This document shows positions 1-64,000 of a DNA stretch of 64,000 nucleotides, piece by piece. Source of the stretch: Alicyclobacillus acidocaldarius subsp. acidocaldarius Tc-4-1 (GTDB taxonomy: Bacteria; Bacillota; Bacilli; Alicyclobacillales; Alicyclobacillaceae); contig NC_017167.1 of the NCBI RefSeq assembly GCF_000219875.1, forward strand, positions 1,158,765-1,222,764, read 5' to 3'. The stretch's first letter is position 1; every line of letters begins with the position of its first letter. The notes under the pieces are model-generated. The model did no database searches. It was not told the origin of the DNA and saw nothing but the letters and a program-made list of their open reading frames with translations. The position numbers were made by a program, and so were the translations under genes.

Positions 1-54
1 AGAGACCTCACTGAACACCAAAAAACAACCCGCGTTGCGCGCCGTGGCGCCTTG

Positions 55-77
55 GTGTATCATGTGATTGAATACAC
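55..77. promoter_or_regulatory. Inverted repeat, candidate operator of the GntR/YtrA-type regulator
   Basis: GTGTAT and ATACAC form perfect 6-bp arms separated by 11 bases, about 30 bp upstream of the TTG start of the regulator. GntR-family proteins, including the YtrA subfamily, bind such palindromes as dimers and usually repress their own operon. Autoregulation is inferred. Confidence 0.4.
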
Positions 78-107
78 TTAACACAATAGCCGAGAGGGGG
101 CTGAACC

Positions 108-521
108 TTGACGCTCGATCCTCCATGGCATCCTCCCGCGTGGGAGCTCGATCCGTCCCAGCCCCTGTACGAACAAATTGCACACCGGATTCGAATCGAG
201 ATTGCCGCGGCCCGGCTGCCAAGCGGCACGCGCCTCCCGTCCGTTCGCGATCTCGCCGCGCATCTGCGCGTGACCCCGAACACCGTGATGCGCGCGTACG
301 CGGACCTCGAGCAGGACGGGCTGCTCGAGACGTTCCGTGGCCAAGGCACGTTTGTCGCGCGCGCGCGTGACGTGATCGAGCGCGCTCGCTGGCGCATCGC
401 GCGGCAGGCGTACGCGTATGTGCAGCGCGTCGCGGACGATCTCGGCATGACCGCCGAGGAGCTTCTGCAGCTCGGGGCAAGCCTGTCAGAGGGAGATGAT
501 GCTCATGCCAATGGCCGTTGA
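108..521 (+). CDS. GntR family transcriptional regulator, YtrA subfamily
   Basis: A 137-residue protein with an N-terminal GntR winged helix-turn-helix (about residues 15-85; motifs LYEQIAHRIR, LPSVRDLAAHLRV, GQGTFVA) and only a short C-terminal helical tail. That architecture marks the YtrA subfamily, which typically controls ABC exporter operons. The start is a TTG preceded by a purine-rich GAGAGGGGG site. The 3' end overlaps the following ABC ATPase gene by 26 bp, so the regulator very likely controls the two transporter genes next to it. The signal for the transporter cannot be read from the sequence. Confidence 0.88.
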   Translation: MTLDPPWHPPAWELDPSQPLYEQIAHRIRIEIAAARLPSGTRLPSVRDLAAHLRVTPNTVMRAYADLEQDGLLETFRGQGTFVARARDVIERARWRIARQAYAYVQRVADDLGMTAEELLQLGASLSEGDDAHANGR

Positions 522-1203
522 GTGCGACGGCGTCTCGTTTTCCATCGCCAATCGCCCGATTTTGCGCGGCGTCACGTGTTCCATCGCGCCAGGGGAAACC
601 GTGGGTCTGCTTGGGCCAAACGGCGCGGGCAAGACGACGTTGCTGCGGCTCATCGCAGGCATGCTCGTGCCCGAGTCCGGGCGGATTCGCGTCGTCGGCC
701 AGCCGCCAAGCTGGCGGACGCTCGTCCACACGGCGCTTTTGCCGGAGCGCGGTCACCTGCCCGGCTGGCTCACGGTCGGCGAGTGGTTTCAATACGCCCG
801 CCGGCTCTACCCGGACTGGAGCGAAGCGAGCGAGCATCAGCTCGTCGAGGATCTCGCCCTCCGCCTGGATCGCCCCATCTCGCGCCTTTCCCGCGGCGAG
901 GCGACGCGAGTGGGCCTCGTGACGTGTCTCGCGCGCCGCACCGAGGTGGTGCTTCTCGACGAGCCGTTCACCGGCATCGATCCCCTGGCGCGCGAAGTCA
1001 TCGCAACCGCCATCGTGCGCGAGTGCGCGAGCCTGGGCCGCACGGTCATCCTGGCGACGCACGACATCCGGGAGTGCGAGTCGCTGTTCGATCGCGTCCT
1101 CTTTCTGAAAGAAGGGGCCCTTGCGGCGGATGAATCGGCCGACGTCATTCGGATGCGCGGATTATCCGTCGCGGCGCGCTATCGGGAGGTGTTTGCGACG
1201 TGA
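496..1203 (+). CDS. ABC transporter ATP-binding protein
   Basis: A 235-residue ATPase subunit. Visible motifs are Walker A GPNGAGKTT (about residues 39-47), a signature LSRGEATR that departs from the usual LSGGQ, Walker B VVLLDEP and the H-loop ATHD. It should power the membrane protein encoded directly downstream, with which it overlaps (GTGA junction). The true start may be one of the in-frame ATGs at 505 or 511, which sit better behind the GAGGGAG site. With an upstream YtrA-type regulator, this looks like a bacitracin/acetoin-type or stress-related exporter, but the substrate is unknown. Confidence 0.9.
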   Translation: MMLMPMAVECDGVSFSIANRPILRGVTCSIAPGETVGLLGPNGAGKTTLLRLIAGMLVPESGRIRVVGQPPSWRTLVHTALLPERGHLPGWLTVGEWFQYARRLYPDWSEASEHQLVEDLALRLDRPISRLSRGEATRVGLVTCLARRTEVVLLDEPFTGIDPLAREVIATAIVRECASLGRTVILATHDIRECESLFDRVLFLKEGALAADESADVIRMRGLSVAARYREVFAT

Positions 1204-2723
1204 TGACTCGACATCCGTGGCTCGCCCTGTGGCCGTTCGAGTGGTCTCGCAGCAAGTGGGTCCACTTCCCCCTCAAAACGCGCGTCGCGGCTTTCGCGAT
1301 TGCGCTCGTCGTCTGCACCGCGGTGTCCTTTGTCATTTGCGGCGTGCAGTCGGTACCCCGCGATCGCGCCGGGCTCATCGCGCTATGCGTGTGGGGCGCG
1401 ATGGGGCTGTTTGTGCCGTCCCGTGACACGACGACAACCGGCCTACACGTGATGGCGCACTTGCCGTATCCGCGCCCGCTCATCCTCTGCGTGCGCATCG
1501 GTGTCGCGTACGCGCAGCTTATCCTCTGGCTTGCTGCGGGCGTCGTCGCTTTCGTTGGCGGCGCCGCGGCGCTGGGCTGGATGCACGGGCCCATGTTCCA
1601 CCAGGCGCTTGTCCTCGTCCTCGCTCTGGCCTTCGCGGACATCGGCTTTGCCTGCATCGCATCGGCGTCGGCCGCCGTCGCCGGATTGCGCTTGCGTGGG
1701 TTCGTTTCGAAACTCGATACCCTGCTGCTGGTGCTCGTGATAGTGATGCTGGACGATCTCGCCGCACCGGGGCCGCTATTGAGCGACCATGTGCTCTGGT
1801 ACCTCGTTGCTGCCCTGGATACAGCGTTCGGAATCTTCTGCGCGGCGGTTGGCGCGCGAAACTTTGCTCGCGGGGGATGGCTTTTGGCGGGAGATGACCC
1901 GCGCGATGTCGAAATGCAATCTACACAAACACCGCGGACCCGCGTTCAGGCGCCATCCATGGCGAAAACGGAGGCAGTTCGCGGCGGCACGTCGGCGGTC
2001 TGGCCCTTGGATGAATGGGTTCGTACGGCGTGGACCATTTTCCGCATGACCTACCGTCGTGGGCTGTGGGGGCAGCGCGCGCAGCGGAGACGGGCGCAGC
2101 GGGCAGCGGCGCTCTTCGTTCCTGGCTTGGTGCTTGTGGCGGTTGTGATCGTCGGTGGTTTGTCTCACAACCCACACGCCTTTTTGTTGACCCTCGACGC
2201 GGGACTCATCGCTGGGGCATGGTTTTGGTCTTGGATCTGTGGCTTTGCGGCTTCGGCGACCGTGGAGTATCTCGGCGATTGGCTCCGGGGCTGGCCGGTG
2301 CGCAAGGAGGGCGTGATCGCGGGGATTGGATTGGCGGAGAGCGTCAGCACGTGGCTTTGGTTAGGGGTTGGCGTGCTGGCCGGCACGGGGGTATGGCTAC
2401 ACGACGCCGCGCTGGGGCGCGCCGCGGCGGCGGATCTCGACCGACTTTGGCTCGCATGGGGCTTGGCGATGGTGCTCGGCACGTGGTACGCGATGTGGAC
2501 CGCCGCTTGGAGCCTGAGCGTGGGACGCGTGGGGTTGACAGCGGGCGCCCTGCCGCAATTCGCGGTGGTTGGGGCGTGGGCCGCGGAAGGCGGGCGGGTC
2601 GTCGCCTGGCTCGCCGCGGCAAACGCGCTGAAGCTACTTGGCATTGCGTTCGCCGTGGCGGCGGTCGCCGTCGCCACCGTCATGGCTCAGCTTCGCTATG
2701 CCGCAAGGCGCCTGTCGCTGTGA
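1200..2723 (+). CDS. ABC transporter membrane protein (permease)
   Basis: A 507-residue, very hydrophobic protein with roughly ten or more predicted membrane segments (for example around residues 25-45, 100-125, 130-160, 315-345, 385-410 and 470-500) and a charged cytoplasmic stretch near residues 230-270. It starts with GTG-ATG overlapping the stop of the ATPase gene. No family-defining motif was recognised beyond the gene context of regulator, ATPase and permease. It is longer than typical YtrC/D-like permeases, so it may combine two permease halves. Confidence 0.8.
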   Translation: MMTRHPWLALWPFEWSRSKWVHFPLKTRVAAFAIALVVCTAVSFVICGVQSVPRDRAGLIALCVWGAMGLFVPSRDTTTTGLHVMAHLPYPRPLILCVRIGVAYAQLILWLAAGVVAFVGGAAALGWMHGPMFHQALVLVLALAFADIGFACIASASAAVAGLRLRGFVSKLDTLLLVLVIVMLDDLAAPGPLLSDHVLWYLVAALDTAFGIFCAAVGARNFARGGWLLAGDDPRDVEMQSTQTPRTRVQAPSMAKTEAVRGGTSAVWPLDEWVRTAWTIFRMTYRRGLWGQRAQRRRAQRAAALFVPGLVLVAVVIVGGLSHNPHAFLLTLDAGLIAGAWFWSWICGFAASATVEYLGDWLRGWPVRKEGVIAGIGLAESVSTWLWLGVGVLAGTGVWLHDAALGRAAAADLDRLWLAWGLAMVLGTWYAMWTAAWSLSVGRVGLTAGALPQFAVVGAWAAEGGRVVAWLAAANALKLLGIAFAVAAVAVATVMAQLRYAARRLSL

Positions 2724-2732
2724 GGTGTGTAG

Positions 2733-3739
2733 ATTGCTTGCACGACTGGATGCGCGGCGGGATGGTACTTCGTCCAGATTGCCAGCGCGTATGGCCCTTC
2801 GGCCGTCATCGCGGGGCTCGCGCCAAGCGGGAACCGGGTCAAGCTCTGGGTGCGCGCCGATTCCATCATGGGCGAACGGGTGGTGCCTGCGAAGAGGTGG
2901 GACGTCGCTTGGTTCACGCCGGCGACGGATAGGCTTGCCCGGGCAGGGACCGTTGCCGCCGGGTTGGCGACTGGGTTTGGGTGGCGCTGAAGGGCCCGCA
3001 GTTCCCGCCGTTTACGGCGCAGGAGGTGCCAGGCCCTTGGGGATTTCGCAGGTGGGATTGCTTGGTGGCGTTCAACGTGCAGACCGGACAGGCGGTGCAG
3101 TACGACGTTCCGCCAAGCTCCTCGGATGACGCGTTTGTCGACATGGTCACGCCGAATGCCGTGGTGCCGACCCTCGCGGTCGCAGGAAGCGAGGTATAGG
3201 TCGCTGTAGGCGAGTGGATCGGCCGTTGTCCCGCGGAGCCCGAGGTGGCCGCTCAAGCGACGGTGGTGAAGGCGCAAAGCGCTGTCCTCTGCGGGCCGAC
3301 GTCAGCCTACGTCGCGTCCGCGGGTCAAGCGGCGCTCGGCGCGCTTGAGCGCGAGGAACACCTTGCGGCGCAGTCGCTCGCAAGCTACAGGAACAGCCTC
3401 ATGGGCGCGCAGGTCCCGGGCGATCCCCCGTTCAAAGCGTTCACGTCCGGTTCCATCCACGCGTGGAATCTGGATCCGGTGCTCATGAATCACGGCACGC
3501 TGTCGAACGACATGTTGTGGGCGATGACGTTTCCGTATCCGTCGGGTTCCGAGGCCGCCAAGGAGCGCGCGGCCATCGAGGCGTCGCTGCGGGCGATGAT
3601 CAACTCTCCCCTCAACGTGGACGCCATAGGCATGATCCCGAAGTCGGCAAAGGCCGTGCTGGCGCAATTCCACGGCCATCCGCCGATTGCGTTGCCGGGG
3701 TTTGTGGTGCGCAAAGACGCGCACTGGCCCAAGGGCTGA
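2733..3739 (+). pseudogene. Decayed gene for an exported protein of unknown family
   Basis: A coding-like frame runs from about 2733 (residues IACTTGCAAGWYFVQIASAYGP, resembling the end of a signal peptide) to about 2955. It then continues one frame lower (RVGDWVWVALKGPQFPPF) to 3739, crossing an in-frame TAG at 3197-3199. The frame change fits a one-base deletion in the GCCGCCGGG stretch at 2955-2963. The N-terminus has no start codon, because an in-frame TAG lies at 2730. About 335 codons remain. The text AFNVQTGQAVQYDV suggests beta-propeller-like repeats, but no family is claimed. One indel, one nonsense codon and a missing start make it a probable pseudogene. Confidence 0.6.
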
Positions 3740-3795
3740 GGTGGGCGCTTCTCATTGCAGGGGACAGGCGGGAGCTCGCGGTGAGATGAAGCCGC

Positions 3796-3824
3796 TTGCT
3801 TCCGCTTCTGTCCTGTCGTATACT
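3796..3824 (+). promoter_or_regulatory. Putative sigma-A promoter of the rhodanese-thioredoxin operon
   Basis: TTGCTT (3796-3801) and TATACT (3819-3824) are separated by exactly 17 bp, about 50 bp upstream of the rhodanese start. The -10 box is strong and the -35 is weak. The palindrome at 3825-3840 begins directly after the -10. Confidence 0.5.
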
Positions 3825-3840
3825 ATACCCAGTAAGGTAT
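3825..3840. promoter_or_regulatory. CsoR/CstR-like palindromic operator
   Basis: ATACC-N6-GGTAT lies across the expected transcription start of the rhodanese operon. CsoR-family repressors (copper-sensing CsoR, persulfide-sensing CstR) recognise ATACC..GGTAT-type sites, and CstR typically controls rhodanese genes. No CsoR-family gene is in the window, so the regulator is inferred. Confidence 0.4.
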
Positions 3841-3872
3841 TAAGGTGAACCTACGAGGAGTGAGATATCTCG

Positions 3873-4259
3873 ATGTCGTGGATTTGGATCATTGCGGTCA
3901 TGGCCATCGTGGGCCTGTGGGCTTGGCGCTCATTACCGGCCAAGGGCGTTCGGCCGATCTCGGCAGAGGAGTTGAAAAATCTCCTGAGAGACAAAAGGTC
4001 AGGCGCGCAGCTCGTCGATGTGCGGGAGCCTTCGGAATTTCGGGGCGGTCACATTCAGGGGTTCAAGAACATTCCACTCGGCGAGTTGCCGAATCGAAGC
4101 GCGGAATTGGACAAGGATAAACCCGTGATCGTCATGTGCCGCTCCGGTGCGCGCAGCGCTCGCGCGGCCAAGTGGCTCGCACGCCACGGTTTTCGGGACG
4201 TGCGCAATCTCACGGGCGGGATCATGGCCTGGAATGCGGCGAAGCGGCGCTCGTCCTGA
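3873..4259 (+). CDS. Membrane-anchored rhodanese (sulfurtransferase)
   Basis: A 128-residue protein. Residues 2-19 form one hydrophobic membrane anchor (WIWIIAVMAIVGLWAW) and residues about 28-125 a single rhodanese domain with the persulfide-carrying Cys89 in the loop CRSGARS. DVREPSEF and the GGIMAW end motif are typical of the family. It would move sulfane sulfur at the cytoplasmic face of the membrane. The gene leads a cluster with thioredoxin and DUF302, suggesting persulfide handling or cysteine persulfide reduction. The GAGGAG ribosome site is about 13 bases from ATG, longer than usual. Confidence 0.9.
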   Translation: MSWIWIIAVMAIVGLWAWRSLPAKGVRPISAEELKNLLRDKRSGAQLVDVREPSEFRGGHIQGFKNIPLGELPNRSAELDKDKPVIVMCRSGARSARAAKWLARHGFRDVRNLTGGIMAWNAAKRRSS

Positions 4260-4295
4260 CGAGGCAGCCGCTTCGAGAAAGGCGGAGATGTTGCC

Positions 4296-4637
4296 ATGGC
4301 CACGTTGACACTGTCTGAGGCGTCCTTCACCGCGCTCCTTCGCGACGCCGCGAAACCCGTCCTCGTGGACTTCTGGGCGTCGTGGTGTGCACCATGTCGG
4401 CTTATGGCGCCCGTGATTGAGGCGGTGGCGCGCCAGTTCGAAGGAGAGCTGATTGTGGGCAAACTGAATGTGGATGATCATCCGCGCGTCGCGCAGGCGT
4501 ACGGGGTGATGAGCATCCCGACGCTGATAGGATTTCGCGAGGGACTGCCGGTGATGCGGCTTCAGGGGCTGGCGCCGAAACACGTTGTGCTCCAAGCTCT
4601 GGAGTCCGTATGGAACGACGGGAGGGATGGAGAATGA
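4296..4637 (+). CDS. Thioredoxin
   Basis: A 113-residue thioredoxin fold with the redox motif WCAPC at residues 30-34 (commonly WCGPC) and the cis-proline segment SIPTLIGF. GGAG lies 8 bases before the ATG. It follows the rhodanese by 36 bp, and its stop overlaps the next gene's start (ATGA). In this context it most likely reduces the rhodanese persulfide or oxidised thiols made during sulfur transfer. It may be an accessory thioredoxin rather than the housekeeping TrxA. Confidence 0.9.
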   Translation: MATLTLSEASFTALLRDAAKPVLVDFWASWCAPCRLMAPVIEAVARQFEGELIVGKLNVDDHPRVAQAYGVMSIPTLIGFREGLPVMRLQGLAPKHVVLQALESVWNDGRDGE

Positions 4638-5032
4638 CCGAAACCTGGGCTCGCGTTTATGATTCGCCGCATTCAGTGGACGAGACGGTCGAGCGGGTCA
4701 CCGCGGCGCTGAAGGAGCGGCAGTTCGGCGTTCTGTGGCAAATGGACGTACCTGAGACGCTTCGCGCCAAGGGCATGCCGTTTTCGACCCCGTACCGAAT
4801 TCTCGAGGTGTGTAACCCCCAGGCCGCAAACGAGGTCTTGTCGCAAAACCTTCAGGTCGGGTATTTTCTCCCCTGCAAAGTCGTGGTGTACCAGGACGGT
4901 GAGCGCACGAAGGTGGCGTTTCCAAGGCCGACGTCGCTCATCGGCTGGATTGGCGATTCCGCCCTGGATCCCGTTGCAGCGCGCGTCGAGGGTGCGCTGG
5001 AAAGCGCCATCGCTGAGGCCACGGGCGACTGA
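4634..5032 (+). CDS. DUF302 family protein
   Basis: A 132-residue DUF302 protein (features: TVERVTAALKERQFGVLWQMD, RILEVCNPQAA, LLPC-like FLPCKVVVYQ). The start chosen is the ATG at 4634, which overlaps the thioredoxin stop and has GGAGGG upstream. An in-frame ATG at 4610 is also open. The biochemical role of DUF302 is not established. Members are often found near sulfur and redox genes, as here. The conserved FLPC cysteine could bind a persulfide or ligand, which is inference only. Confidence 0.8.
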   Translation: MTETWARVYDSPHSVDETVERVTAALKERQFGVLWQMDVPETLRAKGMPFSTPYRILEVCNPQAANEVLSQNLQVGYFLPCKVVVYQDGERTKVAFPRPTSLIGWIGDSALDPVAARVEGALESAIAEATGD

Positions 5033-5131
5033 AGTCGGGCGCATGTGGCAGGAATGTGAGCCGCTCTGGCGAAGCGATTCAACATCGCTTCCCAGAAGCG
5101 GCATTTTGTTAGGCGATGGAGGCGGTCGGAC

Positions 5132-5887
5132 GTGATCGTCGTGGACGAGGGAGACGCGTTTCGGATGGTTGCGCAGTACGATCACAGCCTGCACGCGGGC
5201 GAAATGGGCGCGTGGTTGCGGGATGAAGCGTTTTCGACCCTCGATCGGCGGACCTCGGTCCTCACGGGTGTTGCAGAGCACGACTTGGCCTGGCAGGGGA
5301 TGGACAAGGTGCCCATGTGGAATGACGCCGGCAGGAAGCCGTACTCGTTTCTCGATCTGCCCGATTCTTGGAAACTGGCTCATTATCACTGCGGGGTCGA
5401 CGAACTCGAGGCTCGAGATCCGTACGCTGGTCTCCTCGCAAGTCGGCATTACACGGCCTTCTTCGAGCATGCCACGGATTCGGACGCGCTGACGTTCCTC
5501 GCGCGGGAGCGGTCGCGCCAATCACGCCTCATGGCGGATCTCGGCGTAGCGGAGCAAGATGTGAACCGCGATGTGCGCGTGGTCCAGTTTCTCGATAAAC
5601 TATCCTTGTACGTGTGCCTGAGCGATCCGCGTTCCGGCCAGGGCCCTGATGTCCCGTGGCTTCAGCGTCCCTTCCCAGAGCTGGAGCTGGCCGTGGGCGA
5701 ACCCGTTGAGATTCATTGGCAGGGGCCCGGCCGAGTCGGATTGAAACCGTTTCCTTTTCGTGCCGCGTTCGCGTGCGACGTCCTGGTGCGAAGGGTGGAC
5801 AAACGCCGCATCGCGGCGGTCGGGATCGCCACTGCTTATCAGGAGGCACCTGTCGAGCGAGAGCGCGTGACCATGGCGCCCGCGTAA
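5132..5887 (+). CDS. DUF3891 family protein
   Basis: A 251-residue protein matching DUF3891 (start MIVVDEGDAFRMVAQYDHSLHAGEMG, then EHDLAWQGMD and HYTAFFEHA, histidine and aspartate-rich motifs that suggest a metal-binding HD-like helical core). The GTG start has GGAGG 9 bases upstream. Function is unknown. It lies 100 bp after the DUF302 gene, on the same strand, and may be cotranscribed with it. Confidence 0.75.
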   Translation: MIVVDEGDAFRMVAQYDHSLHAGEMGAWLRDEAFSTLDRRTSVLTGVAEHDLAWQGMDKVPMWNDAGRKPYSFLDLPDSWKLAHYHCGVDELEARDPYAGLLASRHYTAFFEHATDSDALTFLARERSRQSRLMADLGVAEQDVNRDVRVVQFLDKLSLYVCLSDPRSGQGPDVPWLQRPFPELELAVGEPVEIHWQGPGRVGLKPFPFRAAFACDVLVRRVDKRRIAAVGIATAYQEAPVERERVTMAPA

Positions 5888-5926
5888 GGAAAACGGCAGG
5901 CGCCAGCCAAGGGAAGGGTGGAGAAG

Positions 5927-6817
5927 ATGCCATTTCGGAACATCACGGTCGCGGGCGGCGGCGTGCTGGGGAGCCAAATCGCGTACCAAACGGCGTTTCA
6001 CGGTTTTCCGGTCGTCGTCTACGACGTTTCGGACGAGGCGCTCGCCAAGGTGCGGGAACGCCTCGAGAAACTGAAACCGAACTACATGCGGGATCTGCAG
6101 GCGTCGAAGGAGCAGGTCGATGCGGCGATGGACAGGATACGCCTGACGGCCGATCTCGCCGGCGCCGTGCGCGAGGCGGACTTGGTGATTGAGGCGGTGC
6201 CCGAGATCCCGGAGGTCAAGCGGGAGTTTTACGAGCGGCTGGGCAAGGTCGCGCCGGCGCATACGGTATTCGCTACCAATTCGTCGACGCTCCTTCCGAG
6301 CCAGTTTGCGGAGGCCACGGGGCGGCCGGAGAAGTTTCTCGCGCTGCACTTTGCGAATTCCATTTGGCGGCACAACACGGCGGAGGTCATGCGCCACCCG
6401 GGGACCGACGAGCAAGTGTTTCGGGACGTGATCGAGTTCGCGCGAGCCATCGGTATGGTGCCGCTGCCGCTGCACAAAGAGCAGCCAGGGTACATTCTCA
6501 ATTCGCTGTTGGTGCCTTTTTTGGAGGCTGCTCAGATGTTGTGGGTGAACGAGGTCGCGGATCCGGAGACCATCGACAAGACGTGGATGATTGCGACGGG
6601 CGCGAAGGAAGGGCCGTTCGCCATTCTAGATACGGTTGGCATTCGGACGGCGTACAACATCGCGTCCGGCAAGGCGAAGGCGGGGAACGAAGCCTATGGC
6701 AAACTGGCCGAGAAGCTCAAAGCGATGATCGATGAGGGCAAGCTCGGCCGCGAGTCCGGGGAGGGTTTTTACCGCTATCCGCATCCGCGGTTCAAGCAGC
6801 CTGATTTTCTCCAATAG
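5927..6817 (+). CDS. 3-hydroxyacyl-CoA (3-hydroxybutyryl-CoA) dehydrogenase
   Basis: A 296-residue NAD-dependent dehydrogenase. The Rossmann motif VAGGGVLGSQIAYQ is at the N-terminus, followed by DVSDEA for the NAD ribose. The catalytic dyad region is recognisable (LALHFANSIW and the NPIP-equivalent, with H and N positions), and the C-terminal helical domain is present. It oxidises 3-hydroxyacyl-CoA to 3-ketoacyl-CoA in fatty acid or butanoate metabolism. The start is the ATG at 5927 behind GGGTGGAG. HFANSIWRHNTAEV replaces the usual HFFNPVPVMKLVEV, so the substrate may differ from classical 3-hydroxybutyryl-CoA dehydrogenases. Confidence 0.85.
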   Translation: MPFRNITVAGGGVLGSQIAYQTAFHGFPVVVYDVSDEALAKVRERLEKLKPNYMRDLQASKEQVDAAMDRIRLTADLAGAVREADLVIEAVPEIPEVKREFYERLGKVAPAHTVFATNSSTLLPSQFAEATGRPEKFLALHFANSIWRHNTAEVMRHPGTDEQVFRDVIEFARAIGMVPLPLHKEQPGYILNSLLVPFLEAAQMLWVNEVADPETIDKTWMIATGAKEGPFAILDTVGIRTAYNIASGKAKAGNEAYGKLAEKLKAMIDEGKLGRESGEGFYRYPHPRFKQPDFLQ

Positions 6818-6834
6818 TCCTTGCGTACCATCAA

Positions 6835-6860
6835 GAGAGGCCCGCGCATGCGAGCCTCTC
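6835..6860. terminator. Hairpin between convergent genes
   Basis: GAGAGGC and GCCTCTC form a perfect 7-bp stem with a 12-base loop, between the ends of the dehydrogenase (+) and wrbA (-) genes. There is no T-run, so it is at best a weak bidirectional terminator. Confidence 0.35.
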
Positions 6861-6861
6861 C

Positions 6862-7481
6862 TCAGACTGTCACAGCTTGGCCCTCTTTGATCCACGACGC
6901 GACGGTCACCGTACGACGAGCCTGATGTCGAATCGCGTCCTGTGTTCCTTGGGGAATCTCGCCGTTTTCCGACACGGTCACGCTCGTACCGTACGGGTTT
7001 CCGCCCGAAGCGTACGCGGACGCGTCCGTAAATCCCGGTGCGGCGATGATGGCGCCCAGTGGTACATCGAGGTATACAGGGAGAGAATGGTCGCTTCCTG
7101 ACCTCCGTGTGGATTCTGCGCGCTCGACATGGCGCTCACGACCTTGTTTGCGGTCTGTCCTTTCGCCCAAAGGGGCCCAAGGGTATCCAGGAATTGTTTC
7201 ATCTGAGACGGGATGTTGCCGAATCGGCTTGGAACGCTGAAAATGATGGCGTCCGCCCATGCCACGTCATCCGGCGTCGCCACAGGAATGTGCGCCGTGG
7301 CTTCGACGTGCGCCTTCCATGCCGGAGACGATTCAATCACGTCTCTCGGGGCGAGCTCCGCAACTTTTCGCACCCGCACTTCGGCGCCCAGTTCGCGGGC
7401 GGCCTCCGCGGCGATTTGCGCCATTCGATAGTTGGTCCCCGTTGCACTATAGTAAAGGATAGTCAAACGGACGTTGCGCAT
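6862..7481 (-). pseudogene. wrbA: NAD(P)H:quinone oxidoreductase WrbA, frameshifted
   Basis: The N-terminal 145 codons (start ATG at 7481, GGAGGAGAGG upstream) read as WrbA flavodoxin-like protein: [21 protein letters not shown] binds the FMN phosphate, then SVPSRFGN and LYTSMYHW. The frame is lost right after HW. The C-terminal part ([28 protein letters not shown]) continues in another frame to 6862. Adding one G in the TGGGCGCC stretch near 7050 restores a normal ~206-residue protein. This is either a pseudogene or a base-call error. WrbA reduces quinones by two electrons. Confidence 0.8.
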
Positions 7482-7517
7482 TGCCTCTCCTCCACTCCAT
7501 TCTTTGATTGATTCATA

Positions 7518-7536
7518 CACTTACCATTCGTAAGTG
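7518..7536. promoter_or_regulatory. Perfect palindrome upstream of wrbA
   Basis: CACTTAC-N5-GTAAGTG lies in the divergent region between wrbA (-) and the GntR/FCD gene (+), about 40 bp upstream of the wrbA start. Its geometry resembles operators of quinone-sensing HxlR/MarR-type repressors (YodB-like), which often control wrbA-type genes. The regulator is not identified here. Confidence 0.45.
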
Positions 7537-7609
7537 CATGCGTGGTTCATCATAGGGTCTCGACGCGGCGGCTGTCAACTGTCTGAAGGGTTCGAAAGGA
7601 GGCGGTCCT

Positions 7610-8308
7610 TTGGAGCGGCTCAGCGGAAACGAACCGAAGCTCGGAGACACTATCGCCGACGTGCTACGCAGGGAAATTGTGTGGGGCGAATGGCCCTCGG
7701 GGCACGTATTTAGCGAAAATGCGTTGGCGCGCCGCTTTGGCACCAGCCGCTCGCCTGTGCGCGAGGCCCTTCGGCAGTTGGCACACGAGGGACTGATTTC
7801 ACTCGGTCGAAATGGCGCGCGCGTGTTGGGTCTGGACCTCAGGGACGCCTTGGAACTGTATGATGTCAGAAGTCTGATTGAGCAATTTATCGCGTCGCGG
7901 GTATGTGAACAGCCGCGCGCTGACCGGGAGTCGCTCGTCCATACCCTTTCGACGCTCGTGTGTGCCATGGAAGAGGCCGTCTCCCGAAGGGACTGGCAGG
8001 CCTTTTCCGAACTCGACCTCGCCTACCACGACGCGATTGTGCGCACGGCAAATCATCGTCGCCTCCTGCGTATCTGGGAGGAGATGCGTAGCCTCGTTCA
8101 GCTCACGCTCGCGCTCGTCATGCGCAAGCGGATGCAGCGCGGACACGCAGACTTGCGAGGCGCGCTTGCGCAGCATCGAACTCTCGCCGAGGCTATCCTC
8201 GCTGGCGACGCAGCGTGGGTGCGATGTGTGATGCAATCGCATGTGGAAGAGACCCGCAAGTTGCTCGAGGAGGGATTGCGCGCGGATTCTGCCGGCGGAG
8301 AGCGCTGA
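7610..8308 (+). CDS. GntR family transcriptional regulator, FCD domain
   Basis: A 232-residue protein with a GntR winged helix (about residues 10-75; FSENALARRFGTSRSPVREALRQLAHEGLI) and a C-terminal all-helical FCD ligand-binding domain (about 85-215) whose D/H/H positions (for example DLAYHDAIV) bind a metal and an organic acid in this family. TTG start, AAAGGAGG upstream. It is transcribed away from wrbA and converges on the acetate transporter. The target operon and ligand are unknown. FadR/LldR-like control of carbon metabolism is the general role. Confidence 0.9.
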   Translation: MERLSGNEPKLGDTIADVLRREIVWGEWPSGHVFSENALARRFGTSRSPVREALRQLAHEGLISLGRNGARVLGLDLRDALELYDVRSLIEQFIASRVCEQPRADRESLVHTLSTLVCAMEEAVSRRDWQAFSELDLAYHDAIVRTANHRRLLRIWEEMRSLVQLTLALVMRKRMQRGHADLRGALAQHRTLAEAILAGDAAWVRCVMQSHVEETRKLLEEGLRADSAGGER

Positions 8309-8333
8309 CTTCGAAAGGAAGGCGGCAACAAGC

Positions 8334-8360
8334 AAAGGCGGCCTGGCAAGGGCCGCCTTT
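8334..8360. terminator. Strong hairpin between convergent genes
   Basis: AAAGGCGGCC and GGCCGCCTTT form a perfect 10-bp stem with loop TGGCAAG. The A and T tails let it act on both strands, ending the GntR gene (+) and the acetate transporter gene (-). Confidence 0.75.
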
Positions 8361-8413
8361 GATGCAAGGAAGTCTTCGTCCACACGCAAACAAGCGTTTT
8401 TTCAAGAAGAGGA

Positions 8414-8998
8414 TTAAGCGCTTACACCAGCCGGCGAGGTGCGCTTTTGGGCAAAAGGCTGTCCCACGGGCATGAAGACGTGCCCCATGGTCTCGTTGAG
8501 CACAGTGGCAAACGACGTGTACAGCGCGCTCAGGCCGCAGATCAAGCCGACCCAGCCGCCGGCCGCACTGCTGCCAATGATGCCAAAGGCGTGCGCCGCA
8601 AGAAGGAAGAACGCGATCCACAGCGTCAGGAACACGAACCAGAGCGCCTTGTTCAGATAGAAGGTGCCGAACCACAAAAACAGCGTAAGGATGCCGAAAA
8701 ACAGGAGGAAGAGTCCCAGGCCAGCCGTGGGCGCGAACTTGTTGATGAGGTAGAACGCCCACCAGAAGGCGCCATACGAACAGAACGCAGTGGCGCCGAA
8801 CGTGTTGCCCTTGCGGAATTCCCAGAGTCCGGCGATGAACTGCGCCGTGCCGCCGTACGCGATGGCGAGCCCCAGGACGACGCCGAGCGCTCCGGCGCTC
8901 GCCACGCCCGCGTTGATGAGGCTCAAAATGCACGTGGTGATGCCAAATCCGGCGAGGCCAAGTGGTCCAGGATCTGCGATTTTGACCTGATCAGACAT
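8414..8998 (-). CDS. satP: Acetate uptake transporter, GPR1/FUN34/YaaH (SatP) family
   Basis: A 194-residue protein with six hydrophobic segments and the family signature near the N-terminus (DPGPLGLAGFGITT, a variant of NPAPLGL.GFG.TT). The start used is ATG 8998, behind GAGGGTGAAAGGA. An ATG at 9019 would add seven residues. It imports acetate or succinate with protons. It lies 128 bp downstream of acetyl-CoA synthetase on the same strand, so uptake and activation of acetate are genetically paired. Confidence 0.9.
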   Translation of the reverse strand: MSDQVKIADPGPLGLAGFGITTCILSLINAGVASAGALGVVLGLAIAYGGTAQFIAGLWEFRKGNTFGATAFCSYGAFWWAFYLINKFAPTAGLGLFLLFFGILTLFLWFGTFYLNKALWFVFLTLWIAFFLLAAHAFGIIGSSAAGGWVGLICGLSALYTSFATVLNETMGHVFMPVGQPFAQKRTSPAGVSA

Positions 8999-9064
8999 TC
9001 CTTTCACCCTCTTTTCCATCTCTTTTCACGGGTTGACAACGGCTCGGCAAATGATGAGTGGGCG

Positions 9065-9102
9065 TCCTGCGCCTGCCGGATCACCTCCTTCCAGGCGCAG
9101 GA
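9065..9102 (-). terminator. Hairpin between acsA and satP
   Basis: TCCTGCGCCTG and CAGGCGCAGGA form a perfect 11-bp stem with a 16-base loop, 25 bp after the acsA stop. No T-run follows on the minus strand, so it could be a partial terminator or an RNA processing or stability element that sets satP expression below acsA. Confidence 0.45.
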
Positions 9103-9126
9103 TTCCGCGCACGCCACACATCGCCA

Positions 9127-11076
<1,950 letters not shown>

Positions 11077-11135
11077 ACTCTGGCTCCTTTCTCTGGCCGC
11101 GCCGATCACGGCGGCAGCTTGAATGGTTCGATTCC

Positions 11136-11164
11136 ATGATAGAATAAGTTGCTCGAAAAGACAA
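11136..11164 (-). promoter_or_regulatory. Sigma-A-type promoter of acsA
   Basis: On the minus strand, TTGTCT and TATCAT are separated by exactly 17 bp, giving a start about 50 bp upstream of the acsA ATG. Confidence 0.6.
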
Positions 11165-11276
11165 TCTCCAACCGGCGTCAATGCCTATATATTCGAAATT
11201 CGACGCAATTTATGCCCCTGATTTCTTGGGAGAATCTCTGCACAGTTCAGGCCGAATGGCTCGAAGGCGGGGAATG

Positions 11277-11315
11277 AAAAAAGCCGCTTCGCGGTGTTTC
11301 ACACCACGAAACGGC
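11277..11315 (-). terminator. Intrinsic terminator after the DUF1292 gene
   Basis: On the minus strand a long GC-rich hairpin (GCCGTTTCGTGGTG / CACCGCGAAGCGGC with single mismatches) is followed by TTTTTT. It ends the minus-strand gene at 11333. Confidence 0.8.
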
Positions 11316-11332
11316 ATGCGGGAGGGAAAACC

Positions 11333-11629
11333 TCAATCTTCTTCTTCCTCTTCTTCGCTGTCGTCGAACAGTTCGTCGTTGTAGGCATCGACGACTCGCT
11401 GCCATTCTTCGTCGTCCTCAATCTCAGACAAAACCATTTGCTCGCCATCTTCCCCGTCGATGCGGAAAATGACGCCTTCTTCCATGGAGTCGTCGAGTGG
11501 CAACAACACTGCGTAGTCCTTGTTGTCGACGGTCAGGACTTCGCCCAGCACGAACTGATGCTCTTCGCCGTTTTCGTCCTCCAGGACGATGACCTCGTCC
11601 TCGTGATCGAAAAACTCGTCATGAGCCAT
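11333..11629 (-). CDS. DUF1292 (YrzB-like) acidic protein
   Basis: A 98-residue, strongly acidic protein (ends in a run of aspartate and glutamate) with the DUF1292 core VLEDENGEEHQFVLGEVL and DKDYAVLLPLDD-like segment. The family is widespread in Firmicutes. In B. subtilis yrzB lies in the yrrL-yrrK(ruvX)-yrzB group, and its role is not established. Here it stands alone, with its own terminator. Confidence 0.85.
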   Translation of the reverse strand: MAHDEFFDHEDEVIVLEDENGEEHQFVLGEVLTVDNKDYAVLLPLDDSMEEGVIFRIDGEDGEQMVLSEIEDDEEWQRVVDAYNDELFDDSEEEEEED

Positions 11630-11725
11630 TCCGTCTCATTCCCATCCGCAATCCAGATTTGGCCTGCGCCATGCTTGCAACAACATAACACCATGTGTCC
11701 ACGGTGTCAACGCGTCCGACGGCGC

Positions 11726-12079
11726 TCACGGATTCGGCGGCGACGACAACCCTCGCTGCAGTCGGCTGGAGATATCGTCGAGCAACTGGTTGAGGTCTCG
11801 CTCGGCCTCTTCGAATGACGCAATCTCCGGGATTTGCCGCATGTCCGCCAGCAGACGATCCGCCTCTTCGATCACGTGCCGATAATGCATCGGCGGAACG
11901 CGGCGCGCCTGAAATTCGGCAACCGCCTCCTGGAGTTCTCGGAAACGGCGGAGCAACGACTGAGCTTCCAGCGAGTCGTCGAGTCGGGCCTTCGCGTCCC
12001 GGTAGCGCCGCGCCTGCTCGGAATCGGCGATGAGACGGGCGAGTTCCGTCGCTTTTTCCCAGAGCGCTCCTCGGTCCAT
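11726..12079 (-). CDS. YlbF/YmcA family protein
   Basis: A 117-residue mostly helical protein of the YlbF/YmcA (DUF964) family: ATELARLIADSEQARRYRDAK and LLRRFRELQEAV are typical. In B. subtilis, YlbF and YmcA act with YaaT as the Y-complex that supports RNase Y-dependent mRNA maturation and affects competence, biofilm and sporulation. The start chosen is ATG 12079 (GAGAGGTG upstream), not the in-frame ATG 12094. It lies 50 bp after an IDEAL-like gene in the same direction. Confidence 0.8.
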   Translation of the reverse strand: MDRGALWEKATELARLIADSEQARRYRDAKARLDDSLEAQSLLRRFRELQEAVAEFQARRVPPMHYRHVIEEADRLLADMRQIPEIASFEEAERDLNQLLDDISSRLQRGLSSPPNP

Positions 12080-12129
12080 CTCATCACCTCTCATCCGCAG
12101 CGTTACCGGGGCGAAGCTCCTCTATACGC

Positions 12130-12618
12130 CTACGTGGCGCTCGGCGCCGGACCTACGGTCGAATCCTCTTCGCGCATCAGCTCTTCGAGTTCCTTGACTG
12201 CACGGTGAAAGGCTTCCCGATTCCGCTCGTCGAGCGCGCGGTCGATCTTCATTCGGATCTCTTCGCGGCGCATCGCTCGCGCCTCGACTTCAGACAGGAC
12301 TTGTTGCACTTCCGGCGGAATCGGAAGTTCCGGTAGATTGATGAAGACAAACAGCTTGTCGGTCGAGGACGCGCTGTTGAAGTACGCCTGGAGAGCGGGC
12401 AGGATCTCTTCCGCCTGGCTCACCTTTTTAATGCGGCCATTCAGCGGCAATCGGGCGATCATGCCGTGGCGCCCAATGATGAGAAGCGGCACGTTCTCCA
12501 AGACGATGTTCGTCGACTCCAGTTGGCTATGGCGAGCAGCGAGAAAGTCGATGACGGCCTCTGCTCCGGGCGGGAGCAGCTTGGTCTTGAGCAACAGGAT
12601 GTCATCCTTCGTCATCAT
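12130..12618 (-). CDS. Hypothetical protein with a C-terminal IDEAL-like segment
   Basis: A 162-residue protein. The C-terminal helix pair (about residues 115-150; MRREEIRMKIDRALDERN followed by EAFHRAVKELEEL) resembles the IDEAL domain found in Firmicute regulatory proteins such as ComK-binding and ReoY/YpiB-type proteins. The N-terminal 110 residues were not recognised. It starts with ATG-ATG behind AAAGGAG. It is likely cotranscribed with the YlbF-like gene. A regulatory adaptor role is only a guess. Confidence 0.65.
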   Translation of the reverse strand: MMTKDDILLLKTKLLPPGAEAVIDFLAARHSQLESTNIVLENVPLLIIGRHGMIARLPLNGRIKKVSQAEEILPALQAYFNSASSTDKLFVFINLPELPIPPEVQQVLSEVEARAMRREEIRMKIDRALDERNREAFHRAVKELEELMREEDSTVGPAPSAT

Positions 12619-12771
12619 CGCGCGTTCACTCCTTTGCCGGAGTTTCCTCCTGACGGATCATACGCCTGGTATCACGCGACCGCGCTCGTTCTGATGGACA
12701 AGTTTCAACGCAAAGGCGATCCGTAGGTCGTACACCGACCGGCGCTTCGCCACCACCGAAGTGGTGCAAAT

Positions 12772-12800
12772 ATTGTAGCAAATGACCCGGCGAAAGAAAA
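12772..12800 (-). promoter_or_regulatory. Putative promoter of the IDEAL-like/ylbF operon
   Basis: On the minus strand, TTTTCT and TACAAT are separated by 17 bp, with a CACCAC-CGAA-GTGGTG hairpin just downstream in the leader at about 12751-12766. The rest of the 275-bp gap 12619-12892 shows no other clear feature. Confidence 0.35.
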
Positions 12801-12892
12801 TGAGGTGAACGCCATTTTCCCATGCGTCACATCGATTCCCTGCGTCTAGGGATCGGCTAAGCCTCATACTACGTGCAGGGGAGGGAAGGCGC

Positions 12893-13093
12893 ATGGGCGA
12901 TTGGGTGTACTTCGCGGGCGTATATGATACCAAATTCGAAGCGTATTGTGCCGTCATGTGGGTTGAAGCGGACGAGCGAATTCGACGCTCCGCCCGTCCG
13001 ACCCAGGTCGAGGTGTATCGTCTGCGCAATGGAAAGTACGGCGTCCGGTTCCTTCCTCAACGAGATGTGGCGCAGCGGGCGCGCGCGGAGTGA
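12893..13093 (+). CDS. Small hypothetical protein
   Basis: A 66-residue protein beginning MGDWVYFAGVYDTKFEAYCAV with an aromatic-rich N-terminal half and a basic C-terminal half. GGGAGGGAAGG lies 5 bases before ATG and a strong hairpin follows, which supports a real monocistronic gene. No family recognised. Confidence 0.6.
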   Translation: MGDWVYFAGVYDTKFEAYCAVMWVEADERIRRSARPTQVEVYRLRNGKYGVRFLPQRDVAQRARAE

Positions 13094-13118
13094 AGAAGAA
13101 CGCTCGTATGCACGGACC

Positions 13119-13152
13119 AGAAGACAGCCATCCTGCGCGATGGCTGTCTTCT
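13119..13152. terminator. Long perfect hairpin between convergent genes
   Basis: AGAAGACAGCCATC and its exact complement form a 14-bp stem with loop CTGCGC, between the small gene ending at 13093 (+) and the DUF2892 gene ending at 13179 (-). It can work in both directions. Confidence 0.75.
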
Positions 13153-13178
13153 CCCATGTGAGGCATGATCTTCGGCGG

Positions 13179-13589
13179 TCAGGCGTTATCCTCATCGCTC
13201 GGCTCCCGCTTGCTTTCTTCCACAAGGAATTCCGCCACTTCGTCCGGGATCGGGGTGTCCGACTTTGCGCGGACGCGATCGGCCGCTTGAGCTTCCATAT
13301 CTTGCGCTTTTTGGGCAACCTGCTTCGAAGTGTTCTCTGCAGTCGTCGAGATCTTTCCCATCCACCTGCGAGTCGCCTCGGCCGGATTCGAGGGCTTGAC
13401 TACGCGTTCCACCGATGCCTTCATTGGACAGAAGCCCGTGATGGCTTCCGCAATTTTCATCGCGCCGAACCCTGCGAGCAGGGCTCGCGTGGGTGCGGAT
13501 TGGCGGCGGCCATAGACGGCTGAAGACAAACTCGCGACCCCGGCGGCCAGGCGCAGGTAGCGATCCACAGGATGTAGATTGCGCTGCAT
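13179..13589 (-). CDS. DUF2892-like membrane protein
   Basis: A 136-residue protein whose N-terminal 60 residues match the DUF2892 pattern (NLHPVDRYLRLAAGVASL, then ALLAGFGAMKIAEAITGFCPM), normally two membrane segments. The C-terminal half is soluble and highly charged. Start ATG 13589 with AGGAGG 6 bases upstream. DUF2892 is often attached to rhodaneses, where CPM may be a sulfur-handling motif. Here no rhodanese domain is present. Confidence 0.7.
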   Translation of the reverse strand: MQRNLHPVDRYLRLAAGVASLSSAVYGRRQSAPTRALLAGFGAMKIAEAITGFCPMKASVERVVKPSNPAEATRRWMGKISTTAENTSKQVAQKAQDMEAQAADRVRAKSDTPIPDEVAEFLVEESKREPSDEDNA

Positions 13590-13683
13590 GACCATCCTCC
13601 TCTCACGGGAATACCCACAGTATCCCGCGCATGGTGGCTTGGCATGCCGAAAGCGAACGCCTGCGCTGGAAATGTAATTGACT

Positions 13684-13722
13684 TTGACTAACCTTGATGA
13701 AATGGCAAGGGCGTGTCATAAT
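13684..13722 (+). promoter_or_regulatory. clpP promoter with CtsR-like half-site
   Basis: TTGATG (13694-13699) and CATAAT (13717-13722) are spaced by 17 bp. TTTGACT just upstream (13683-13689) matches one heptad of the CtsR operator (reverse of AGTCAAA), but the second heptad is degenerate. Heat-shock control by CtsR is therefore only suggested. Confidence 0.5.
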
Positions 13723-13762
13723 GGTTATTGTAGTACCGTAGACGAAAAGGAGGCTTGAGCGC

Positions 13763-14341
13763 ATGAGTCTCATCCCGTACGTGATCGAGCAGACGTCGCG
13801 AGGAGAGCGCAGCTATGACATTTACTCGCGCCTGCTGAAGGATCGGATCATCTTCTTAGGTACGCCTATCGACGACGACGTCGCGAACGCGGTCGTGGCG
13901 CAACTGCTGTTTTTGGCCGCGGATGATCCAGACAAAGACATCCAGATGTACATCAATAGTCCGGGAGGATCGGTGTCGGCAGGCCTCGCGATATATGACA
14001 CCATGCAGCACATTAAGCCCGACGTGAGCACCATGTGTGTGGGCATGGCCGCGAGCATGGCGGCGGTGCTCCTGGCAGCGGGTGCAAAGGGCAAGCGGTA
14101 TGCCCTTCCGAATTCTGAAGTGATGATCCATCAACCGCTCGGGGGCGCGCGGGGTCAGGCTTCGGATATCGAAATCCATGCTCGGCACATCCTGAAGACG
14201 CGGGAACGTCTCAACCGTATTCTGGCAGAGCGAACGGGACAACCGCTCGAGCGGGTCGCGCAGGATACAGACCGCGACAATTTCATGTCGGCGGAGGAAG
14301 CAAAGGCGTACGGATTGATTGACGAAGTCATTTACCGCTGA
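13763..14341 (+). CDS. clpP: ATP-dependent Clp protease proteolytic subunit
   Basis: A 192-residue serine protease subunit, normal length. Motifs: the catalytic serine in [14 protein letters not shown], the histidine in MIHQPLGG and the downstream aspartate in [26 protein letters not shown] lines the oxyanion region. It forms two heptameric rings that degrade proteins delivered by ClpX, ClpC or ClpE. Start ATG with AAGGAGG upstream. It stands alone between a promoter and a strong terminator. Confidence 0.97.
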
Positions 14342-14355
14342 CACGAAATCCGCTC

Positions 14356-14385
14356 ACGGCCGAGGCGCGTCGGTGCCTCGGCCGT
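14356..14385 (+). terminator. Hairpin after clpP
   Basis: ACGGCCGAGGC and GCCTCGGCCGT form a perfect 11-bp stem with an 8-base loop, 15 bp after the clpP stop. The T-run is poor. Confidence 0.65.
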
Positions 14386-14406
14386 CTGACTTCGGGGGGA
14401 GTGAAG

Positions 14407-15558
14407 GTGGCGGAGGAGTTGTACTTCGATTACGCGGCGACGGCGCCGGTGCGCCCCGAGGTGCGGGAACGGATCACTGAATGGTTGGACATCTTTGGGA
14501 ATCCGTCCTCGCTTCACCGCATGGGCATGCACGCAGAGCGCGCCCTTCGGCGCGCGCGGGACCAAGTCATGCAGAGCCTCGGTGCACGAGACGGCCGCCT
14601 TGTCTTTACAGGCGGGGGCACGGAGGCCAACAACCTCGCTATCTACGGAGTCGCGCGCGCTTACGCCCAGCGCGGACGCCACGTCGTAACTACGGCTATC
14701 GAACATCCGGCGGTCCGCGAGGCGATGGCGGAGCTTGAGCGAGAGGGTTTCGAAGTGTCCTACGTGCATCCAGATCATCACGGCGATGTGTCCGCGGAAG
14801 ACGTGTTGCGCCACGTTCGGGACGACACGATTCTGGTCTCCGTGATGCATGTGAACAACGAGACAGGGGCTGTGTTGCCCGTGGAGCGGATTGCCGAGGG
14901 GCTGAATGCGCATCCCAAAGCGGTGTTTCACGTCGACGGAACCCAGGCGCTTGGGAAAATTCCCGTTTCGCTCGCTCGCGCTCGCATCCACCTGTATGCC
15001 GCTTCGGGGCACAAACTAGGGGCGTTGAAAGGCATCGGCGCGCTCTATGTCCATCCAAGCCTTCGGCTGAAGCCACATGTGGTGGGCGGCGGCCAGGAAT
15101 TCGGCCTGCGGTCGGGCACGGAAAACGTGCTCGGGGCGCTGTCATTCGGGGAAGCTGCCTCTCATGCGGTACGCGACATGGACAACGATGTGAACGCAGA
15201 GGAGAAGAGGGCGCGCCTTGCGCGTGGCCTCGAGGAGCTCGGCTACGTGGTCATCCAGCCCGAACACCACTCGCCGTACATCTTGTGCGCGGCGTTGCCC
15301 GGCGCTCGGGGTGAAATCCTGGTCCATGCCTTCGAGGAAAAAGGCCTGTACATCTCCGCGGGAAGCGCCTGTTCGAGCGGTAAACACGGGCGCGAGCCCA
15401 GCCGCGTTTTGACAGCCATGGGCATCCCACCTGAGTTGGCACTTGCGGCAATTCGGTTCTCGTGGCATCCTGGCACTCGAATGTCGGAGATTGAACAAGC
15501 CATCGAAGTCGTCCGCGAGCGGACGGCCTGGGTCAAACAAGCGCTAGGCATTCGGTAG
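14407..15558 (+). CDS. Cysteine desulfurase (NifS/IscS family)
   Basis: A PLP enzyme of about 383 residues releasing sulfur from cysteine as a persulfide. Visible: FDYAATAP at the N-terminus, GGTEANNLAI, the PLP lysine in ASGHKLGALKG, the RSGTENVLG segment and the active cysteine in SAGSACSSGKH. GTG 14407 is preferred because GGGGGA lies 7 bases upstream. GTG 14401 is also in frame but too close to that site. The adjacent thiI gene indicates it supplies sulfur for 4-thiouridine in tRNA, like B. subtilis NifZ-ThiI. Confidence 0.93.
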   Translation: MAEELYFDYAATAPVRPEVRERITEWLDIFGNPSSLHRMGMHAERALRRARDQVMQSLGARDGRLVFTGGGTEANNLAIYGVARAYAQRGRHVVTTAIEHPAVREAMAELEREGFEVSYVHPDHHGDVSAEDVLRHVRDDTILVSVMHVNNETGAVLPVERIAEGLNAHPKAVFHVDGTQALGKIPVSLARARIHLYAASGHKLGALKGIGALYVHPSLRLKPHVVGGGQEFGLRSGTENVLGALSFGEAASHAVRDMDNDVNAEEKRARLARGLEELGYVVIQPEHHSPYILCAALPGARGEILVHAFEEKGLYISAGSACSSGKHGREPSRVLTAMGIPPELALAAIRFSWHPGTRMSEIEQAIEVVRERTAWVKQALGIR

Positions 15559-15570
15559 GAGGAACGGATC

Positions 15571-16773
15571 TTGTTATACGATCATCTCTTGATTCGGTAC
15601 GGCGAATTGACGACGAAAGGTGCAAACCGTGCCGAGATGGAACAGCTTTTGGAGCGCAACGTGCGGCGCGCGCTGTCCCCATGGCCGGACGTAAAGGTGA
15701 CGCGCAGCCAGCAGCGCATCGTGGTTCAGCTAAACGGGGCCCCCGTCGATGCGACGCTGCAAAAGCTGCAGCAGGTGTTCGGCATCTCGTCCATCTCGCC
15801 CGTCGCTGTCGCGCCGCTCGATCTGGAGGCCATTCAGCAGACCGCCGTCGAGGTGGCCAAGCGCGAGCTCATGGACAAGTCGACGTTCAAGGTGGAGGCT
15901 CGCCGGGGATTCAAAGGGTTTCCACTCGACAGCCCGGCGCTTCAAAAGGCCGTCGGGGCTGCTATCCTGCGCGCCTTGCCGCACATTCGCGTGGATGTTC
16001 ACCATCCGGACGTGGTGATCGAAGTCGACATTCGCAAGTCCGCCGCGTACCTGTATCCCAGCCGCGTGCCTGGGCTTGGCGGTTTTCCGGTCGGCATGAG
16101 TGGCAAAGGACTGGTATTGCTCTCCGGGGGCATCGACAGCCCCGTCGCGGCTTGGAAGGCCATGAAACGAGGTCTGGCGCTCGAGCTCGTTCACTTTCAC
16201 AGTTTCCCCTTTACCAGCGAGCGAGCTCAGCAAAAGGTGGAGGATCTCGCTTCCATCCTCACGAGGTGGGGCGGGCCCATGAAGCTCCATTTGGTGTCGG
16301 TCACGGCGATTCAGTCGGAAATCCAGCGTTCCGCGCCCGAGGGGCTCAGGACCATCCTGCTTCGACGCATGATGGTGCGCGCGGCATCGCGAATCGCGGA
16401 CGAAGTCGGGGCCGGCGCGCTGGTGACGGGCGACAGCCTCGGACAAGTCGCGAGCCAAACGCTTTCCGCGCTGAACGCGGTCGATCGCGCCACGGATCAC
16501 ACCATCCTACGGCCACTCATCGCGGAGGACAAGCTCGAGATCATTGAACTCGCCAAGCGGATGGGGACGTATGAGATCTCGATTCTCCCGTTTGACGACT
16601 GCTGTTCGCTTTTTGCGCCGAAGCATCCGAAGACGAATCCGAAGCTAAGCGACCTGGAGCGAGCGGAGGCTCGTATGGACGTGGAGCGTCTCATTGCGGA
16701 AGCGGTCGCTTCGCGCGAGGAGAAGCTGGTGAAGGCGGATGAAGCATGGGACGCGGGCGCAACCTATCGGTGA
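15571..16773 (+). CDS. thiI: tRNA 4-thiouridine sulfurtransferase ThiI
   Basis: A 400-residue ThiI with an N-terminal ferredoxin-like and THUMP region (about 1-165) and an ATP pyrophosphatase domain starting at LLSGGIDSPVA, the PP-loop motif. It lacks the C-terminal rhodanese domain found in E. coli ThiI, as usual in Firmicutes. It adenylates U8 of tRNA and inserts sulfur taken from the upstream cysteine desulfurase, 12 bp away. The start is TTG behind GGAGGAAC. Confidence 0.95.
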   Translation: MLYDHLLIRYGELTTKGANRAEMEQLLERNVRRALSPWPDVKVTRSQQRIVVQLNGAPVDATLQKLQQVFGISSISPVAVAPLDLEAIQQTAVEVAKRELMDKSTFKVEARRGFKGFPLDSPALQKAVGAAILRALPHIRVDVHHPDVVIEVDIRKSAAYLYPSRVPGLGGFPVGMSGKGLVLLSGGIDSPVAAWKAMKRGLALELVHFHSFPFTSERAQQKVEDLASILTRWGGPMKLHLVSVTAIQSEIQRSAPEGLRTILLRRMMVRAASRIADEVGAGALVTGDSLGQVASQTLSALNAVDRATDHTILRPLIAEDKLEIIELAKRMGTYEISILPFDDCCSLFAPKHPKTNPKLSDLERAEARMDVERLIAEAVASREEKLVKADEAWDAGATYR

Positions 16774-16798
16774 ATCGTTGGATCGTGGAGGGGTTTCG

Positions 16799-17044
16799 AT
16801 GCGATGGCTTCGGCTCGCGTTTCGACTGTTCCGAGTGGCGTCCACCGCCTACGCGTTGTGGAACGCGTCCCGCCTCACGCGGGCGCTGTATCTAGGTCGT
16901 CTGGCCTGGCGGGCTGTCCGCCGCAAGCCGCTCTTCGATCATCCGCCGCGCGTCGTGATCGAATACGTAGGTGCGAAATCGCCATACATCTACCGGCGTC
17001 GCGGGTGGCGCAGGATTCGCTCGACCCATCGAGCCGAACCGTAG
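16799..17044 (+). CDS. Small basic hypothetical protein
   Basis: An 81-residue, arginine-rich protein (about one residue in four is Arg) starting MRWLRLAFRLFRVASTAYALW. The first 40 residues can form an amphipathic or membrane-associated helix. GGAGGGG is 6 bases before the ATG. It follows thiI by 25 bp and may be cotranscribed with it. No family recognised. Confidence 0.5.
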   Translation: MRWLRLAFRLFRVASTAYALWNASRLTRALYLGRLAWRAVRRKPLFDHPPRVVIEYVGAKSPYIYRRRGWRRIRSTHRAEP

Positions 17045-17065
17045 CGGTTTCATGTCCGGCCTTTG

Positions 17066-17095
17066 GTTTAAGTCTCCTCACCGGTGGGAATAACA
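17066..17095 (+). promoter_or_regulatory. Candidate forespore (sigma-F/G) promoter of the rsfA-like gene
   Basis: GTTTA (17066-17070) and GGGAATAACA (17086-17095) are separated by 15 bp, one mismatch from the sigma-F pattern GYWTA / GGNNANANTW. B. subtilis rsfA is transcribed by sigma-F, so the match fits the gene's expected control. Confidence 0.35.
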
Positions 17096-17156
17096 AATGG
17101 TAGCGTCGGAATAATCCCGACTGACGACCATCGTTTTGAAAGGCCGGTGAGACGCG

Positions 17157-17822
17157 ATGAGCGAGACGAGACAGAAGGACAGGGCGATGCGCCAAGACGC
17201 GTGGACGACTGAGGACGACGAGATTCTAGCGGAGATCGTCCTGAAACACATCAAGCAAGGTAGCACACAGCTGGCGGGGTTCAACGAAGCGGCGAGGCGG
17301 CTCGGGAGAACGGCGGCCGCGTGCGGGTTCCGCTGGAACGCCTGTGTGCGCAAGCAACAGCGTTACCGCATTGAACTCGCCAAGGAGGAGCGCAAGAAAA
17401 ACAAGTCGCAGCGCGTGCAGGCGCAACTGGAGGGTGGCGATGCCGATCACCCGACAGCGACGCTCATGACATGGGCGCAGGTGCTTCGGTTCTTGCGCCA
17501 GGAGAAGAACACCGCGCAGGAGTGGGCATCGCGATGGCGCAGCGCGGAACGGCAACTGAATGAGTGGAAGGCGAAATACGAGGCGCTCGAGGTGGACTAC
17601 AAGCGGGTCTCTGAGGAATTGCGTGAACTGAAGTCCACGCACGATGCCATCACCCGCGATTACAAGGCGCTCATGGAAATCATGGAGCGGGCGCGCAAAG
17701 CGGCTCTCCTGGACGATGATCTCATTGGTCCGAAGTTCGCCGAAGGGTTTATGTACCGAATTGATGAATACGGCAACCTGGAGCGGATTACGACCGGTGA
17801 GCGCATGGAGCAGGCTGAGTAG
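17157..17822 (+). CDS. rsfA: RsfA-like prespore regulator (Myb-like HTH plus coiled coil)
   Basis: A 221-residue protein. Residues about 10-65 form a Myb/SANT-like DNA-binding helix set (RQDAWTTEDDEILAEIVLKH, then RRLGRTAAACGFRWNACVRKQ), the hallmark of the RsfA/YlbO family. Residues 115-185 form a long coiled coil rich in E, K and L. RsfA fine-tunes sigma-F-dependent forespore genes in B. subtilis. ATG 17157 is used, and ATG 17187 is an alternative. The gene is followed by a spore germination gene. Confidence 0.85.
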   Translation: MSETRQKDRAMRQDAWTTEDDEILAEIVLKHIKQGSTQLAGFNEAARRLGRTAAACGFRWNACVRKQQRYRIELAKEERKKNKSQRVQAQLEGGDADHPTATLMTWAQVLRFLRQEKNTAQEWASRWRSAERQLNEWKAKYEALEVDYKRVSEELRELKSTHDAITRDYKALMEIMERARKAALLDDDLIGPKFAEGFMYRIDEYGNLERITTGERMEQAE

Positions 17823-17921
17823 GCTTGCTCCTTTTGGATCCCTGAGGAGCCGTCACATGGCCTTAGGTGCGCATGGCATGTCCATCCACGAGCCATCCTA
17901 CGAGCGAGGATGGTGAGAGGC

Positions 17922-19211
17922 ATGCGGTTTACGTTCCGGTGGCCACGCGCCGCGTCCCGGTGGCTCACGCTCGGCGTGGCACTCTTTGCGCCGTTGGCCA
18001 CGACGGGCTGTTATGATCGCCAGGAATTAGAGCAACAGGCGTTCGTGAGCGTGCTTGGCATCGACAAAGCCCCCGGTGGCCTCATCGACTGCACGTTTCG
18101 GATTGCGCAGCCGGTCAATCCGACTGGGGCAAGTTCGCGTTCGGGTGCTCAGCCGCTGGCGGGCAAGGAGCCCATCACGGTGCGCGCGCGGAGTATCCCC
18201 GAAGCGATGATGATTGCCAACGGGTCCGTGGAGCGTTCCATCACGTTCTCGCACCTGTCGCTCATCGTGTTCGGGGAAGACCTGGCGAAAGAGGGCGTGG
18301 AGCCTTACATCGAGGCGCTGACGCGCTATCGAGAGTTCCGGCGGACCGTACCGGTGTCCGTGTCCAAGGGCAAGGCCAGCGAGTCGATGAAAGCCTTCCA
18401 ACCCATGCTCGATTCAGCCATCACCCGCATTGCAGACGGCGTAGCCCTGGTCTCTCAGCGGACTGGGACTGCACCGGTGTGCCCTATCCAATATCTGATT
18501 GACGGCATGGAGAATCCGCACGAGGACGCCATGGCGCCGATATTCGCCGTCAATCAGAACGTCGAAAAGGGCGAAATGCCTGATACGCCCGGGTTGTCGT
18601 ATCGCGCCGGCGAGGTGCGCCGAGAAGGTGGCAATCCCGTCGACTGGATGGGCGCGGCGATCTTCCGCGAGGACCGCATGGTGGACGAGGTGACGGGAAA
18701 GGACTGCCTCTACCTGCGCCTTCTGCAGGGCGGGGTGCACCACGCGACGCTGACGCTGCAAGATCCCGAGGACCCGTCGCGCGACATCGGTTTGGAACTG
18801 CACAAGGAGCGGCCGGCAGAATACCAGGTGAAGCTCTCCAATCCGATGATCATCACCGCGCATGTGCCGGTGGACGCGGACGTGATCAACATCTCGTCGA
18901 CGCGCAATTACGCCGATCCGGCCGCACGGCAGAAGCTCGAGTCCGAGCTCGACCAGCAGGTGTCGGAGCGCATGGAAAGGCTGTTGAAGCGGCTCCTCGT
19001 CGATGACCAGGCGGATGTCATACCCGTCTCGAAGGCCATCCGCAGTCAGTTCATGACCTATCAACAATTCGCGGCATTTCCTTGGGAGGAAAGGCTCAAA
19101 ACCGCCAAGATTCAGGTTGACGTTCAGATACATGTGCGCCGCTTTGGCGTACAGCTTGAGCCTATTCAAAAACGGCCTGAGCCTAGCTCATCCAGCCTCC
19201 GTCGACCCTGA
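17922..19211 (+). CDS. Ger(x)C family spore germination lipoprotein
   Basis: A protein of about 429 residues with a lipoprotein signal peptide. A basic start (MRFTFRWPRAASRW) and a hydrophobic core lead to the lipobox TTGC, followed by YDRQELEQQAFVSVLGID, characteristic of GerAC/GerBC/GerKC proteins. These lipoproteins sit with GerA-type and GerB-type membrane subunits in the spore inner membrane nutrient receptor. No A or B subunit gene is adjacent, so it is an orphan or works with receptors encoded elsewhere. The last 29 bp overlap the convergent SDR gene. ATG 17910 is an alternative start. Confidence 0.85.
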   Translation: MRFTFRWPRAASRWLTLGVALFAPLATTGCYDRQELEQQAFVSVLGIDKAPGGLIDCTFRIAQPVNPTGASSRSGAQPLAGKEPITVRARSIPEAMMIANGSVERSITFSHLSLIVFGEDLAKEGVEPYIEALTRYREFRRTVPVSVSKGKASESMKAFQPMLDSAITRIADGVALVSQRTGTAPVCPIQYLIDGMENPHEDAMAPIFAVNQNVEKGEMPDTPGLSYRAGEVRREGGNPVDWMGAAIFREDRMVDEVTGKDCLYLRLLQGGVHHATLTLQDPEDPSRDIGLELHKERPAEYQVKLSNPMIITAHVPVDADVINISSTRNYADPAARQKLESELDQQVSERMERLLKRLLVDDQADVIPVSKAIRSQFMTYQQFAAFPWEERLKTAKIQVDVQIHVRRFGVQLEPIQKRPEPSSSSLRRP

Positions 19212-19932
19212 GAATCTGACCCGTGATGTAGGAAGCCCGCGGGCTCAAGAGAAACGAGGCGGCCGCGGCCACGTCTTCGGGTCGCCCGATTCGCCCAAGC
19301 GGAATTTCTCCTCGGAGCGCTTCGTGCTCCTCGGCGTCCAGGTGATGGAGCATCCTCGTTTCAATGGGGCCCGGCGCGACCGCGTTGACGCGCACGGGAA
19401 TGGACGCCCACTCGCGCGCCAGTGACTTCATCCAGGCGATCACGCCGCCCTTGGCAGCTGCGTACGCCGCTTCCATGGCTGCGCCGTGGAGCGCGTAGAC
19501 GGACGACACGAAGACGCACGCCGCCTGGCGAGACCGCCGCAGATGCGGGAATGCGGCTCGCGCAAGGTAGAACGCGGAAGAGAGGTGCTCATCGATGACT
19601 TGGCGCCACGCCGCGGAAGACATCTCGTGCGCCAGTGACCGCAGGTCCCTGCCCGCGGCGTGAACGACCAGCGTCGGTGTGCCAAGTTGCGTCGCTGCAG
19701 TCACAAGCGCTTCGGCGCCCGTTTCGTTCGACAGATCGGCTTGAACCGCGAGCGCCTCCGCGCCAAGCGCCGCGCACTGCGCCACGGTTCGTTCCGCGCG
19801 TTCCCTTCCCCTGAAATATCCGCAAACCACCTTCGCGCCTTGGGTTGCCAGCTCGACCGCGATGGCGCGCCCAATCCCACCCGAAGCGCCCGACACGATG
19901 GCTACTCGTTCCGAAAGCTCCCTTCTCGCCAT
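19183..19932 (-). CDS. SDR family oxidoreductase (FabG/YmfI-like)
   Basis: A 249-residue short-chain dehydrogenase. Visible: the cofactor motif GASGGIGRA (about residues 15-23), AAGRD in place of NNAG, the catalytic Ser in FVSSVYALHG, Tyr and Lys in YAAAKGG, and the C-terminal GQILRVDGGW typical of FabG-like enzymes. It probably reduces a 3-oxoacyl or related ketone with NADPH. AAGGAG lies upstream of the ATG. It is divergent from bshC and overlaps the gerC-like gene at its 3' end. Confidence 0.88.
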   Translation of the reverse strand: MARRELSERVAIVSGASGGIGRAIAVELATQGAKVVCGYFRGRERAERTVAQCAALGAEALAVQADLSNETGAEALVTAATQLGTPTLVVHAAGRDLRSLAHEMSSAAWRQVIDEHLSSAFYLARAAFPHLRRSRQAACVFVSSVYALHGAAMEAAYAAAKGGVIAWMKSLAREWASIPVRVNAVAPGPIETRMLHHLDAEEHEALRGEIPLGRIGRPEDVAAAASFLLSPRASYITGQILRVDGGWMS

Positions 19933-19956
19933 GAGGTTTTCTCAACTCCTTACGGT

Positions 19957-19985
19957 TTTACATCCCTAGCCCCGGTTGTTATGAT
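19957..19985 (+). promoter_or_regulatory. Sigma-A promoter of bshC
   Basis: TTTACA (19957-19962) and TATGAT (19980-19985) are spaced by 17 bp, a near-consensus pair. Transcription would begin near 19992, which excludes the in-frame GTG at 19988 as the bshC start. Confidence 0.6.
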
Positions 19986-20026
19986 GAGTGTGGCCATTTT
20001 GGGTGGAGCAAAGGGGCGAGTTCTCC

Positions 20027-21664
20027 TTGAAGTGTACGGTATACGAGGCGCCGACCGGAAATCCACTAGCCGACGCCCATTTGTTCTCCTTTGATCGCGT
20101 CCATCATCTCTACGACGACCAAGATCCCCGCGATCTCGCGACCTATCGCGCGCGCGCCGAGGATGTCCTGCGGACCTACGCGGATGACACGCGCGCGTCA
20201 CTGGTCAAGGCGTTGCGCTCGTTTCACCATCAGATTGGGGCATCCGCGGCCCAGAACCGAGCGCTGGATCGCCTGGCACAGGCCGAGGCGGTGGCCGTGG
20301 TCACGGGGCAGCAAGCGGGCTTGTTTACCGGCCCCATTTACAGCCTCGCCAAAGCGCTGACTGCCATCGGCGTCGCACGCGAGCTCGAACGCCGCCTCGA
20401 GCGCCCCGTGGTGCCGGTGTTCTGGATTGCCTCGGAGGACCACGACGCCGAGGAGGTCAACCACGCCCATGTGGTGGATCGGCTGGGCGAAGTGGCGCGC
20501 ATTCAGCTTCCGCACCGATTCGAGCCGCACCAAATGATGTACTGCGAGGCGCTGACGGCTCGCGATGTGCGAAGCGCGCTGAACCAGGCCGACGCACGGC
20601 TCGCGGAAGCGAGTCACAAGCTCGAGGCGCTTCACGCCGTCTGGTCCGCGTGGCACGACGGGGATTCCCTCGCGATGTGGTTTGCGAGGATCATGGCGAA
20701 GCTTCTTGCCGAATACGGCCTCGTGTTCTTCGATCCGTGTCTGCCCCCCATCCGCCGCCTCGCCTGGCCCGTGTTCCGCCGCACGCTGGAGAGCGTGGAC
20801 GAGGTGCAGCGGCGGCTCGACGAGGTGTACGCGGAAGTCGAACGGGCAGGTTTCGTTCCCGAGGTCGTTCGAGACCCGCGGCATTCGACCGTGTTCGCCG
20901 TGATCGACGGCAAGCGGTTCGTGCTGGAAACCGGCGGCCCGGGATTCGTCGCGCGCGGCCACGGCGAACGCGGCGCGCTGTCGGCATGGCTTGAGCGAGG
21001 AAATCTCGATCCCACCGGGTTCTCTGCCAACGTCCTCCTGAGGCCCGTGGTGCAGGATGTGGTGCTGCCGACTTTGGCTTACGTCGGGGGTCCGAGCGAG
21101 ATCGCGTACTATCCGCTTTCGCGGGGCGTCTTCCGCGCGCACGGGCGGCGCCTGCCGCCGCTCATCCTGCGACAGCGCATGCGCCTCGTGCCCCCGAGCG
21201 TGGCCCGGCTGATCCGCAAGCATGGGCTGTCGCTCGACGAACTGCGCGAACCCTGCGATCTCGTCGGAAACCGGATGCGCGCCGACGTCTCGGAGCCGCT
21301 TCGGCGCGAGATCGATGGCTGGATAGAAGGCGTGCGCGCGAAGCTCGGTACCCTTCAGGCTTCGTATGCCGAACTGGGCCCGGACGTGCGCGCCATCTTC
21401 GAACGGCACGCGCGGATGGAGGAGCGCGCGTGGCGGGATCTGGAGCGGCGCATGGTGCGCGCGTGGAAGCGGCGGCACCAGGACGAGATCCGGCAGATGC
21501 GCCAGATTGAGCGATGTCTGTTCCCAGACGGATATCCACAGGAGCGGCGTCTTTGCCCGCTCAACTTCTGGAGCGAGGTCGGGACGCAAGCTTTCGGCGA
21601 GTTGCCGACCTGGAGCTCCATCTCCCAGATGGGCCCTGTGCTCGACGTCGTCATCGACAACTGA
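20027..21664 (+). CDS. bshC: Bacillithiol biosynthesis cysteine-adding enzyme BshC
   Basis: About 545 residues, the usual BshC length. Motifs: VVTGQQAGLFTGPIYSLAKA and FWIASEDHDAEEVNH (HIGH-like and metal-type region), later GPSEIAYY. BshC is thought to join cysteine to glucosaminyl-malate, the last step of bacillithiol synthesis. The start TTG 20027 lies 7 bases after AAGGGGCGAG and fits the promoter at 19957. A bacillithiol disulfide reductase homologue lies at 35552, which supports bacillithiol use by this organism. Confidence 0.93.
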   Translation: MKCTVYEAPTGNPLADAHLFSFDRVHHLYDDQDPRDLATYRARAEDVLRTYADDTRASLVKALRSFHHQIGASAAQNRALDRLAQAEAVAVVTGQQAGLFTGPIYSLAKALTAIGVARELERRLERPVVPVFWIASEDHDAEEVNHAHVVDRLGEVARIQLPHRFEPHQMMYCEALTARDVRSALNQADARLAEASHKLEALHAVWSAWHDGDSLAMWFARIMAKLLAEYGLVFFDPCLPPIRRLAWPVFRRTLESVDEVQRRLDEVYAEVERAGFVPEVVRDPRHSTVFAVIDGKRFVLETGGPGFVARGHGERGALSAWLERGNLDPTGFSANVLLRPVVQDVVLPTLAYVGGPSEIAYYPLSRGVFRAHGRRLPPLILRQRMRLVPPSVARLIRKHGLSLDELREPCDLVGNRMRADVSEPLRREIDGWIEGVRAKLGTLQASYAELGPDVRAIFERHARMEERAWRDLERRMVRAWKRRHQDEIRQMRQIERCLFPDGYPQERRLCPLNFWSEVGTQAFGELPTWSSISQMGPVLDVVIDN

Positions 21665-21679
21665 ACTCGAGTGAGGCAT

Positions 21680-21714
21680 GAGGCGATCGCGCCATGCGCG
21701 CGGTCGCCTCTTTA
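21680..21714 (+). terminator. Intrinsic terminator after bshC
   Basis: GAGGCGATCGCG pairs with CGCGGTCGCCTC (one G-T wobble), followed by TTTAT. It separates bshC from the division cluster. Confidence 0.7.
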
Positions 21715-21776
21715 TGCGCATTTGCGTGAAAAAATCCAGAGAGGTAGCAGGAGATCCGCAATCGACCTCGAACAGG

Positions 21777-21810
21777 TATGATTGTGGTGGAAAGTGGGGC
21801 AAAGTGGGGG
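21777..21810 (+). promoter_or_regulatory. mraZ promoter region with MraZ-type direct repeats
   Basis: TATGAT (21777-21782) is a likely -10. It is followed by AAAGTGGGGC (21791-21800) and AAAGTGGGGG (21801-21810), two direct repeats at a 10-bp period, with a degenerate third copy (TTGTGGTGG) before them. MraZ binds GTGG-type repeats upstream of its own gene, so autoregulation of the whole cell wall cluster is likely. The -35 is not clear. Confidence 0.6.
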
Positions 21811-21843
21811 ACACGCGCGAGCGGGTGGTGAAGGCCGTTGTTC

Positions 21844-22269
21844 ATGGGTGAGTACGAACATTCCCTCGACAGCAAAGGGCGGCTGACCATCCCGGCAAAG
21901 TTTCGGGATGGATTGGGGGATTCGTTCATCGTCACCCGCGGCCTGGATCAGTGCCTGTTCGCCTATCCGCTCGACGAGTGGCGCGCGCTCGAACAAAAGC
22001 TGAAGTCTCTCCCCATGACGCGATCGGACGCGAGAGCCTTCGTGCGCTTCTTCTTTTCGGGCGCGTCCGAGTGCGAGGTCGACAAGCAAGGCCGCATTCT
22101 CCTGCCTCCGAAGCTGCGCGAGTACGCGAAGCTTGAGAAGGAGTGCACGCTGATCGGGGTGTCGAATCGAGTCGAAATTTGGAACACAGAAGTCTGGGAA
22201 CACTATTCGAGCGACGCGGAGCGGTCGTTTGCGGAGATTGCGGAGAACCTCGTCGACTTTTCGTTCTGA
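21844..22269 (+). CDS. mraZ: Transcriptional regulator MraZ
   Basis: A 141-residue protein with two SpoVT/AbrB-like halves, each carrying the DXXXR-type motif ([15 protein letters not shown] near the start and [15 protein letters not shown] near residue 80). It assembles as a ring and binds the repeats in its own promoter, controlling the division and cell wall cluster that it opens. Start ATG 21844. An upstream TTG at 21838 is in frame. Confidence 0.96.
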
Positions 22270-23627
<1,358 letters not shown>

Positions 23628-23631
23628 TGGC

Positions 23632-25824
23632 ATGAACCGAGGAAGCAGGCGAACGGGCAGGCAAAGCAGCTGGAAACGCCCGAAACGGCGGCTCTGGGCG
23701 CTCCAGTTGGCGATGGTGGCGACGCTCGGCGCCGTGGTCTGGCGCATTTACGACGTGCAGCGGGTGTATGGCGGAACCTTGAAGCACGATGCGGACAAGG
23801 TCATCGACGTGACGGAACCTCTTCTGGCGCCTCGTGGAGCCATCTTAGATGCAGAGGGCAATCGCCTCGCCTACGATGTCCCGGCCTATTACGTCGACAT
23901 CGAACTCCAGCCCATTCGCCCGTACGCAGACCAAGCCGCGCGGATTCTCGCGCCCATCTTGGGGACCAACGCGTCCCAACTCGCCGCGCTCTTGTCGAAG
24001 CAAGCCGCCTGGATTCAGTTGCCGACGCCTGTGGAGGCCATCGTGAAGTCGAAGCTCGAGGCGGCGTTTGCCGCGCATGCCTGGGCACCAGATGACCGGC
24101 GCACAGCCTGGTCGAACTGCGTGACGTTCACTCCAACGGAACTGCGCGTGTATCCGTACGGCGATTTCGCGTCGAACGCCATCGGATATGTGGTCAAGGG
24201 CGTGGGCGAAAGCGGCGTGGAACTCGAGATGAATGCTTACTTGGCCGGCCATAACGGCCTCATTTCGTACGAGCAGGATCCGACCGGCGTGCCCATCCCG
24301 GGCAGCGTGAAAATCGTCAAAGCCCCTAGGGCCGGTGACAACGTTCAGTTGACCATCGACGACACCATCCAGGGCTACGTCGAAGACCAGATGGACGCGC
24401 TCGTGCAGAAATATCATCCGCAGCATGCCGCCATCGTGGTGTCCAATCCGCAGACCGGCGCCATTCTCGCCATGTCCAGCTGGCCCAACTTCAATCCCAA
24501 CCAATACTGGAAGGCGAGTCTCGAGGCGCTTTCTTCCAATTGGGCGGTATCCAGCACATTCGAGCCCGGATCCACGTTCAAGCCGTTTGTGCTTGCGGCT
24601 GCGCTGGCAACACACTCCATCAACCTCTACGACACGTTTCAGTCGGGGCAAATCACCATCGACGGCCGCACGATTCATGACTGGAATTACGTGGGATTCG
24701 GCGTGCTGACCTACCAGCAGGCGCTCGAAGAATCGTCGAACGTGGGCTTTGCGCGGATTGCGATGGCCCTGGGATGGCCGAACCTGAACAAATACCTACA
24801 GCTATTTGGCTTCACGCAGCCTACCGGAATCGACCTTCCCAACGAGGCAAACTCTATCCTGTTTCCGCCGTCTGAACAGGGAGAACTCGAGCTCGCGACG
24901 GCGGGATTTGGACAAGGAATCGCGGTGACGCCGATGCAACAGATTATGGCCATGGACGCGATTGCGAACGGTGGGCGGCTGATGCGGCCGTACATCATCA
25001 GCAAGGTGATCTCGCCCTCGGGCAAGGTGATTCGGGAGAATCGCCCGACGGTGATTCGGCAGGGATTTCTGCCGGAGAGCGTCATCGAAGCGGTTCGGGA
25101 CACGATGGTGCTCGACGTCTCCGATCCAAAGCATGGCATCGATACGGGGGCCGCGATTCCAGGCTATGAGGTAGCAGGCAAGACGGGCACGGCCCAAATT
25201 GTGAATCCGGCGACCGGCGCGTACTACCAAAACAAGTTTGAGACCTCCTTCATCGGGTTCGTGCCCGCACAGGACCCCAAGGTTGTGGTGTACGTCACGG
25301 TGTACGATCCGCAGGTAGCGCCGGACGAAGCGTGGGGAAGCACGGTGGCCATTCCGATTGCGCGGGCCATCATGCAGGAGTGCCTGAACTACTATCACAT
25401 TCCGCCGACGGGTGCCGTGAAATCCCTTCAGTCCGAGCCTGGTCAGGGCCAGGTGTCGTACGTGGAGACGCCGAATCTGGTCGGAATGTCGCAGACGGAG
25501 GCGGAGGCTGCGCTCGCACAGGATGGGCTGCAAGGGATGTTCGCCGGGTCGAGCGGCGTGATCGAGCGGCAATGGCCAGCGCCCGGCGTGGAGGTGCCGC
25601 GGGGCTCGAAGCTGTACGCGTTGCTCGCCAATCACGAGTCGGCTACCTTGACCATGCCGGATTTGACGGGCCTGACGCTTCGGGAAGCGGCCAACTTGCT
25701 CGCCGCGATGGGTTTGGACGTCTCGACGTCGGGGTCGGGCTACGTCGTGAGTCAGTCCGTTCCTCCGGGGGCACGCGTGAAGGCGGGCGACACCGTCGAG
25801 ATTCGGTTATCTCCCAAGGGCTGA
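23632..25824 (+). CDS. pbpB: Class B penicillin-binding protein 2B (septal transpeptidase) with two PASTA domains
   Basis: A 730-residue class B PBP. Membrane anchor at about 22-40, dimerisation domain, then the transpeptidase with STFK at 314-317, SSN at 368-370 and KTG at 517-519. Two C-terminal PASTA domains start near VETPNLVGMSQTEAEAAL and LTMPDLTGLTLREAAN. It cross-links septal peptidoglycan with FtsW as its partner glycosyltransferase. The position right after ftsL and before spoVD matches B. subtilis pbpB. Confidence 0.95.
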   Translation: MNRGSRRTGRQSSWKRPKRRLWALQLAMVATLGAVVWRIYDVQRVYGGTLKHDADKVIDVTEPLLAPRGAILDAEGNRLAYDVPAYYVDIELQPIRPYADQAARILAPILGTNASQLAALLSKQAAWIQLPTPVEAIVKSKLEAAFAAHAWAPDDRRTAWSNCVTFTPTELRVYPYGDFASNAIGYVVKGVGESGVELEMNAYLAGHNGLISYEQDPTGVPIPGSVKIVKAPRAGDNVQLTIDDTIQGYVEDQMDALVQKYHPQHAAIVVSNPQTGAILAMSSWPNFNPNQYWKASLEALSSNWAVSSTFEPGSTFKPFVLAAALATHSINLYDTFQSGQITIDGRTIHDWNYVGFGVLTYQQALEESSNVGFARIAMALGWPNLNKYLQLFGFTQPTGIDLPNEANSILFPPSEQGELELATAGFGQGIAVTPMQQIMAMDAIANGGRLMRPYIISKVISPSGKVIRENRPTVIRQGFLPESVIEAVRDTMVLDVSDPKHGIDTGAAIPGYEVAGKTGTAQIVNPATGAYYQNKFETSFIGFVPAQDPKVVVYVTVYDPQVAPDEAWGSTVAIPIARAIMQECLNYYHIPPTGAVKSLQSEPGQGQVSYVETPNLVGMSQTEAEAALAQDGLQGMFAGSSGVIERQWPAPGVEVPRGSKLYALLANHESATLTMPDLTGLTLREAANLLAAMGLDVSTSGSGYVVSQSVPPGARVKAGDTVEIRLSPKG

Positions 25825-25915
25825 CCGAAGTGTCGGCCCTTCTATTTCCGGGTGAGCGCGCATAGGCTAGTCTCAGCGAACAAGCTGTGCGACGTTGGGG
25901 GCGAGGTCTGTGCGC

Positions 25916-27886
25916 GTGACTCCGGGACTGATGAGGCGGCGGCTGGTGATGCTTCTCTTTGGGCTCTTTGCGGCCATCGGCGCGCTCATAGGCCGGCTCG
26001 CCTACGTGCAGGGCTGGCAGGCGACGTGGCTCTCGAACCTGGCCAAGCAGTCGTGGGATCGCACTGTGCCGCTGTCCGGCATCCGCGGGAGCATCTTGGC
26101 GAGCAACGGGCAGCCGCTGACGTACACGGCGAGTGCGCCCACCATCGTGGCCGTGCCAAGCCAGATCAAGGACAAAGCGGGCACGGCCGCCAAGCTGGCA
26201 CCTATCCTTCATATGAGCGTGGACAGCGTGCTGCGGCAGATTTCCCAGCGGGAGCTCATGGTCTATATCCGCCCTGGAGGGCGCCAGATGTCGGAGGAGC
26301 AGGCGAACGCCGTCCGCAAATTGGAGTTGCCTGGCATCTACCTGACGGAGGACGGCAAGCGAGCCTATCCGTACGGATCGCTCGCGGCGCAGGTGCTCGG
26401 CATCACGGGCTATGACAACGTCGGACTCACAGGGCTCGAAAAGCAGTACAACGGTGTCCTGAGCGGCAAAAAGGGAGGCATCACGTTTTACGCGAAGGCG
26501 AACGGTGAACTGATTCCGGGCGAGGGTCAGTCGGTGGTCGAGCCGACGGACGGCGACGACATCAAGACCACCCTGAACCTCCAGATTCAGCAGTTCGTTG
26601 AGCGAGAGATCGAGCAGGCGGTGGCGGAGTATCATCCGGATTCTGTCACCGCGATAGTCGAGAACCCAAAGACGGGCGCCATCCTCGCCATGGCGAACTA
26701 TCCCACGTTCAATCCCGCGGACTGGCGTTCAGCCGATCCGTCGACCTACAACCGCAACCTGGCCATCTGGCAGACCTTCGAGCCGGGATCCACCTTCAAG
26801 ATTGTGACGCTGGCCGCGGCGCTACAGGAAGACAAGGTGAACTTGAACGATCGATTCTACGATCCCGGCTACTACGAAGTCGCCGGGCACCGCATTCGCT
26901 GCTGGAAGGCGGGCGGTCATGGCTCCGAGTCGTTTTTAAACGTGGTGGAAAACTCGTGCAACCCTGGGTTCATCGCCCTCGGCGAGCGTTTGGGCAAGGA
27001 AGCACTGTTCTCGTACATCCGCGCATTTGGATTTGGGCAAAAGACCGGGATCGATCTTCCCGGAGAAGGAAACGGGATCCTGTTCAAGTTGAATCAAGTT
27101 GGCCCGCTGGAGTTGGCCACCACCGCCTTCGGCCAGGGCGTGTCGGTCACGCCCATTCAGCAGGTGATGGCTGTGGGCGCCGTGGCGAACGGCGGCAAGC
27201 TGATGAAGCCTTATCTCGTGTCCGAAATCATCGACCCGGATACGGGCCGCGTGCTCTCCGTGACGAAGCCGACCGTGGTGCGCCAGGTCATTTCCCCCCA
27301 GGTGGCCGCGGAGGTGCGCGCTGCCCTGGAGAGCGTGGTGGCGAACGGGAGCGGTACCCGGGCGTACCGCGACGGTTACCGGATCGCCGGGAAGACCGGT
27401 ACGGCACAGGTGGCGAAGAACGGGCGGTACGAGCCGGGGCACTACATTGTTTCCTTCATAGGCATGGCGCCAGCCAACGATCCGGCCCTGGTCGCTTACG
27501 TCGCCATTGACAACCCGCATCCGGAGCACGGGATCGTGTTTGGCGGCGTCATTGTCGCGCCGATTGTCGGAAACATTTTGGACGATGGGCTGCGCGAGCT
27601 CGGCGTGCCCCCGCAGACACAGGGACTCAAGAAGAAGTACCGGTACCCCGAGGTGCCGCCGGTGACGGTCCCGAACTTTGTGGGGCTCACCATGAAGGAG
27701 GCCCAGAACCTGGCGTTGCAGAATTCCGCGAACCTGAGGGTGCAGGTGCTTGGGCAGGGGGACGTGATCATCGCGCAGGCGCCGGCAGGGGGCGCGCAGG
27801 TGGAACCGGGATCGACCATCCGCCTCTACCGCGGTCAGAGGGCGCCATCCGGGAACCAGGTGGCGACCTTCGCGCTCGGAGGTTGA
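25916..27886 (+). CDS. spoVD: Stage V sporulation protein D (sporulation PBP)
   Basis: A class B PBP of about 656 residues with an N-terminal anchor, STFK at 292-295, SCN at 347-349, KTG at 493-495 and one C-terminal PASTA domain (VTVPNFVGLTMKEAQNLAL). In B. subtilis SpoVD makes spore cortex together with SpoVE. GTG 25916 has GGGCGAGG 9 bases upstream. The frame is open from TTG 25895. Being second in tandem after pbpB supports spoVD. Confidence 0.92.
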   Translation: MTPGLMRRRLVMLLFGLFAAIGALIGRLAYVQGWQATWLSNLAKQSWDRTVPLSGIRGSILASNGQPLTYTASAPTIVAVPSQIKDKAGTAAKLAPILHMSVDSVLRQISQRELMVYIRPGGRQMSEEQANAVRKLELPGIYLTEDGKRAYPYGSLAAQVLGITGYDNVGLTGLEKQYNGVLSGKKGGITFYAKANGELIPGEGQSVVEPTDGDDIKTTLNLQIQQFVEREIEQAVAEYHPDSVTAIVENPKTGAILAMANYPTFNPADWRSADPSTYNRNLAIWQTFEPGSTFKIVTLAAALQEDKVNLNDRFYDPGYYEVAGHRIRCWKAGGHGSESFLNVVENSCNPGFIALGERLGKEALFSYIRAFGFGQKTGIDLPGEGNGILFKLNQVGPLELATTAFGQGVSVTPIQQVMAVGAVANGGKLMKPYLVSEIIDPDTGRVLSVTKPTVVRQVISPQVAAEVRAALESVVANGSGTRAYRDGYRIAGKTGTAQVAKNGRYEPGHYIVSFIGMAPANDPALVAYVAIDNPHPEHGIVFGGVIVAPIVGNILDDGLRELGVPPQTQGLKKKYRYPEVPPVTVPNFVGLTMKEAQNLALQNSANLRVQVLGQGDVIIAQAPAGGAQVEPGSTIRLYRGQRAPSGNQVATFALGG

Positions 27887-27946
27887 CATCGGGTGACGGC
27901 TGACCTAGATTTGCGATGGCACGCCGGAGGTTGGGAGGAAGGCGCT

Positions 27947-29443
27947 TTGCGACTGAGACAGCTGTTTCAGCCTTTCGTAAATTTTCAAGTCACCAACGGG
28001 GAGAACCCTGACGTCGTGAACATCACCACTGACTCGCGGGACGTCGAACCCGGCAGCCTGTTTGTGGCGGTGCGCGGCCACACGGTGGACGGACACCGGT
28101 TTGCCCGGCAGGCTGTGGAGCGCGGTGCCGTGGCGGTGATGGTGGAAGAGCCCGTGGCCGACTTGCCTGCATCCATTCCTCAGGTGGTGGTGCCGGATAC
28201 GCGCCATTGGAGCGCGCTGGTCGCGGACAGGCTGTTTGGAAGCCCGTCGCGCGAGCTCCGGGTGATTGGAGTCACGGGCACCAACGGCAAAACCACCGTG
28301 ACGCACATCGTGCGTCACTTGCTCGATACCTCAGGGAGAAGAGCTGGACTCATTGGGACGGTCGGTGCCAAACTGGGTCAAGCCTCTTGGCCGCTTCCCA
28401 ACACGACGCCTGAGGCCGTGGAGGTCCATCGATGGCTTCGTCGGTTCGCGGACGAAGGCGCGACACACGCAGTGATGGAGGTGTCGTCGCACGCGCTCGT
28501 GGAGCGGCGGGCGGCGGGGGTGTCGTTCGCCTGCGCCGCGTTCACGAACTTGACACAAGATCACCTCGATTTTCACGGTACCATGGAACGGTATGCAGCG
28601 GCGAAGGCGCTCCTGTTCTCTCGGCTCGGCAATGGCGCGGGGGATGATCCGGCCCGTTCCGTCTACGCGGTCCTCAATGCGGACGATCCCTGGTCTTGGG
28701 TGATGGCGGAGGCCTCCGCTGCGCCGATCCTCACCTACGGGATGGAGCGCTCTGCGGACGTCAAGGCTCGGGACGTGCGGCTTTCGGCAAGTGGCGCGCG
28801 CTTCTGGGTAGATTCCCCCGCAGGCGCGTTCGAGATTGAAACGCCGCTCATCGGCCGATTTAACGTCTACAACACGCTGGCGGCGGTCGCCATCGCCCTC
28901 GTGGAAGGGCTCACGCCGACAGAAATCCGGGACGGCATTCGCTCGTATCCGAGCGTGCCCGGCCGGATGGAGCGTATCGACGAGGGCCAGCCGTTCTCGG
29001 TGTTTGTGGATTACGCGCACACGCCGGACGGGCTCGAGAACGTGCTCGCGGCGGTTCGCGAGTTCGCACCTGCGCGCGTCCTCGTGGTGGTGGGCTGTGG
29101 CGGCGATCGCGACCGCACCAAGCGCCCCAAGATGGCGGAGGTGGCAGTGAGACTGGCGGACCGGGCCATCTTCACGAGTGACAACCCGCGGAGCGAGGAT
29201 CCCTTCGCCATCCTCGCGGACATGCGCGCTGGCGTCCATGCGGCGCAAGAGCACAAGGTGCGGGAAGAGGTGGATCGCCGGCGCGCCATTGAGATGGCCA
29301 TCTCGGAAGCGGAGCCTGGAGACGTCGTCGTGATCGCGGGTAAGGGACACGAGGACTACCAGATCATCGGCGCGGAGAAGCGCCATTTTGACGATCGCGA
29401 AGAAGCCCGCCGAGCCATACGCGCGCGGTACGGGCGGAACTAG
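27947..29443 (+). CDS. murE: UDP-MurNAc-L-Ala-D-Glu:meso-diaminopimelate ligase
   Basis: A Mur ligase of about 498 residues. ATP loop GVTGTNGKTTV, the carbamylated lysine region, and DNPR in TSDNPRSEDP, the motif that selects meso-diaminopimelate over lysine. TTG 27947 (reading MRLRQLFQPF) is preferred, because GGGAGG sits 8 bases upstream and MurE proteins usually begin this way. GTG 27893 would add 18 unusual residues. No murF follows, as in the B. subtilis cluster. Confidence 0.94.
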   Translation: MRLRQLFQPFVNFQVTNGENPDVVNITTDSRDVEPGSLFVAVRGHTVDGHRFARQAVERGAVAVMVEEPVADLPASIPQVVVPDTRHWSALVADRLFGSPSRELRVIGVTGTNGKTTVTHIVRHLLDTSGRRAGLIGTVGAKLGQASWPLPNTTPEAVEVHRWLRRFADEGATHAVMEVSSHALVERRAAGVSFACAAFTNLTQDHLDFHGTMERYAAAKALLFSRLGNGAGDDPARSVYAVLNADDPWSWVMAEASAAPILTYGMERSADVKARDVRLSASGARFWVDSPAGAFEIETPLIGRFNVYNTLAAVAIALVEGLTPTEIRDGIRSYPSVPGRMERIDEGQPFSVFVDYAHTPDGLENVLAAVREFAPARVLVVVGCGGDRDRTKRPKMAEVAVRLADRAIFTSDNPRSEDPFAILADMRAGVHAAQEHKVREEVDRRRAIEMAISEAEPGDVVVIAGKGHEDYQIIGAEKRHFDDREEARRAIRARYGRN

Positions 29444-29455
29444 GGGGCGTTTCCG

Positions 29456-30421
29456 TTGGACATTCAGGCGCTCTTGCTGACGGCGCTCGCGGCATTCGTG
29501 ATCGGCGTGCTCTTGGGGCCCATCGCCATTCCGCTCTTGCACCGCCTCAAGTTTGGCCAGTCGATTCGCGAAGAGGGGCCCAAGCACCATCAGTCGAAGG
29601 CCGGCACGCCCACGATGGGCGGCGTGATCATCCTCGCTGCGGTGGTGCTGACGACCCTCCGATTTGCGTTCGGCAGCCTGGACACGGTCATGATGCTTGT
29701 CGCCACGGTGGGGTTCGGGCTGATTGGTTTCGCGGACGATCTGATTAAAATTGTAAAGAAGCGAAACCTGGGGCTTACAGCCAAGCAGAAAGTGGTGTTT
29801 CAGTCCCTGCTGACAGTCATGTTGTTCCTTCTCTTGTATCGGGAGCAGGGGCAGGAGGCGCTGTCCGTGCATATCCCTTTCACGGACGCCGCGATTCGCC
29901 TCGGCTTCTTGTACATCCTGTTTCTGATGCTGGTGTTGGTGGGCACGACCAACGCGGTCAACCTCACGGACGGACTGGACGGGCTGTTGTCGGGCTCGGC
30001 CATCATGGTGTTTGCGGCGTATGCGGTGTACGCCTATTGGCACACGAGCTACGATGTGGCCCTGTACTGTGCAGCCATGGTAGGGGCGCTCGCCGCGTTT
30101 CTCGTGTTCAACCGACATCCGGCGAAAGTGTTCATGGGCGACACGGGGTCGCTTGCCATCGGCGGGGGGCTCGCCATGGCCGCCGTCCTGACGCACAGCG
30201 AATTGACACTCATCCTGTTCGGCCTTGTGTTCGTTATCGAGGCTCTGTCCGTCATCATTCAGGTGTTTTCGTATCAGATGTTTGGACGGCGCGTCTTTCG
30301 CATGAGCCCGCTGCATCACCATTTCGAGCTCGGCGGCTGGTCGGAGTGGGAGGTCGTCATCCTCTTCTGGCTCGCGTCGTTCATCTGCGCCTTTGGCACG
30401 CTCGCGATGGTGTCGCATTGA
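29456..30421 (+). CDS. mraY: Phospho-MurNAc-pentapeptide transferase
   Basis: A 321-residue polytopic membrane enzyme with about ten helices. Family motifs: EEGPKHHQSKAGTPTMGG near residue 40, the aspartates of GFADDLIK, NAVNLTDGLDGL and the HHHFELGGW loop near the C-terminus. It makes lipid I from undecaprenyl phosphate and UDP-MurNAc-pentapeptide. The start is a TTG 13 bp after murE. Confidence 0.96.
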   Translation: MDIQALLLTALAAFVIGVLLGPIAIPLLHRLKFGQSIREEGPKHHQSKAGTPTMGGVIILAAVVLTTLRFAFGSLDTVMMLVATVGFGLIGFADDLIKIVKKRNLGLTAKQKVVFQSLLTVMLFLLLYREQGQEALSVHIPFTDAAIRLGFLYILFLMLVLVGTTNAVNLTDGLDGLLSGSAIMVFAAYAVYAYWHTSYDVALYCAAMVGALAAFLVFNRHPAKVFMGDTGSLAIGGGLAMAAVLTHSELTLILFGLVFVIEALSVIIQVFSYQMFGRRVFRMSPLHHHFELGGWSEWEVVILFWLASFICAFGTLAMVSH

Positions 30422-30434
30422 GGGGGCGGACGAA

Positions 30435-31811
30435 GTGAAGCTTGTTACACTGGAAACCTGGTTGAATGCGCCGGGCGAGGTGCTCGTGGTGGGGCTCGGC
30501 AAAAGCGGGACCGCCGTCGCCGCGTTCCTCGCTCGGCGCGGCTTTCGCGTGACCGCGACGGACGAGCGGGCGCTCGACCTATCCGATCCGGCCATCGCGC
30601 CACTCGCCGCGCTTGGCGTGGATTTCGTGCTCGGCGGCCATCCGGATACGCTGGTCACGCATCCGTGGCAGTTCGTGGCGAAAAGCCCTGGCATTCCGTA
30701 TCATCAGCCCTTCATTGCCGAGCTGCTCAAGGCTTCGCACGTGATGGTGACGGACGTCGAGATTGCCTCATGGTTCGAGACTAGACCCATCTACGCCATC
30801 ACGGGCTCCAACGGCAAGACCACCACTACGACGCTGGTGGGCGCGATGCTTGAGGCGTCAGGATATCGGCCGGTGGTCGCGGGCAACATCGGCACGCCGG
30901 TTTGCGACGTGGTGGATCAGCCGGGTGATCTGTTGGTCCTCGAGGTATCGAGCTTTCAGCTGGACGGCACGCACACGTTCCACCCGCGGGGCGGTGCGCT
31001 GCTGAATTTCTATCCCGCTCACCTGGACTATCACGGCACCTATGAGGCGTACCAGCAGGCGAAGTGGAAGCTGTTTGCGAATCAGACCCCAGACGATGTC
31101 GCGATTCTCAACTGGGATCAGGAGCTCGTGCGGGATAGAGCGGGCAATCTGGCGGCCCGCGTGCGTGGATTCAGCCTAGAGGGCGCACCCTTTGACGAAG
31201 GCGTGGGCGTGATCGACGGGACGTTGGTCGCCGTAACCGGACGGGAGCGAAGCCCCATTCTGCCGGTAGAGCAAGTGGCCTTACCGGGCCGGCACAATCT
31301 GCAAAACGCGGCGGCGGCAGCGGCGATGGCGCTCGCGGCCGGAGCGTCCGTGGAAGCTGTCGCCCGCGTGCTTGCGACGTTCCAGGGTGTCGAGCACCGG
31401 CTCGAGTTTGTGCGCGAGGTATCGGGTGTGCGATATTACAACGATTCGAAGGCGACGAATCCGGACGCCGCGCGACAGGCGCTCCGGTCGTTTGAGCGGG
31501 GCATCGTGTGGATTGCGGGCGGCCTCGACCGCGGAATTTCGTTCGATCCGCTGTTGCCGGATATCTCGGGGCGCGTCCGAGCCGCAGTCTTGCTCGGAGA
31601 GACCAAGGAGAAGCTGAGGGATGTGCTTGCCCGAGCCGGCGTGTCGATGTGCGTATTCGCTGCGTCGATGGAGGAGGCCGTGCGCGAGGCCAGCCGCATG
31701 GCGGAGCCGGGCGACGTGGTTCTGCTTTCGCCGGCCTGTGCCAGCTGGGATATGTTCCCGTCCTACGAGGTGCGGGGCAGCATGTTCAAAGAGGCCGTGC
31801 ATAGACTGTAG
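30435..31811 (+). CDS. murD: UDP-N-acetylmuramoylalanine--D-glutamate ligase
   Basis: A 458-residue Mur ligase with an N-terminal UDP-binding Rossmann domain (VVGLGKSGTAVAAFLARRG), the ATP loop GSNGKTTTT and the C-terminal domain beginning GVEHRLEFV and including YNDSKATNPDA. GTG 30435 lies behind GAGGGGGCGG. The frame extends upstream to 30393 inside mraY. It adds D-glutamate to UDP-MurNAc-L-Ala. Confidence 0.95.
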   Translation: MKLVTLETWLNAPGEVLVVGLGKSGTAVAAFLARRGFRVTATDERALDLSDPAIAPLAALGVDFVLGGHPDTLVTHPWQFVAKSPGIPYHQPFIAELLKASHVMVTDVEIASWFETRPIYAITGSNGKTTTTTLVGAMLEASGYRPVVAGNIGTPVCDVVDQPGDLLVLEVSSFQLDGTHTFHPRGGALLNFYPAHLDYHGTYEAYQQAKWKLFANQTPDDVAILNWDQELVRDRAGNLAARVRGFSLEGAPFDEGVGVIDGTLVAVTGRERSPILPVEQVALPGRHNLQNAAAAAAMALAAGASVEAVARVLATFQGVEHRLEFVREVSGVRYYNDSKATNPDAARQALRSFERGIVWIAGGLDRGISFDPLLPDISGRVRAAVLLGETKEKLRDVLARAGVSMCVFAASMEEAVREASRMAEPGDVVLLSPACASWDMFPSYEVRGSMFKEAVHRL

Positions 31812-31877
31812 CAGCGTGTCCAAAGGCCCGCCTTTGGACCATACCGCGCCACGAAGCGCGGGAGAGGAGGGAACGCG

Positions 31878-33005
31878 GTGTTGCGGTCTATGTCGGCGTC
31901 TTCGAAACAGGAGCCCGGTTCGTCGCCCGACTTCGCGCTCGTAGGCGTCATCTTGCTCCTGCTCGCGTTTGGCGTGACCATGGTGCACAGCGCTTCGTCG
32001 GTCATCTCCGCGACGCGATTCCAGGACGCCTTCTACTTCTCCAAGCGGCAGTTTCTCTGGGCCCTGATGGGTGTCGGCCTGATGATCTGGCTCTCGCGCA
32101 TCGACTACCACGTGTGGCGCAAGCAGGCGCCCAAGATTGCGCTGGCGAGCTATGCGCTTCTGGTGCTTGTGCTTGTGGTAGGCGTGAACCGCGGAGGATC
32201 GAAGGCGTGGCTCGGCATCGGCTCGCTCGGCATTCAGCCATCCGAGTTCGCGAAATTGGGGCTCGTCATGTTTCTCGCGCACTTGCTCGCCGAGTCGAAG
32301 GACCGGATGTACTCGTTCTGGCGCGGATTCGTCCCGCCGATGGGACTCGCCCTGGTTGCGGTGGGACTCATCATGCTGGAGCCCGATCTCGGCCAGAGCG
32401 TGGTGATCATGGGGACCACCCTCATCATGCTGTTTGTCGCGGGCACGCGCTGGTCGCATTTGGCGGCCCTCTTTGGCGCGGGCGCCGTCGGATTCGCGGG
32501 TCTCGTCGCCATGGCGCCCTACCGGATGGACCGCATTTACGCCTTTTTAGACCCCTGGAAGTACCCGCTTGGGAAGGGGTATCAGATCATCCAATCCCTC
32601 TATGCCCTTGGATCCGGTGGCATTCTGGGTCTCGGCCTGGGGCACAGTCGGCAGAAGTTTCTCTACCTGCCTGAGCCTCAGACCGACTTCATCTTTTCGA
32701 TTGTCGGAGAAGAGTTGGGCCTGCTCGGGACCGTCTCGGTGCTGCTGTTGTTTGCCGTGCTCATCTGGCGAGGCATCCGCACGGCGCTGTATGCGCCGGA
32801 CGATTTCGGTACGCTTTTGGCGACGGGTATCACCGGAATGATTGCGGTGCAGGTGCTGATCAATATCGGCGTGGTGACCGGGTCCATTCCGGCGACGGGC
32901 ATCACGTTGCCGTTTATCAGCTATGGCGGATCGTCGTTGACGCTGTTGCTGAGCGGCGTCGGCATTCTGCTCAACATTTCAAAGCAGGCGGGGATGGTAG
33001 AATGA
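31878..33005 (+). CDS. ftsW: SEDS peptidoglycan glycosyltransferase FtsW/SpoVE
   Basis: A 375-residue SEDS protein with ten predicted helices. Typical text: KAWLGIGSLGIQPSEFAKLG, the PxLG-like EPDLGQS and the C-terminal TGITLPFISYGGSSL. It polymerises lipid II at the septum, or in the spore cortex if it is SpoVE. In B. subtilis the gene at this place, between murD and murG, is spoVE, and the copy partnering SpoVD is expected here. The sequence alone does not separate the two. GTG start with GAGGAGGGAA upstream. Confidence 0.93.
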   Translation: MLRSMSASSKQEPGSSPDFALVGVILLLLAFGVTMVHSASSVISATRFQDAFYFSKRQFLWALMGVGLMIWLSRIDYHVWRKQAPKIALASYALLVLVLVVGVNRGGSKAWLGIGSLGIQPSEFAKLGLVMFLAHLLAESKDRMYSFWRGFVPPMGLALVAVGLIMLEPDLGQSVVIMGTTLIMLFVAGTRWSHLAALFGAGAVGFAGLVAMAPYRMDRIYAFLDPWKYPLGKGYQIIQSLYALGSGGILGLGLGHSRQKFLYLPEPQTDFIFSIVGEELGLLGTVSVLLLFAVLIWRGIRTALYAPDDFGTLLATGITGMIAVQVLINIGVVTGSIPATGITLPFISYGGSSLTLLLSGVGILLNISKQAGMVE

Positions 33006-34108
33006 AGGTGTTGCTGACGGGTGGGGGCACAGGCGGCCACATCTTCCCCGCCCTATCGCTTTGGCGCCACTTGAAGGCCCGTGTCGGGCGCGCTGAATTT
33101 CTGTACGTGGGTACAGAGCAAGGGCTGGAACGCCGTCTCGTCCCCGAGGCCGGTCTCGCCTTCGCCTCCGTTCCCGCGGCGGGACTTCGGCGAGAACTGT
33201 CTCTGGACGCCGTGCGCACCCTGGCCATCACGTACCGCGGCTATCGGGAAGCGCTCCGCATTCTGCGCGACTTTCGGCCCGATGTCGCTGTTGGAACGGG
33301 GGGCTTTGTGTCGCTGCCGGTGATCTACGCCGCCACCAGGCTCGGCGTTTCGTCCGTGATCTGGGAAGGCAATGCGCGCCCCGGGCTCACCAATCAGCTC
33401 TTGATGCGGCGCGTGGACGCGGTGGCGGTGTGCTTTCCAGAGAGCGTGGCGCTCTTCCCGCGCGCCAAGCGCGTGGTATTCACGGGCAATCCGCGCGCGA
33501 GCGAGGTGGTGGAGGTCTCCGCGGAGGACAAGCGGAGGGCGCGCGATCACTATCGAATTCTGCGGGGACAGCGCGTCATTCTGATTGTGTTTGGCAGCAG
33601 GGGCTCGGAGACCGCGAATCGGGTGGTGGCGGAAATGCTTCCGCGCTTTGCGGACCGTCCCGAGTGGCGTGTGTTGTTCGTCACGGGCGAGCGCCATTTT
33701 GAGACCCTTCGCACAGAGGTGGGACCGCTCCCCCGGAATGTCACGCTCCACGCCTTCATTTCGGACATGCCTGCGCTTTTGCCTCACGTCGACCTCATGG
33801 TGAGCCGGGCCGGATCGAGCACGCTCGCGGAGATCTGCGCGCTCGGGGTCGCGTCCATCCTGGTTCCGAGCCCGTACGTGACGGCGAATCACCAGGAGGA
33901 AAACGCGATGCAGCTTGCCCGCGCGGGCGCCGCCCGAGTGGTCCGAGAAGCGGATCTCACGCCGGAAGTCCTTTGGAACGAGATCTGCGGCATGCTCGAG
34001 GGCGATCTCGCTGAAGTTCGGGAGCGGGCGCGGAGCTTCGGCCGGCCGGACGCCGTCAGGCGGCTGGGCGATCTCGTCCTCGAAGTGGCGGAAAAGCGTC
34101 GCACCTAG
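33002..34108 (+). CDS. murG: UDP-GlcNAc:lipid I N-acetylglucosaminyltransferase
   Basis: A 368-residue GT28 enzyme. N-terminal GGTGGHIFPAL binds lipid I and diphosphate, GTGGFVSLPV follows, and SRAGSSTLAEI plus PSPYVTANHQEENAM form the UDP-GlcNAc site. It makes lipid II at the inner face of the membrane. The ATG overlaps the ftsW stop, so the two are translationally coupled. Confidence 0.96.
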   Translation: MKVLLTGGGTGGHIFPALSLWRHLKARVGRAEFLYVGTEQGLERRLVPEAGLAFASVPAAGLRRELSLDAVRTLAITYRGYREALRILRDFRPDVAVGTGGFVSLPVIYAATRLGVSSVIWEGNARPGLTNQLLMRRVDAVAVCFPESVALFPRAKRVVFTGNPRASEVVEVSAEDKRRARDHYRILRGQRVILIVFGSRGSETANRVVAEMLPRFADRPEWRVLFVTGERHFETLRTEVGPLPRNVTLHAFISDMPALLPHVDLMVSRAGSSTLAEICALGVASILVPSPYVTANHQEENAMQLARAGAARVVREADLTPEVLWNEICGMLEGDLAEVRERARSFGRPDAVRRLGDLVLEVAEKRRT

Positions 34109-34193
34109 GCACTCACCCTTTGCCTAGAGCGGCATATGATGCGGTTGCGGCGGTGAGGTAGGTGACCCAGTGAAAGCTCATGGAGGACCTGAC

Positions 34194-35144
34194 ATGCAAG
34201 ACGATCCGTTGGTGAACATCCTGATGGAGCAAGGGGTGAAGGTGATCCGGGGCGAACCGATGAAGCGGCATACGACGTGGCGGATCGGCGGACCTGCGGA
34301 TTACTTTGTCGAGCCGGACTCGGTGGACGCCCTGCGCGCGTGCGTTTGCGCCGCGCGAGACCACGGCCTACCTATCACCGTCATCGGCCGCGGCTCCAAC
34401 ACCCTGGTGTTGGACGGCGGAATTCGCGGCCTCGTCATCAAGCTGCACGACGCCTTCGCTTCGTGCGACGTGAGAGAGGACGAGTGCGCGGTCTACGCAA
34501 TGGCGGGCCGTTCGTACGTCGCGCTGGCGAATTTGGCCATCCGCCACGGTCTCTCAGGCCTCGAATTTGCGACCGGCATTCCCGGGTCCGTCGGCGGCGC
34601 GGTCATGATGAACGCAGGCGCGTACGGCCGCGAGACATGCGAGGTGCTCGCGTGGGCCGAGGTGATGGACGAGACCGGAGCCATCGCGCGGCTTTCGAAC
34701 GAAGAGCTGCGCTTTGGCTACCGCTACAGCGTGCTCAAGGATCGCTTCGGGATTGTGACACGGGCCAAGTTTCAGCTGGAGCCAGGCAATCGCGACGAGA
34801 TGCGGCGCCTCGTTCGCGAATGGTCCCAGCGGCGCATTGCGACTCAGCCACTCAGCTTTCCGAACTGCGGTTCCGTGTTTCGAAATCCCGAGGGCACCCA
34901 CGCGGCCCGACTTATCGAGGAAGCGGGGCTCAAGGGACTGCGCCGCGGCCAGGCGATGATCAGCGACAAGCACGCGAACTTCATCATCAACCTGGGGAAC
35001 GCTTCGGCGAGCGATGTGCTGTGGCTGATTCGGCACGCGCAGTCGGTGGTTCGAGAGCGGTTCGGCATCGCCCTCGAAACCGAGGTCCGCGTGCTTGGCG
35101 AACCCTTGTCGGGAGGTGCGGACGATGGAATTGCTGCGGATTGA
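34194..35144 (+). CDS. murB: UDP-N-acetylenolpyruvoylglucosamine reductase
   Basis: A 316-residue FAD enzyme, type II MurB as in Firmicutes. Motifs: HTTWRIGGPADYF, GRGSNTLV, GIPGSVGGAVMMNAGAYG and the catalytic serine in NCGSVFRNP. It reduces the enolpyruvyl product of MurA. ATG 34194 has GGAGG upstream; a GTG at 34170 is in frame. Its end overlaps the start of murA by 20 bp, so its partner enzyme is the interrupted gene next door. Confidence 0.95.
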   Translation: MQDDPLVNILMEQGVKVIRGEPMKRHTTWRIGGPADYFVEPDSVDALRACVCAARDHGLPITVIGRGSNTLVLDGGIRGLVIKLHDAFASCDVREDECAVYAMAGRSYVALANLAIRHGLSGLEFATGIPGSVGGAVMMNAGAYGRETCEVLAWAEVMDETGAIARLSNEELRFGYRYSVLKDRFGIVTRAKFQLEPGNRDEMRRLVREWSQRRIATQPLSFPNCGSVFRNPEGTHAARLIEEAGLKGLRRGQAMISDKHANFIINLGNASASDVLWLIRHAQSVVRERFGIALETEVRVLGEPLSGGADDGIAAD

Positions 35145-35439
35145 GGGCGGCGTACCGCTGACCGGCGAAGTGCGGGTGGCCGGCGCGAAGAACGCGGCCC
35201 TTCCCATCCTCGCCGCCACTGTCATGGTGGCAGGTCGTTCCGTGATCAAAAACGTCCCCGATCTCGAGGATGTCCGCGTCATGTTGGAAATCCTGAAGAG
35301 TCTCGGTGCAAAGGTGTCCATGTCGGCCGGAACGGTGACGGTCGACGCCAGCACGCTCTCTTCGACGCAGGTTCCTTCACACCTCATGCAGAAGATGAGG
35401 TCCCCCATGAGGCGCGAATTGCTCATCGCGACCGCCTGA
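35125..35439 (+). pseudogene. murA: murA 5' part, interrupted by the integrated element
   Basis: The first 92 codons are normal MurA (MELLRIEGGVPLTGEVRVAGAKNAALPILAA, with the catalytic-region KN pair) ending MQKMR at the insertion point, 35400/35401. The remaining codons (SPMRRELLIATA) are read from the element and stop at 35439. ATG 35125 has GGGAGG upstream. MurA transfers enolpyruvate to UDP-GlcNAc, the first committed step of peptidoglycan synthesis. The missing 325 residues, including the active-site cysteine, lie at 38244-39221. The gene is intact only if the element is excised. Confidence 0.93.
35390..35416. other. attL of the murA element
   Basis: Left junction: half of the chromosomal dyad (AGAAGATG, 35390-35397), then AGG, the crossover dinucleotide TC at 35401-35402, then the element half-site CCCCATG (35403-35409), AGG and CGCG. 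See attR for the matching halves. Confidence 0.75.
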
Positions 35440-35495
35440 CGAAATCACCGTGGGTGTCACGCCCGATGCACGCCGAGCTGGTCACATCTCCGTGG

Positions 35496-35501
35496 TATAA
35501 T
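35496..35501 (+). promoter_or_regulatory. Extended -10 promoter of the element-borne flavoprotein gene
   Basis: TGGTATAAT gives a consensus -10 with a TGN extension about 50 bp before the ATG. No good -35 is present. The element therefore brings its own promoter for its first gene. Confidence 0.45.
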
Positions 35502-35551
35502 GACGGAGACCAGAGATTCACAGATGGAGATTTCCGCTAGGAGCGAGGGCC

Positions 35552-36541
35552 ATGTTCGAAGCGTGTGTCATTGGTGCCGGCCCGTGTGGCTTGGCTGTGT
35601 CGGTCGAGCTGAAGCGGCGCGGCATTTCCCACGTCGTGATCGAGAAATCCTGCATCGTGTCGACCATCTACCGTTTCCCCACGCAAATGGTGTTCAACTC
35701 CACACCTGAACGCCTCGAGATTGGCGATATCCCGTTTTACACCGAACGGGCCAAACCCACGCGGATGGAGGCGCTGACGTACTACCGGACTGTCGTTCAG
35801 CGGCTTGAGCTGCCGGTCCGCCAGTACGAAGAGGTGACAGCCGTCGAGCGGGACGGAAGCGGAGGATTTCGCATCCACTCGCGCACCCTTTCCGGGAGGC
35901 CGCTTGTGACGGAAACGAGAGCCGTGGTGGTGGCCACGGGTTACTTCGATCATCCCAACATGCTCGGCGTGCCCGGCGAAAACCTTCCCCATGTCACGCA
36001 CTACTATCGGGACGCTCATCCCTATTACGGGCAGCGCGTGGTCATCATCGGTGGCACCAACTCCGCGGCTGAGGCCGCCATCGATCTGCACCGGGTCGGC
36101 GCGTGCGTCACGCTCGTCCATCGGGGCCCGGCCATGTCCGACAAAATCAAGCCGTGGGTCAAGCCCGATATCCAGAGCCTCCTTGACAAACGGGCGATTG
36201 CCTTCCACTTTCGCTCGCGCGTCACCGAGATCTGCGCGGATCACGTTCGCGTCGAGACGCCCGAGGGTCGGCTCGACATTCCGTGCGATCACGTCCTGGC
36301 GCTTACGGGTTACCACCCGGATACTTCGTTTCTCGAAAAGCTTGGTATTCAATTCGATCCAGAGACGGGAATCCCGGCGCACGACGAGGCGACCTATGAA
36401 ACCAACGTGCCAGGCATCTACGTGGCGGGCGTGGTGGTGTCCGGATTTGACGCCAACCGCATCTTCATCGAAAATGGCCGCCTCCAAGCTCCCCGCATTG
36501 CCGATGCCATCGCCTCCAGGATGACCGCTCGCGTCGGCTAG
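35552..36541 (+). CDS. ypdA: YpdA/Bdr-like bacillithiol disulfide reductase
   Basis: A 329-residue flavoprotein. N-terminal FAD motif VIGAGPCGLAVSVELKRRG with the CG pair typical of YpdA, then IVSTIYRFPTQMVFNSTPERLEIGD (YpdA signature region), and an NADPH motif IIGGTNSAAEAAIDLHR near residue 165, where YpdA usually has GGGNSA. C-terminal VAGVVVSGFDANRIFIENGR. YpdA reduces bacillithiol disulfide using NADPH. It is cargo inside the murA element, which is unusual for a redox housekeeping enzyme. ATG start with AGGAGCGAGGG upstream. Confidence 0.88.
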   Translation: MFEACVIGAGPCGLAVSVELKRRGISHVVIEKSCIVSTIYRFPTQMVFNSTPERLEIGDIPFYTERAKPTRMEALTYYRTVVQRLELPVRQYEEVTAVERDGSGGFRIHSRTLSGRPLVTETRAVVVATGYFDHPNMLGVPGENLPHVTHYYRDAHPYYGQRVVIIGGTNSAAEAAIDLHRVGACVTLVHRGPAMSDKIKPWVKPDIQSLLDKRAIAFHFRSRVTEICADHVRVETPEGRLDIPCDHVLALTGYHPDTSFLEKLGIQFDPETGIPAHDEATYETNVPGIYVAGVVVSGFDANRIFIENGRLQAPRIADAIASRMTARVG

Positions 36542-36565
36542 CCTCGTCCGGCAAGATGGTCAAAC

Positions 36566-36592
36566 CCTCCCGCATATCGGTCTGTCGGGAGG
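36566..36592 (+). promoter_or_regulatory. Hairpin covering the ribosome site of the 52-residue gene
   Basis: CCTCCCG (36566-36572) pairs with CGGGAGG (36586-36592), which contains the ribosome binding sequence of the gene starting at 36601. The structure could block translation of this gene and of the coupled recombinase, or act as a weak terminator after ypdA. It has no T-run. Confidence 0.4.
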
Positions 36593-36600
36593 CGATTGAG

Positions 36601-36759
36601 ATGCGAATTCGCGCCGTCTACGTCTGGGACGCAAAGCGTGAGGCACTGGTACCTGAGCGCGAGATGGAAGCGCAGGTGGCGCATCGCGTGATGGCCGTCG
36701 CCCGTCCCCTTTTGGAGCGCATGCTCGCGCACCGCGGCAGGCGGGTGAACGAGTCGTGA
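36601..36759 (+). CDS. 52-residue protein coupled to the recombinase (candidate directionality factor)
   Basis: A short protein starting MRIRAVYVWDAKREALVPER, with a helical, charged second half ending in HRGRRVNES. GGGAGG is 8 bases before the ATG. Its stop overlaps the GTG start of the serine recombinase (GTGA), a strong sign of translational coupling. Small proteins encoded beside large serine integrases can be recombination directionality factors that permit excision. No sequence family was recognised, so this role is inference. Confidence 0.6.
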   Translation: MRIRAVYVWDAKREALVPEREMEAQVAHRVMAVARPLLERMLAHRGRRVNES

Positions 36760-38213
36760 CCGAGCGGCACCTGGCGCTCTACGTGCGGGTTTCGACGGAG
36801 GAGCAGGCCATATCCGGTCACAGCTTGAGGGAGCAAGAGGAGCAGCTCGTGGAATATGCTCGCTCGCACGGGTTTTCCAGGTACGAACTGTATTGCGACG
36901 ACGGGTATTCCGGCAAGTCCTTGAACCGTCCGGAGATGGAGCGCTTGCGCGCCAACATCCGGGCGGGATGCGTGCTCGGCGTGGTGACCACGCGCATTGA
37001 TCGGCTGACGCGGAGCGTCGCGGACTTCGCGCGCCTTGTCGACGAGATGAACCTGCATGGGGTTTTTTACCGCTCCACCAGGCAGAATTTCGAGATCTCG
37101 ACGGCCATGGGGCGATTGGTGGCGCAGATGTTGTCCGTGATCGCCGAGTTCGAGCGGGAGATGATCGCGGAGCGCGTGCACGAAAATCTGCTGGCGATGG
37201 CCCAGCGCGGCGAGCTCGCCACGAAGCCGCCGTTCGGTTATCGGCTGGTCAACGGTCGCTTGACGCCGGATCCGCGCGAGGCCCGATGGGTGCGCGAGGG
37301 GGCGCGCCTTCTGTTGACGGGGGCGAGCCCGAGGGACGTCGCCATGGAGTTCAACGCCCTCGGCGTGCGGACGAAGACGGGGCGGCTGTGGACGGATCGC
37401 ACGGTCCGGACGCTCTTTTCCAACCCGGCGCTGGCCGGTGTCTCCGTGTGGAACCGGCGCAAGACGCAAGGCAACCGGCGAACCGAGCGCGAGCCTGCCG
37501 AGTGGGTGTGCGTTGAAGGAGCGCACGAGGCGATTTTGAGCCCTGAGGAATTCGAAGTCCTGCGCAACATCCTCAAGCGGCGCCATGCGTTGTCGCCGCG
37601 ATCGCAGGGTTCGAAGCGACCGCTCGCTGGCATCGCGCGGTGCGGCTTCTGTGGAAGCGCCATGTACGCAGGCTGGCAGGTGACCCAACGGGACCATGAG
37701 CGCGAAAAGAGGCCCATCTATCGCTGCGGGCGATACGTCACGGGTGGGGGGTGCACGCCCAATCAGGTGGACGCCAGAGCGCTGGAGACGCTGGTCGTGG
37801 AAGAACTCCTTCGGCGCGTCCGGCCTGACCTCGAAGCGATGGCCTCCGCTTATCAGGCGGATGCAGCGTCGAACGAGTTGCGCACGGTTCGGCGGAAGCG
37901 CCGCGTCGCCGTGGCACGCCTGAGCAGGCTCGCGGAGGCCTACGCGTCCGGTGTCGTGTCAGAGGAGGTGTTTGTCCGCGAGCAGGCTCGCCTTCTGCGC
38001 GCGCTTGAGGTATGTCGGGAGGCGGAGGCGCAATCGGCTGACCTATCGACTCCCGAGGGGTGGGAAGCATGGGTGAGCGCACTGTGCGCACGATTGGCTG
38101 ACGATCCCCATCTGGAGCGCGCGCTGATCCTCTCCGTCGTGCGAGAGGTGCGCGTGTTTCGCCCAAAGCGGTCTCGCGAGGTGGACGTCGATCTCGTCCT
38201 ATTCCTCGAGTGA
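36756..38213 (+). CDS. Large serine recombinase (site-specific integrase/excisionase)
   Basis: A 485-residue recombinase. Residues 5-150 form the resolvase catalytic domain with nucleophile Ser13 in LYVRVSTEEQ and the arginine-containing RIDRLTRS. A recombinase domain follows (PPFGYRLVNG to about 290), then a zinc ribbon (CGFCG and C..GGC, residues 295-335) and a coiled-coil tail (365-440). The start region resembles SpoIVCA, the recombinase that excises skin from sigK. The gene ends 30 bp from the right border, as expected for the element's own recombinase. Confidence 0.95.
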   Translation: MTERHLALYVRVSTEEQAISGHSLREQEEQLVEYARSHGFSRYELYCDDGYSGKSLNRPEMERLRANIRAGCVLGVVTTRIDRLTRSVADFARLVDEMNLHGVFYRSTRQNFEISTAMGRLVAQMLSVIAEFEREMIAERVHENLLAMAQRGELATKPPFGYRLVNGRLTPDPREARWVREGARLLLTGASPRDVAMEFNALGVRTKTGRLWTDRTVRTLFSNPALAGVSVWNRRKTQGNRRTEREPAEWVCVEGAHEAILSPEEFEVLRNILKRRHALSPRSQGSKRPLAGIARCGFCGSAMYAGWQVTQRDHEREKRPIYRCGRYVTGGGCTPNQVDARALETLVVEELLRRVRPDLEAMASAYQADAASNELRTVRRKRRVAVARLSRLAEAYASGVVSEEVFVREQARLLRALEVCREAEAQSADLSTPEGWEAWVSALCARLADDPHLERALILSVVREVRVFRPKRSREVDVDLVLFLE

Positions 38214-38229
38214 CGTCAGGAACATCTAT

Positions 38230-38256
38230 CGCGGAGCATGGGGTCTTCCATCTTCT
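38230..38256. other. attR of the murA element
   Basis: Right junction: the element half-site CGCG, GAG and CATGGGG (38237-38243), the dinucleotide TC at 38244-38245, then TTC and the chromosomal half CATCTTCT (38249-38256). Combined with attL, attB is AGAAGATG-AGG-TC-TTC-CATCTTCT (8-bp perfect arms) and attP is CATGGGG-TC-CCCCATG flanked by CGCG on both sides. Confidence 0.75.
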
Positions 38257-39221
38257 TGATGGGGCCCCTCATGGCGCGATGCGGTGAAGTGACCGTGTCC
38301 AAGCCGGGCGGGTGTGTCATTGGCCAGCGGCCCATTGATTTTCATCTTCGAGGACTCAGGGCGCTTGGGGCGCGGATTGAGGAATCCCATGGGCTGATTC
38401 GTTGTCAAGCTAAGCGCCTCGTCGGCACCCACATCGTGCTCGATTTTCCGTCGGTCGGCGCGACCGAGAACCTGCTGATGGCGGCGGTGTTGGCGGATGG
38501 CACCACGGTGATTGAAAACGCGGCGCGTGAGCCGGAAGTGGAGGACCTGGCGAACTTCTTGAAGGCCGCAGGCGCGGAGATCCACGGGGCCGGATCGGCG
38601 CGCATTGAGGTGCGCGGGCGGTCGAAGCTTAGAGAGGCGTCGTACACGGTCATCCCGGACCGCATCGTCGCGGGCACGGTGATGGCCATGGTAGCCGCGG
38701 CGGGCGGCGAGGTGCGGCTTGTGGGTGCTCGGGCGGATCACCTGGGGGTTGTGCTTCAGAAACTGCGAGATGCAGGTATTCGCGCCGAGGTCGAACATGA
38801 TATAATCACTATTATCTGTGAGGAGACCCCATCTCCCATTGACATCCGCACTGCGCCTTACCCAGGGTTTCCGACGGACCTTCAGGCGCCGTTTATGGCG
38901 TTTTTGACCATAGCCAGAGGCACGAGCATTGTGCAGGAAAGCGTGTTTGAAGCCCGTTTCAAGCACGTCGACGAATTGGTCCGCATGGGCGCCAACGTGT
39001 CGGTCGATCTGCGCACGGCCATCGTGCGAGGAGTGCCGCACTTGTCCGGCGCGCGTGTGACGGCGGCGGATCTCCGCGGTGGTGCGGCGCTCGTCGTGGC
39101 CGGCCTCGCGGCCCAGGGTGTGACCGAGGTCGAAGGACTCCAGCATATCGACCGCGGCTATGAGGACATGGCTGCGCTGCTTCGAATGCTCGGGGCACGC
39201 GCGTCGCGTACGAAGCAGTGA
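38238..39221 (+). pseudogene. murA: murA 3' part (residues 93-417 of the restored protein)
   Basis: Reading from TC at 38244 gives SSIFLMGPLMARCGEVTVSK, then the catalytic loop PGGCVIGQRPIDFH, whose cysteine attacks phosphoenolpyruvate and is the fosfomycin target, and the rest of the MurA fold to ARASRTKQ. An ATG at 38238 lies in the element, but no properly spaced ribosome site precedes it. Domain 1 of MurA would be split, so this part is unlikely to act alone. It is intact in sequence, with no decay, which favours a reversible interruption. Confidence 0.93.
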
Positions 39222-39260
39222 GTCAAGAGGGGGCGCACAGGCGGCGAAAGGCGTGAAAGC

Positions 39261-40091
39261 ATGCCACGACAAGGAACGGCAGAAGAGCGCGAACGTCGAA
39301 AGGCGAGAAATCGGCGGATTGTCGTGAGCTTCTTCGCGTTCATCGGGCTTGTCGCGGTGCTGGAGTCGCCGCTCGCCCGCGTGCGCCACATTGAGGTGAG
39401 CGGCAACACGACCATTCCGATGGCGCAGATTGTGGCAGCGAGCGGTGTTGGGTACGGCGAGAGTCTCTGGGAAGTCAACCGAAAGCGGGCCGCTTCGGAG
39501 ATCGTCGCGAAGTTGCCCATGGTGGATCGCGCCGCCATCTCCGTGTCGTGGCCATCTGGGACCGTGTCCATCCGCGTTCACGAGCGAGACGTCGTCGCCG
39601 TGTACGCAGATCCCAGCGGGTTCTATGAGCTCATGTCAAACGGCTTCGTATACCAGAAGATCCCTTCCACCGCAGGGCTACCCTATCCCATCGTGACTGG
39701 CCAGGACTCTGACCTCACCGTGCACCAAATGGCTTCAGCCGCCGTCTCAGCGGTCTGTCATCAACTCGCTTCGGTTCCCGCGAGTGAGTTGACCGGCGTG
39801 TCGGAAATCCACGTCAACGGAGACGGCACGGTCACGCTCTATCTCGACAACGACTTCGAAGTGTTGGCGGACGTAGCGAATCTGCGAGGTTCGTTGGCCG
39901 CCATCCAGCCGACGATACGCTATTTTGAGGGCAAGGGATATCGCCCGGGCGTGATTGACCTGACTGGGTCGCCGCCTTACCGATACACTCCGTTTTCGTC
40001 GGCGCCCAGTTCGAATGAAGATACCTCATCGGCTTCTGGCCGAGGCGAGCCCGTCGAGGGGACAAGCTCCAAAACCGCCTCGCACCCCTGA
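39261..40091 (+). CDS. divIB: Cell division protein DivIB/FtsQ
   Basis: A 276-residue bitopic protein: basic cytoplasmic tail (1-18), membrane helix (about 20-38), POTRA domain (ARVRHIEVSGNTTIPMAQIV) and FtsQ domain, with a Ser/Thr-rich disordered tail. It scaffolds FtsL and DivIC at the septum. It follows murA, the usual order, which confirms that the mobile element landed inside the cluster. Confidence 0.92.
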   Translation: MPRQGTAEERERRKARNRRIVVSFFAFIGLVAVLESPLARVRHIEVSGNTTIPMAQIVAASGVGYGESLWEVNRKRAASEIVAKLPMVDRAAISVSWPSGTVSIRVHERDVVAVYADPSGFYELMSNGFVYQKIPSTAGLPYPIVTGQDSDLTVHQMASAAVSAVCHQLASVPASELTGVSEIHVNGDGTVTLYLDNDFEVLADVANLRGSLAAIQPTIRYFEGKGYRPGVIDLTGSPPYRYTPFSSAPSSNEDTSSASGRGEPVEGTSSKTASHP

Positions 40092-40105
40092 AAAGGAGGG
40101 AGCCT

Positions 40106-40810
40106 GTGAACGCGCAAGGACGCGTCATCGCATCGCTCACGGTGGTCGCGGTGGCATTGGGCTACATGCTGACGGTGAGTTACCGGCAAAATCATGCGGC
40201 GGCCGCCCTCGGCGTGCTCGTCAGCGGCAATTCGGCGGTGAACCGTCAATTGGCAGAACGGCTCAGCGAGTTGAAGCAGTCGAACCAGGAGGCTCAGCAA
40301 CAGCTCGCCTCGCTGACGCAAGAGATTGCGCAATATGAGCAAATCTCCGCCGGATCGACCGACTCCGTTCAAGCGCTCCAGCAGCGAATGGCGGGCGAAC
40401 GCATCCTGGCGGGGCTCACGCCGGTTCACGGGCCGGGCATCCAGGTCACGCTGAACGACGGCAGCGCGGGCGGCAGCGACGTGGAGCAGATCCTCGCGCA
40501 CGATTGGACGCTTCGCAATCTGGTCAACGAGCTGTTCACGGCCGGGGCGGAGGCTGTGGCCATCAACGATTATCGGGTTCTCGCCACATCCTCCATCGAA
40601 TGCCAAGGGCCCGTGGTCTCCGTCAACGGCCATCGCCTCGGTGCCCCGTTCACGGTGGTGGCGATTGGGGATCCGGCGGTGCTCTCTTCTGCCCTCGAAA
40701 TTCAGGGCGGCATTCTCGATGCGATGCGGCAGGAAGGTCTCCAGGTTTCAACGCCCGAGGTCGAGAACGATATCCACATTCCGGCCTACACCAATTCGCT
40801 GCAGGGGTGA
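40106..40810 (+). CDS. DUF881 family protein (first copy)
   Basis: A 234-residue protein with an N-terminal membrane anchor (about 8-28), a coiled coil (NRQLAERLSELKQSNQEAQQQL) and the extracytoplasmic DUF881 core (HGPGIQVTLNDGS, AEAVAINDYRV, IECQGPVVSVNG). DUF881 genes lie between divIB and ftsA in many Firmicutes, and a link to division is assumed. GTG start with GGAGGGAG upstream. A second, related copy follows. Confidence 0.88.
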   Translation: MNAQGRVIASLTVVAVALGYMLTVSYRQNHAAAALGVLVSGNSAVNRQLAERLSELKQSNQEAQQQLASLTQEIAQYEQISAGSTDSVQALQQRMAGERILAGLTPVHGPGIQVTLNDGSAGGSDVEQILAHDWTLRNLVNELFTAGAEAVAINDYRVLATSSIECQGPVVSVNGHRLGAPFTVVAIGDPAVLSSALEIQGGILDAMRQEGLQVSTPEVENDIHIPAYTNSLQG

Positions 40811-40815
40811 CGCAG

Positions 40816-41556
40816 ATGCCCGCTCGCTCCAACCGAAGTCTCATCTGGGTGGCGACGGCCACGGTGGCCGCCCTGGGCTTCATGGTGACGGTCGATCTGA
40901 CGGCGGAGGGGCCCGTTGGCTCGGGCAACACGAGTTATATCGATCTTCGCACACAGGTCTCCGAACAGGCGCAGGAACACATCCTTCTCGAACAACAGAT
41001 TTCGAAGCTCGAGGCTCAGCTCGCGGAGTACAGGGCCGCGAGCGGCAGTCAGAAGGAGCTCCGACAAGTGTTGGCGCGGGATGAGCGCCAGTTGGCGGTA
41101 GAGGCCGGGCTCACGGCCGTCACGGGCCCAGGAATTACCATTACCATCCAACCTGATGCGAAACTGGGCGCGAGCCCAGCTCAGATGGCGCTGTTTCCTC
41201 AACAAGCGGATCAGTGGTTGGACGAGGTCGTCAACGTCCTGTTTGCCAATGGTGCCACGGCCATCGCCATCAATGGCCAACGCCTGGTCGGCACCTCGTC
41301 CATTCGGCTCGTCGAGGTGAACGGTATCGGCAGCGTGCACGTGAATGGAAAGCCTATCGAGGAGCCTTACGTAATTCAGGCGGTGGGCAACGTGCAACAG
41401 ATGGAAACCGGGCTCTCGGTGAACGTCTTGCAGGGCTATTTTGAGGCGATGGGCGAAGATTTCATCATTCGGGCCTACCCCTCGTCCGACGGCGTGACCG
41501 TGCCTGCGTACACGGGACCGTTGCCTGGGCAATACGCGAAGGAGGGGAATGGCTGA
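40816..41556 (+). CDS. DUF881 family protein (second copy)
   Basis: A 246-residue paralogue of the preceding protein: membrane anchor (about 8-25), coiled coil (EQAQEHILLEQQISKLEAQL) and DUF881 core (TGPGITITIQPDA, ATAIAINGQRL, VNGIGSVHVNGKP). The start ATG 40816 has AGGGGTG 6 bases upstream. The frame is open far into the previous gene but is not coding there. The tandem pair suggests duplication. The stop overlaps the next gene (TGATG). Confidence 0.88.
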   Translation: MPARSNRSLIWVATATVAALGFMVTVDLTAEGPVGSGNTSYIDLRTQVSEQAQEHILLEQQISKLEAQLAEYRAASGSQKELRQVLARDERQLAVEAGLTAVTGPGITITIQPDAKLGASPAQMALFPQQADQWLDEVVNVLFANGATAIAINGQRLVGTSSIRLVEVNGIGSVHVNGKPIEEPYVIQAVGNVQQMETGLSVNVLQGYFEAMGEDFIIRAYPSSDGVTVPAYTGPLPGQYAKEGNG

Positions 41557-41932
41557 TGTACTGGCTGCCGGTATTAGGCTTGGCCGTTGGCATTGGGCTC
41601 GGTTTGGTGACCAACGTCGTCATTCCTGTCGCGTTCACGAGCTATCTTTCCATTGCCATCCTTGCCGCGCTCGACACCGTCGTGGGCGGCATTCGAGCGA
41701 GTTTGGACAAGACATTCGACAGCGCTGTGTTTCTATCTGGTTTTTTACCAACACCTTGGTTGCCGCCCTGTTGGCTTACATCGGTAACCAGCTTGGTGTG
41801 GACCTCTATTTGGCGGCCGTTGTGGCGTTTGGCGTCCGCCTGTTTCAAAACATCGCCGTCATCCGTCGGCATGTGTTCACCCTCATTCGGCAGCGACGCG
41901 TGGCCCGGCGCATGGCTTCCACGAAGGATTGA
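41556..41932 (+). pseudogene. sbp: Small basic protein Sbp (DUF1290), frameshifted
   Basis: The first 63 codons (MYWLPVLGLAVGIGLGLVTN to FLSGF) are DUF1290. The frame is lost at a run of six T (41741-41746), and the rest (TNTLVAALLAYIGNQLGVDLYLAAVV, VRLFQNIAVIRRHVF) continues one frame lower to 41932. One more T restores the normal ~125-residue membrane protein with three or four helices. The intact C-terminal part argues for a sequencing error, recent mutation or slippage on the T-run. Its place before ftsA is conserved. Confidence 0.8.
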
Positions 41933-41979
41933 TGGAAGCGGCTCCTGGAAATCAAAGATTTTTCGCCCGCGCTAGAGGA

Positions 41980-42008
41980 TTGTCGAAATCCGTGTGGAAG
42001 TAGATAAA
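41980..42008 (+). promoter_or_regulatory. Putative promoter of ftsA-ftsZ
   Basis: TTGTCG (41980-41985) and GATAAA (42003-42008) with a 17-bp spacer, about 40 bp before the ftsA start. Confidence 0.4.
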
Positions 42009-42047
42009 GAATCGCAGTCTCGGGCGCTCTAGGGAGGTGCCACTCGG

Positions 42048-43283
42048 TTGGCCAAGGAGGACTACATCGTCAGTCTCGACATCGGCACTTCGAAGGTGCG
42101 AGTCATCATCGGAGAGTCGACCGGAAACAACTTGAACATCATTGGAGTGGGCTCCGCCTCGAGTCAAGGACTGCGCCACGGTGCGATTGTCGATATTGAC
42201 AAAACGGTTGATTCAATCCGCGAAGCGGTCGATCACGCCGAGCGCATGGTGGGGATTCGCATCCCATCCGCATACGTCGGCATCTCGGGGGAGCACATTC
42301 AGCTGCACAGCTCTCACGGGGTGGTCGCCGTGTCCTCGGCGGACCGCGAGATCACGGATGAAGATATTGAACGCGTTTTGCAGCAAGCGCGAGTCGTGGC
42401 GCTGCCTCCGGAACGCGAGGTCATTGACGTGGTTGCGAAGGAGTTTGTCGTCGACGGCCTGCGCGGCATCATGGATCCGCGCGGGATGCTCGGCGTGCGG
42501 CTGGAGGTGGATGCGTACCTCATCACCGGAAGCCGCACCGCCATTCACAACATAGTCCGATGTGTGGAGCGCGCGGGACTGGAAGTGGCGAATCTCGTGC
42601 TCGCGCCCATGGCCGCGAGCCAAATCGCGCTCACCCAGGACGAGCGGAAGTTGGGCGTCGCCTTGGTGGACGTGGGCGCGGGCGTGACGTCGGTCAGCGT
42701 GTTCGCGAACGGCGTGCTGATGGGGACAAGCATCATTCCCATTGGCGGCGACTATGTGACGCAAGACATCGCCATCGGGCTGCGGACCAACACGGTCGCG
42801 GCCGAACAAGTCAAACTCCGCCACGCCTGCGCGATGGTGGAGCAGGCATCTGAGCATGAGACCTTTCGGGTGCCCCGCATGGGGAGCAACAAGGAGGCCG
42901 AGTTCACGCAGTACGATCTCGCCACGATTATCGAGCCTCGCATGCAGGAGATATTCGGCTTAGTGCGAAAAGAAGTAGAAAAGATGGGTTACGCCGACGA
43001 GCTGCCGGCGGGTTACGTGTTTCACGGCGGCGTCATGTCGACGCCTTCCGCGGCCGAGTTGGCGGGGGAGGAACTGCAGGCGCCTGTGCGCATCGCCGTT
43101 CCAGAGTTCCTCGGGGTGCGCGATCCGTCCTTCGTCAACGGGGTCGGCATGATTGTGTATGCTGCGCGCACGGGGCTTCGGCCAAGCTCGGCGGATTACA
43201 ACGCTGGCGCTCGTCAGGTTCGTTCGTCCAATCACGTCGGCGTATTTGCACGAATCAAAGATTGGCTGCGCGATTTCGTGTGA
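42048..43283 (+). CDS. ftsA: Cell division protein FtsA
   Basis: A 411-residue actin-like ATPase. IVSLDIGTSKVRVIIG is the phosphate-1 motif, GLEVANLVLAPMAAS and ALVDVGAGVTSVSVF the phosphate-2 region, and VFHGGVMS the adenosine motif. The C-terminal RIKDWLRDFV is the membrane-targeting amphipathic helix. It tethers FtsZ to the membrane. TTG start with GGGAGGTG upstream. Confidence 0.96.
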   Translation: MAKEDYIVSLDIGTSKVRVIIGESTGNNLNIIGVGSASSQGLRHGAIVDIDKTVDSIREAVDHAERMVGIRIPSAYVGISGEHIQLHSSHGVVAVSSADREITDEDIERVLQQARVVALPPEREVIDVVAKEFVVDGLRGIMDPRGMLGVRLEVDAYLITGSRTAIHNIVRCVERAGLEVANLVLAPMAASQIALTQDERKLGVALVDVGAGVTSVSVFANGVLMGTSIIPIGGDYVTQDIAIGLRTNTVAAEQVKLRHACAMVEQASEHETFRVPRMGSNKEAEFTQYDLATIIEPRMQEIFGLVRKEVEKMGYADELPAGYVFHGGVMSTPSAAELAGEELQAPVRIAVPEFLGVRDPSFVNGVGMIVYAARTGLRPSSADYNAGARQVRSSNHVGVFARIKDWLRDFV

Positions 43284-43370
43284 TGTCGGCCGGTGTGTGC
43301 GCGCACGTGCGCGCTGACACCATACTGTCGCAGGGGAAGTGCGGAGCCAAATAGATTAGGAGGACCCACA

Positions 43371-44513
43371 GTGCTGGAATTCGATTTTGAAACTGATTCC
43401 CTTGCTAATATTAAGGTGATCGGCGTCGGCGGCGGCGGGTGCAATGCGGTGAACCGGATGATCGAATCGGGCGTCAAGGGCGTGGAGTTTATCGTCGTGA
43501 ACACGGATGCCCAGGCGCTCAAGCTGTCGAAGGCCGAAACGAAGCTCCAGATTGGCGAAAAGTTGACCCGCGGTTTGGGCGCAGGCGCGAATCCCGAGAT
43601 TGGGAAGAAGGCAGCGGAAGAGAGCCGTGAAATGCTGGCCAACGCGCTGAAAGGCGCGGACATGGTGTTTGTCACGGCGGGGATGGGCGGCGGCACAGGG
43701 ACGGGCGCCGCACCGGTCATCGCCGAGATTGCGAAGGAGCTCGGCGCCCTCACGGTGGGTGTCGTGACGAAGCCATTCCGGTTTGAGCAACGCCGCCGCA
43801 TGATTCAGGCCGAGCAGGGCGTCAACGAGCTGAAGCAGAAGGTCGACACGCTCATCGTCATTCCGAACGACCGCCTGCTCGAGATTGTGGATCGCAATAC
43901 ACCTGTCCTGGAAGCATTCCGAGAGGCGGACAACGTTCTGCGGCAAGGCGTGTCGGGCATTTCGGATCTCATCGCGACGCCCGCTCTCATCAACGTGGAC
44001 TTCGCGGACGTGAAGGCCATTATGACGGAGCGCGGCTCGGCCCTTATGGGTATCGGCATCGCCTCTGGCGAAAATCGGGCCGCGGAGGCGGCGAAGAAAG
44101 CCATCTCGTCGCCGCTTTTGGAAACGTCCATCGACGGCGCGCGCGGCATCCTCATGCACGTCGCGGGCGGGACGAATCTCAGCCTCTGGGAGGTCAACGA
44201 AGCTGCGGATATCGTGTCGATGACTGCGGATCCAGATGTCAACATGATCTTCGGTGCGGCCATCGATCCGAATCTCGAAGATGAGATTGTCGTCACCGTG
44301 ATTGCGACGGGATTTGATGGTTCCAATCAGCAGCAACAACAAGCGCGGCAGAATCAACTGCACCACGAGCCGCACGACAACGTCGTGCGAGGGACGGTAC
44401 AGCGCCATCCGTCGGCGCAGGACCCGGTCATCCATGTGCCGAACACGGGGAATCCGTGGGAAATTCCGGCGTTCATGCGCCGCCAGAACAGCAGGTTTGG
44501 GCGCGATCGCTGA
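43371..44513 (+). CDS. ftsZ: Cell division protein FtsZ
   Basis: A 380-residue tubulin-like GTPase: [14 protein letters not shown] at the N-terminus, the GTP signature [11 protein letters not shown], the T7 loop [11 protein letters not shown], a Gln-rich linker ([10 protein letters not shown]) and the C-terminal peptide WEIPAFMRR, which binds FtsA, SepF and other partners. GTG start with TTAGGAGG upstream. The open frame from 43293 is not the start. Confidence 0.97.
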
Positions 44514-44556
44514 GCCTGCCGAATCAGTTTCCTCGCACAGAACCAAATCTCTTGCC

Positions 44557-44597
44557 CCGGCCAGGGGTCTGCCCTCCATGGGCAGACCCCTGGCCGG
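44557..44597 (+). terminator. Very long hairpin after ftsZ
   Basis: CCGGCCAGGGGTCTGCCC and its exact complement form an 18-bp perfect stem with a 5-base loop, 44 bp after the ftsZ stop. There is no T-run. It probably terminates or stabilises the ftsAZ transcript. The remaining bases to 44640 show nothing else. Confidence 0.6.
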
Positions 44598-44637
44598 CGT
44601 GTGGATGCCCTCGCATTCAGTTCTGGGACTGTGGTGT

Positions 44638-44640
44638 TAA
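44638..44640. repeat. Putative 3-bp target duplication (TAA), left
   Basis: TAA precedes the IS3-family left boundary and is repeated at 47565-47567 after the right boundary. A 3-bp duplication is normal for IS3 elements, but so short a match can be chance. Confidence 0.4.
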
Positions 44641-44936
44641 GTCAAGTTTGTGGACACCCCAAAACCGAGAATGTTGTTCAATGTGCACGGATCGGCGTCG
44701 ATATTGGCGGTCAGGGCTTGACATGGAGCCTCTGCGGGCATGACTTCGCGTTTTGTGCAGCCGAGCGACGCTCGCCCTCGTAAAGCCTGCCAGGCTATCA
44801 TGCCCGCTTCTCCACATCAAGCCCTTCGGTATGAGCGGTTATCTCGTCCTCAACCCGTATTCGCATAATAACACCGCTCCCATTCGTCCGGGGTATGGTA
44901 TCCGATGGATGCGTGGATTCGCTTTCGGTTGTACCA

Positions 44937-44944
44937 GACATCGA
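44937..44944. repeat. IS256 target duplication, left copy (GACATCGA)
   Basis: GACATCGA flanks the left end and GACTTCGA (46428-46435) flanks the right end. The 8-bp direct repeat has one mismatch, the size expected for IS256-family insertion. Confidence 0.65.
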
Positions 44945-46427
44945 GAGAGTGTAAAATGAACTGTGTAAACTCCCCAAGCCCAAACGCGGGAGTCTACATG
45001 GGGAGTGAAAGAGCATGGATGTTCTATCCAAGGAGCAAATCCGTCAACTCATTCGAGACGGCAAGCTGAAGGATCTTCACGACGTCCAAAGCATGCTCAG
45101 GGAGCTTTTCGCGAGCACCGTCCAAGAGATGCTCGAGGCTGAAATGGACACGCATCTCGGATATGCCAAATACGACGCGAAGCACAAAGATACGGATAAC
45201 GCCCGAAATGGCCACGGCGCCAAGCGGACGGTGCAGTCCGAACTCGGTGAGATCGAGATCGCGCTTCCTCGAGACCGAAAAGGCGAGTTTGAGCCTGCGA
45301 TTGTGCAAAAAACGCCAGAAGCGCATGCCAAGTATCGAGGAACAGGTCATTGCCCTTTATGCTCGTGGCTTCAGCACGAGGGATATCCAGGACCACCTCC
45401 TGCAGATCTACGGCGTAGAGATATCTCCCACGCTGGTGTCGAACCTCACCGATCGCCTCTTGCCGCGGATTCAGGAGTGGCAGAATCGTCCATTGCACCC
45501 CCTCTATACCGTCGTCTTCCTCGACGCCATTCACTACAAGGTGCGCGAAGAAGGCCGCTTGGTAAGCAAGGCGGCGTACATGGTCATTGGCATCGACATC
45601 GAGGGTCAGAAAGATGTGCTGGGCATCTGGATTGGGCAGAGTGAGTCCTCGAAGTTCTGGCTAGGCGTGTTGAATGACCTGAAGGCGCGTGGCGTGCAGG
45701 ATGTGCTCGTCTTTTCGACGGACAACCTGAAGGGATTCAGCGAAGCCATCGCCGCCTGTTTCCCGCAATCCGATGTCCAAAAATGCATCGTCCACCAAAT
45801 TCGCAATTCGCTGCGGTATGTGTCCTACAAGGATTTAAAGGCGGTCGCGGCAGCACTCAAGCCCATCTATCAGGCACCCACGGAAGAGGCGGCCTTGATG
45901 GAGCTTGACCAGTTTGAACGGGTATGGGGAGCGCGCTATCCCCTGTGTGTGAAGTCGTGGCGAGACAACTGGACGGAGCTCGCGACGTTCTATCGGTACC
46001 CCGTGGAAATGCGGCGAATCATGTATACGACGAACATCATCGAGGGCTACCACAGGCAGTTACGAAAAGCGACGAAGGGCAAGAGCATGTTCCCAAACGA
46101 CGAGTCGTTGTTGAAGATGCTGTATCTGGCGACGATGGAGGTGACGAGAAAATGGACGATGCGGGTGGCCAACTGGGGCACCATTCTAGGGCAACTAGCC
46201 ATCTACTTCGGGGACCGAGTGACGCCATACCTGCCATGACGACGTTAGGTGGCATGCCCACGGTGTGTGGCATGCCACGTCGGACCAGGATGGCAGCCCG
46301 GAATCGGCTGTCAAGGCTGGAAAGCGCACCTTGACAGCCTCACATGGGTACGACATCTGGGTGTTCGCTACAGGGCCGAAGGTAATCTCTTCAAAAATGG
46401 AGTTTACACAGATCACTTGACACACCC
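44945..46427 (+). mobile_element. IS256-family insertion sequence nested in the IS3-family orfB
   Basis: Imperfect inverted repeats of about 29 bp: left GAGAGTGTAAAATGAACTG continuing into TGTAAACTCC, right (reverse) GGGTGTGTCAAGTGATCTG continuing into TGTAAACTCC. The inner 13 bp (CTGTGTAAACTCC) are identical. Length 1,483 bp with one transposase gene, which carries a one-base frameshift, and an 8-bp target duplication. It was inserted after the IS3 element. Confidence 0.85.
45015..46239 (+). pseudogene. IS256-family transposase, frameshifted
   Basis: The N-terminal 99 codons (MDVLSKEQIRQLIRDG to FEPAIVQK) match IS256 transposases. After CAAAAA at 45306-45311 the frame moves, and the rest (IEEQVIALYARGFSTRDIQDH, the DDE D in VVFLDAIHYKV, D in VFSTDNLKGF, E in NIIEGYHRQLRK) continues in the +1 frame to 46239. 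Removing one A from the run of six at 45307-45312 restores a protein of about 407 residues. The C-terminal ORF has no other decay. Slippage on the A-run could allow some expression. Confidence 0.85.
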
Positions 46428-47212
46428 GACTTCGATGTACTCAAAAATCCGCTGGATGGCCTCCGCACGCGTTTTGAATCGCTCCAGATAGATGAGTTCC
46501 CGCTTGAGAACGCTGTGAAAGGATTCCATGCAGGCATTGTCATAACAGTTTCCCTTTCGACTCATGCTTGGCACCATACCATACGCTCGTAGGCGATCTT
46601 GATACTCGTGCGACGCGTATTGGCTACCGCGATCCGAATGATGGAGCGTGACACATCCTTCTCTGCGCCGTCCTCGTCGATAGGCCTGATCAAGTGCGTC
46701 CAAGCAAAGTTCTTTCGTCATGCGTGCATCCGCACGCCATCCGACGATCTTTCGAGTATACAAGTCCTCCACGCTCGCCAGATACAGCCACCCCTCGTCG
46801 GTCGGGATGTACGTGATATCGGCCATGTACACCTGACCGGGGTGCTCCGTCACAAAGCGTTGGTCGAGCACGTTCTTGTGCACAGGATACGTGTGTTGTG
46901 ACGCCGTGGTGGCCTTGTGCTTGCGCACCGTCCGGCTTCGGAGGCCGTGCTCTTTCATCCAACGCGCCACGGTCTTTTGAGCAATGCGCTCTCCTTCTCG
47001 ACGAAGAAGTGCCGTAATCTTCGGACTGCCGTACAAGCGCCTGGACTCCACAAACAACTCGTGAATCCGTCGAATCAAGCGCTTGCGTCGCTTCGCACGT
47101 TGGCTTTCCGGGCGTTTGCACCAGGCGTAATACCCGCTCCGAGAAACCCGTAGGAGTTGGCACATCTTCTGAACCGAAAGCTCGGAGCGGTGTGCATGGA
47201 TCCAAGCGAAGG

Positions 47213-47500
47213 CTACTTCCGGTCGTGCGTGAAGATGCGCACAGCTTTTTTTAGGATCTCGTTCTCCTCGCGCAAACGTCGGTTTTCCCGCTCCAAATCG
47301 CGTTGGGCTTGTGCATCCGGGCGCAGGTGTCCACTTCCAACAAAGGGGTGATCGGGATCCTCACGATACTTGGCGATCCACCCATACAAGCTCTTCGGGG
47401 AAATCCCGAGATCACGAGCCACTTCGCTCGCCGGTCTGTCACTCTCGAGCGCCAACTCTACTGCGTGCAGTTTAAATTCTTTGTCGTACTTCTGTGTCAC
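47213..47500 (-). CDS. IS3-family transposase OrfA
   Basis: A 95-residue HTH_Tnp_1 protein: YDKEFKLHAVELALESDRP, SEVARDLGISPKSLYGWIAKY and a leucine-zipper-like LERENRRLREENEILKKA. A run of seven A followed by G (47252-47246 on the minus strand) near its end is a classic -1 slippery sequence, from which the OrfAB fusion transposase would be made. Confidence 0.85.
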   Translation of the reverse strand: MTQKYDKEFKLHAVELALESDRPASEVARDLGISPKSLYGWIAKYREDPDHPFVGSGHLRPDAQAQRDLERENRRLREENEILKKAVRIFTHDRK

Positions 47501-47633
47501 AAGGGCTCACCTCGAATTCAACTTATTTTTACATTCTCGATTCGCCCTGTCCACAGTTTGATCCTAACATCAACTGCTCCTCACATGCCTCGACCGCCTT
47601 CTCCAAAAAAAGTCTACGACTCACCCGTCAAGT

Positions 47634-47667
47634 TCCGACAGGCTTCGTAATAGAAATCTACTATACT
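47634..47667 (+). promoter_or_regulatory. spoIIG-type promoter with long spacer and 0A-like box
   Basis: CCGACA (47635-47640) and TATACT (47662-47667) are separated by 21 bp. The B. subtilis spoIIG promoter is known for an over-long (22-bp) spacer that needs phosphorylated Spo0A. TCCGACA (reverse TGTCGGA, one mismatch from the 0A box TGTCGAA) overlaps the -35, as expected. The IS3 element ends only 70 bp upstream. Confidence 0.5.
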
Positions 47668-47748
47668 TGCCTCCAAACGATGCGGTGTGATCTCGCGGAC
47701 ATCCCGCCCGTCGGATGGGACACGCCGTGCTCCACCTGAGGTGATGGT

Positions 47749-48768
47749 GTGCAGGCCCTGCCGGTGGTCTACATCGACATCGTCTGGATGGTCAACTTCA
47801 TCATGGACTTCGCGTTGCTCTGGACGACCGGCTGGTTGATGAAGCGCCGGGCGCGCTGGACGCGGCTTTTGGCAGGCGCCTTGGTAGGCGCGACGTACGC
47901 CCTCGCGCTGTTTGTCCCTGCCCTGTCCCTTGTCACCACCTGGCCCGGCAAGGCGCTTGTGTCTGTGCTCATGGTGTGGTTCGCCCTGCCTCACCGAAAC
48001 GCGTTCGATCTCGCCCGCCTCATCGGGGTCTACTACCTCGTGTCGTTCGTCGTGGCCGGGGCAAGCGTGGCCGCTCGGTTCGCTTTGCCGGGCACGACGC
48101 TCAACCACGCCCTGTGGAGCAACCGCGGCGTGGCCTTTGCCACCTCGGGCGAGACGCTCGGCCTGATGGTAGGCTTGCCGCTCGCCGTGGGCGGGCTCAA
48201 GCGCCTGGCTGCGCGCCTGCGAAAGGATGCGCGCGTCGAGACATCCTTGGTCGATCTCGAGGTGCAATTCGACGAGATGGTGATTCGCTGCCGCGCCCTC
48301 GTCGACACGGGCAACGCACTGGTCGATCCCGTCTCGAAGCGCCCCGTGTCGCTGGTCGACGCCGCTGTCCTCATGCCGGCGTTTCCCGAGCCGGTCCGCG
48401 AGAAGGTGGCCGCCGGCGCGGATCTGCTGGATGCCCTGACCGAGGCGTTGCCGGGCACACCGTTTTCCATCGTGCCTTTTCAAGGGGCGTCCGGCCGCGG
48501 GTTGACCGTCGCGCTCCGACCAAAGGCCGTGTACCTGGTGCAGGCGGATGGATCGCGCACCCGCGGCGCGGACAGCCTGTTTGCGGTATTTCCCGGCGTG
48601 CTCTGCGCGGAGGGGACGTTTCAAGCCATCTTGCACCCAGAAGTCATGAATGGAGTGGATGACGATGTACGCGTTCCAGTTTCTCGAGACCAAGCGCCGC
48701 CTCGCGCTCCTTCGGCTTCGCCTCCTGTACATCCGCCTGCGAGTTCGCCTCCTGGGTCAGCCGGATGA
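47749..48768 (+). CDS. spoIIGA: Sigma-E processing peptidase SpoIIGA
   Basis: A 339-residue membrane aspartic protease: five N-terminal membrane segments (about 5-150), then a soluble domain with the catalytic aspartate in [12 protein letters not shown] near residue 186 and [14 protein letters not shown]. It cleaves pro-sigma-E after a signal from the forespore. The frame runs 104 bp into sigE, ending in a proline-rich tail ([16 protein letters not shown]) absent from typical family members of about 300 residues. GTG start. Confidence 0.93.
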
Positions 48769-49414
48769 GGTTTATTACGTCGGCGGAAGCGAGGCGCTTC
48801 CACCGCCGCTCACGAAGGAAGAGGAGCAATATCTTCTCGAACGGCTTCCTTCGGGCGATCCGTCCGTGCGTTCGATGCTCATCGAGCGAAACTTGCGCCT
48901 CGTCGTGTACATCGCCCGCAAGTTCGAGAACACCGGCGTCAACATCGAAGACCTGGTGTCCATCGGCACAATTGGGCTCATCAAGGCCGTGAACACGTTC
49001 GACCCATCCAAGAAGATCAAACTCGCGACGTACGCGTCTCGCTGCATCGAGAACGAGATCCTGATGTACCTTCGCCGCAACAACAAACTTCGCGCCGAGG
49101 TGTCACTGGACGAGCCGCTGAACGTGGACTGGGACGGAAACGAGTTGCTGTTGTCCGATGTGCTTGGCACCGATTCCGACACGATCTACCGCAATCTCGA
49201 AGACGAGGTCGACCGCGAATTGCTCTATGACGCGCTCGACAAATTGAGCGAACGGGAGCGCACCATCATGGAGCTCCGATTTGGCCTGGGGACCGGTCAG
49301 GAAATGACGCAAAAAGACGTCGCGGACCTTCTAGGGATTTCTCAATCCTACATATCGCGTTTGGAGAAGCGCATTCTGAAGCGGCTTCAGCGGGAGTTTA
49401 ACAAGATGATGTGA
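48665..49414 (+). CDS. sigE: RNA polymerase sigma-E factor (mother cell, pro-form)
   Basis: A 249-residue sigma-70 factor. An amphipathic, basic pro-sequence of about 35-40 residues ([20 protein letters not shown]) precedes [16 protein letters not shown], where mature sigma-E starts in B. subtilis. Regions 2 ([40 protein letters not shown]) and 4 ([20 protein letters not shown]) are complete. ATG 48665 has GGAGTGG 6 bases upstream; ATGs at 48650 and 48659 are in frame. It directs early mother-cell genes. Confidence 0.96.
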
Positions 49415-49446
49415 GGGCCAGAGCCGCATCTTCGCCCTGTCTCCGC

Positions 49447-49472
49447 GGCGGCGCCAGGAAGCGCCGCCTTTT
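49447..49472 (+). terminator. Intrinsic terminator after sigE
   Basis: GGCGGCGC and GCGCCGCC form an 8-bp stem with loop CAGGAA, followed by TTTT. Confidence 0.8.
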
Positions 49473-49485
49473 GCGCGTCGACCCT

Positions 49486-49514
49486 GCATAACCCGCCCAA
49501 GTCCGGACATACTT
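49486..49514 (+). promoter_or_regulatory. Forespore sigma-F-type promoter of sigG
   Basis: GCATA (49486-49490) and GGACATACTT (49505-49514) match the sigma-F pattern GYWTA / GGNNANANTW at every defined position, with a 14-bp spacer, 60 bp before the sigG start. B. subtilis sigG is transcribed first by sigma-F. Confidence 0.55.
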
Positions 49515-49573
49515 AAGACGAATTTTGGAATTCTGTTCACACGTGTATGACGGGCAGACTTGGGGGGACTTCT

Positions 49574-50353
49574 TTGAAGCGCAACAAGGTGGAGATCTGC
49601 GGCGTCAACACATCTCAACTCCCTGTTCTCACGAATGCTCAAATGCGCGAACTGTTTGAACAGCTTCGAGCCGGAGACCTCTCGGCGCGCGAGAAACTGG
49701 TCAACGGCAACCTGCGTTTGGTCTTATCCGTCATTCAGCGGTTTAACAATCGCGGCGAATATGTGGACGACTTGTTCCAAGTCGGATGCATCGGACTGAT
49801 GAAAGCCATTGACAATTTTGATCTCAATCAGAATGTTCGCTTTTCCACCTACGCAGTCCCCATGATCGTCGGCGAAATTCGCAGGTATCTGAGGGACAAC
49901 AACCCCATCCGGGTCAGCCGGTCTCTTCGCGACATCGCCTACAAGGCGCTCCAGGTCCGCGACATGCTGGCATCGAAAAACCTCCGCGAGCCTTCCATCG
50001 TCGAGATCGCCAACGAAATGAACCTGCCCAAGGAGGAGGTCGTCTTCGCGCTCGACGCGATTCAGGATCCCGTCTCCATGTTCGAGCCCATCTATCACGA
50101 TGGGGGAGATCCTATCTACGTGATGGATCAGATTCACGACGAGCGAGAAAAGGATTCGGCGTGGGTCGAGGGGATTGCGCTGCGAGAGGCGATGCGAAAG
50201 CTGTCGGATAGGGAGAAGAAAATCCTCGCGAAGCGATTTTATGAGGGCAAGACACAGATGGAGGTGGCGGACGAGATCGGCATCTCGCAGGCGCAGGTCT
50301 CCCGCCTCGAGAAGGCCGCCATTCATCGCATGTACAAGCACATTCAGTCGTAA
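49574..50353 (+). CDS. sigG: RNA polymerase sigma-G factor (late forespore)
   Basis: A 259-residue sigma-70 factor beginning near KRNKVEICGVNTSQLPVLTN, the typical SigG start. Region 2 (LRLVLSVIQRFNNRGEYVDD, AIDNFDLNQNVRFSTYAVP), region 3 and region 4 (MEVADEIGISQAQVSRLEKA) are complete. TTG 49574 has GGGGGGA upstream; GTG/ATG frames upstream to 49547 add non-conserved residues. It follows sigE, separated by a terminator and its own promoter. Confidence 0.96.
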   Translation: MKRNKVEICGVNTSQLPVLTNAQMRELFEQLRAGDLSAREKLVNGNLRLVLSVIQRFNNRGEYVDDLFQVGCIGLMKAIDNFDLNQNVRFSTYAVPMIVGEIRRYLRDNNPIRVSRSLRDIAYKALQVRDMLASKNLREPSIVEIANEMNLPKEEVVFALDAIQDPVSMFEPIYHDGGDPIYVMDQIHDEREKDSAWVEGIALREAMRKLSDREKKILAKRFYEGKTQMEVADEIGISQAQVSRLEKAAIHRMYKHIQS

Positions 50354-50407
50354 CCGATCCGCCATCGGTCATATGATGAGCGTAGGACCGATGGGAGGCG
50401 GATAGGC

Positions 50408-50704
50408 GTGGTGCGCATTTCGGAGCTTCAGTCGAAGGACGTGGTCAACGTCGAGGACGGCAAGCGGCTCGGGACCATCGGCGATTTGGAGATTGACCTC
50501 GACAGCGGGCTGATCCGCGCCATTGTCATTCCCGGCCAGTCGAAATTCTTCGGCATGGTGGGCGGATCGCAGGACTACATCATTCCGTGGAACCAGATTG
50601 TCAAAATTGGCGCGGACGTGATCCTCGTGGATCTGCGCCCGCCTGGGGAGCCGGGCTACTATCTCCCTCCGCAGTCCGGCAAACGCGGCACGGGCGGCTA
50701 CTGA
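50408..50704 (+). CDS. ylmC: YlmC/YmxH family sporulation protein (PRC-barrel)
   Basis: A 98-residue PRC-barrel protein: ISELQSKDVVNVEDGKRLG, DLEIDLDSGLIRAIVIPG and YIIPWNQIVKIGADVILVD. Members follow sigG in most sporeformers. The exact role is unknown. GTG start with GGGAGGCGG upstream. It precedes pgeF directly. Confidence 0.92.
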   Translation: MVRISELQSKDVVNVEDGKRLGTIGDLEIDLDSGLIRAIVIPGQSKFFGMVGGSQDYIIPWNQIVKIGADVILVDLRPPGEPGYYLPPQSGKRGTGGY

Positions 50705-50751
50705 TGCGTGGCGCTGCGAAGCCGGATGGATGTATGATAGAAGGCGGAGGG

Positions 50752-51540
50752 ATGCGCTTGCTGAAGGACGTGATAGGGCAACATGGCGGCCTCGGGATTC
50801 GCCCGCCGTTTGCGGGCCCGGGCGTGCGTGCCATGTTTTTCTTTCGCCATTTGGACACGTGGCCGCTGACGGATGCGGATCTGTCGCCGCGCCTCGCGGG
50901 CCCGGAAGCAGCCCGCGCCAACCGCGCAAGGATGCTCAGCAGTGCGGGTATGCAAGCGGAGGCGCTGTGCCTGGTGCGGCAGGTGCACGGCCATCGCGTC
51001 ATTCGCGTCGATGCGCCGACGGACTCCGCCTTCGAGGCAGACGGGATGGTCACGGATGTTCCCGGCCTCGCGCTTGCCATCCTCGTCGCCGACTGCGCGC
51101 CCGTCCTCTTGTACGATCCCGTCCGCCGCGCGGTGGGCGCGTGCCACTCGGGATGGCGGGGCACCGTGCAACAGATTGTCGCCTGCGCCATTGAGCGCAT
51201 GCGGGACGAATACGGGACAAATCCGGGGGATCTGCATGTCGCCATTGGCCCGTGCATTCGGCGGTGCTGTTACGAAGTAGACGACGTGGTGGCCGACCAC
51301 GTCCGAAACACGCCGCTTGAGCGAGCGCTGTTGCCCAGATTTCGGCGCCCTAGGAAGTATGTCTTCAGTCTGCCTCATGCCATCCGCCTGACGGCTGAAG
51401 CTTGCGGGGTCCAGCCAGATCACGTCTATGACGCCGGCGTCTGCACGTCCTGCCGAAACGGCCACCTGTTCTCGCACCGCCGCGAGGGCGAGCGCGCAGG
51501 GCGACAGATGGCGGTTATCGCGCTTGAGATGGGGGACTGA
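50752..51540 (+). CDS. pgeF: Laccase-domain protein PgeF (YlmD), peptidoglycan editing factor
   Basis: About 262 residues of the DUF152/YfiH family. Metal-site motifs: RQVHGHRVI, VADCAPVLLYD and ACHSGWRGTV, with the second cysteine pair GPCIRRCCYEV. Proteins of this family act as purine nucleoside phosphorylase or adenosine deaminase, or as a factor preventing misincorporated L-Ser in peptidoglycan. ATG 50752 follows AAGGCGGAGGG. ATG 50704, overlapping the ylmC stop, is an alternative. Confidence 0.9.
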   Translation: MRLLKDVIGQHGGLGIRPPFAGPGVRAMFFFRHLDTWPLTDADLSPRLAGPEAARANRARMLSSAGMQAEALCLVRQVHGHRVIRVDAPTDSAFEADGMVTDVPGLALAILVADCAPVLLYDPVRRAVGACHSGWRGTVQQIVACAIERMRDEYGTNPGDLHVAIGPCIRRCCYEVDDVVADHVRNTPLERALLPRFRRPRKYVFSLPHAIRLTAEACGVQPDHVYDAGVCTSCRNGHLFSHRREGERAGRQMAVIALEMGD

Positions 51541-51543
51541 CCG

Positions 51544-52233
51544 GTGGATTACGGATTTGTGCGCCAGCGGGTCGAGGATGTGCGGGCGCGGGTCGAGGAC
51601 GCCTGCCGCCGCGCGGGCCGCGATCCGGCGGGCGTTCGCATTGTGGCGGTCACCAAGACGGCGTCTCCAGACGTCTTGCCCGCGCTGCACGACGCAGGCA
51701 TCCGAGATGCGGCCGAGAACCGCTGGCAGATCGCGAGGGACAAGCTCGCGCATCCTGCTGCCTCTCGCTTTGAATGGCATTTCATCGGTACGCTTCAAAC
51801 CAACAAGGTCAAGTATGTCGTCCCGCGCTTTGCATGGATTCACTCGCTGGATCGGCCCGAACTCGCGCACGCGCTGTCTCAGGAGGCGGTGCGGCGGGGA
51901 GTCGGCGTGAACGTGCTGGTCCAGGTCAATATCAGCGGCGAGTCGCAAAAGCATGGCGTCGCGCCGGAAGAGGCAGAGCATCTCGTCCGCCTCGCCCACG
52001 AGCTTCCAGGGCTTGCGGTCCGAGGGCTCATGACCATGGCGCCCATCGCCGAGTGTCCCGAGGATGTGCGTGACGTCTTCGCGGGCCTTCGCGATCTGCT
52101 GCACGAACTGAGGACACGCCTGTCGCTCGAAGCGCTGGATCAACTTTCGATGGGGATGTCCGACGACTTCGAGGTGGCCGTCGAGGAAGGAGCCACGATG
52201 ATCCGCATCGGACGAAGGCTGGTCAATCCATGA
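51544..52233 (+). CDS. yggS: YggS family pyridoxal phosphate homeostasis protein
   Basis: A 229-residue PLP-binding TIM-barrel protein (YlmE). The PLP lysine is in VAVTKTASPDVL, followed by ENRWQIARDKLAH, EWHFIGTLQTNKVKYV, VNISGESQKHGV and the phosphate-binding LSMGMSDDFEVAVEEGATMIRIGR. It buffers PLP and has no known catalysis. GTG start. Confidence 0.94.
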   Translation: MDYGFVRQRVEDVRARVEDACRRAGRDPAGVRIVAVTKTASPDVLPALHDAGIRDAAENRWQIARDKLAHPAASRFEWHFIGTLQTNKVKYVVPRFAWIHSLDRPELAHALSQEAVRRGVGVNVLVQVNISGESQKHGVAPEEAEHLVRLAHELPGLAVRGLMTMAPIAECPEDVRDVFAGLRDLLHELRTRLSLEALDQLSMGMSDDFEVAVEEGATMIRIGRRLVNP

Positions 52234-52245
52234 GGGGGTGAACAC

Positions 52246-52527
52246 ATGGACGGCTTGGCGGACGCCGTGGAGTGGATGTTCGCCGTCTATTTCGTGGTGC
52301 TTTTGGCCGGCGCGTTGATTCAGATGGTGCCTGATTGGACCGAATACCGGGTGGGCCGGTGGATTCGCGCCTGTTGCGAGCCCTATCTATGGGTGTTTCG
52401 GCGTCACCTTCGCCCCGTGCGCGTGGGCCAGACGTCCGTCGATGTGTCGTGGCTCGTGGCCGTTGTGGTGTTTTTGGTCGTCGAAGCGGGTGTGGATACC
52501 ACATTGACACAGTTGACCACGAGCTGA
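52246..52527 (+). CDS. yggT: YggT family membrane protein
   Basis: A 93-residue protein with two hydrophobic segments (about 8-28 and 66-83) flanking a loop with EPYLWVFRRHL, the usual YggT P-loop region. YggT (YlmG) lies with yggS and ylmH in this conserved group and is linked to septum and nucleoid organisation. GAGGGGG lies upstream of the ATG. Confidence 0.9.
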   Translation: MDGLADAVEWMFAVYFVVLLAGALIQMVPDWTEYRVGRWIRACCEPYLWVFRRHLRPVRVGQTSVDVSWLVAVVVFLVVEAGVDTTLTQLTTS

Positions 52528-52540
52528 GGAGGCGCACGCC

Positions 52541-53308
52541 ATGGAGCTCGGATGGGTACGCGCGTCGGAGCAGCCTTGGGTCCGCCGCGCCTCAGATTGG
52601 GTCCGGCAGGTTCAGGACAGTTACGCGCCCTATTTGACCGACTTTCTGACGCCTCGCGAACGCTACCTCGCCGAAAGCGTGGCCCGAGGTGCGGGCATCC
52701 ACGTCGAGGCGTTCGGGGGATACGACGCCGCGGAGCGCGTCCGGCTCCTGCTTTTGCCGGAGCCGTGGCCGGTGCGTCCCGAGGACTTCGAAATCCAAGC
52801 GCTCGAGGTGGTCGCAGTGCAAGGGACCTTTGCGCATGGAGACGTGCTGGGTTCGCTCCTGGGCCTCGGACTCAAGCGCGCGTCGTTGGGCGACATCGCA
52901 ATCTCCACGCCCGCACAAGCGTATGTGTTCGTCGCCCGACCCCTCGTGCGCTATCTACAAGAGACTTGGGCTCGCGTCGGCAGCGTGCCGGTGGTCGCGG
53001 AGGTCGTCCATGACATCCCGAATCTACCCCCTCCGCCATACGAGCCCAGGGAGATTTTCGTCATGTCACCGCGTATGGATGCCGTCGTGGCGCAGGCTTG
53101 TCGGATGTCGCGCAAGGATGCGCAGTCTCTTGTCGCGAGTGGCCGCGTGGAACTGAATCACGCGGAGGCGCCGGCTGACGCCGAGGTTCGTCCCGGCGAC
53201 GTGTTGTCCGTCAGGGGATTCGGTCGCGTGCGGGTGTTGGAGACCGTCGGCCAGTCGAAAAGCGGCAGATGGATCGTTCGGGTCGGCGTCCTGCGATCTC
53301 GCCCCTAA
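52541..53308 (+). CDS. ylmH: YlmH family RNA-binding protein (S4 domain)
   Basis: A 255-residue protein with an N-terminal domain containing FLTPRERYLAESVARGAGIH and FGGYDAAERVRLLLLPE, a middle domain ending near MSPRMDAVVAQAC, and a C-terminal S4 RNA-binding domain (SRKDAQSLVASGRVELNHAEA, GDVLSVRGFGRVRV). It is thought to bind stalled ribosomal complexes or RNA. AGGAGG lies upstream of the ATG. Confidence 0.92.
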   Translation: MELGWVRASEQPWVRRASDWVRQVQDSYAPYLTDFLTPRERYLAESVARGAGIHVEAFGGYDAAERVRLLLLPEPWPVRPEDFEIQALEVVAVQGTFAHGDVLGSLLGLGLKRASLGDIAISTPAQAYVFVARPLVRYLQETWARVGSVPVVAEVVHDIPNLPPPPYEPREIFVMSPRMDAVVAQACRMSRKDAQSLVASGRVELNHAEAPADAEVRPGDVLSVRGFGRVRVLETVGQSKSGRWIVRVGVLRSRP

Positions 53309-53417
53309 CTGCGGCGGTGGTGAAGGATTTTGCCGCTTGCTGTCGAATAGCAGGGTGACGAACCTTCGCCCAAACAAGGGCTTCACAAGCCTGTGGTCGA
53401 GATGAGGGGGATTCGCC

Positions 53418-53924
53418 ATGCCGTTGTCGCCCATCGACATTCACAATAAAGAGTTCCGGCGCTCGCTGCGCGGGTACAACGAGGATGAAGTCGATGATTT
53501 TCTGGAACGCGTGATTCAGGATTACGAAGCGTTGATTCGACAGAACAAACAGCTCGAAGAGGAGATTGCGCGGCTCAACGAGAAATTGGCCCATTACCAG
53601 AACATTGAAGAAAGTCTGAGCAAGTCCATTCTCGTCGCGCAGGAGACCGCGGAAGAGCTGAAGAACAACGCCAAGAAGGAAGCGCAGCTCATCATTCGGG
53701 AGGCGGAAAAGAACGCGGACCGGATCATCAGCGAAGCCCTCAACAAGGCGCGAAAAGTGGCGCTCGAGGTGGAGGAGATGCAGAAGCAAGCCGCCATTTT
53801 CCGCGCGCGGTTCCGCTCGCTCATCCAGTCGCAACTGGAGATGATGGAGTCAGGCGACTGGGAATCGTTCGAGCGGGAGCTCGCACGGCGCGAGGTCGCG
53901 GCGGCTGAACCCGACTTCGCGTAA
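53418..53924 (+). CDS. divIVA: Cell division and polarity protein DivIVA
   Basis: A 168-residue coiled-coil protein. The N-terminal membrane-binding part LSPIDIHNKEFRRSLRGYNEDEVDDFLERVI is diagnostic. A long coiled coil (45-150) follows. DivIVA recognises curved membrane at septa and poles, positions MinJ/MinD, and anchors oriC via RacA in sporulation. GAGGGGGA lies upstream of the ATG; a strong terminator follows. Confidence 0.96.
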   Translation: MPLSPIDIHNKEFRRSLRGYNEDEVDDFLERVIQDYEALIRQNKQLEEEIARLNEKLAHYQNIEESLSKSILVAQETAEELKNNAKKEAQLIIREAEKNADRIISEALNKARKVALEVEEMQKQAAIFRARFRSLIQSQLEMMESGDWESFERELARREVAAAEPDFA

Positions 53925-54166
53925 TCCAAGGACGAAAAGGTGCGCCTCGACAGGCCGATCCGCGTGGTCGGCTTATTTTTTTCGCTTCGCGCGGCGTACC
54001 AGAGGAGCGCGAGGCCGAAAGCCACGAGCGAGGAATCGATCACGACATAGGTGGTGTAGGGAAGCGCCAGTTGCAGCCAAACGCGGGCGAGGATGCACGC
54101 GGCGAATAACGTGATGCCAATCCACAGAATGGCCCAGGAAGCGGCGACCAGCCATGTTCTGCGCAT
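53594..54166 (-). CDS. Possible small membrane protein, frame continuing antisense through divIVA
   Basis: The first ~60 residues (MRRTWLVAASWAILWIGITL and VVIDSSLVAFGLALLWYAAR) look like a real two-helix membrane protein, with GGAGAG 7 bases before the ATG. The rest (residues about 70-190) is the antisense of divIVA and its terminator and is Ser/Arg-rich, as expected for non-coding. The gene has probably lost its stop codon, or its true end is earlier. Real coding is likely only for about 53950-54166. Confidence 0.35.
   Translation of the reverse strand: MRRTWLVAASWAILWIGITLFAACILARVWLQLALPYTTYVVIDSSLVAFGLALLWYAARSEKNKPTTRIGLSRRTFSSLDYAKSGSAAATSRRASSRSNDSQSPDSIISSCDWMSERNRARKMAACFCISSTSSATFRALLRASLMIRSAFFSASRMMSCASFLALFFSSSAVSCATRMDLLRLSSMFW
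53954..53982 (+). terminator. Intrinsic terminator after divIVA
   Basis: GCCGATC and GGTCGGC (one wobble) form a stem with loop CGCGT, followed by TTATTTTTTT. It ends the sigG-to-divIVA transcription unit. Confidence 0.85.
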
Positions 54167-54311
54167 GATTCATCTCTCCAGTCGAAACAACCCTGCCAAA
54201 CTCCATCATACACACACCCGCCGGAGATACCAATGACAGTCTGGTGAACATGTCCGACATGGATCCACTGAGGCCGGGCACACTATCGGCAGATCATCCA
54301 CAGCCGGGACG

Positions 54312-54635
54312 GTGAGAAAGATGCGGCATCGGCGCAAACGACGTCACTCGCTCACGCATCTCGGACTGCTCAGACTGACGGAATACCTCGAAGGGGCGAA
54401 CTTCGCGGCGTACGTCGATCTGCTGCAGACGCCGTGGCGGCTCGCGCTGCTCAATCTCATCGGCGGCATCTTTCGCGGCCTAGGCATCGGCCTCGGCTTC
54501 ACCGTCATCGCAGGGTTGGTCGTGCTCATCTTGCAACAGCTCGAGCTTCTCAATCTCCCAGTCATCGGGAAGTGGATTGCGGATTTGGTTCAAATCGTGG
54601 ACGGGCAGCTCAGGGCTCGAGCGTTCACGTATTGA
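54312..54635 (+). CDS. DUF5665-like membrane protein
   Basis: A protein of 104-107 residues: basic N-terminus (RHRRKRRHS), EYLEGANFAAYVDLLQTPWRL, which resembles the conserved DUF5665 text, then one or two membrane segments (GLGFTVIAGLVVLILQQL) and NLPVIGKWIADLVQIV. Function unknown. GTG 54312 or ATG 54321 may be the start. It precedes the yteA-like gene by 12 bp. Confidence 0.7.
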   Translation: MRKMRHRRKRRHSLTHLGLLRLTEYLEGANFAAYVDLLQTPWRLALLNLIGGIFRGLGIGLGFTVIAGLVVLILQQLELLNLPVIGKWIADLVQIVDGQLRARAFTY

Positions 54636-54647
54636 AGGGGGACGAGC

Positions 54648-55289
54648 ATGGACACGGATGTCATTCGCTCCCGCCTGGAGAAAGCGCGGGAGCGCCTGAT
54701 CGATCGCCTGAACGGAGCCGAGACGTCTGCCTCCATCCGCAACGCGATGCGTGACGAGTTCTCGGAACTCGCCATGTATGACAATCACCCGGCGGACGTC
54801 GCCAGCGAACTCGCGCTCCGCAGTCAGGCGGTCGGAGAACGGCTGCGGGACGAGCGAGCGCTTGCCGACGTGGAGGATGCGCTCTCGCGGATCCGACACG
54901 GAACGTATGGCCAGTGCGAGTCCTGCGGGCGCCCCATTCCGCCGGATCGGCTTGAGGCGATTCCGACCGCTCGCCGATGCGTGGACTGCGAACAGGAGGC
55001 GGAGGCCAAGCAGGTGTCAGCACATCGCCCCGTGGAGGAGGACGTGCTGGCGCCCTCGTTCGGCCAGTTCGATCGCGACGGCGCAGACGAGACGGGGTAC
55101 GACGGGGAGGACGCGCTTCAGGACGTTCTGCGCCATGACCGCCCAGTCCAGGGACTTGCGCGTTACGACGAGCCGGACCTCGATGACGATGCGGGGTATG
55201 TCGAGTCGGTGGACCGCATTTCGGAGGACGACTATCGGCGGACGTTGCCTTCCCCGGCGCAGTTGCTCACCGATTACGACGAACCGTGA
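54648..55289 (+). CDS. TraR/DksA-type zinc finger protein, YteA/YlyA-like
   Basis: A 213-residue protein with an N-terminal coiled coil (SRLEKARERLIDRL), a region HPADVASELALRSQ, a C4 zinc finger (CESCGRPIPPDRLEAIPTAR..C..C; residues 89-109) and a long acidic tail with EEDVLAPSFGQF and paired acidic repeats. Such DksA-like proteins bind RNA polymerase. In B. subtilis the related ylyA sits between ileS and lspA and affects sigma-G genes. The place matches, but ileS is absent here. Confidence 0.88.
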   Translation: MDTDVIRSRLEKARERLIDRLNGAETSASIRNAMRDEFSELAMYDNHPADVASELALRSQAVGERLRDERALADVEDALSRIRHGTYGQCESCGRPIPPDRLEAIPTARRCVDCEQEAEAKQVSAHRPVEEDVLAPSFGQFDRDGADETGYDGEDALQDVLRHDRPVQGLARYDEPDLDDDAGYVESVDRISEDDYRRTLPSPAQLLTDYDEP

Positions 55290-56109
55290 CATTCAGGGTT
55301 CTCGAGTGTGAGAACGAAAGTGTCGGCCCGGAGGCCAAGGCGAAGGCACTCGACGGCGATGGCGTCGGCCGGGGGGACATTCCCCAGATTGACGGCCGGG
55401 CCAAAGCGGCGAATGAGTTCTACTTGCTGGGGTTTTTTGGCGCTTCCCAGATGACGCGGCTCCGCGCATCAGGGGGCAACGCGTCGACGAACACCGTTAA
55501 GGCGTCGTCGAGTACCTTGCCTCCGGGATCGTAAATGCCGACACCTTCGCCGGATTCGCGCCCCTCGAGGATCACATAATCGGCGCCGGCTTCGAGATCC
55601 CGCAGTGCGCCCTCTGCGCAGCGCACAAGGTCCACATCGTGACTCAGCTTTTTACCCACCTCCGTAATGACGAGGGGAAACACGCGCTTGGCCGCCGCAA
55701 TGGCCTTTGCGCGATGACCTGGCGGCAGGTCGATAGTGCCGTCCGAGATTTCCATGGCCTGAAACCCGAGCTCGCGACAGCGCAGGAGGTATTCGGCGAA
55801 CACGCCTTGCGTCCACGCCACCTCGCCCAAGGTCCCGCCGGGGCATGCCATGACGCCCTGTTCCGCTGCGCGCTGGAGTTTGGATCTGAGGATGTGCTCG
55901 GGGTATACGGCGCTCGTCCCAAATCCGAGCTTGAGCACATCGATGATGGGCGCCGCCATCGACAGGAGGGACTCCGTCTCGGCCAAACTCAGACCCTTGT
56001 CAATCACCATGGTGATCCCGCTCGTGCGGGGCTTCCCGCTCCGCACGCCGAGCGGTGGGGCAATCCATTGTGAGAAGGCGCCGCCCTCTGGTACAATCAC
56101 CGTATTCAC
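55274..56109 (-). pseudogene. comA: Phosphosulfolactate synthase ComA (YitD-like), frameshifted
   Basis: The first 220 codons match ComA: GKPRTSGITMVIDKGLSL, IDVLKLGFGTSAVYPE, CPGGTLGEVAWTQGV, AMEISDGTIDLPP and YVILEGRESGEGVGIYD, ending in WEAP. The frame is then lost at a GGGG-TTTTTT stretch (plus strand, 55429-55438). The expected end (QQVELIRRFGPAVNLGNVPP, ECLRLGLRADTF) continues in another frame to a stop at 55274. One more base restores the enzyme, which adds sulfite to phosphoenolpyruvate. GTG start with AAGGGG upstream. Confidence 0.8.
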
Positions 56110-56192
56110 ACCCCTTCACGTGCCGCCTTTTCACGGTATGCGACGGCGGCTTCCAAGGGTGCAGGCTGTCAGCCGGCGGGGTGACGGGTCGA

Positions 56193-56663
56193 GTGGGGAA
56201 ACAGAAGTGGATCTTGTACGTGGTCGGCCTGGTGGTGCTCATTGCCGACCAATGGATCAAACAGCTCGTGCGGGCGAAGTTGGCCATCGGCAGCGCCGTC
56301 GTGGTCATCCCTGGCGTGGTCGAGTTCACGCACCTTCAGAATCCGGGTGCTGCCTTCAGCCTGTTGCCGCATCAAGTTTGGCTCTTTGTCCTCGTGGCCA
56401 TTGCAGTCGTGGCGGCTGTGGTCGTGGTGAACACGCGCTTTCAGCTGAGCGCCTTGGCGCAAGTGGGACTTGGGCTCTTGCTCGGCGGGGCGCTCGGCAA
56501 TATGGTGGATCGCGTCTTTTCCCCGACCCATACGGTCACCGACTATGTGTACTTCTACACCATTCATTTTCCCGTCTTCAACCTCGCGGACGCCTCCATC
56601 GACATCGGCGTCGTGCTCCTCATCCTCTCCACGTTCCGAGGCGGACATGATGCCCGCGACTGA
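56193..56663 (+). CDS. lspA: Lipoprotein signal peptidase (signal peptidase II)
   Basis: About 156 residues with four membrane helices. Conserved regions: IADQWIKQLV near the start, HLQNPGAAFSLL, GGALGNMVDRV and FPVFNLADASIDIG, with the two catalytic aspartates in the last two. It cleaves prolipoproteins, such as the GerC-like protein in this window. GTG 56193 is preferred (GGGGTGA upstream); GTG 56181 is possible. The divergent neighbour is comA. Confidence 0.94.
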   Translation: MGKQKWILYVVGLVVLIADQWIKQLVRAKLAIGSAVVVIPGVVEFTHLQNPGAAFSLLPHQVWLFVLVAIAVVAAVVVVNTRFQLSALAQVGLGLLLGGALGNMVDRVFSPTHTVTDYVYFYTIHFPVFNLADASIDIGVVLLILSTFRGGHDARD

Positions 56664-56678
56664 TTGAAGGAGGACACC

Positions 56679-57623
56679 ATGAGACCGGCCATCCACGTTC
56701 AATATGAGGTGAGTGCGGAGGACGCGGGCGAGCGGCTCGACCGATGGCTGACTGACAGGTTGCAGGAAGACGACATTGAGGTCTCGCGGACGCAGGTGCA
56801 GCGCTGGCTTGATAATGGCTTGATCCGTCGCGCGCGCCCTGGGCGGCTCAAGGCGAGTGAACCGGTTGAGGCGGGCGACCTCTACGAGGTGGACGTGCCG
56901 GAAGAGGAGCCGCTGGAGCTTGTGCCGGATGAGGGCGTGCCGTTTGTCGTCGCCTACGAGGACGACGACGTCATCGTGGTGGACAAGCCGCGCGGCGTCG
57001 TGGTGCACCCGGGGGCGGGCCACTTGCGGGGCACGCTGGTGAATGGCCTCTTGGCGCGCGGCACCTCGCTCTGTACGCTCGCGGGCGCGATGAGGCCGGG
57101 CGTCGTGCACCGGATCGACAAGGACACGAGCGGGCTCGTCGTGTTTGCCAAGTCGGATCGCGCGTATCGCGCGCTGGTCGAGGCGTTCCGCGCGCATGAT
57201 GTGGAGCGGGAGTACGTGGCCATCGCGCACGGCCGCATGCCGCACCGCAAGGGCACCATCGACATGCCCATCGCGCGGGATCCGGCGGATCGACAGCGGA
57301 TGGCCGTCCGCCAAGGGGGCAAGCGCGCCGTTACGCACTTCGAGGTTCTCGAGCTGTTTGCGAACTATTCGTACCTCCGCCTGCGGCTGGAGACGGGCCG
57401 GACGCATCAGATCCGCGTCCACCTCGCGGCCATCGGTCATCCCATCGCGGGCGATCCCGTCTACGGTCCTCGCCACACACTGCCCATCGACGGCCAGGCG
57501 CTCCACGCGCGGACGCTCGGCTTCACGCATCCGGACGGTCGTCGCCTTCGGTTCGAGAGCGCCGTGCCCTCCGACATGGCCTGGCTCCTTGAGGGGTTGC
57601 GCCAGGGGCGAATCGGAGCTTGA
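56679..57623 (+). CDS. rluD: RluD family pseudouridine synthase
   Basis: A 314-residue protein: an S4 domain (about 12-75; SRTQVQRWLDNGLIRRARPG) and a catalytic domain with the essential aspartate in VVHRIDKDTSGLVVF and LETGRTHQIRVHLAAIGHPI. It isomerises uridines in 23S rRNA (RluD-type; YlyB in B. subtilis). ATG behind GGAGGACACC, 16 bp after lspA. Confidence 0.93.
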   Translation: MRPAIHVQYEVSAEDAGERLDRWLTDRLQEDDIEVSRTQVQRWLDNGLIRRARPGRLKASEPVEAGDLYEVDVPEEEPLELVPDEGVPFVVAYEDDDVIVVDKPRGVVVHPGAGHLRGTLVNGLLARGTSLCTLAGAMRPGVVHRIDKDTSGLVVFAKSDRAYRALVEAFRAHDVEREYVAIAHGRMPHRKGTIDMPIARDPADRQRMAVRQGGKRAVTHFEVLELFANYSYLRLRLETGRTHQIRVHLAAIGHPIAGDPVYGPRHTLPIDGQALHARTLGFTHPDGRRLRFESAVPSDMAWLLEGLRQGRIGA

Positions 57624-57649
57624 CACCTTTCGCTCGAACTGATAGTCTA
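57621..57649 (+). promoter_or_regulatory. Promoter of the pyr operon
   Basis: A consensus TTGACA (57621-57626) overlaps the end of rluD, with 17 bp to a weak -10 TAGTCT (57644-57649). Transcription would enter the PyrR leader. Confidence 0.5.
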
Positions 57650-57683
57650 CTTTCGAACTGAAGATGGACACTGCCTTTAAACC

Positions 57684-59301
<1,618 letters not shown>

Positions 59302-59305
<4 letters not shown>

Positions 59306-60597
59306 GGATTCGATGGGATGGCGGGCGCGTGTGGGACTCGGGCCTCGGCGATTTCATGGAAGCGAGCGTGGCGTTCGACACCGAGACGGGCGAGATTGTG
59401 GCCGTTGGGCACCCGTCCGCCATCCGCGCGGACGAGGTGCGTTCCATCCGCGGTTTGTGCGTGTTGCCCGGCTTTGTCGACGTGCACGTCCACTTGCGCG
59501 ATCCCGGCCTCACGCACAAGGAGACCCTCGCGAGCGGCCTCCAGGCCGCCGCGGCCGGCGGGTTCACGCAGGTGGCGTGCATGCCGAACACCAAGCCTCC
59601 CATCGCGCGGGCCGAGATCGTGGAGGATATCATCCGCCGAGGAGAGGCCATCGGCAAGGCTGAGGTGCATCCCATCGCCTGCCTGACATTGGATCAGGAA
59701 GGCGAGGCGCTCGCGGATTACGAGGCGCTCGCAGAAGCGGGCGCGATGGGGTTTTCCGACGACGGCCGCGGCGTACAGGACGGCGGGCTGATGCGGGAGG
59801 CATTGGCCAAGCTCGCCGCCCTCGGCAAACCCGCGATGATCCATGCGGAGGACGAATCCATCTCGCGCGGCGGGGCGCTTCATGAGCGGGCGGCCGCGCG
59901 GCTCGGCACGACGGCGCAGCCAGGGAGCGCGGAGGCCGCGATGATTGCGCGAGACATTCTCCTCGCGGAAGAGACAGGCGCGCACCTGCACGTCTGCCAC
60001 GTGAGCCGCGAGGCGTCGGCTGCCCTCGTGCAATTTGGAAAGCGTCGTGGCATCCGCGTGACAGCGGAAGTGACGCCGCATCACCTGCTCTTGTCGGAGC
60101 GGGACATCCAGAGCGCGGACGCCAACTGGAAGGTAAATCCTCCCCTTGCGTCCGAGGAGGACCGGCGGGCGTGTCTTGTCGCGTTCGCGGATGGAACGTT
60201 GGACATCATCGCCACCGATCACGCGCCGCATCACCCGGACGAAAAAGCGAAGGGCATGGACGAGGCCCCGTTCGGCATGGTGGGGCTCGAGATGGCGTTT
60301 GCCCTCTTGTACACGGGGCTCGTGTGCGAGGGGCTTGTGCCGATGCGCCGGCTGGTAGAGGCTATGAGCGAGCGGCCTTGCAGGTTATTTGGGCTTGAAG
60401 GCGGCCAGATTCGCCCAGGCGCGCGGGCGGACCTGGTGCTGGTGGATCTCGGCAGGCGATGGACCATCGACCCGAGCACATTGTACACGAAAGGCAGGAA
60501 TACGCCGTTTGCTGGGCAGTCGGTGGTCGGCAAGGTGATCGAGACGATTCGTGCGGGGCGCGTGATTTTTCGCGAGGGAGAGGAGCGGTTGTCATGA
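59302..60597 (+). CDS. pyrC: Dihydroorotase
   Basis: A 431-residue class I dihydroorotase. Zinc motif DVHVHLRDPGLTHKE, substrate-region MPNTKPP, later VTPHHLLLSE and ATDHAPHHPDEKAK. It closes carbamoyl-aspartate to dihydroorotate. It overlaps pyrB (ATGA) and carA, so the whole group is translationally coupled. Confidence 0.95.
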
Positions 60598-61700
60598 TGC
60601 TGAACGGTCGGAGAAGGGCCCGGCTGGTGCTGAAGAACGGCCTCGTGTTTGAAGGCGTGCACTTCGGCGCAACGGGCACCCGGTTCGGCGAGGTCGTGTT
60701 CAACACGGGCATGACGGGATATCAGGAAATTTTGACGGATCCGTCGTATTACGGGCAGATCGTCACCATGACGTACCCGCTCATTGGCAATTACGGCGTG
60801 AACGTAGACGACGTCGAGAGCCGCCATCCGCACGTGCGCGGATTTGCGGTGAGGACGTTCTGCGAGTGGCCGTCTCATCACAAGTTGGTAGACAAGCTGG
60901 AGTCGTACCTGGTGCAGCACGACATCGTCGGGATCGCCGGGATTGACACGCGCGAGCTGACGAAGGCCATCCGGACGGTGGGGGCGATGCCGGGAGTCGT
61001 CACCACGGAGGATGTGCCGGTGGAATCGCTTCTTGCGCGCATGGACGAGGCGCTGGTGCCGGATGCGGTCAAGCGGGTGACCACGCAAACCGTGTACCGC
61101 GCGCCGGGGCCTGGGCACCGCGTCGTGCTCATCGATTACGGGATGAAGGCGGGGATCCTCCGCTCCTTGCTGGAGCGCGGATGCGACGTGATTGTCGTGC
61201 CGGCCACGTCGACGGCGGAGGACGTGCTTCGCTGGAAACCGCACGGCGTGATGCTGTCGAACGGCCCGGGCAACCCGGAGGACGCGCCTTACGCGGTGGA
61301 GGCGCTTCGCGGCCTCATCGGCAAGGTGCCCATCTTCGGCATCTGCCTAGGGCATCAGCTCATTGCCCTCGCGTGCGGCGCAAAGACGCGCAAGCTGAAG
61401 TTCGGCCACCGCGGCGCGAACCATCCGGTGAAAGACCTTCGCACGGGCCGGGTGGACATCACGTCCCAGAACCACGGGTATGTCGTCGATGCGGACTCGC
61501 TCCGCGGGACGCCGCTCGAGCTCACGCACGTCAATCTGAACGACGGCACGGTAGAGGGGCTGGTGCACCGACACGAACCCGTCTTCTGCGTGCAGTATCA
61601 TCCGGAGTCGAGGCCGGGGCCGAGCGATGCCCGCTACTTGTTTGACGAGTTCATCGACCTCATGACGCGCGTGAGAGAGGGGCGGTTTGCACATGCCTAA
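60594..61700 (+). CDS. carA: Carbamoyl-phosphate synthase small subunit (glutaminase)
   Basis: A 368-residue subunit. N-terminal domain [21 protein letters not shown]; class I glutaminase with the catalytic cysteine in [12 protein letters not shown] and His/Glu in [11 protein letters not shown]. It feeds ammonia to CarB. ATG 60594 overlaps the pyrC stop; the next ATG (60597) is equally possible. As part of the pyr operon it is the pyrimidine-controlled copy (pyrAA). Confidence 0.95.
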
Positions 61701-64000
61701 GCGGACGGACATTCGCAAGATCATGGTCATCGGGTCTGGGCCGATTGTCATTGGCCAGGCGGCCGAGTTCGACTACGCGGGCACGCAGGCTTGCCAGGCG
61801 CTGAAGGAAGAGGGCTACGAGGTTGTCCTCGTCAACTCGAACCCCGCCACCATCATGACCGACGAGCACATGGCGGATCGGGTGTACATCGAGCCCATCA
61901 CGCTCGATTTCGTCACGCAGATCATCCGGAAGGAGCGGCCGGAAGGCCTGCTCGCCACGCTCGGCGGTCAAACGGGCCTGAACATGGCCGTGCAGCTCGC
62001 GGAGGCCGGCGTTCTTGAGGCAGAGGGGGTTGAACTCCTCGGCACGCCGCTTGAGGCCATTCAAAAGGCCGAGGATCGCGAGAAGTTCCGCCAGCTCATG
62101 CAGGAGATCGGCCAGCCCGTGCCGCAGAGCGCCATCGTGAGAAACCAGGCGGAGGCGGACGCGTTCGCGGAGGAAGTGGGCTTTCCCATCATCATCCGGC
62201 CTGCGTACACGCTCGGCGGAACGGGAGGCGGGATTGCCTCCAACTGGCGCGAATATCACGAAATTGTGGAGCGCGGACTCACGCTCTCGCCGATTCACCA
62301 GGTGCTTGTGGAGCAGAGCATCGCGGGCTTCAAGGAGATTGAGTACGAGGTCATGCGCGACGCCAACGGCACGGCCATCGTCGTGTGCAACATGGAGAAC
62401 ATGGATCCCGTCGGGGTGCACACGGGTGACTCCATCGTCGTGGCGCCGAGCCAGACGCTCTCGGACGAAGAGTACCAGATGCTGCGCGACGCGAGCCTCC
62501 AGATCATTCACGCGCTCGGCATTCAGGGCGGGTGCAACGTGCAGCTCGCGCTCGATCCCCAGTCCTCGCGGTACTATGTGATTGAGGTCAATCCGCGCGT
62601 CAGCCGCTCCAGCGCGTTGGCTTCGAAGGCCACGGGGTATCCCATCGCGCGGATCGCCACGAAGATCGCCGTCGGATACCGGCTTGCGGAACTGAAAAAT
62701 CCGGTGACACAGGACTCGTACGCCGCGTTCGAGCCGGCCTTGGACTACATCGTCACGAAGATCCCGCGCTGGCCATTCGACAAGTTCCGGAGCGCGAATC
62801 GGTCCCTCGGCACCCAGATGAAGGCGACGGGCGAGGTGATGGCCATCGGCCGCACGTTCGGCGAGTCGCTGCTCAAGGCGGTTCGCAGCCTGGAAATCGG
62901 CGCCTACAGCCTATGGACGAAGCAGTCGGACAAGTGGTCGAACATGGAGATTGAGAAAAAGATCCGCGTGGCTGACGACGATCGCCTGTTTGCCATCGCT
63001 GAGGCGCTGCGCCGGGGCGTGTCGGTGGAACAGATCCACGATTGGTCGAAGATCGACCGCTGGTTCCTGTGGCATTTGGAGGCCCTGGTGGACCTGGAGC
63101 AGCGCATTGCCGCGGTTGCCAAGCCGCGCCTGCCCATCGAGCAGGTGCTGGACGAGCACCGGGAACTCATTCACGAGGCGAAGCGAAACGGGTTTCCGGA
63201 CCGCGAGCTCGGTCGTCTCCTCAAGGCGGATGCGATGGCTATCCGCGCATGGCGAAAGAAACGAGGCATCGTCCCGGTGTACAAGATGGTAGACACCTGC
63301 GCCGGGGAGTTCGCGGCTTCCACGCCGTATTACTACAGCACGTATGAGCGGGAGGACGAGGTCGAGACGAGCCCGCGCAAGAAGATGGTGGTGCTTGGTT
63401 CTGGGCCTATCCGCATCGGCCAGGGCATTGAATTCGACTACTGCACGGTGCACGCGGTGTGGGCGCTGCAGCGGGAAGGCTACGAGGCAGTCGTCATCAA
63501 CAACAACCCCGAGACCGTTTCGACGGACTTCAGCACGTCGGACCGGCTGTATTTCGAGCCGCTCGACGTGGAGGACGTGCTGAACGTGATCGATCGGGAG
63601 CAGCCGGAGGGCGTGATCGTCCAGTTCGGCGGACAGACGGCCATCAACCTGGCGGGGCCGCTGGCGGACGCGGGCGTGCGGATCTTCGGCACCTCCCGCG
63701 AGAGCATCGACGCGGCGGAGGACCGCGAGAAGTTTGACGCGCTGCTCACGCAGCTGGGGATTCAGCGCCCAGAGGGTCGAACGGTCACCACCGTCGAGGC
63801 GGCGGTCGAGGCGGCGGAGTCGATTGGCTATCCGGTGCTCGTGCGCCCCTCGTACGTCCTCGGCGGGCGCGCGATGCAGATCATCACCAACACGAACGAG
63901 CTTATCCAGTATATGGAGGAAGCGGTGGAGGTATCGCAGCAGCACCCGGTGCTCGTGGATCGCTACGTGAACGGCATTGAAGCGGAGGTCGACGCCATCT
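61693..64000 (+). CDS. carB: Carbamoyl-phosphate synthase large subunit, 3' end outside the window
   Basis: The first 769 residues of about 1,070. Two ATP-grasp halves are visible, the first beginning [20 protein letters not shown] with [14 protein letters not shown], the second near [20 protein letters not shown] with [14 protein letters not shown]. It makes carbamoyl phosphate from bicarbonate, ammonia and two ATP. ATG 61693 overlaps the end of carA by 8 bp. The frame is open to the last base. Confidence 0.95.

Follow-up and report, generated by a model that had tools for sequence, protein, structure and literature searches.

A three-gene element that splits murA in Alicyclobacillus encodes a large serine recombinase and a conserved small partner protein, a candidate directionality factor

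To our knowledge, the gene-splitting elements of spore formers interrupt sporulation genes, and they are phages or islands of larger size; murA is not known as a sporulation-specific gene. XisF, a serine recombinase with a role in heterocysts, excises the fdxN element from the gene that this element splits. In the gin element, which lies in gerE of Bacillus cereus, GirC is accompanied by GirX, a protein of 42 amino acids that is described as lacking a conserved motif, and the serine recombinase and GirX restore the split reading frame (PMC5595907). The skin element in sigK of Clostridioides difficile features CD1231 and CD1234, a directionality factor of 72 amino acids, and its small gene is under the control of SigE and SpoIIID (PMC5025042). 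SPbeta is reported to split spsM (PMC4191935), and the SPbeta integrase fused to its directionality factor is available as a solved structure (9dxd and 9dxh; PMC12412911). The Alicyclobacillus prophage MMB025 splits sigK and features a serine recombinase (PMC13141910). Our literature search, which was done partly by title and covered few subscription journals, found no murA or ypdA element of this kind.

The locus described here is a tiny, old, gene-splitting element of the skin and gin kind that lies in murA, and it was not seen in the earlier note on this DNA, which dealt with the small gene, the hairpin upstream of it and the recombinase. The window, that is the whole stretch of DNA that was analyzed, consists of 64,000 nucleotides from Alicyclobacillus acidocaldarius subsp. 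acidocaldarius Tc-4-1. In the window, the murA gene of the cell-wall and division cluster is split by a 2843-bp element with TC cores at 35401 and 38244. The gene order is murB, the start of murA (35125), then, within the element, ypdA, a small 52-codon gene and the recombinase gene, and finally the rest of murA (38238) and divIB. The features of the locus are the following.

35125–35439, + strand: murA 5' part, which ends at the core at 35401 and runs on as an unconserved tail to a stop codon within the element (TIGR01072 E 1.3e-27, profile 1–96)
35381–35422, + strand: attL, with inferred central dinucleotide TC at 35401–35402 (from comparison with attR, uninterrupted murA and the A. sacchari attP junction)
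35493–35501, + strand: extended -10 promoter-like motif TGGTATAAT, 59 nt before the ypdA ATG (a motif of this kind in 8 of 8 ypdA-type elements)
35552–36541, + strand: ypdA, of the bacillithiol disulfide reductase family, with no other copy in the genome (TIGR04018 448 bits, cut-off 339.9)
36546–36576, + strand: bipartite promoter-like motif GTCCGG-N21-CATA, 5' of the small gene (same spacing in 10 of 10 elements)
36566–36592, + strand: hairpin CCTCCCG/CGGGAGG, with its 3' arm over the Shine-Dalgarno sequence of the small gene (from pairing and conservation)
36601–36759, + strand: 52-residue protein, candidate recombination directionality factor (predicted beta hairpin and long helix)
36756–38213, + strand: large serine recombinase of 485 amino acids (PF00239, PF07508 and PF13408; 9dxh E 1.6e-25)
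38224–38265, + strand: attR, with inferred central dinucleotide TC at 38244–38245 (from att-site comparison)
38238–39221, + strand: murA 3' part (TIGR01072 424 bits, profile 94–414)

The murA element resembles gin in that a non-phage element splits a host reading frame, encodes a serine recombinase and a small orphan partner, and features a short core and an inverted-repeat att site. It differs from gin in having three genes in 2.84 kb, whereas gin comprises 31 genes, has three recombinases and interrupts a sporulation regulator. Excision of the murA element, unlike that of gin, is predicted from the sequence. The likeness to skin is a large serine recombinase with a small orphan partner gene in a gene-splitting element; unlike in skin, the small gene overlaps the recombinase gene, and the patterns tried did not find a SigE-type promoter. 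SPbeta is a phage, unlike the murA element, and its directionality factor has no sequence or fold match to the small protein. MMB025 comes from the same genus and is gene-splitting like the murA element, but it is an infectious phage in another gene.

Joining the murA flanks across the cores gives a MurA frame of 417–419 residues in all eight ypdA-type elements, so that on paper excision restores the host reading frame in frame. The joined MurA of the window scores 532.6 bits on the murA model TIGR01072 over profile 1–414 (cut-off 392.7). The murA frame reads AAG ATG AGG TCC CCC at the left border and ATG GGG TCT TCC ATC TTC at the right border. The two ends have only a few bases in common, and we infer the exact crossover point to be at TC from sequence comparison; the length of 2843 bp assumes the shared TC as the center. 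Quasi-palindromes around TC match at 9–13 of 20 positions in attB and 12–14 of 20 in attP in one group of relatives (clade A, defined below), and at 10–11 of 20 and 9–11 of 20, respectively, in a second group (clade B), all as raw counts. The tails that the murA 5' part gains inside the element differ between species. The base composition of the element resembles that of its surroundings. The genes recognized between the cores are only ypdA, the small gene and the recombinase gene, and phage structural genes are not among them.

The recombinase features Resolvase, Recombinase and zinc-ribbon domains in that order, with scores of 120.9 (PF00239), 74 (PF07508) and 48.1 bits (PF13408) that are all above the cut-off. 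Ser13, which we take to be the catalytic serine, and Cys296, Cys299, Cys324 and Cys333, presumably the cysteines of the zinc ribbon, are invariant among nine aligned sequences. The best long solved relative is the SPbeta integrase chain 9dxh (E 1.6e-25). The best NCBIfam score is that of XisF, NF041201 (E 3.2e-47, 161.5 bits). XisF was rejected as the identity of the protein, since this score lies below the equivalog cut-off of 375 bits; the resemblance to XisF is that both are recombinases of an element in a split gene. Additionally, viral contigs contain 59 relatives with 25–39% identity in the best segment.

The element with ypdA, the small gene and the recombinase gene is located at the same murA codon in 8 of the 15 genomes of the genus. 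These eight form clade A (G000, G002, G008, G010 and G014) and clade B (G004, G009 and G011), in which G008 is A. fructus, G010 is A. mali and G011 is A. sacchari. In a ninth genome of the genus, G001, the element at this place in murA is larger: its recombinase gene is preceded by genes for a GGDEF protein and a chemotaxis-type protein and followed by ypdA, and short TCCGCC/TCCGCT repeats form a tract 5' of the recombinase gene. The murA gene is unbroken in G003, G005, G006, G007 and G013. Two contigs of G012 stop at the att core, one on either side, and a search of the assembly did not find the element; since the right-hand contig begins with bases that read like attR, the element may be present though unassembled. 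In another genus, the murA gene of G029 is interrupted at the same codon by roughly 9 kb. In place of ypdA, the G029 element encodes a P-type ATPase of 1530 residues that has a heavy-metal domain, and no ypdA was found in the 18 kb examined. A search of the family gave a match in 10 of 41 genomes at E 1e-100 or better, the tenth being G029, and a search of the order added no further genome (10 of 59 at 1e-110). A Brevibacillus contig encodes a recombinase with 40% identity without a match to murA, ypdA or the small gene.

Clades A and B form one group in the trees of MurA (97/95), the recombinase (99/97) and YpdA (100/98), which were drawn with midpoint roots. This grouping in all three trees fits one old insertion inherited by both clades, and from the sequences the element appears to have been inherited since the two clades of the genus split. 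The recombinases of the two clades are 54% alike.

The small gene runs from ATG 36601 to TGA 36759 and consists of 52 codons. The earlier note described the small protein as coupled to the recombinase, with a GTGA overlap, and this is supported: the 4-base overlap with the recombinase start (GTG 36756) is present in the sequence, and next to related recombinases the small gene is kept directly 5' of the recombinase gene in all ten elements with this recombinase subfamily, whatever their cargo. It is located 3' of ypdA in clades A and B, while in G001 ypdA lies 3' of the recombinase gene and in G029 no ypdA was found. The small gene thus keeps its place where ypdA is moved or not found, which indicates that it goes with the recombinase and not with the cargo. 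It overlaps a recombinase start codon in eight of the ten elements, although in G008 this start is an alternative GTG, and in G001 and G029 it ends before the first start codon of the recombinase frame.

The variable columns of the small gene fall on codon positions 1, 2 and 3 in numbers of 19, 9 and 35 in clade A (five sequences) and 3, 1 and 15 in clade B (three sequences). The in-frame similarity of the small proteins of G010 and G011, a pair across the clades with 41 codons, was reached by none of 5000 residue shuffles. The codon-position patterns and the similarity across clades indicate that the gene codes for a protein. In searches of 31202 fragments, the clade B profile found the G001 open reading frame at E 8e-4 and clade A at 0.01–0.9, and the clade A profile found clade B at 0.006–0.011 and did not find the G001 frame. 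A profile from all members but G001 gave only E 5.9 for the G001 frame, and the full profile missed the G029 frame at E 1, so that the assignment of the latter rests on position, motif and pattern. A longer product of 67 codons from the in-frame ATG 36556 was considered and rejected. The short 52-codon product is the conserved one, because G010 features a stop between the upstream ATG and the small frame, G008 features a one-base deletion there, and in clade B no start codon lies farther upstream of the small-gene start than two codons. The 52-residue protein is a real and conserved partner of the recombinase.

The hairpin upstream of the small gene features arms at 36566–36572 (CCTCCCG) and 36586–36592 (CGGGAGG) with a loop of 13 nt, and its 3' arm contains GGGAGG, 8 nt 5' of ATG 36601. 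Some Watson-Crick stem of at least 7 bp was obtained in 88 of 2000 dinucleotide shuffles of the 59-nt stretch, and the Shine-Dalgarno sequence lies within such a stem in 2 of the 178 Shine-Dalgarno-plus-start contexts of the window. The folding of the 119-nt stretch as a whole is unremarkable (z -0.48). The hairpin is credible because it is conserved across elements, with fold z values of -1.5 to -2.9 in the eight elements of the ypdA type, where a fraction of 0.004 to 0.088 of the shuffles reaches values that low. The values are -0.05 and -0.55 in G001 and G029. The claim of the earlier note that a hairpin hides the ribosome site of the small gene thus stands for the eight ypdA-type elements, but not for G001, where it is absent, and at best weakly for G029.

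The GTCCGG-N21-CATA motif was spotted by reading the sequences, and the search pattern was written afterwards. Its spacing is identical in all ten elements, with the variant GTTCGG in G014, while the distance from CATA to the start codon varies from 27 to 40 nt. A related pattern has two matches in the whole genome, one of which is the motif 5' of the small gene. The CATA box sits in the loop of the hairpin, and the 5' arm is beside the motif. It was suggested in the earlier note that the hairpin keeps both the small gene and the recombinase quiet; this is plausible and needs refining, since the 5' arm adjoins a conserved promoter-like motif. The arrangement suggests that the hairpin may silence RNA that reads through from ypdA, and this is its likelier use, while RNA from the inner site would lack the 5' arm. 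In model RNA that starts 10 nt after CATA, the Shine-Dalgarno sequence is freer in eight of the ten sequences and less free in G004 and G009. Upstream of ypdA, a promoter-like motif is found 58–60 nt 5' of the gene in all eight ypdA-type elements, which reads TGGTATAAT in five, TGATATAAT in two and TGGTATCAT in one.

A comparable arrangement is found in IS10 and IS50, in which the transposase is protected from outside transcription by a read-through hairpin whose 5' arm lies before the inner transcription start and which hides the ribosome site. The likeness is the read-through hairpin; here it would control the directionality factor and recombinase of an integrative element. Our literature search on the IS10 read-through hairpin found no passage. 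It is possible, though doubtful, that the bipartite motif and the hairpin are instead one RNA element, a leader that binds a protein or a metabolite, rather than a promoter and a read-through trap. The location of CATA within the loop and the conservation of nucleotides between the clades would agree with such a leader, but the fixed 21-nt spacing, the variable downstream length and the presence of the motif without a hairpin in G001 fit recognition as DNA better. Additionally, a search of Rfam with 35400–36800 gave no match at the place of the hairpin and one sub-threshold match elsewhere, on the other strand.

A mother-cell (SigE) promoter 5' of the small gene was considered and is retained only as an idea: CATA fits the -10 box of the SigE consensus, but the GCATA -35 box is missing. 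In the genus, a CATA-like -10 box precedes spoIVA, spoIIIAA and the presumed spoIID, and inspection by eye showed the GCATA -35 box upstream of spoIVA, of the presumed spoIID and of those spoIIIAA genes for which the sequence inspected extended far enough. The genes spoIVA, spoIID and spoIIIAA are under the control of SigE, and spoIID was named here from gene order. Two exact two-box SigE-type patterns had no match in the window. With no GCATA box at the inner motif and no pattern match in the window, sporulation timing is without support here.

The best reading of the small protein, by analogy, is that of a directionality factor, as its size and setting are like those of GirX and CD1234. As is looked for in a directionality factor, its gene accompanies that of the integrase within one element, in 10 of 10 cases. 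A structural model from ten rows features a beta hairpin and a long helix (pLDDT 82), while the five-row model is poor (pLDDT 69.7). A fold search with the ten-row model in PDB and BFVD gave nothing at E 0.001 or better. Searches with the protein alone and as ten members against Pfam, NCBIfam, PHROGs and PDB sequences gave no credible match, and neither sequence nor fold matched a known directionality factor. It is unlikely, in our estimate, that the small protein is a regulator or translational leader of the recombinase, either as a repressor or as a reading frame that opens the recombinase start. Consistent with such a function are the overlap with the recombinase start in eight elements, the lack of a match to known directionality factors, and the weakest constraint among the genes compared (clade A mean dN/dS 0.331, ten pairs). 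However, the amino acids of the small protein are conserved between clades whose recombinases are 54% alike, beyond the needs of coupling alone, and in G001 and G029 the small gene stops before the first recombinase start codon. As a putative directionality factor, the small protein probably helps to excise the element and so to rebuild murA. The synonymous divergence of the small gene is below that of its neighbors in several clade A pairs (G000–G010, 0.31 versus 0.64–1.01), which hints at a further constraint at the nucleotide level.

The ypdA gene has no second copy in the genome, and other matches in the genome reach at most 37.1 bits. At E 1e-40, the eight ypdA-type genomes gave no second ypdA except for the tandem of G011, and in G003 and G013 ypdA is elsewhere in the genome. 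The bacillithiol gene bshC is present in all 15 genomes of the genus, which gives ypdA a partner pathway. G005, G006 and G007 have bshC and no ypdA match at E 1e-40, that is, bacillithiol synthesis without this reductase family, and ypdA is thus not indispensable.

Both parts of the split murA are under purifying selection. In clade A (ten pairs) the mean dN/dS is 0.057 for the murA 3' part and 0.086 for the 5' part, compared with 0.102 for murB, 0.101 for ypdA, 0.122 for the recombinase gene and 0.129 for divIB. In clade B (two pairs) the values are 0.064 and 0.124 for the 3' part, 0.115 and 0.105 for the 5' part, and 0.040 and 0.044 for murB, so that there murB is more constrained than the two murA parts. 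For the unbroken murA genes of other species the values are 0.088, 0.054 and 0.028, the last with saturated dS. Selection on both halves makes it probable that excision rebuilds murA. Another complete MurA, of 433 residues, is encoded beside the gene taken for spoIID, and each of the 15 genomes of the genus has a second MurA match whose open frame spans 437 residues or more; the split copy thus need not act all the time.

It is improbable that the element is no longer excised and that MurA is used as two separately made pieces or as the 3' piece alone. The conservation of both pieces and the ATG of the 3' part at 38238 would agree with this, but in seven of the eight ypdA-type elements no GGAG, GAGG or AGGA is located at a usable distance upstream of the 3' part. 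G000 has only a distant AGGA there, and in G000 and G010 a GGAG lies one base before the ATG, which is too close. Selection, together with the unconserved tail of the 5' piece and the lack of a well-placed ribosome site for the 3' part, is explained better by excision than by a two-piece enzyme, and the maintenance of the recombinase, the small gene and the att sites also argues against the latter. Furthermore, a scaffold of A. sacchari DSM 17974 features two identical 2805-bp copies of the element in tandem, with an attP junction between them; a stretch of N follows the second copy. If the join is not an assembly error, molecules with attP were sequenced in A. sacchari, whether from a true tandem or from circle reads. 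The contig ends of G012 are weaker evidence of movement of the same kind. The chromosome of the window features the integrated form only, and no attB form was seen in any element-bearing genome. Still less credible is a selfish remnant, in which the split murA would be inactive and the element retained solely for its only copy of ypdA: the second MurA in every genome of the genus and the lack of another ypdA copy would allow it, but the murA parts have dN/dS values far below 1 in both clades, and in clade A these lie below those of murB and divIB and resemble those of uninterrupted murA (0.03–0.09), although murB is lower in clade B.

Taken together, we consider it fairly probable that the locus is a three-gene integrative element in murA, that its small protein is the directionality factor, and that a switch between the hairpin and the inner promoter controls excision. 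A large serine recombinase would once have inserted the element into murA, and would recombine attL with attR across TC to give a 2.84-kb circle and an intact murA. The 52-residue protein would bind the recombinase and turn integration into excision. In most cells the element would stay in place, with ypdA transcribed from its own TGGTATAAT promoter, and the read-through RNA would fold the CCTCCCG/CGGGAGG hairpin, which would cover the small gene's ribosome site and, by way of the GTGA overlap, lower the recombinase as well. RNA begun at the inner GTCCGG-N21-CATA motif would lack the 5' arm and allow translation, and the timing of excision would follow the signal to which this putative promoter responds. 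The sequences themselves show the element and its borders, the in-frame repair of murA, the conserved pair of genes, the selection on both parts of murA and one attP junction in the assembly of a relative; the directionality role, the promoter, the read-through switch and the timing are proposals built on them.

The murA element has only three genes, lies in a peptidoglycan gene of the division cluster and carries a redox gene without another copy in the genome. The compact pair of recombinase and partner with its natural att sites is a possible tool, and the element offers a clean test of a partner protein that is silenced in read-through RNA. We suggest, tentatively and with low confidence, that the element may be a long-kept programmed DNA switch, in which the inner promoter and the directionality factor trigger one excision that rebuilds a second MurA and removes ypdA, the only bacillithiol reductase gene, from the chromosome. 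If this is true, the trade of ypdA for murA would suit a cell that will no longer divide, such as the mother cell, and the hairpin would stop transcription of ypdA in growing cells from triggering excision.
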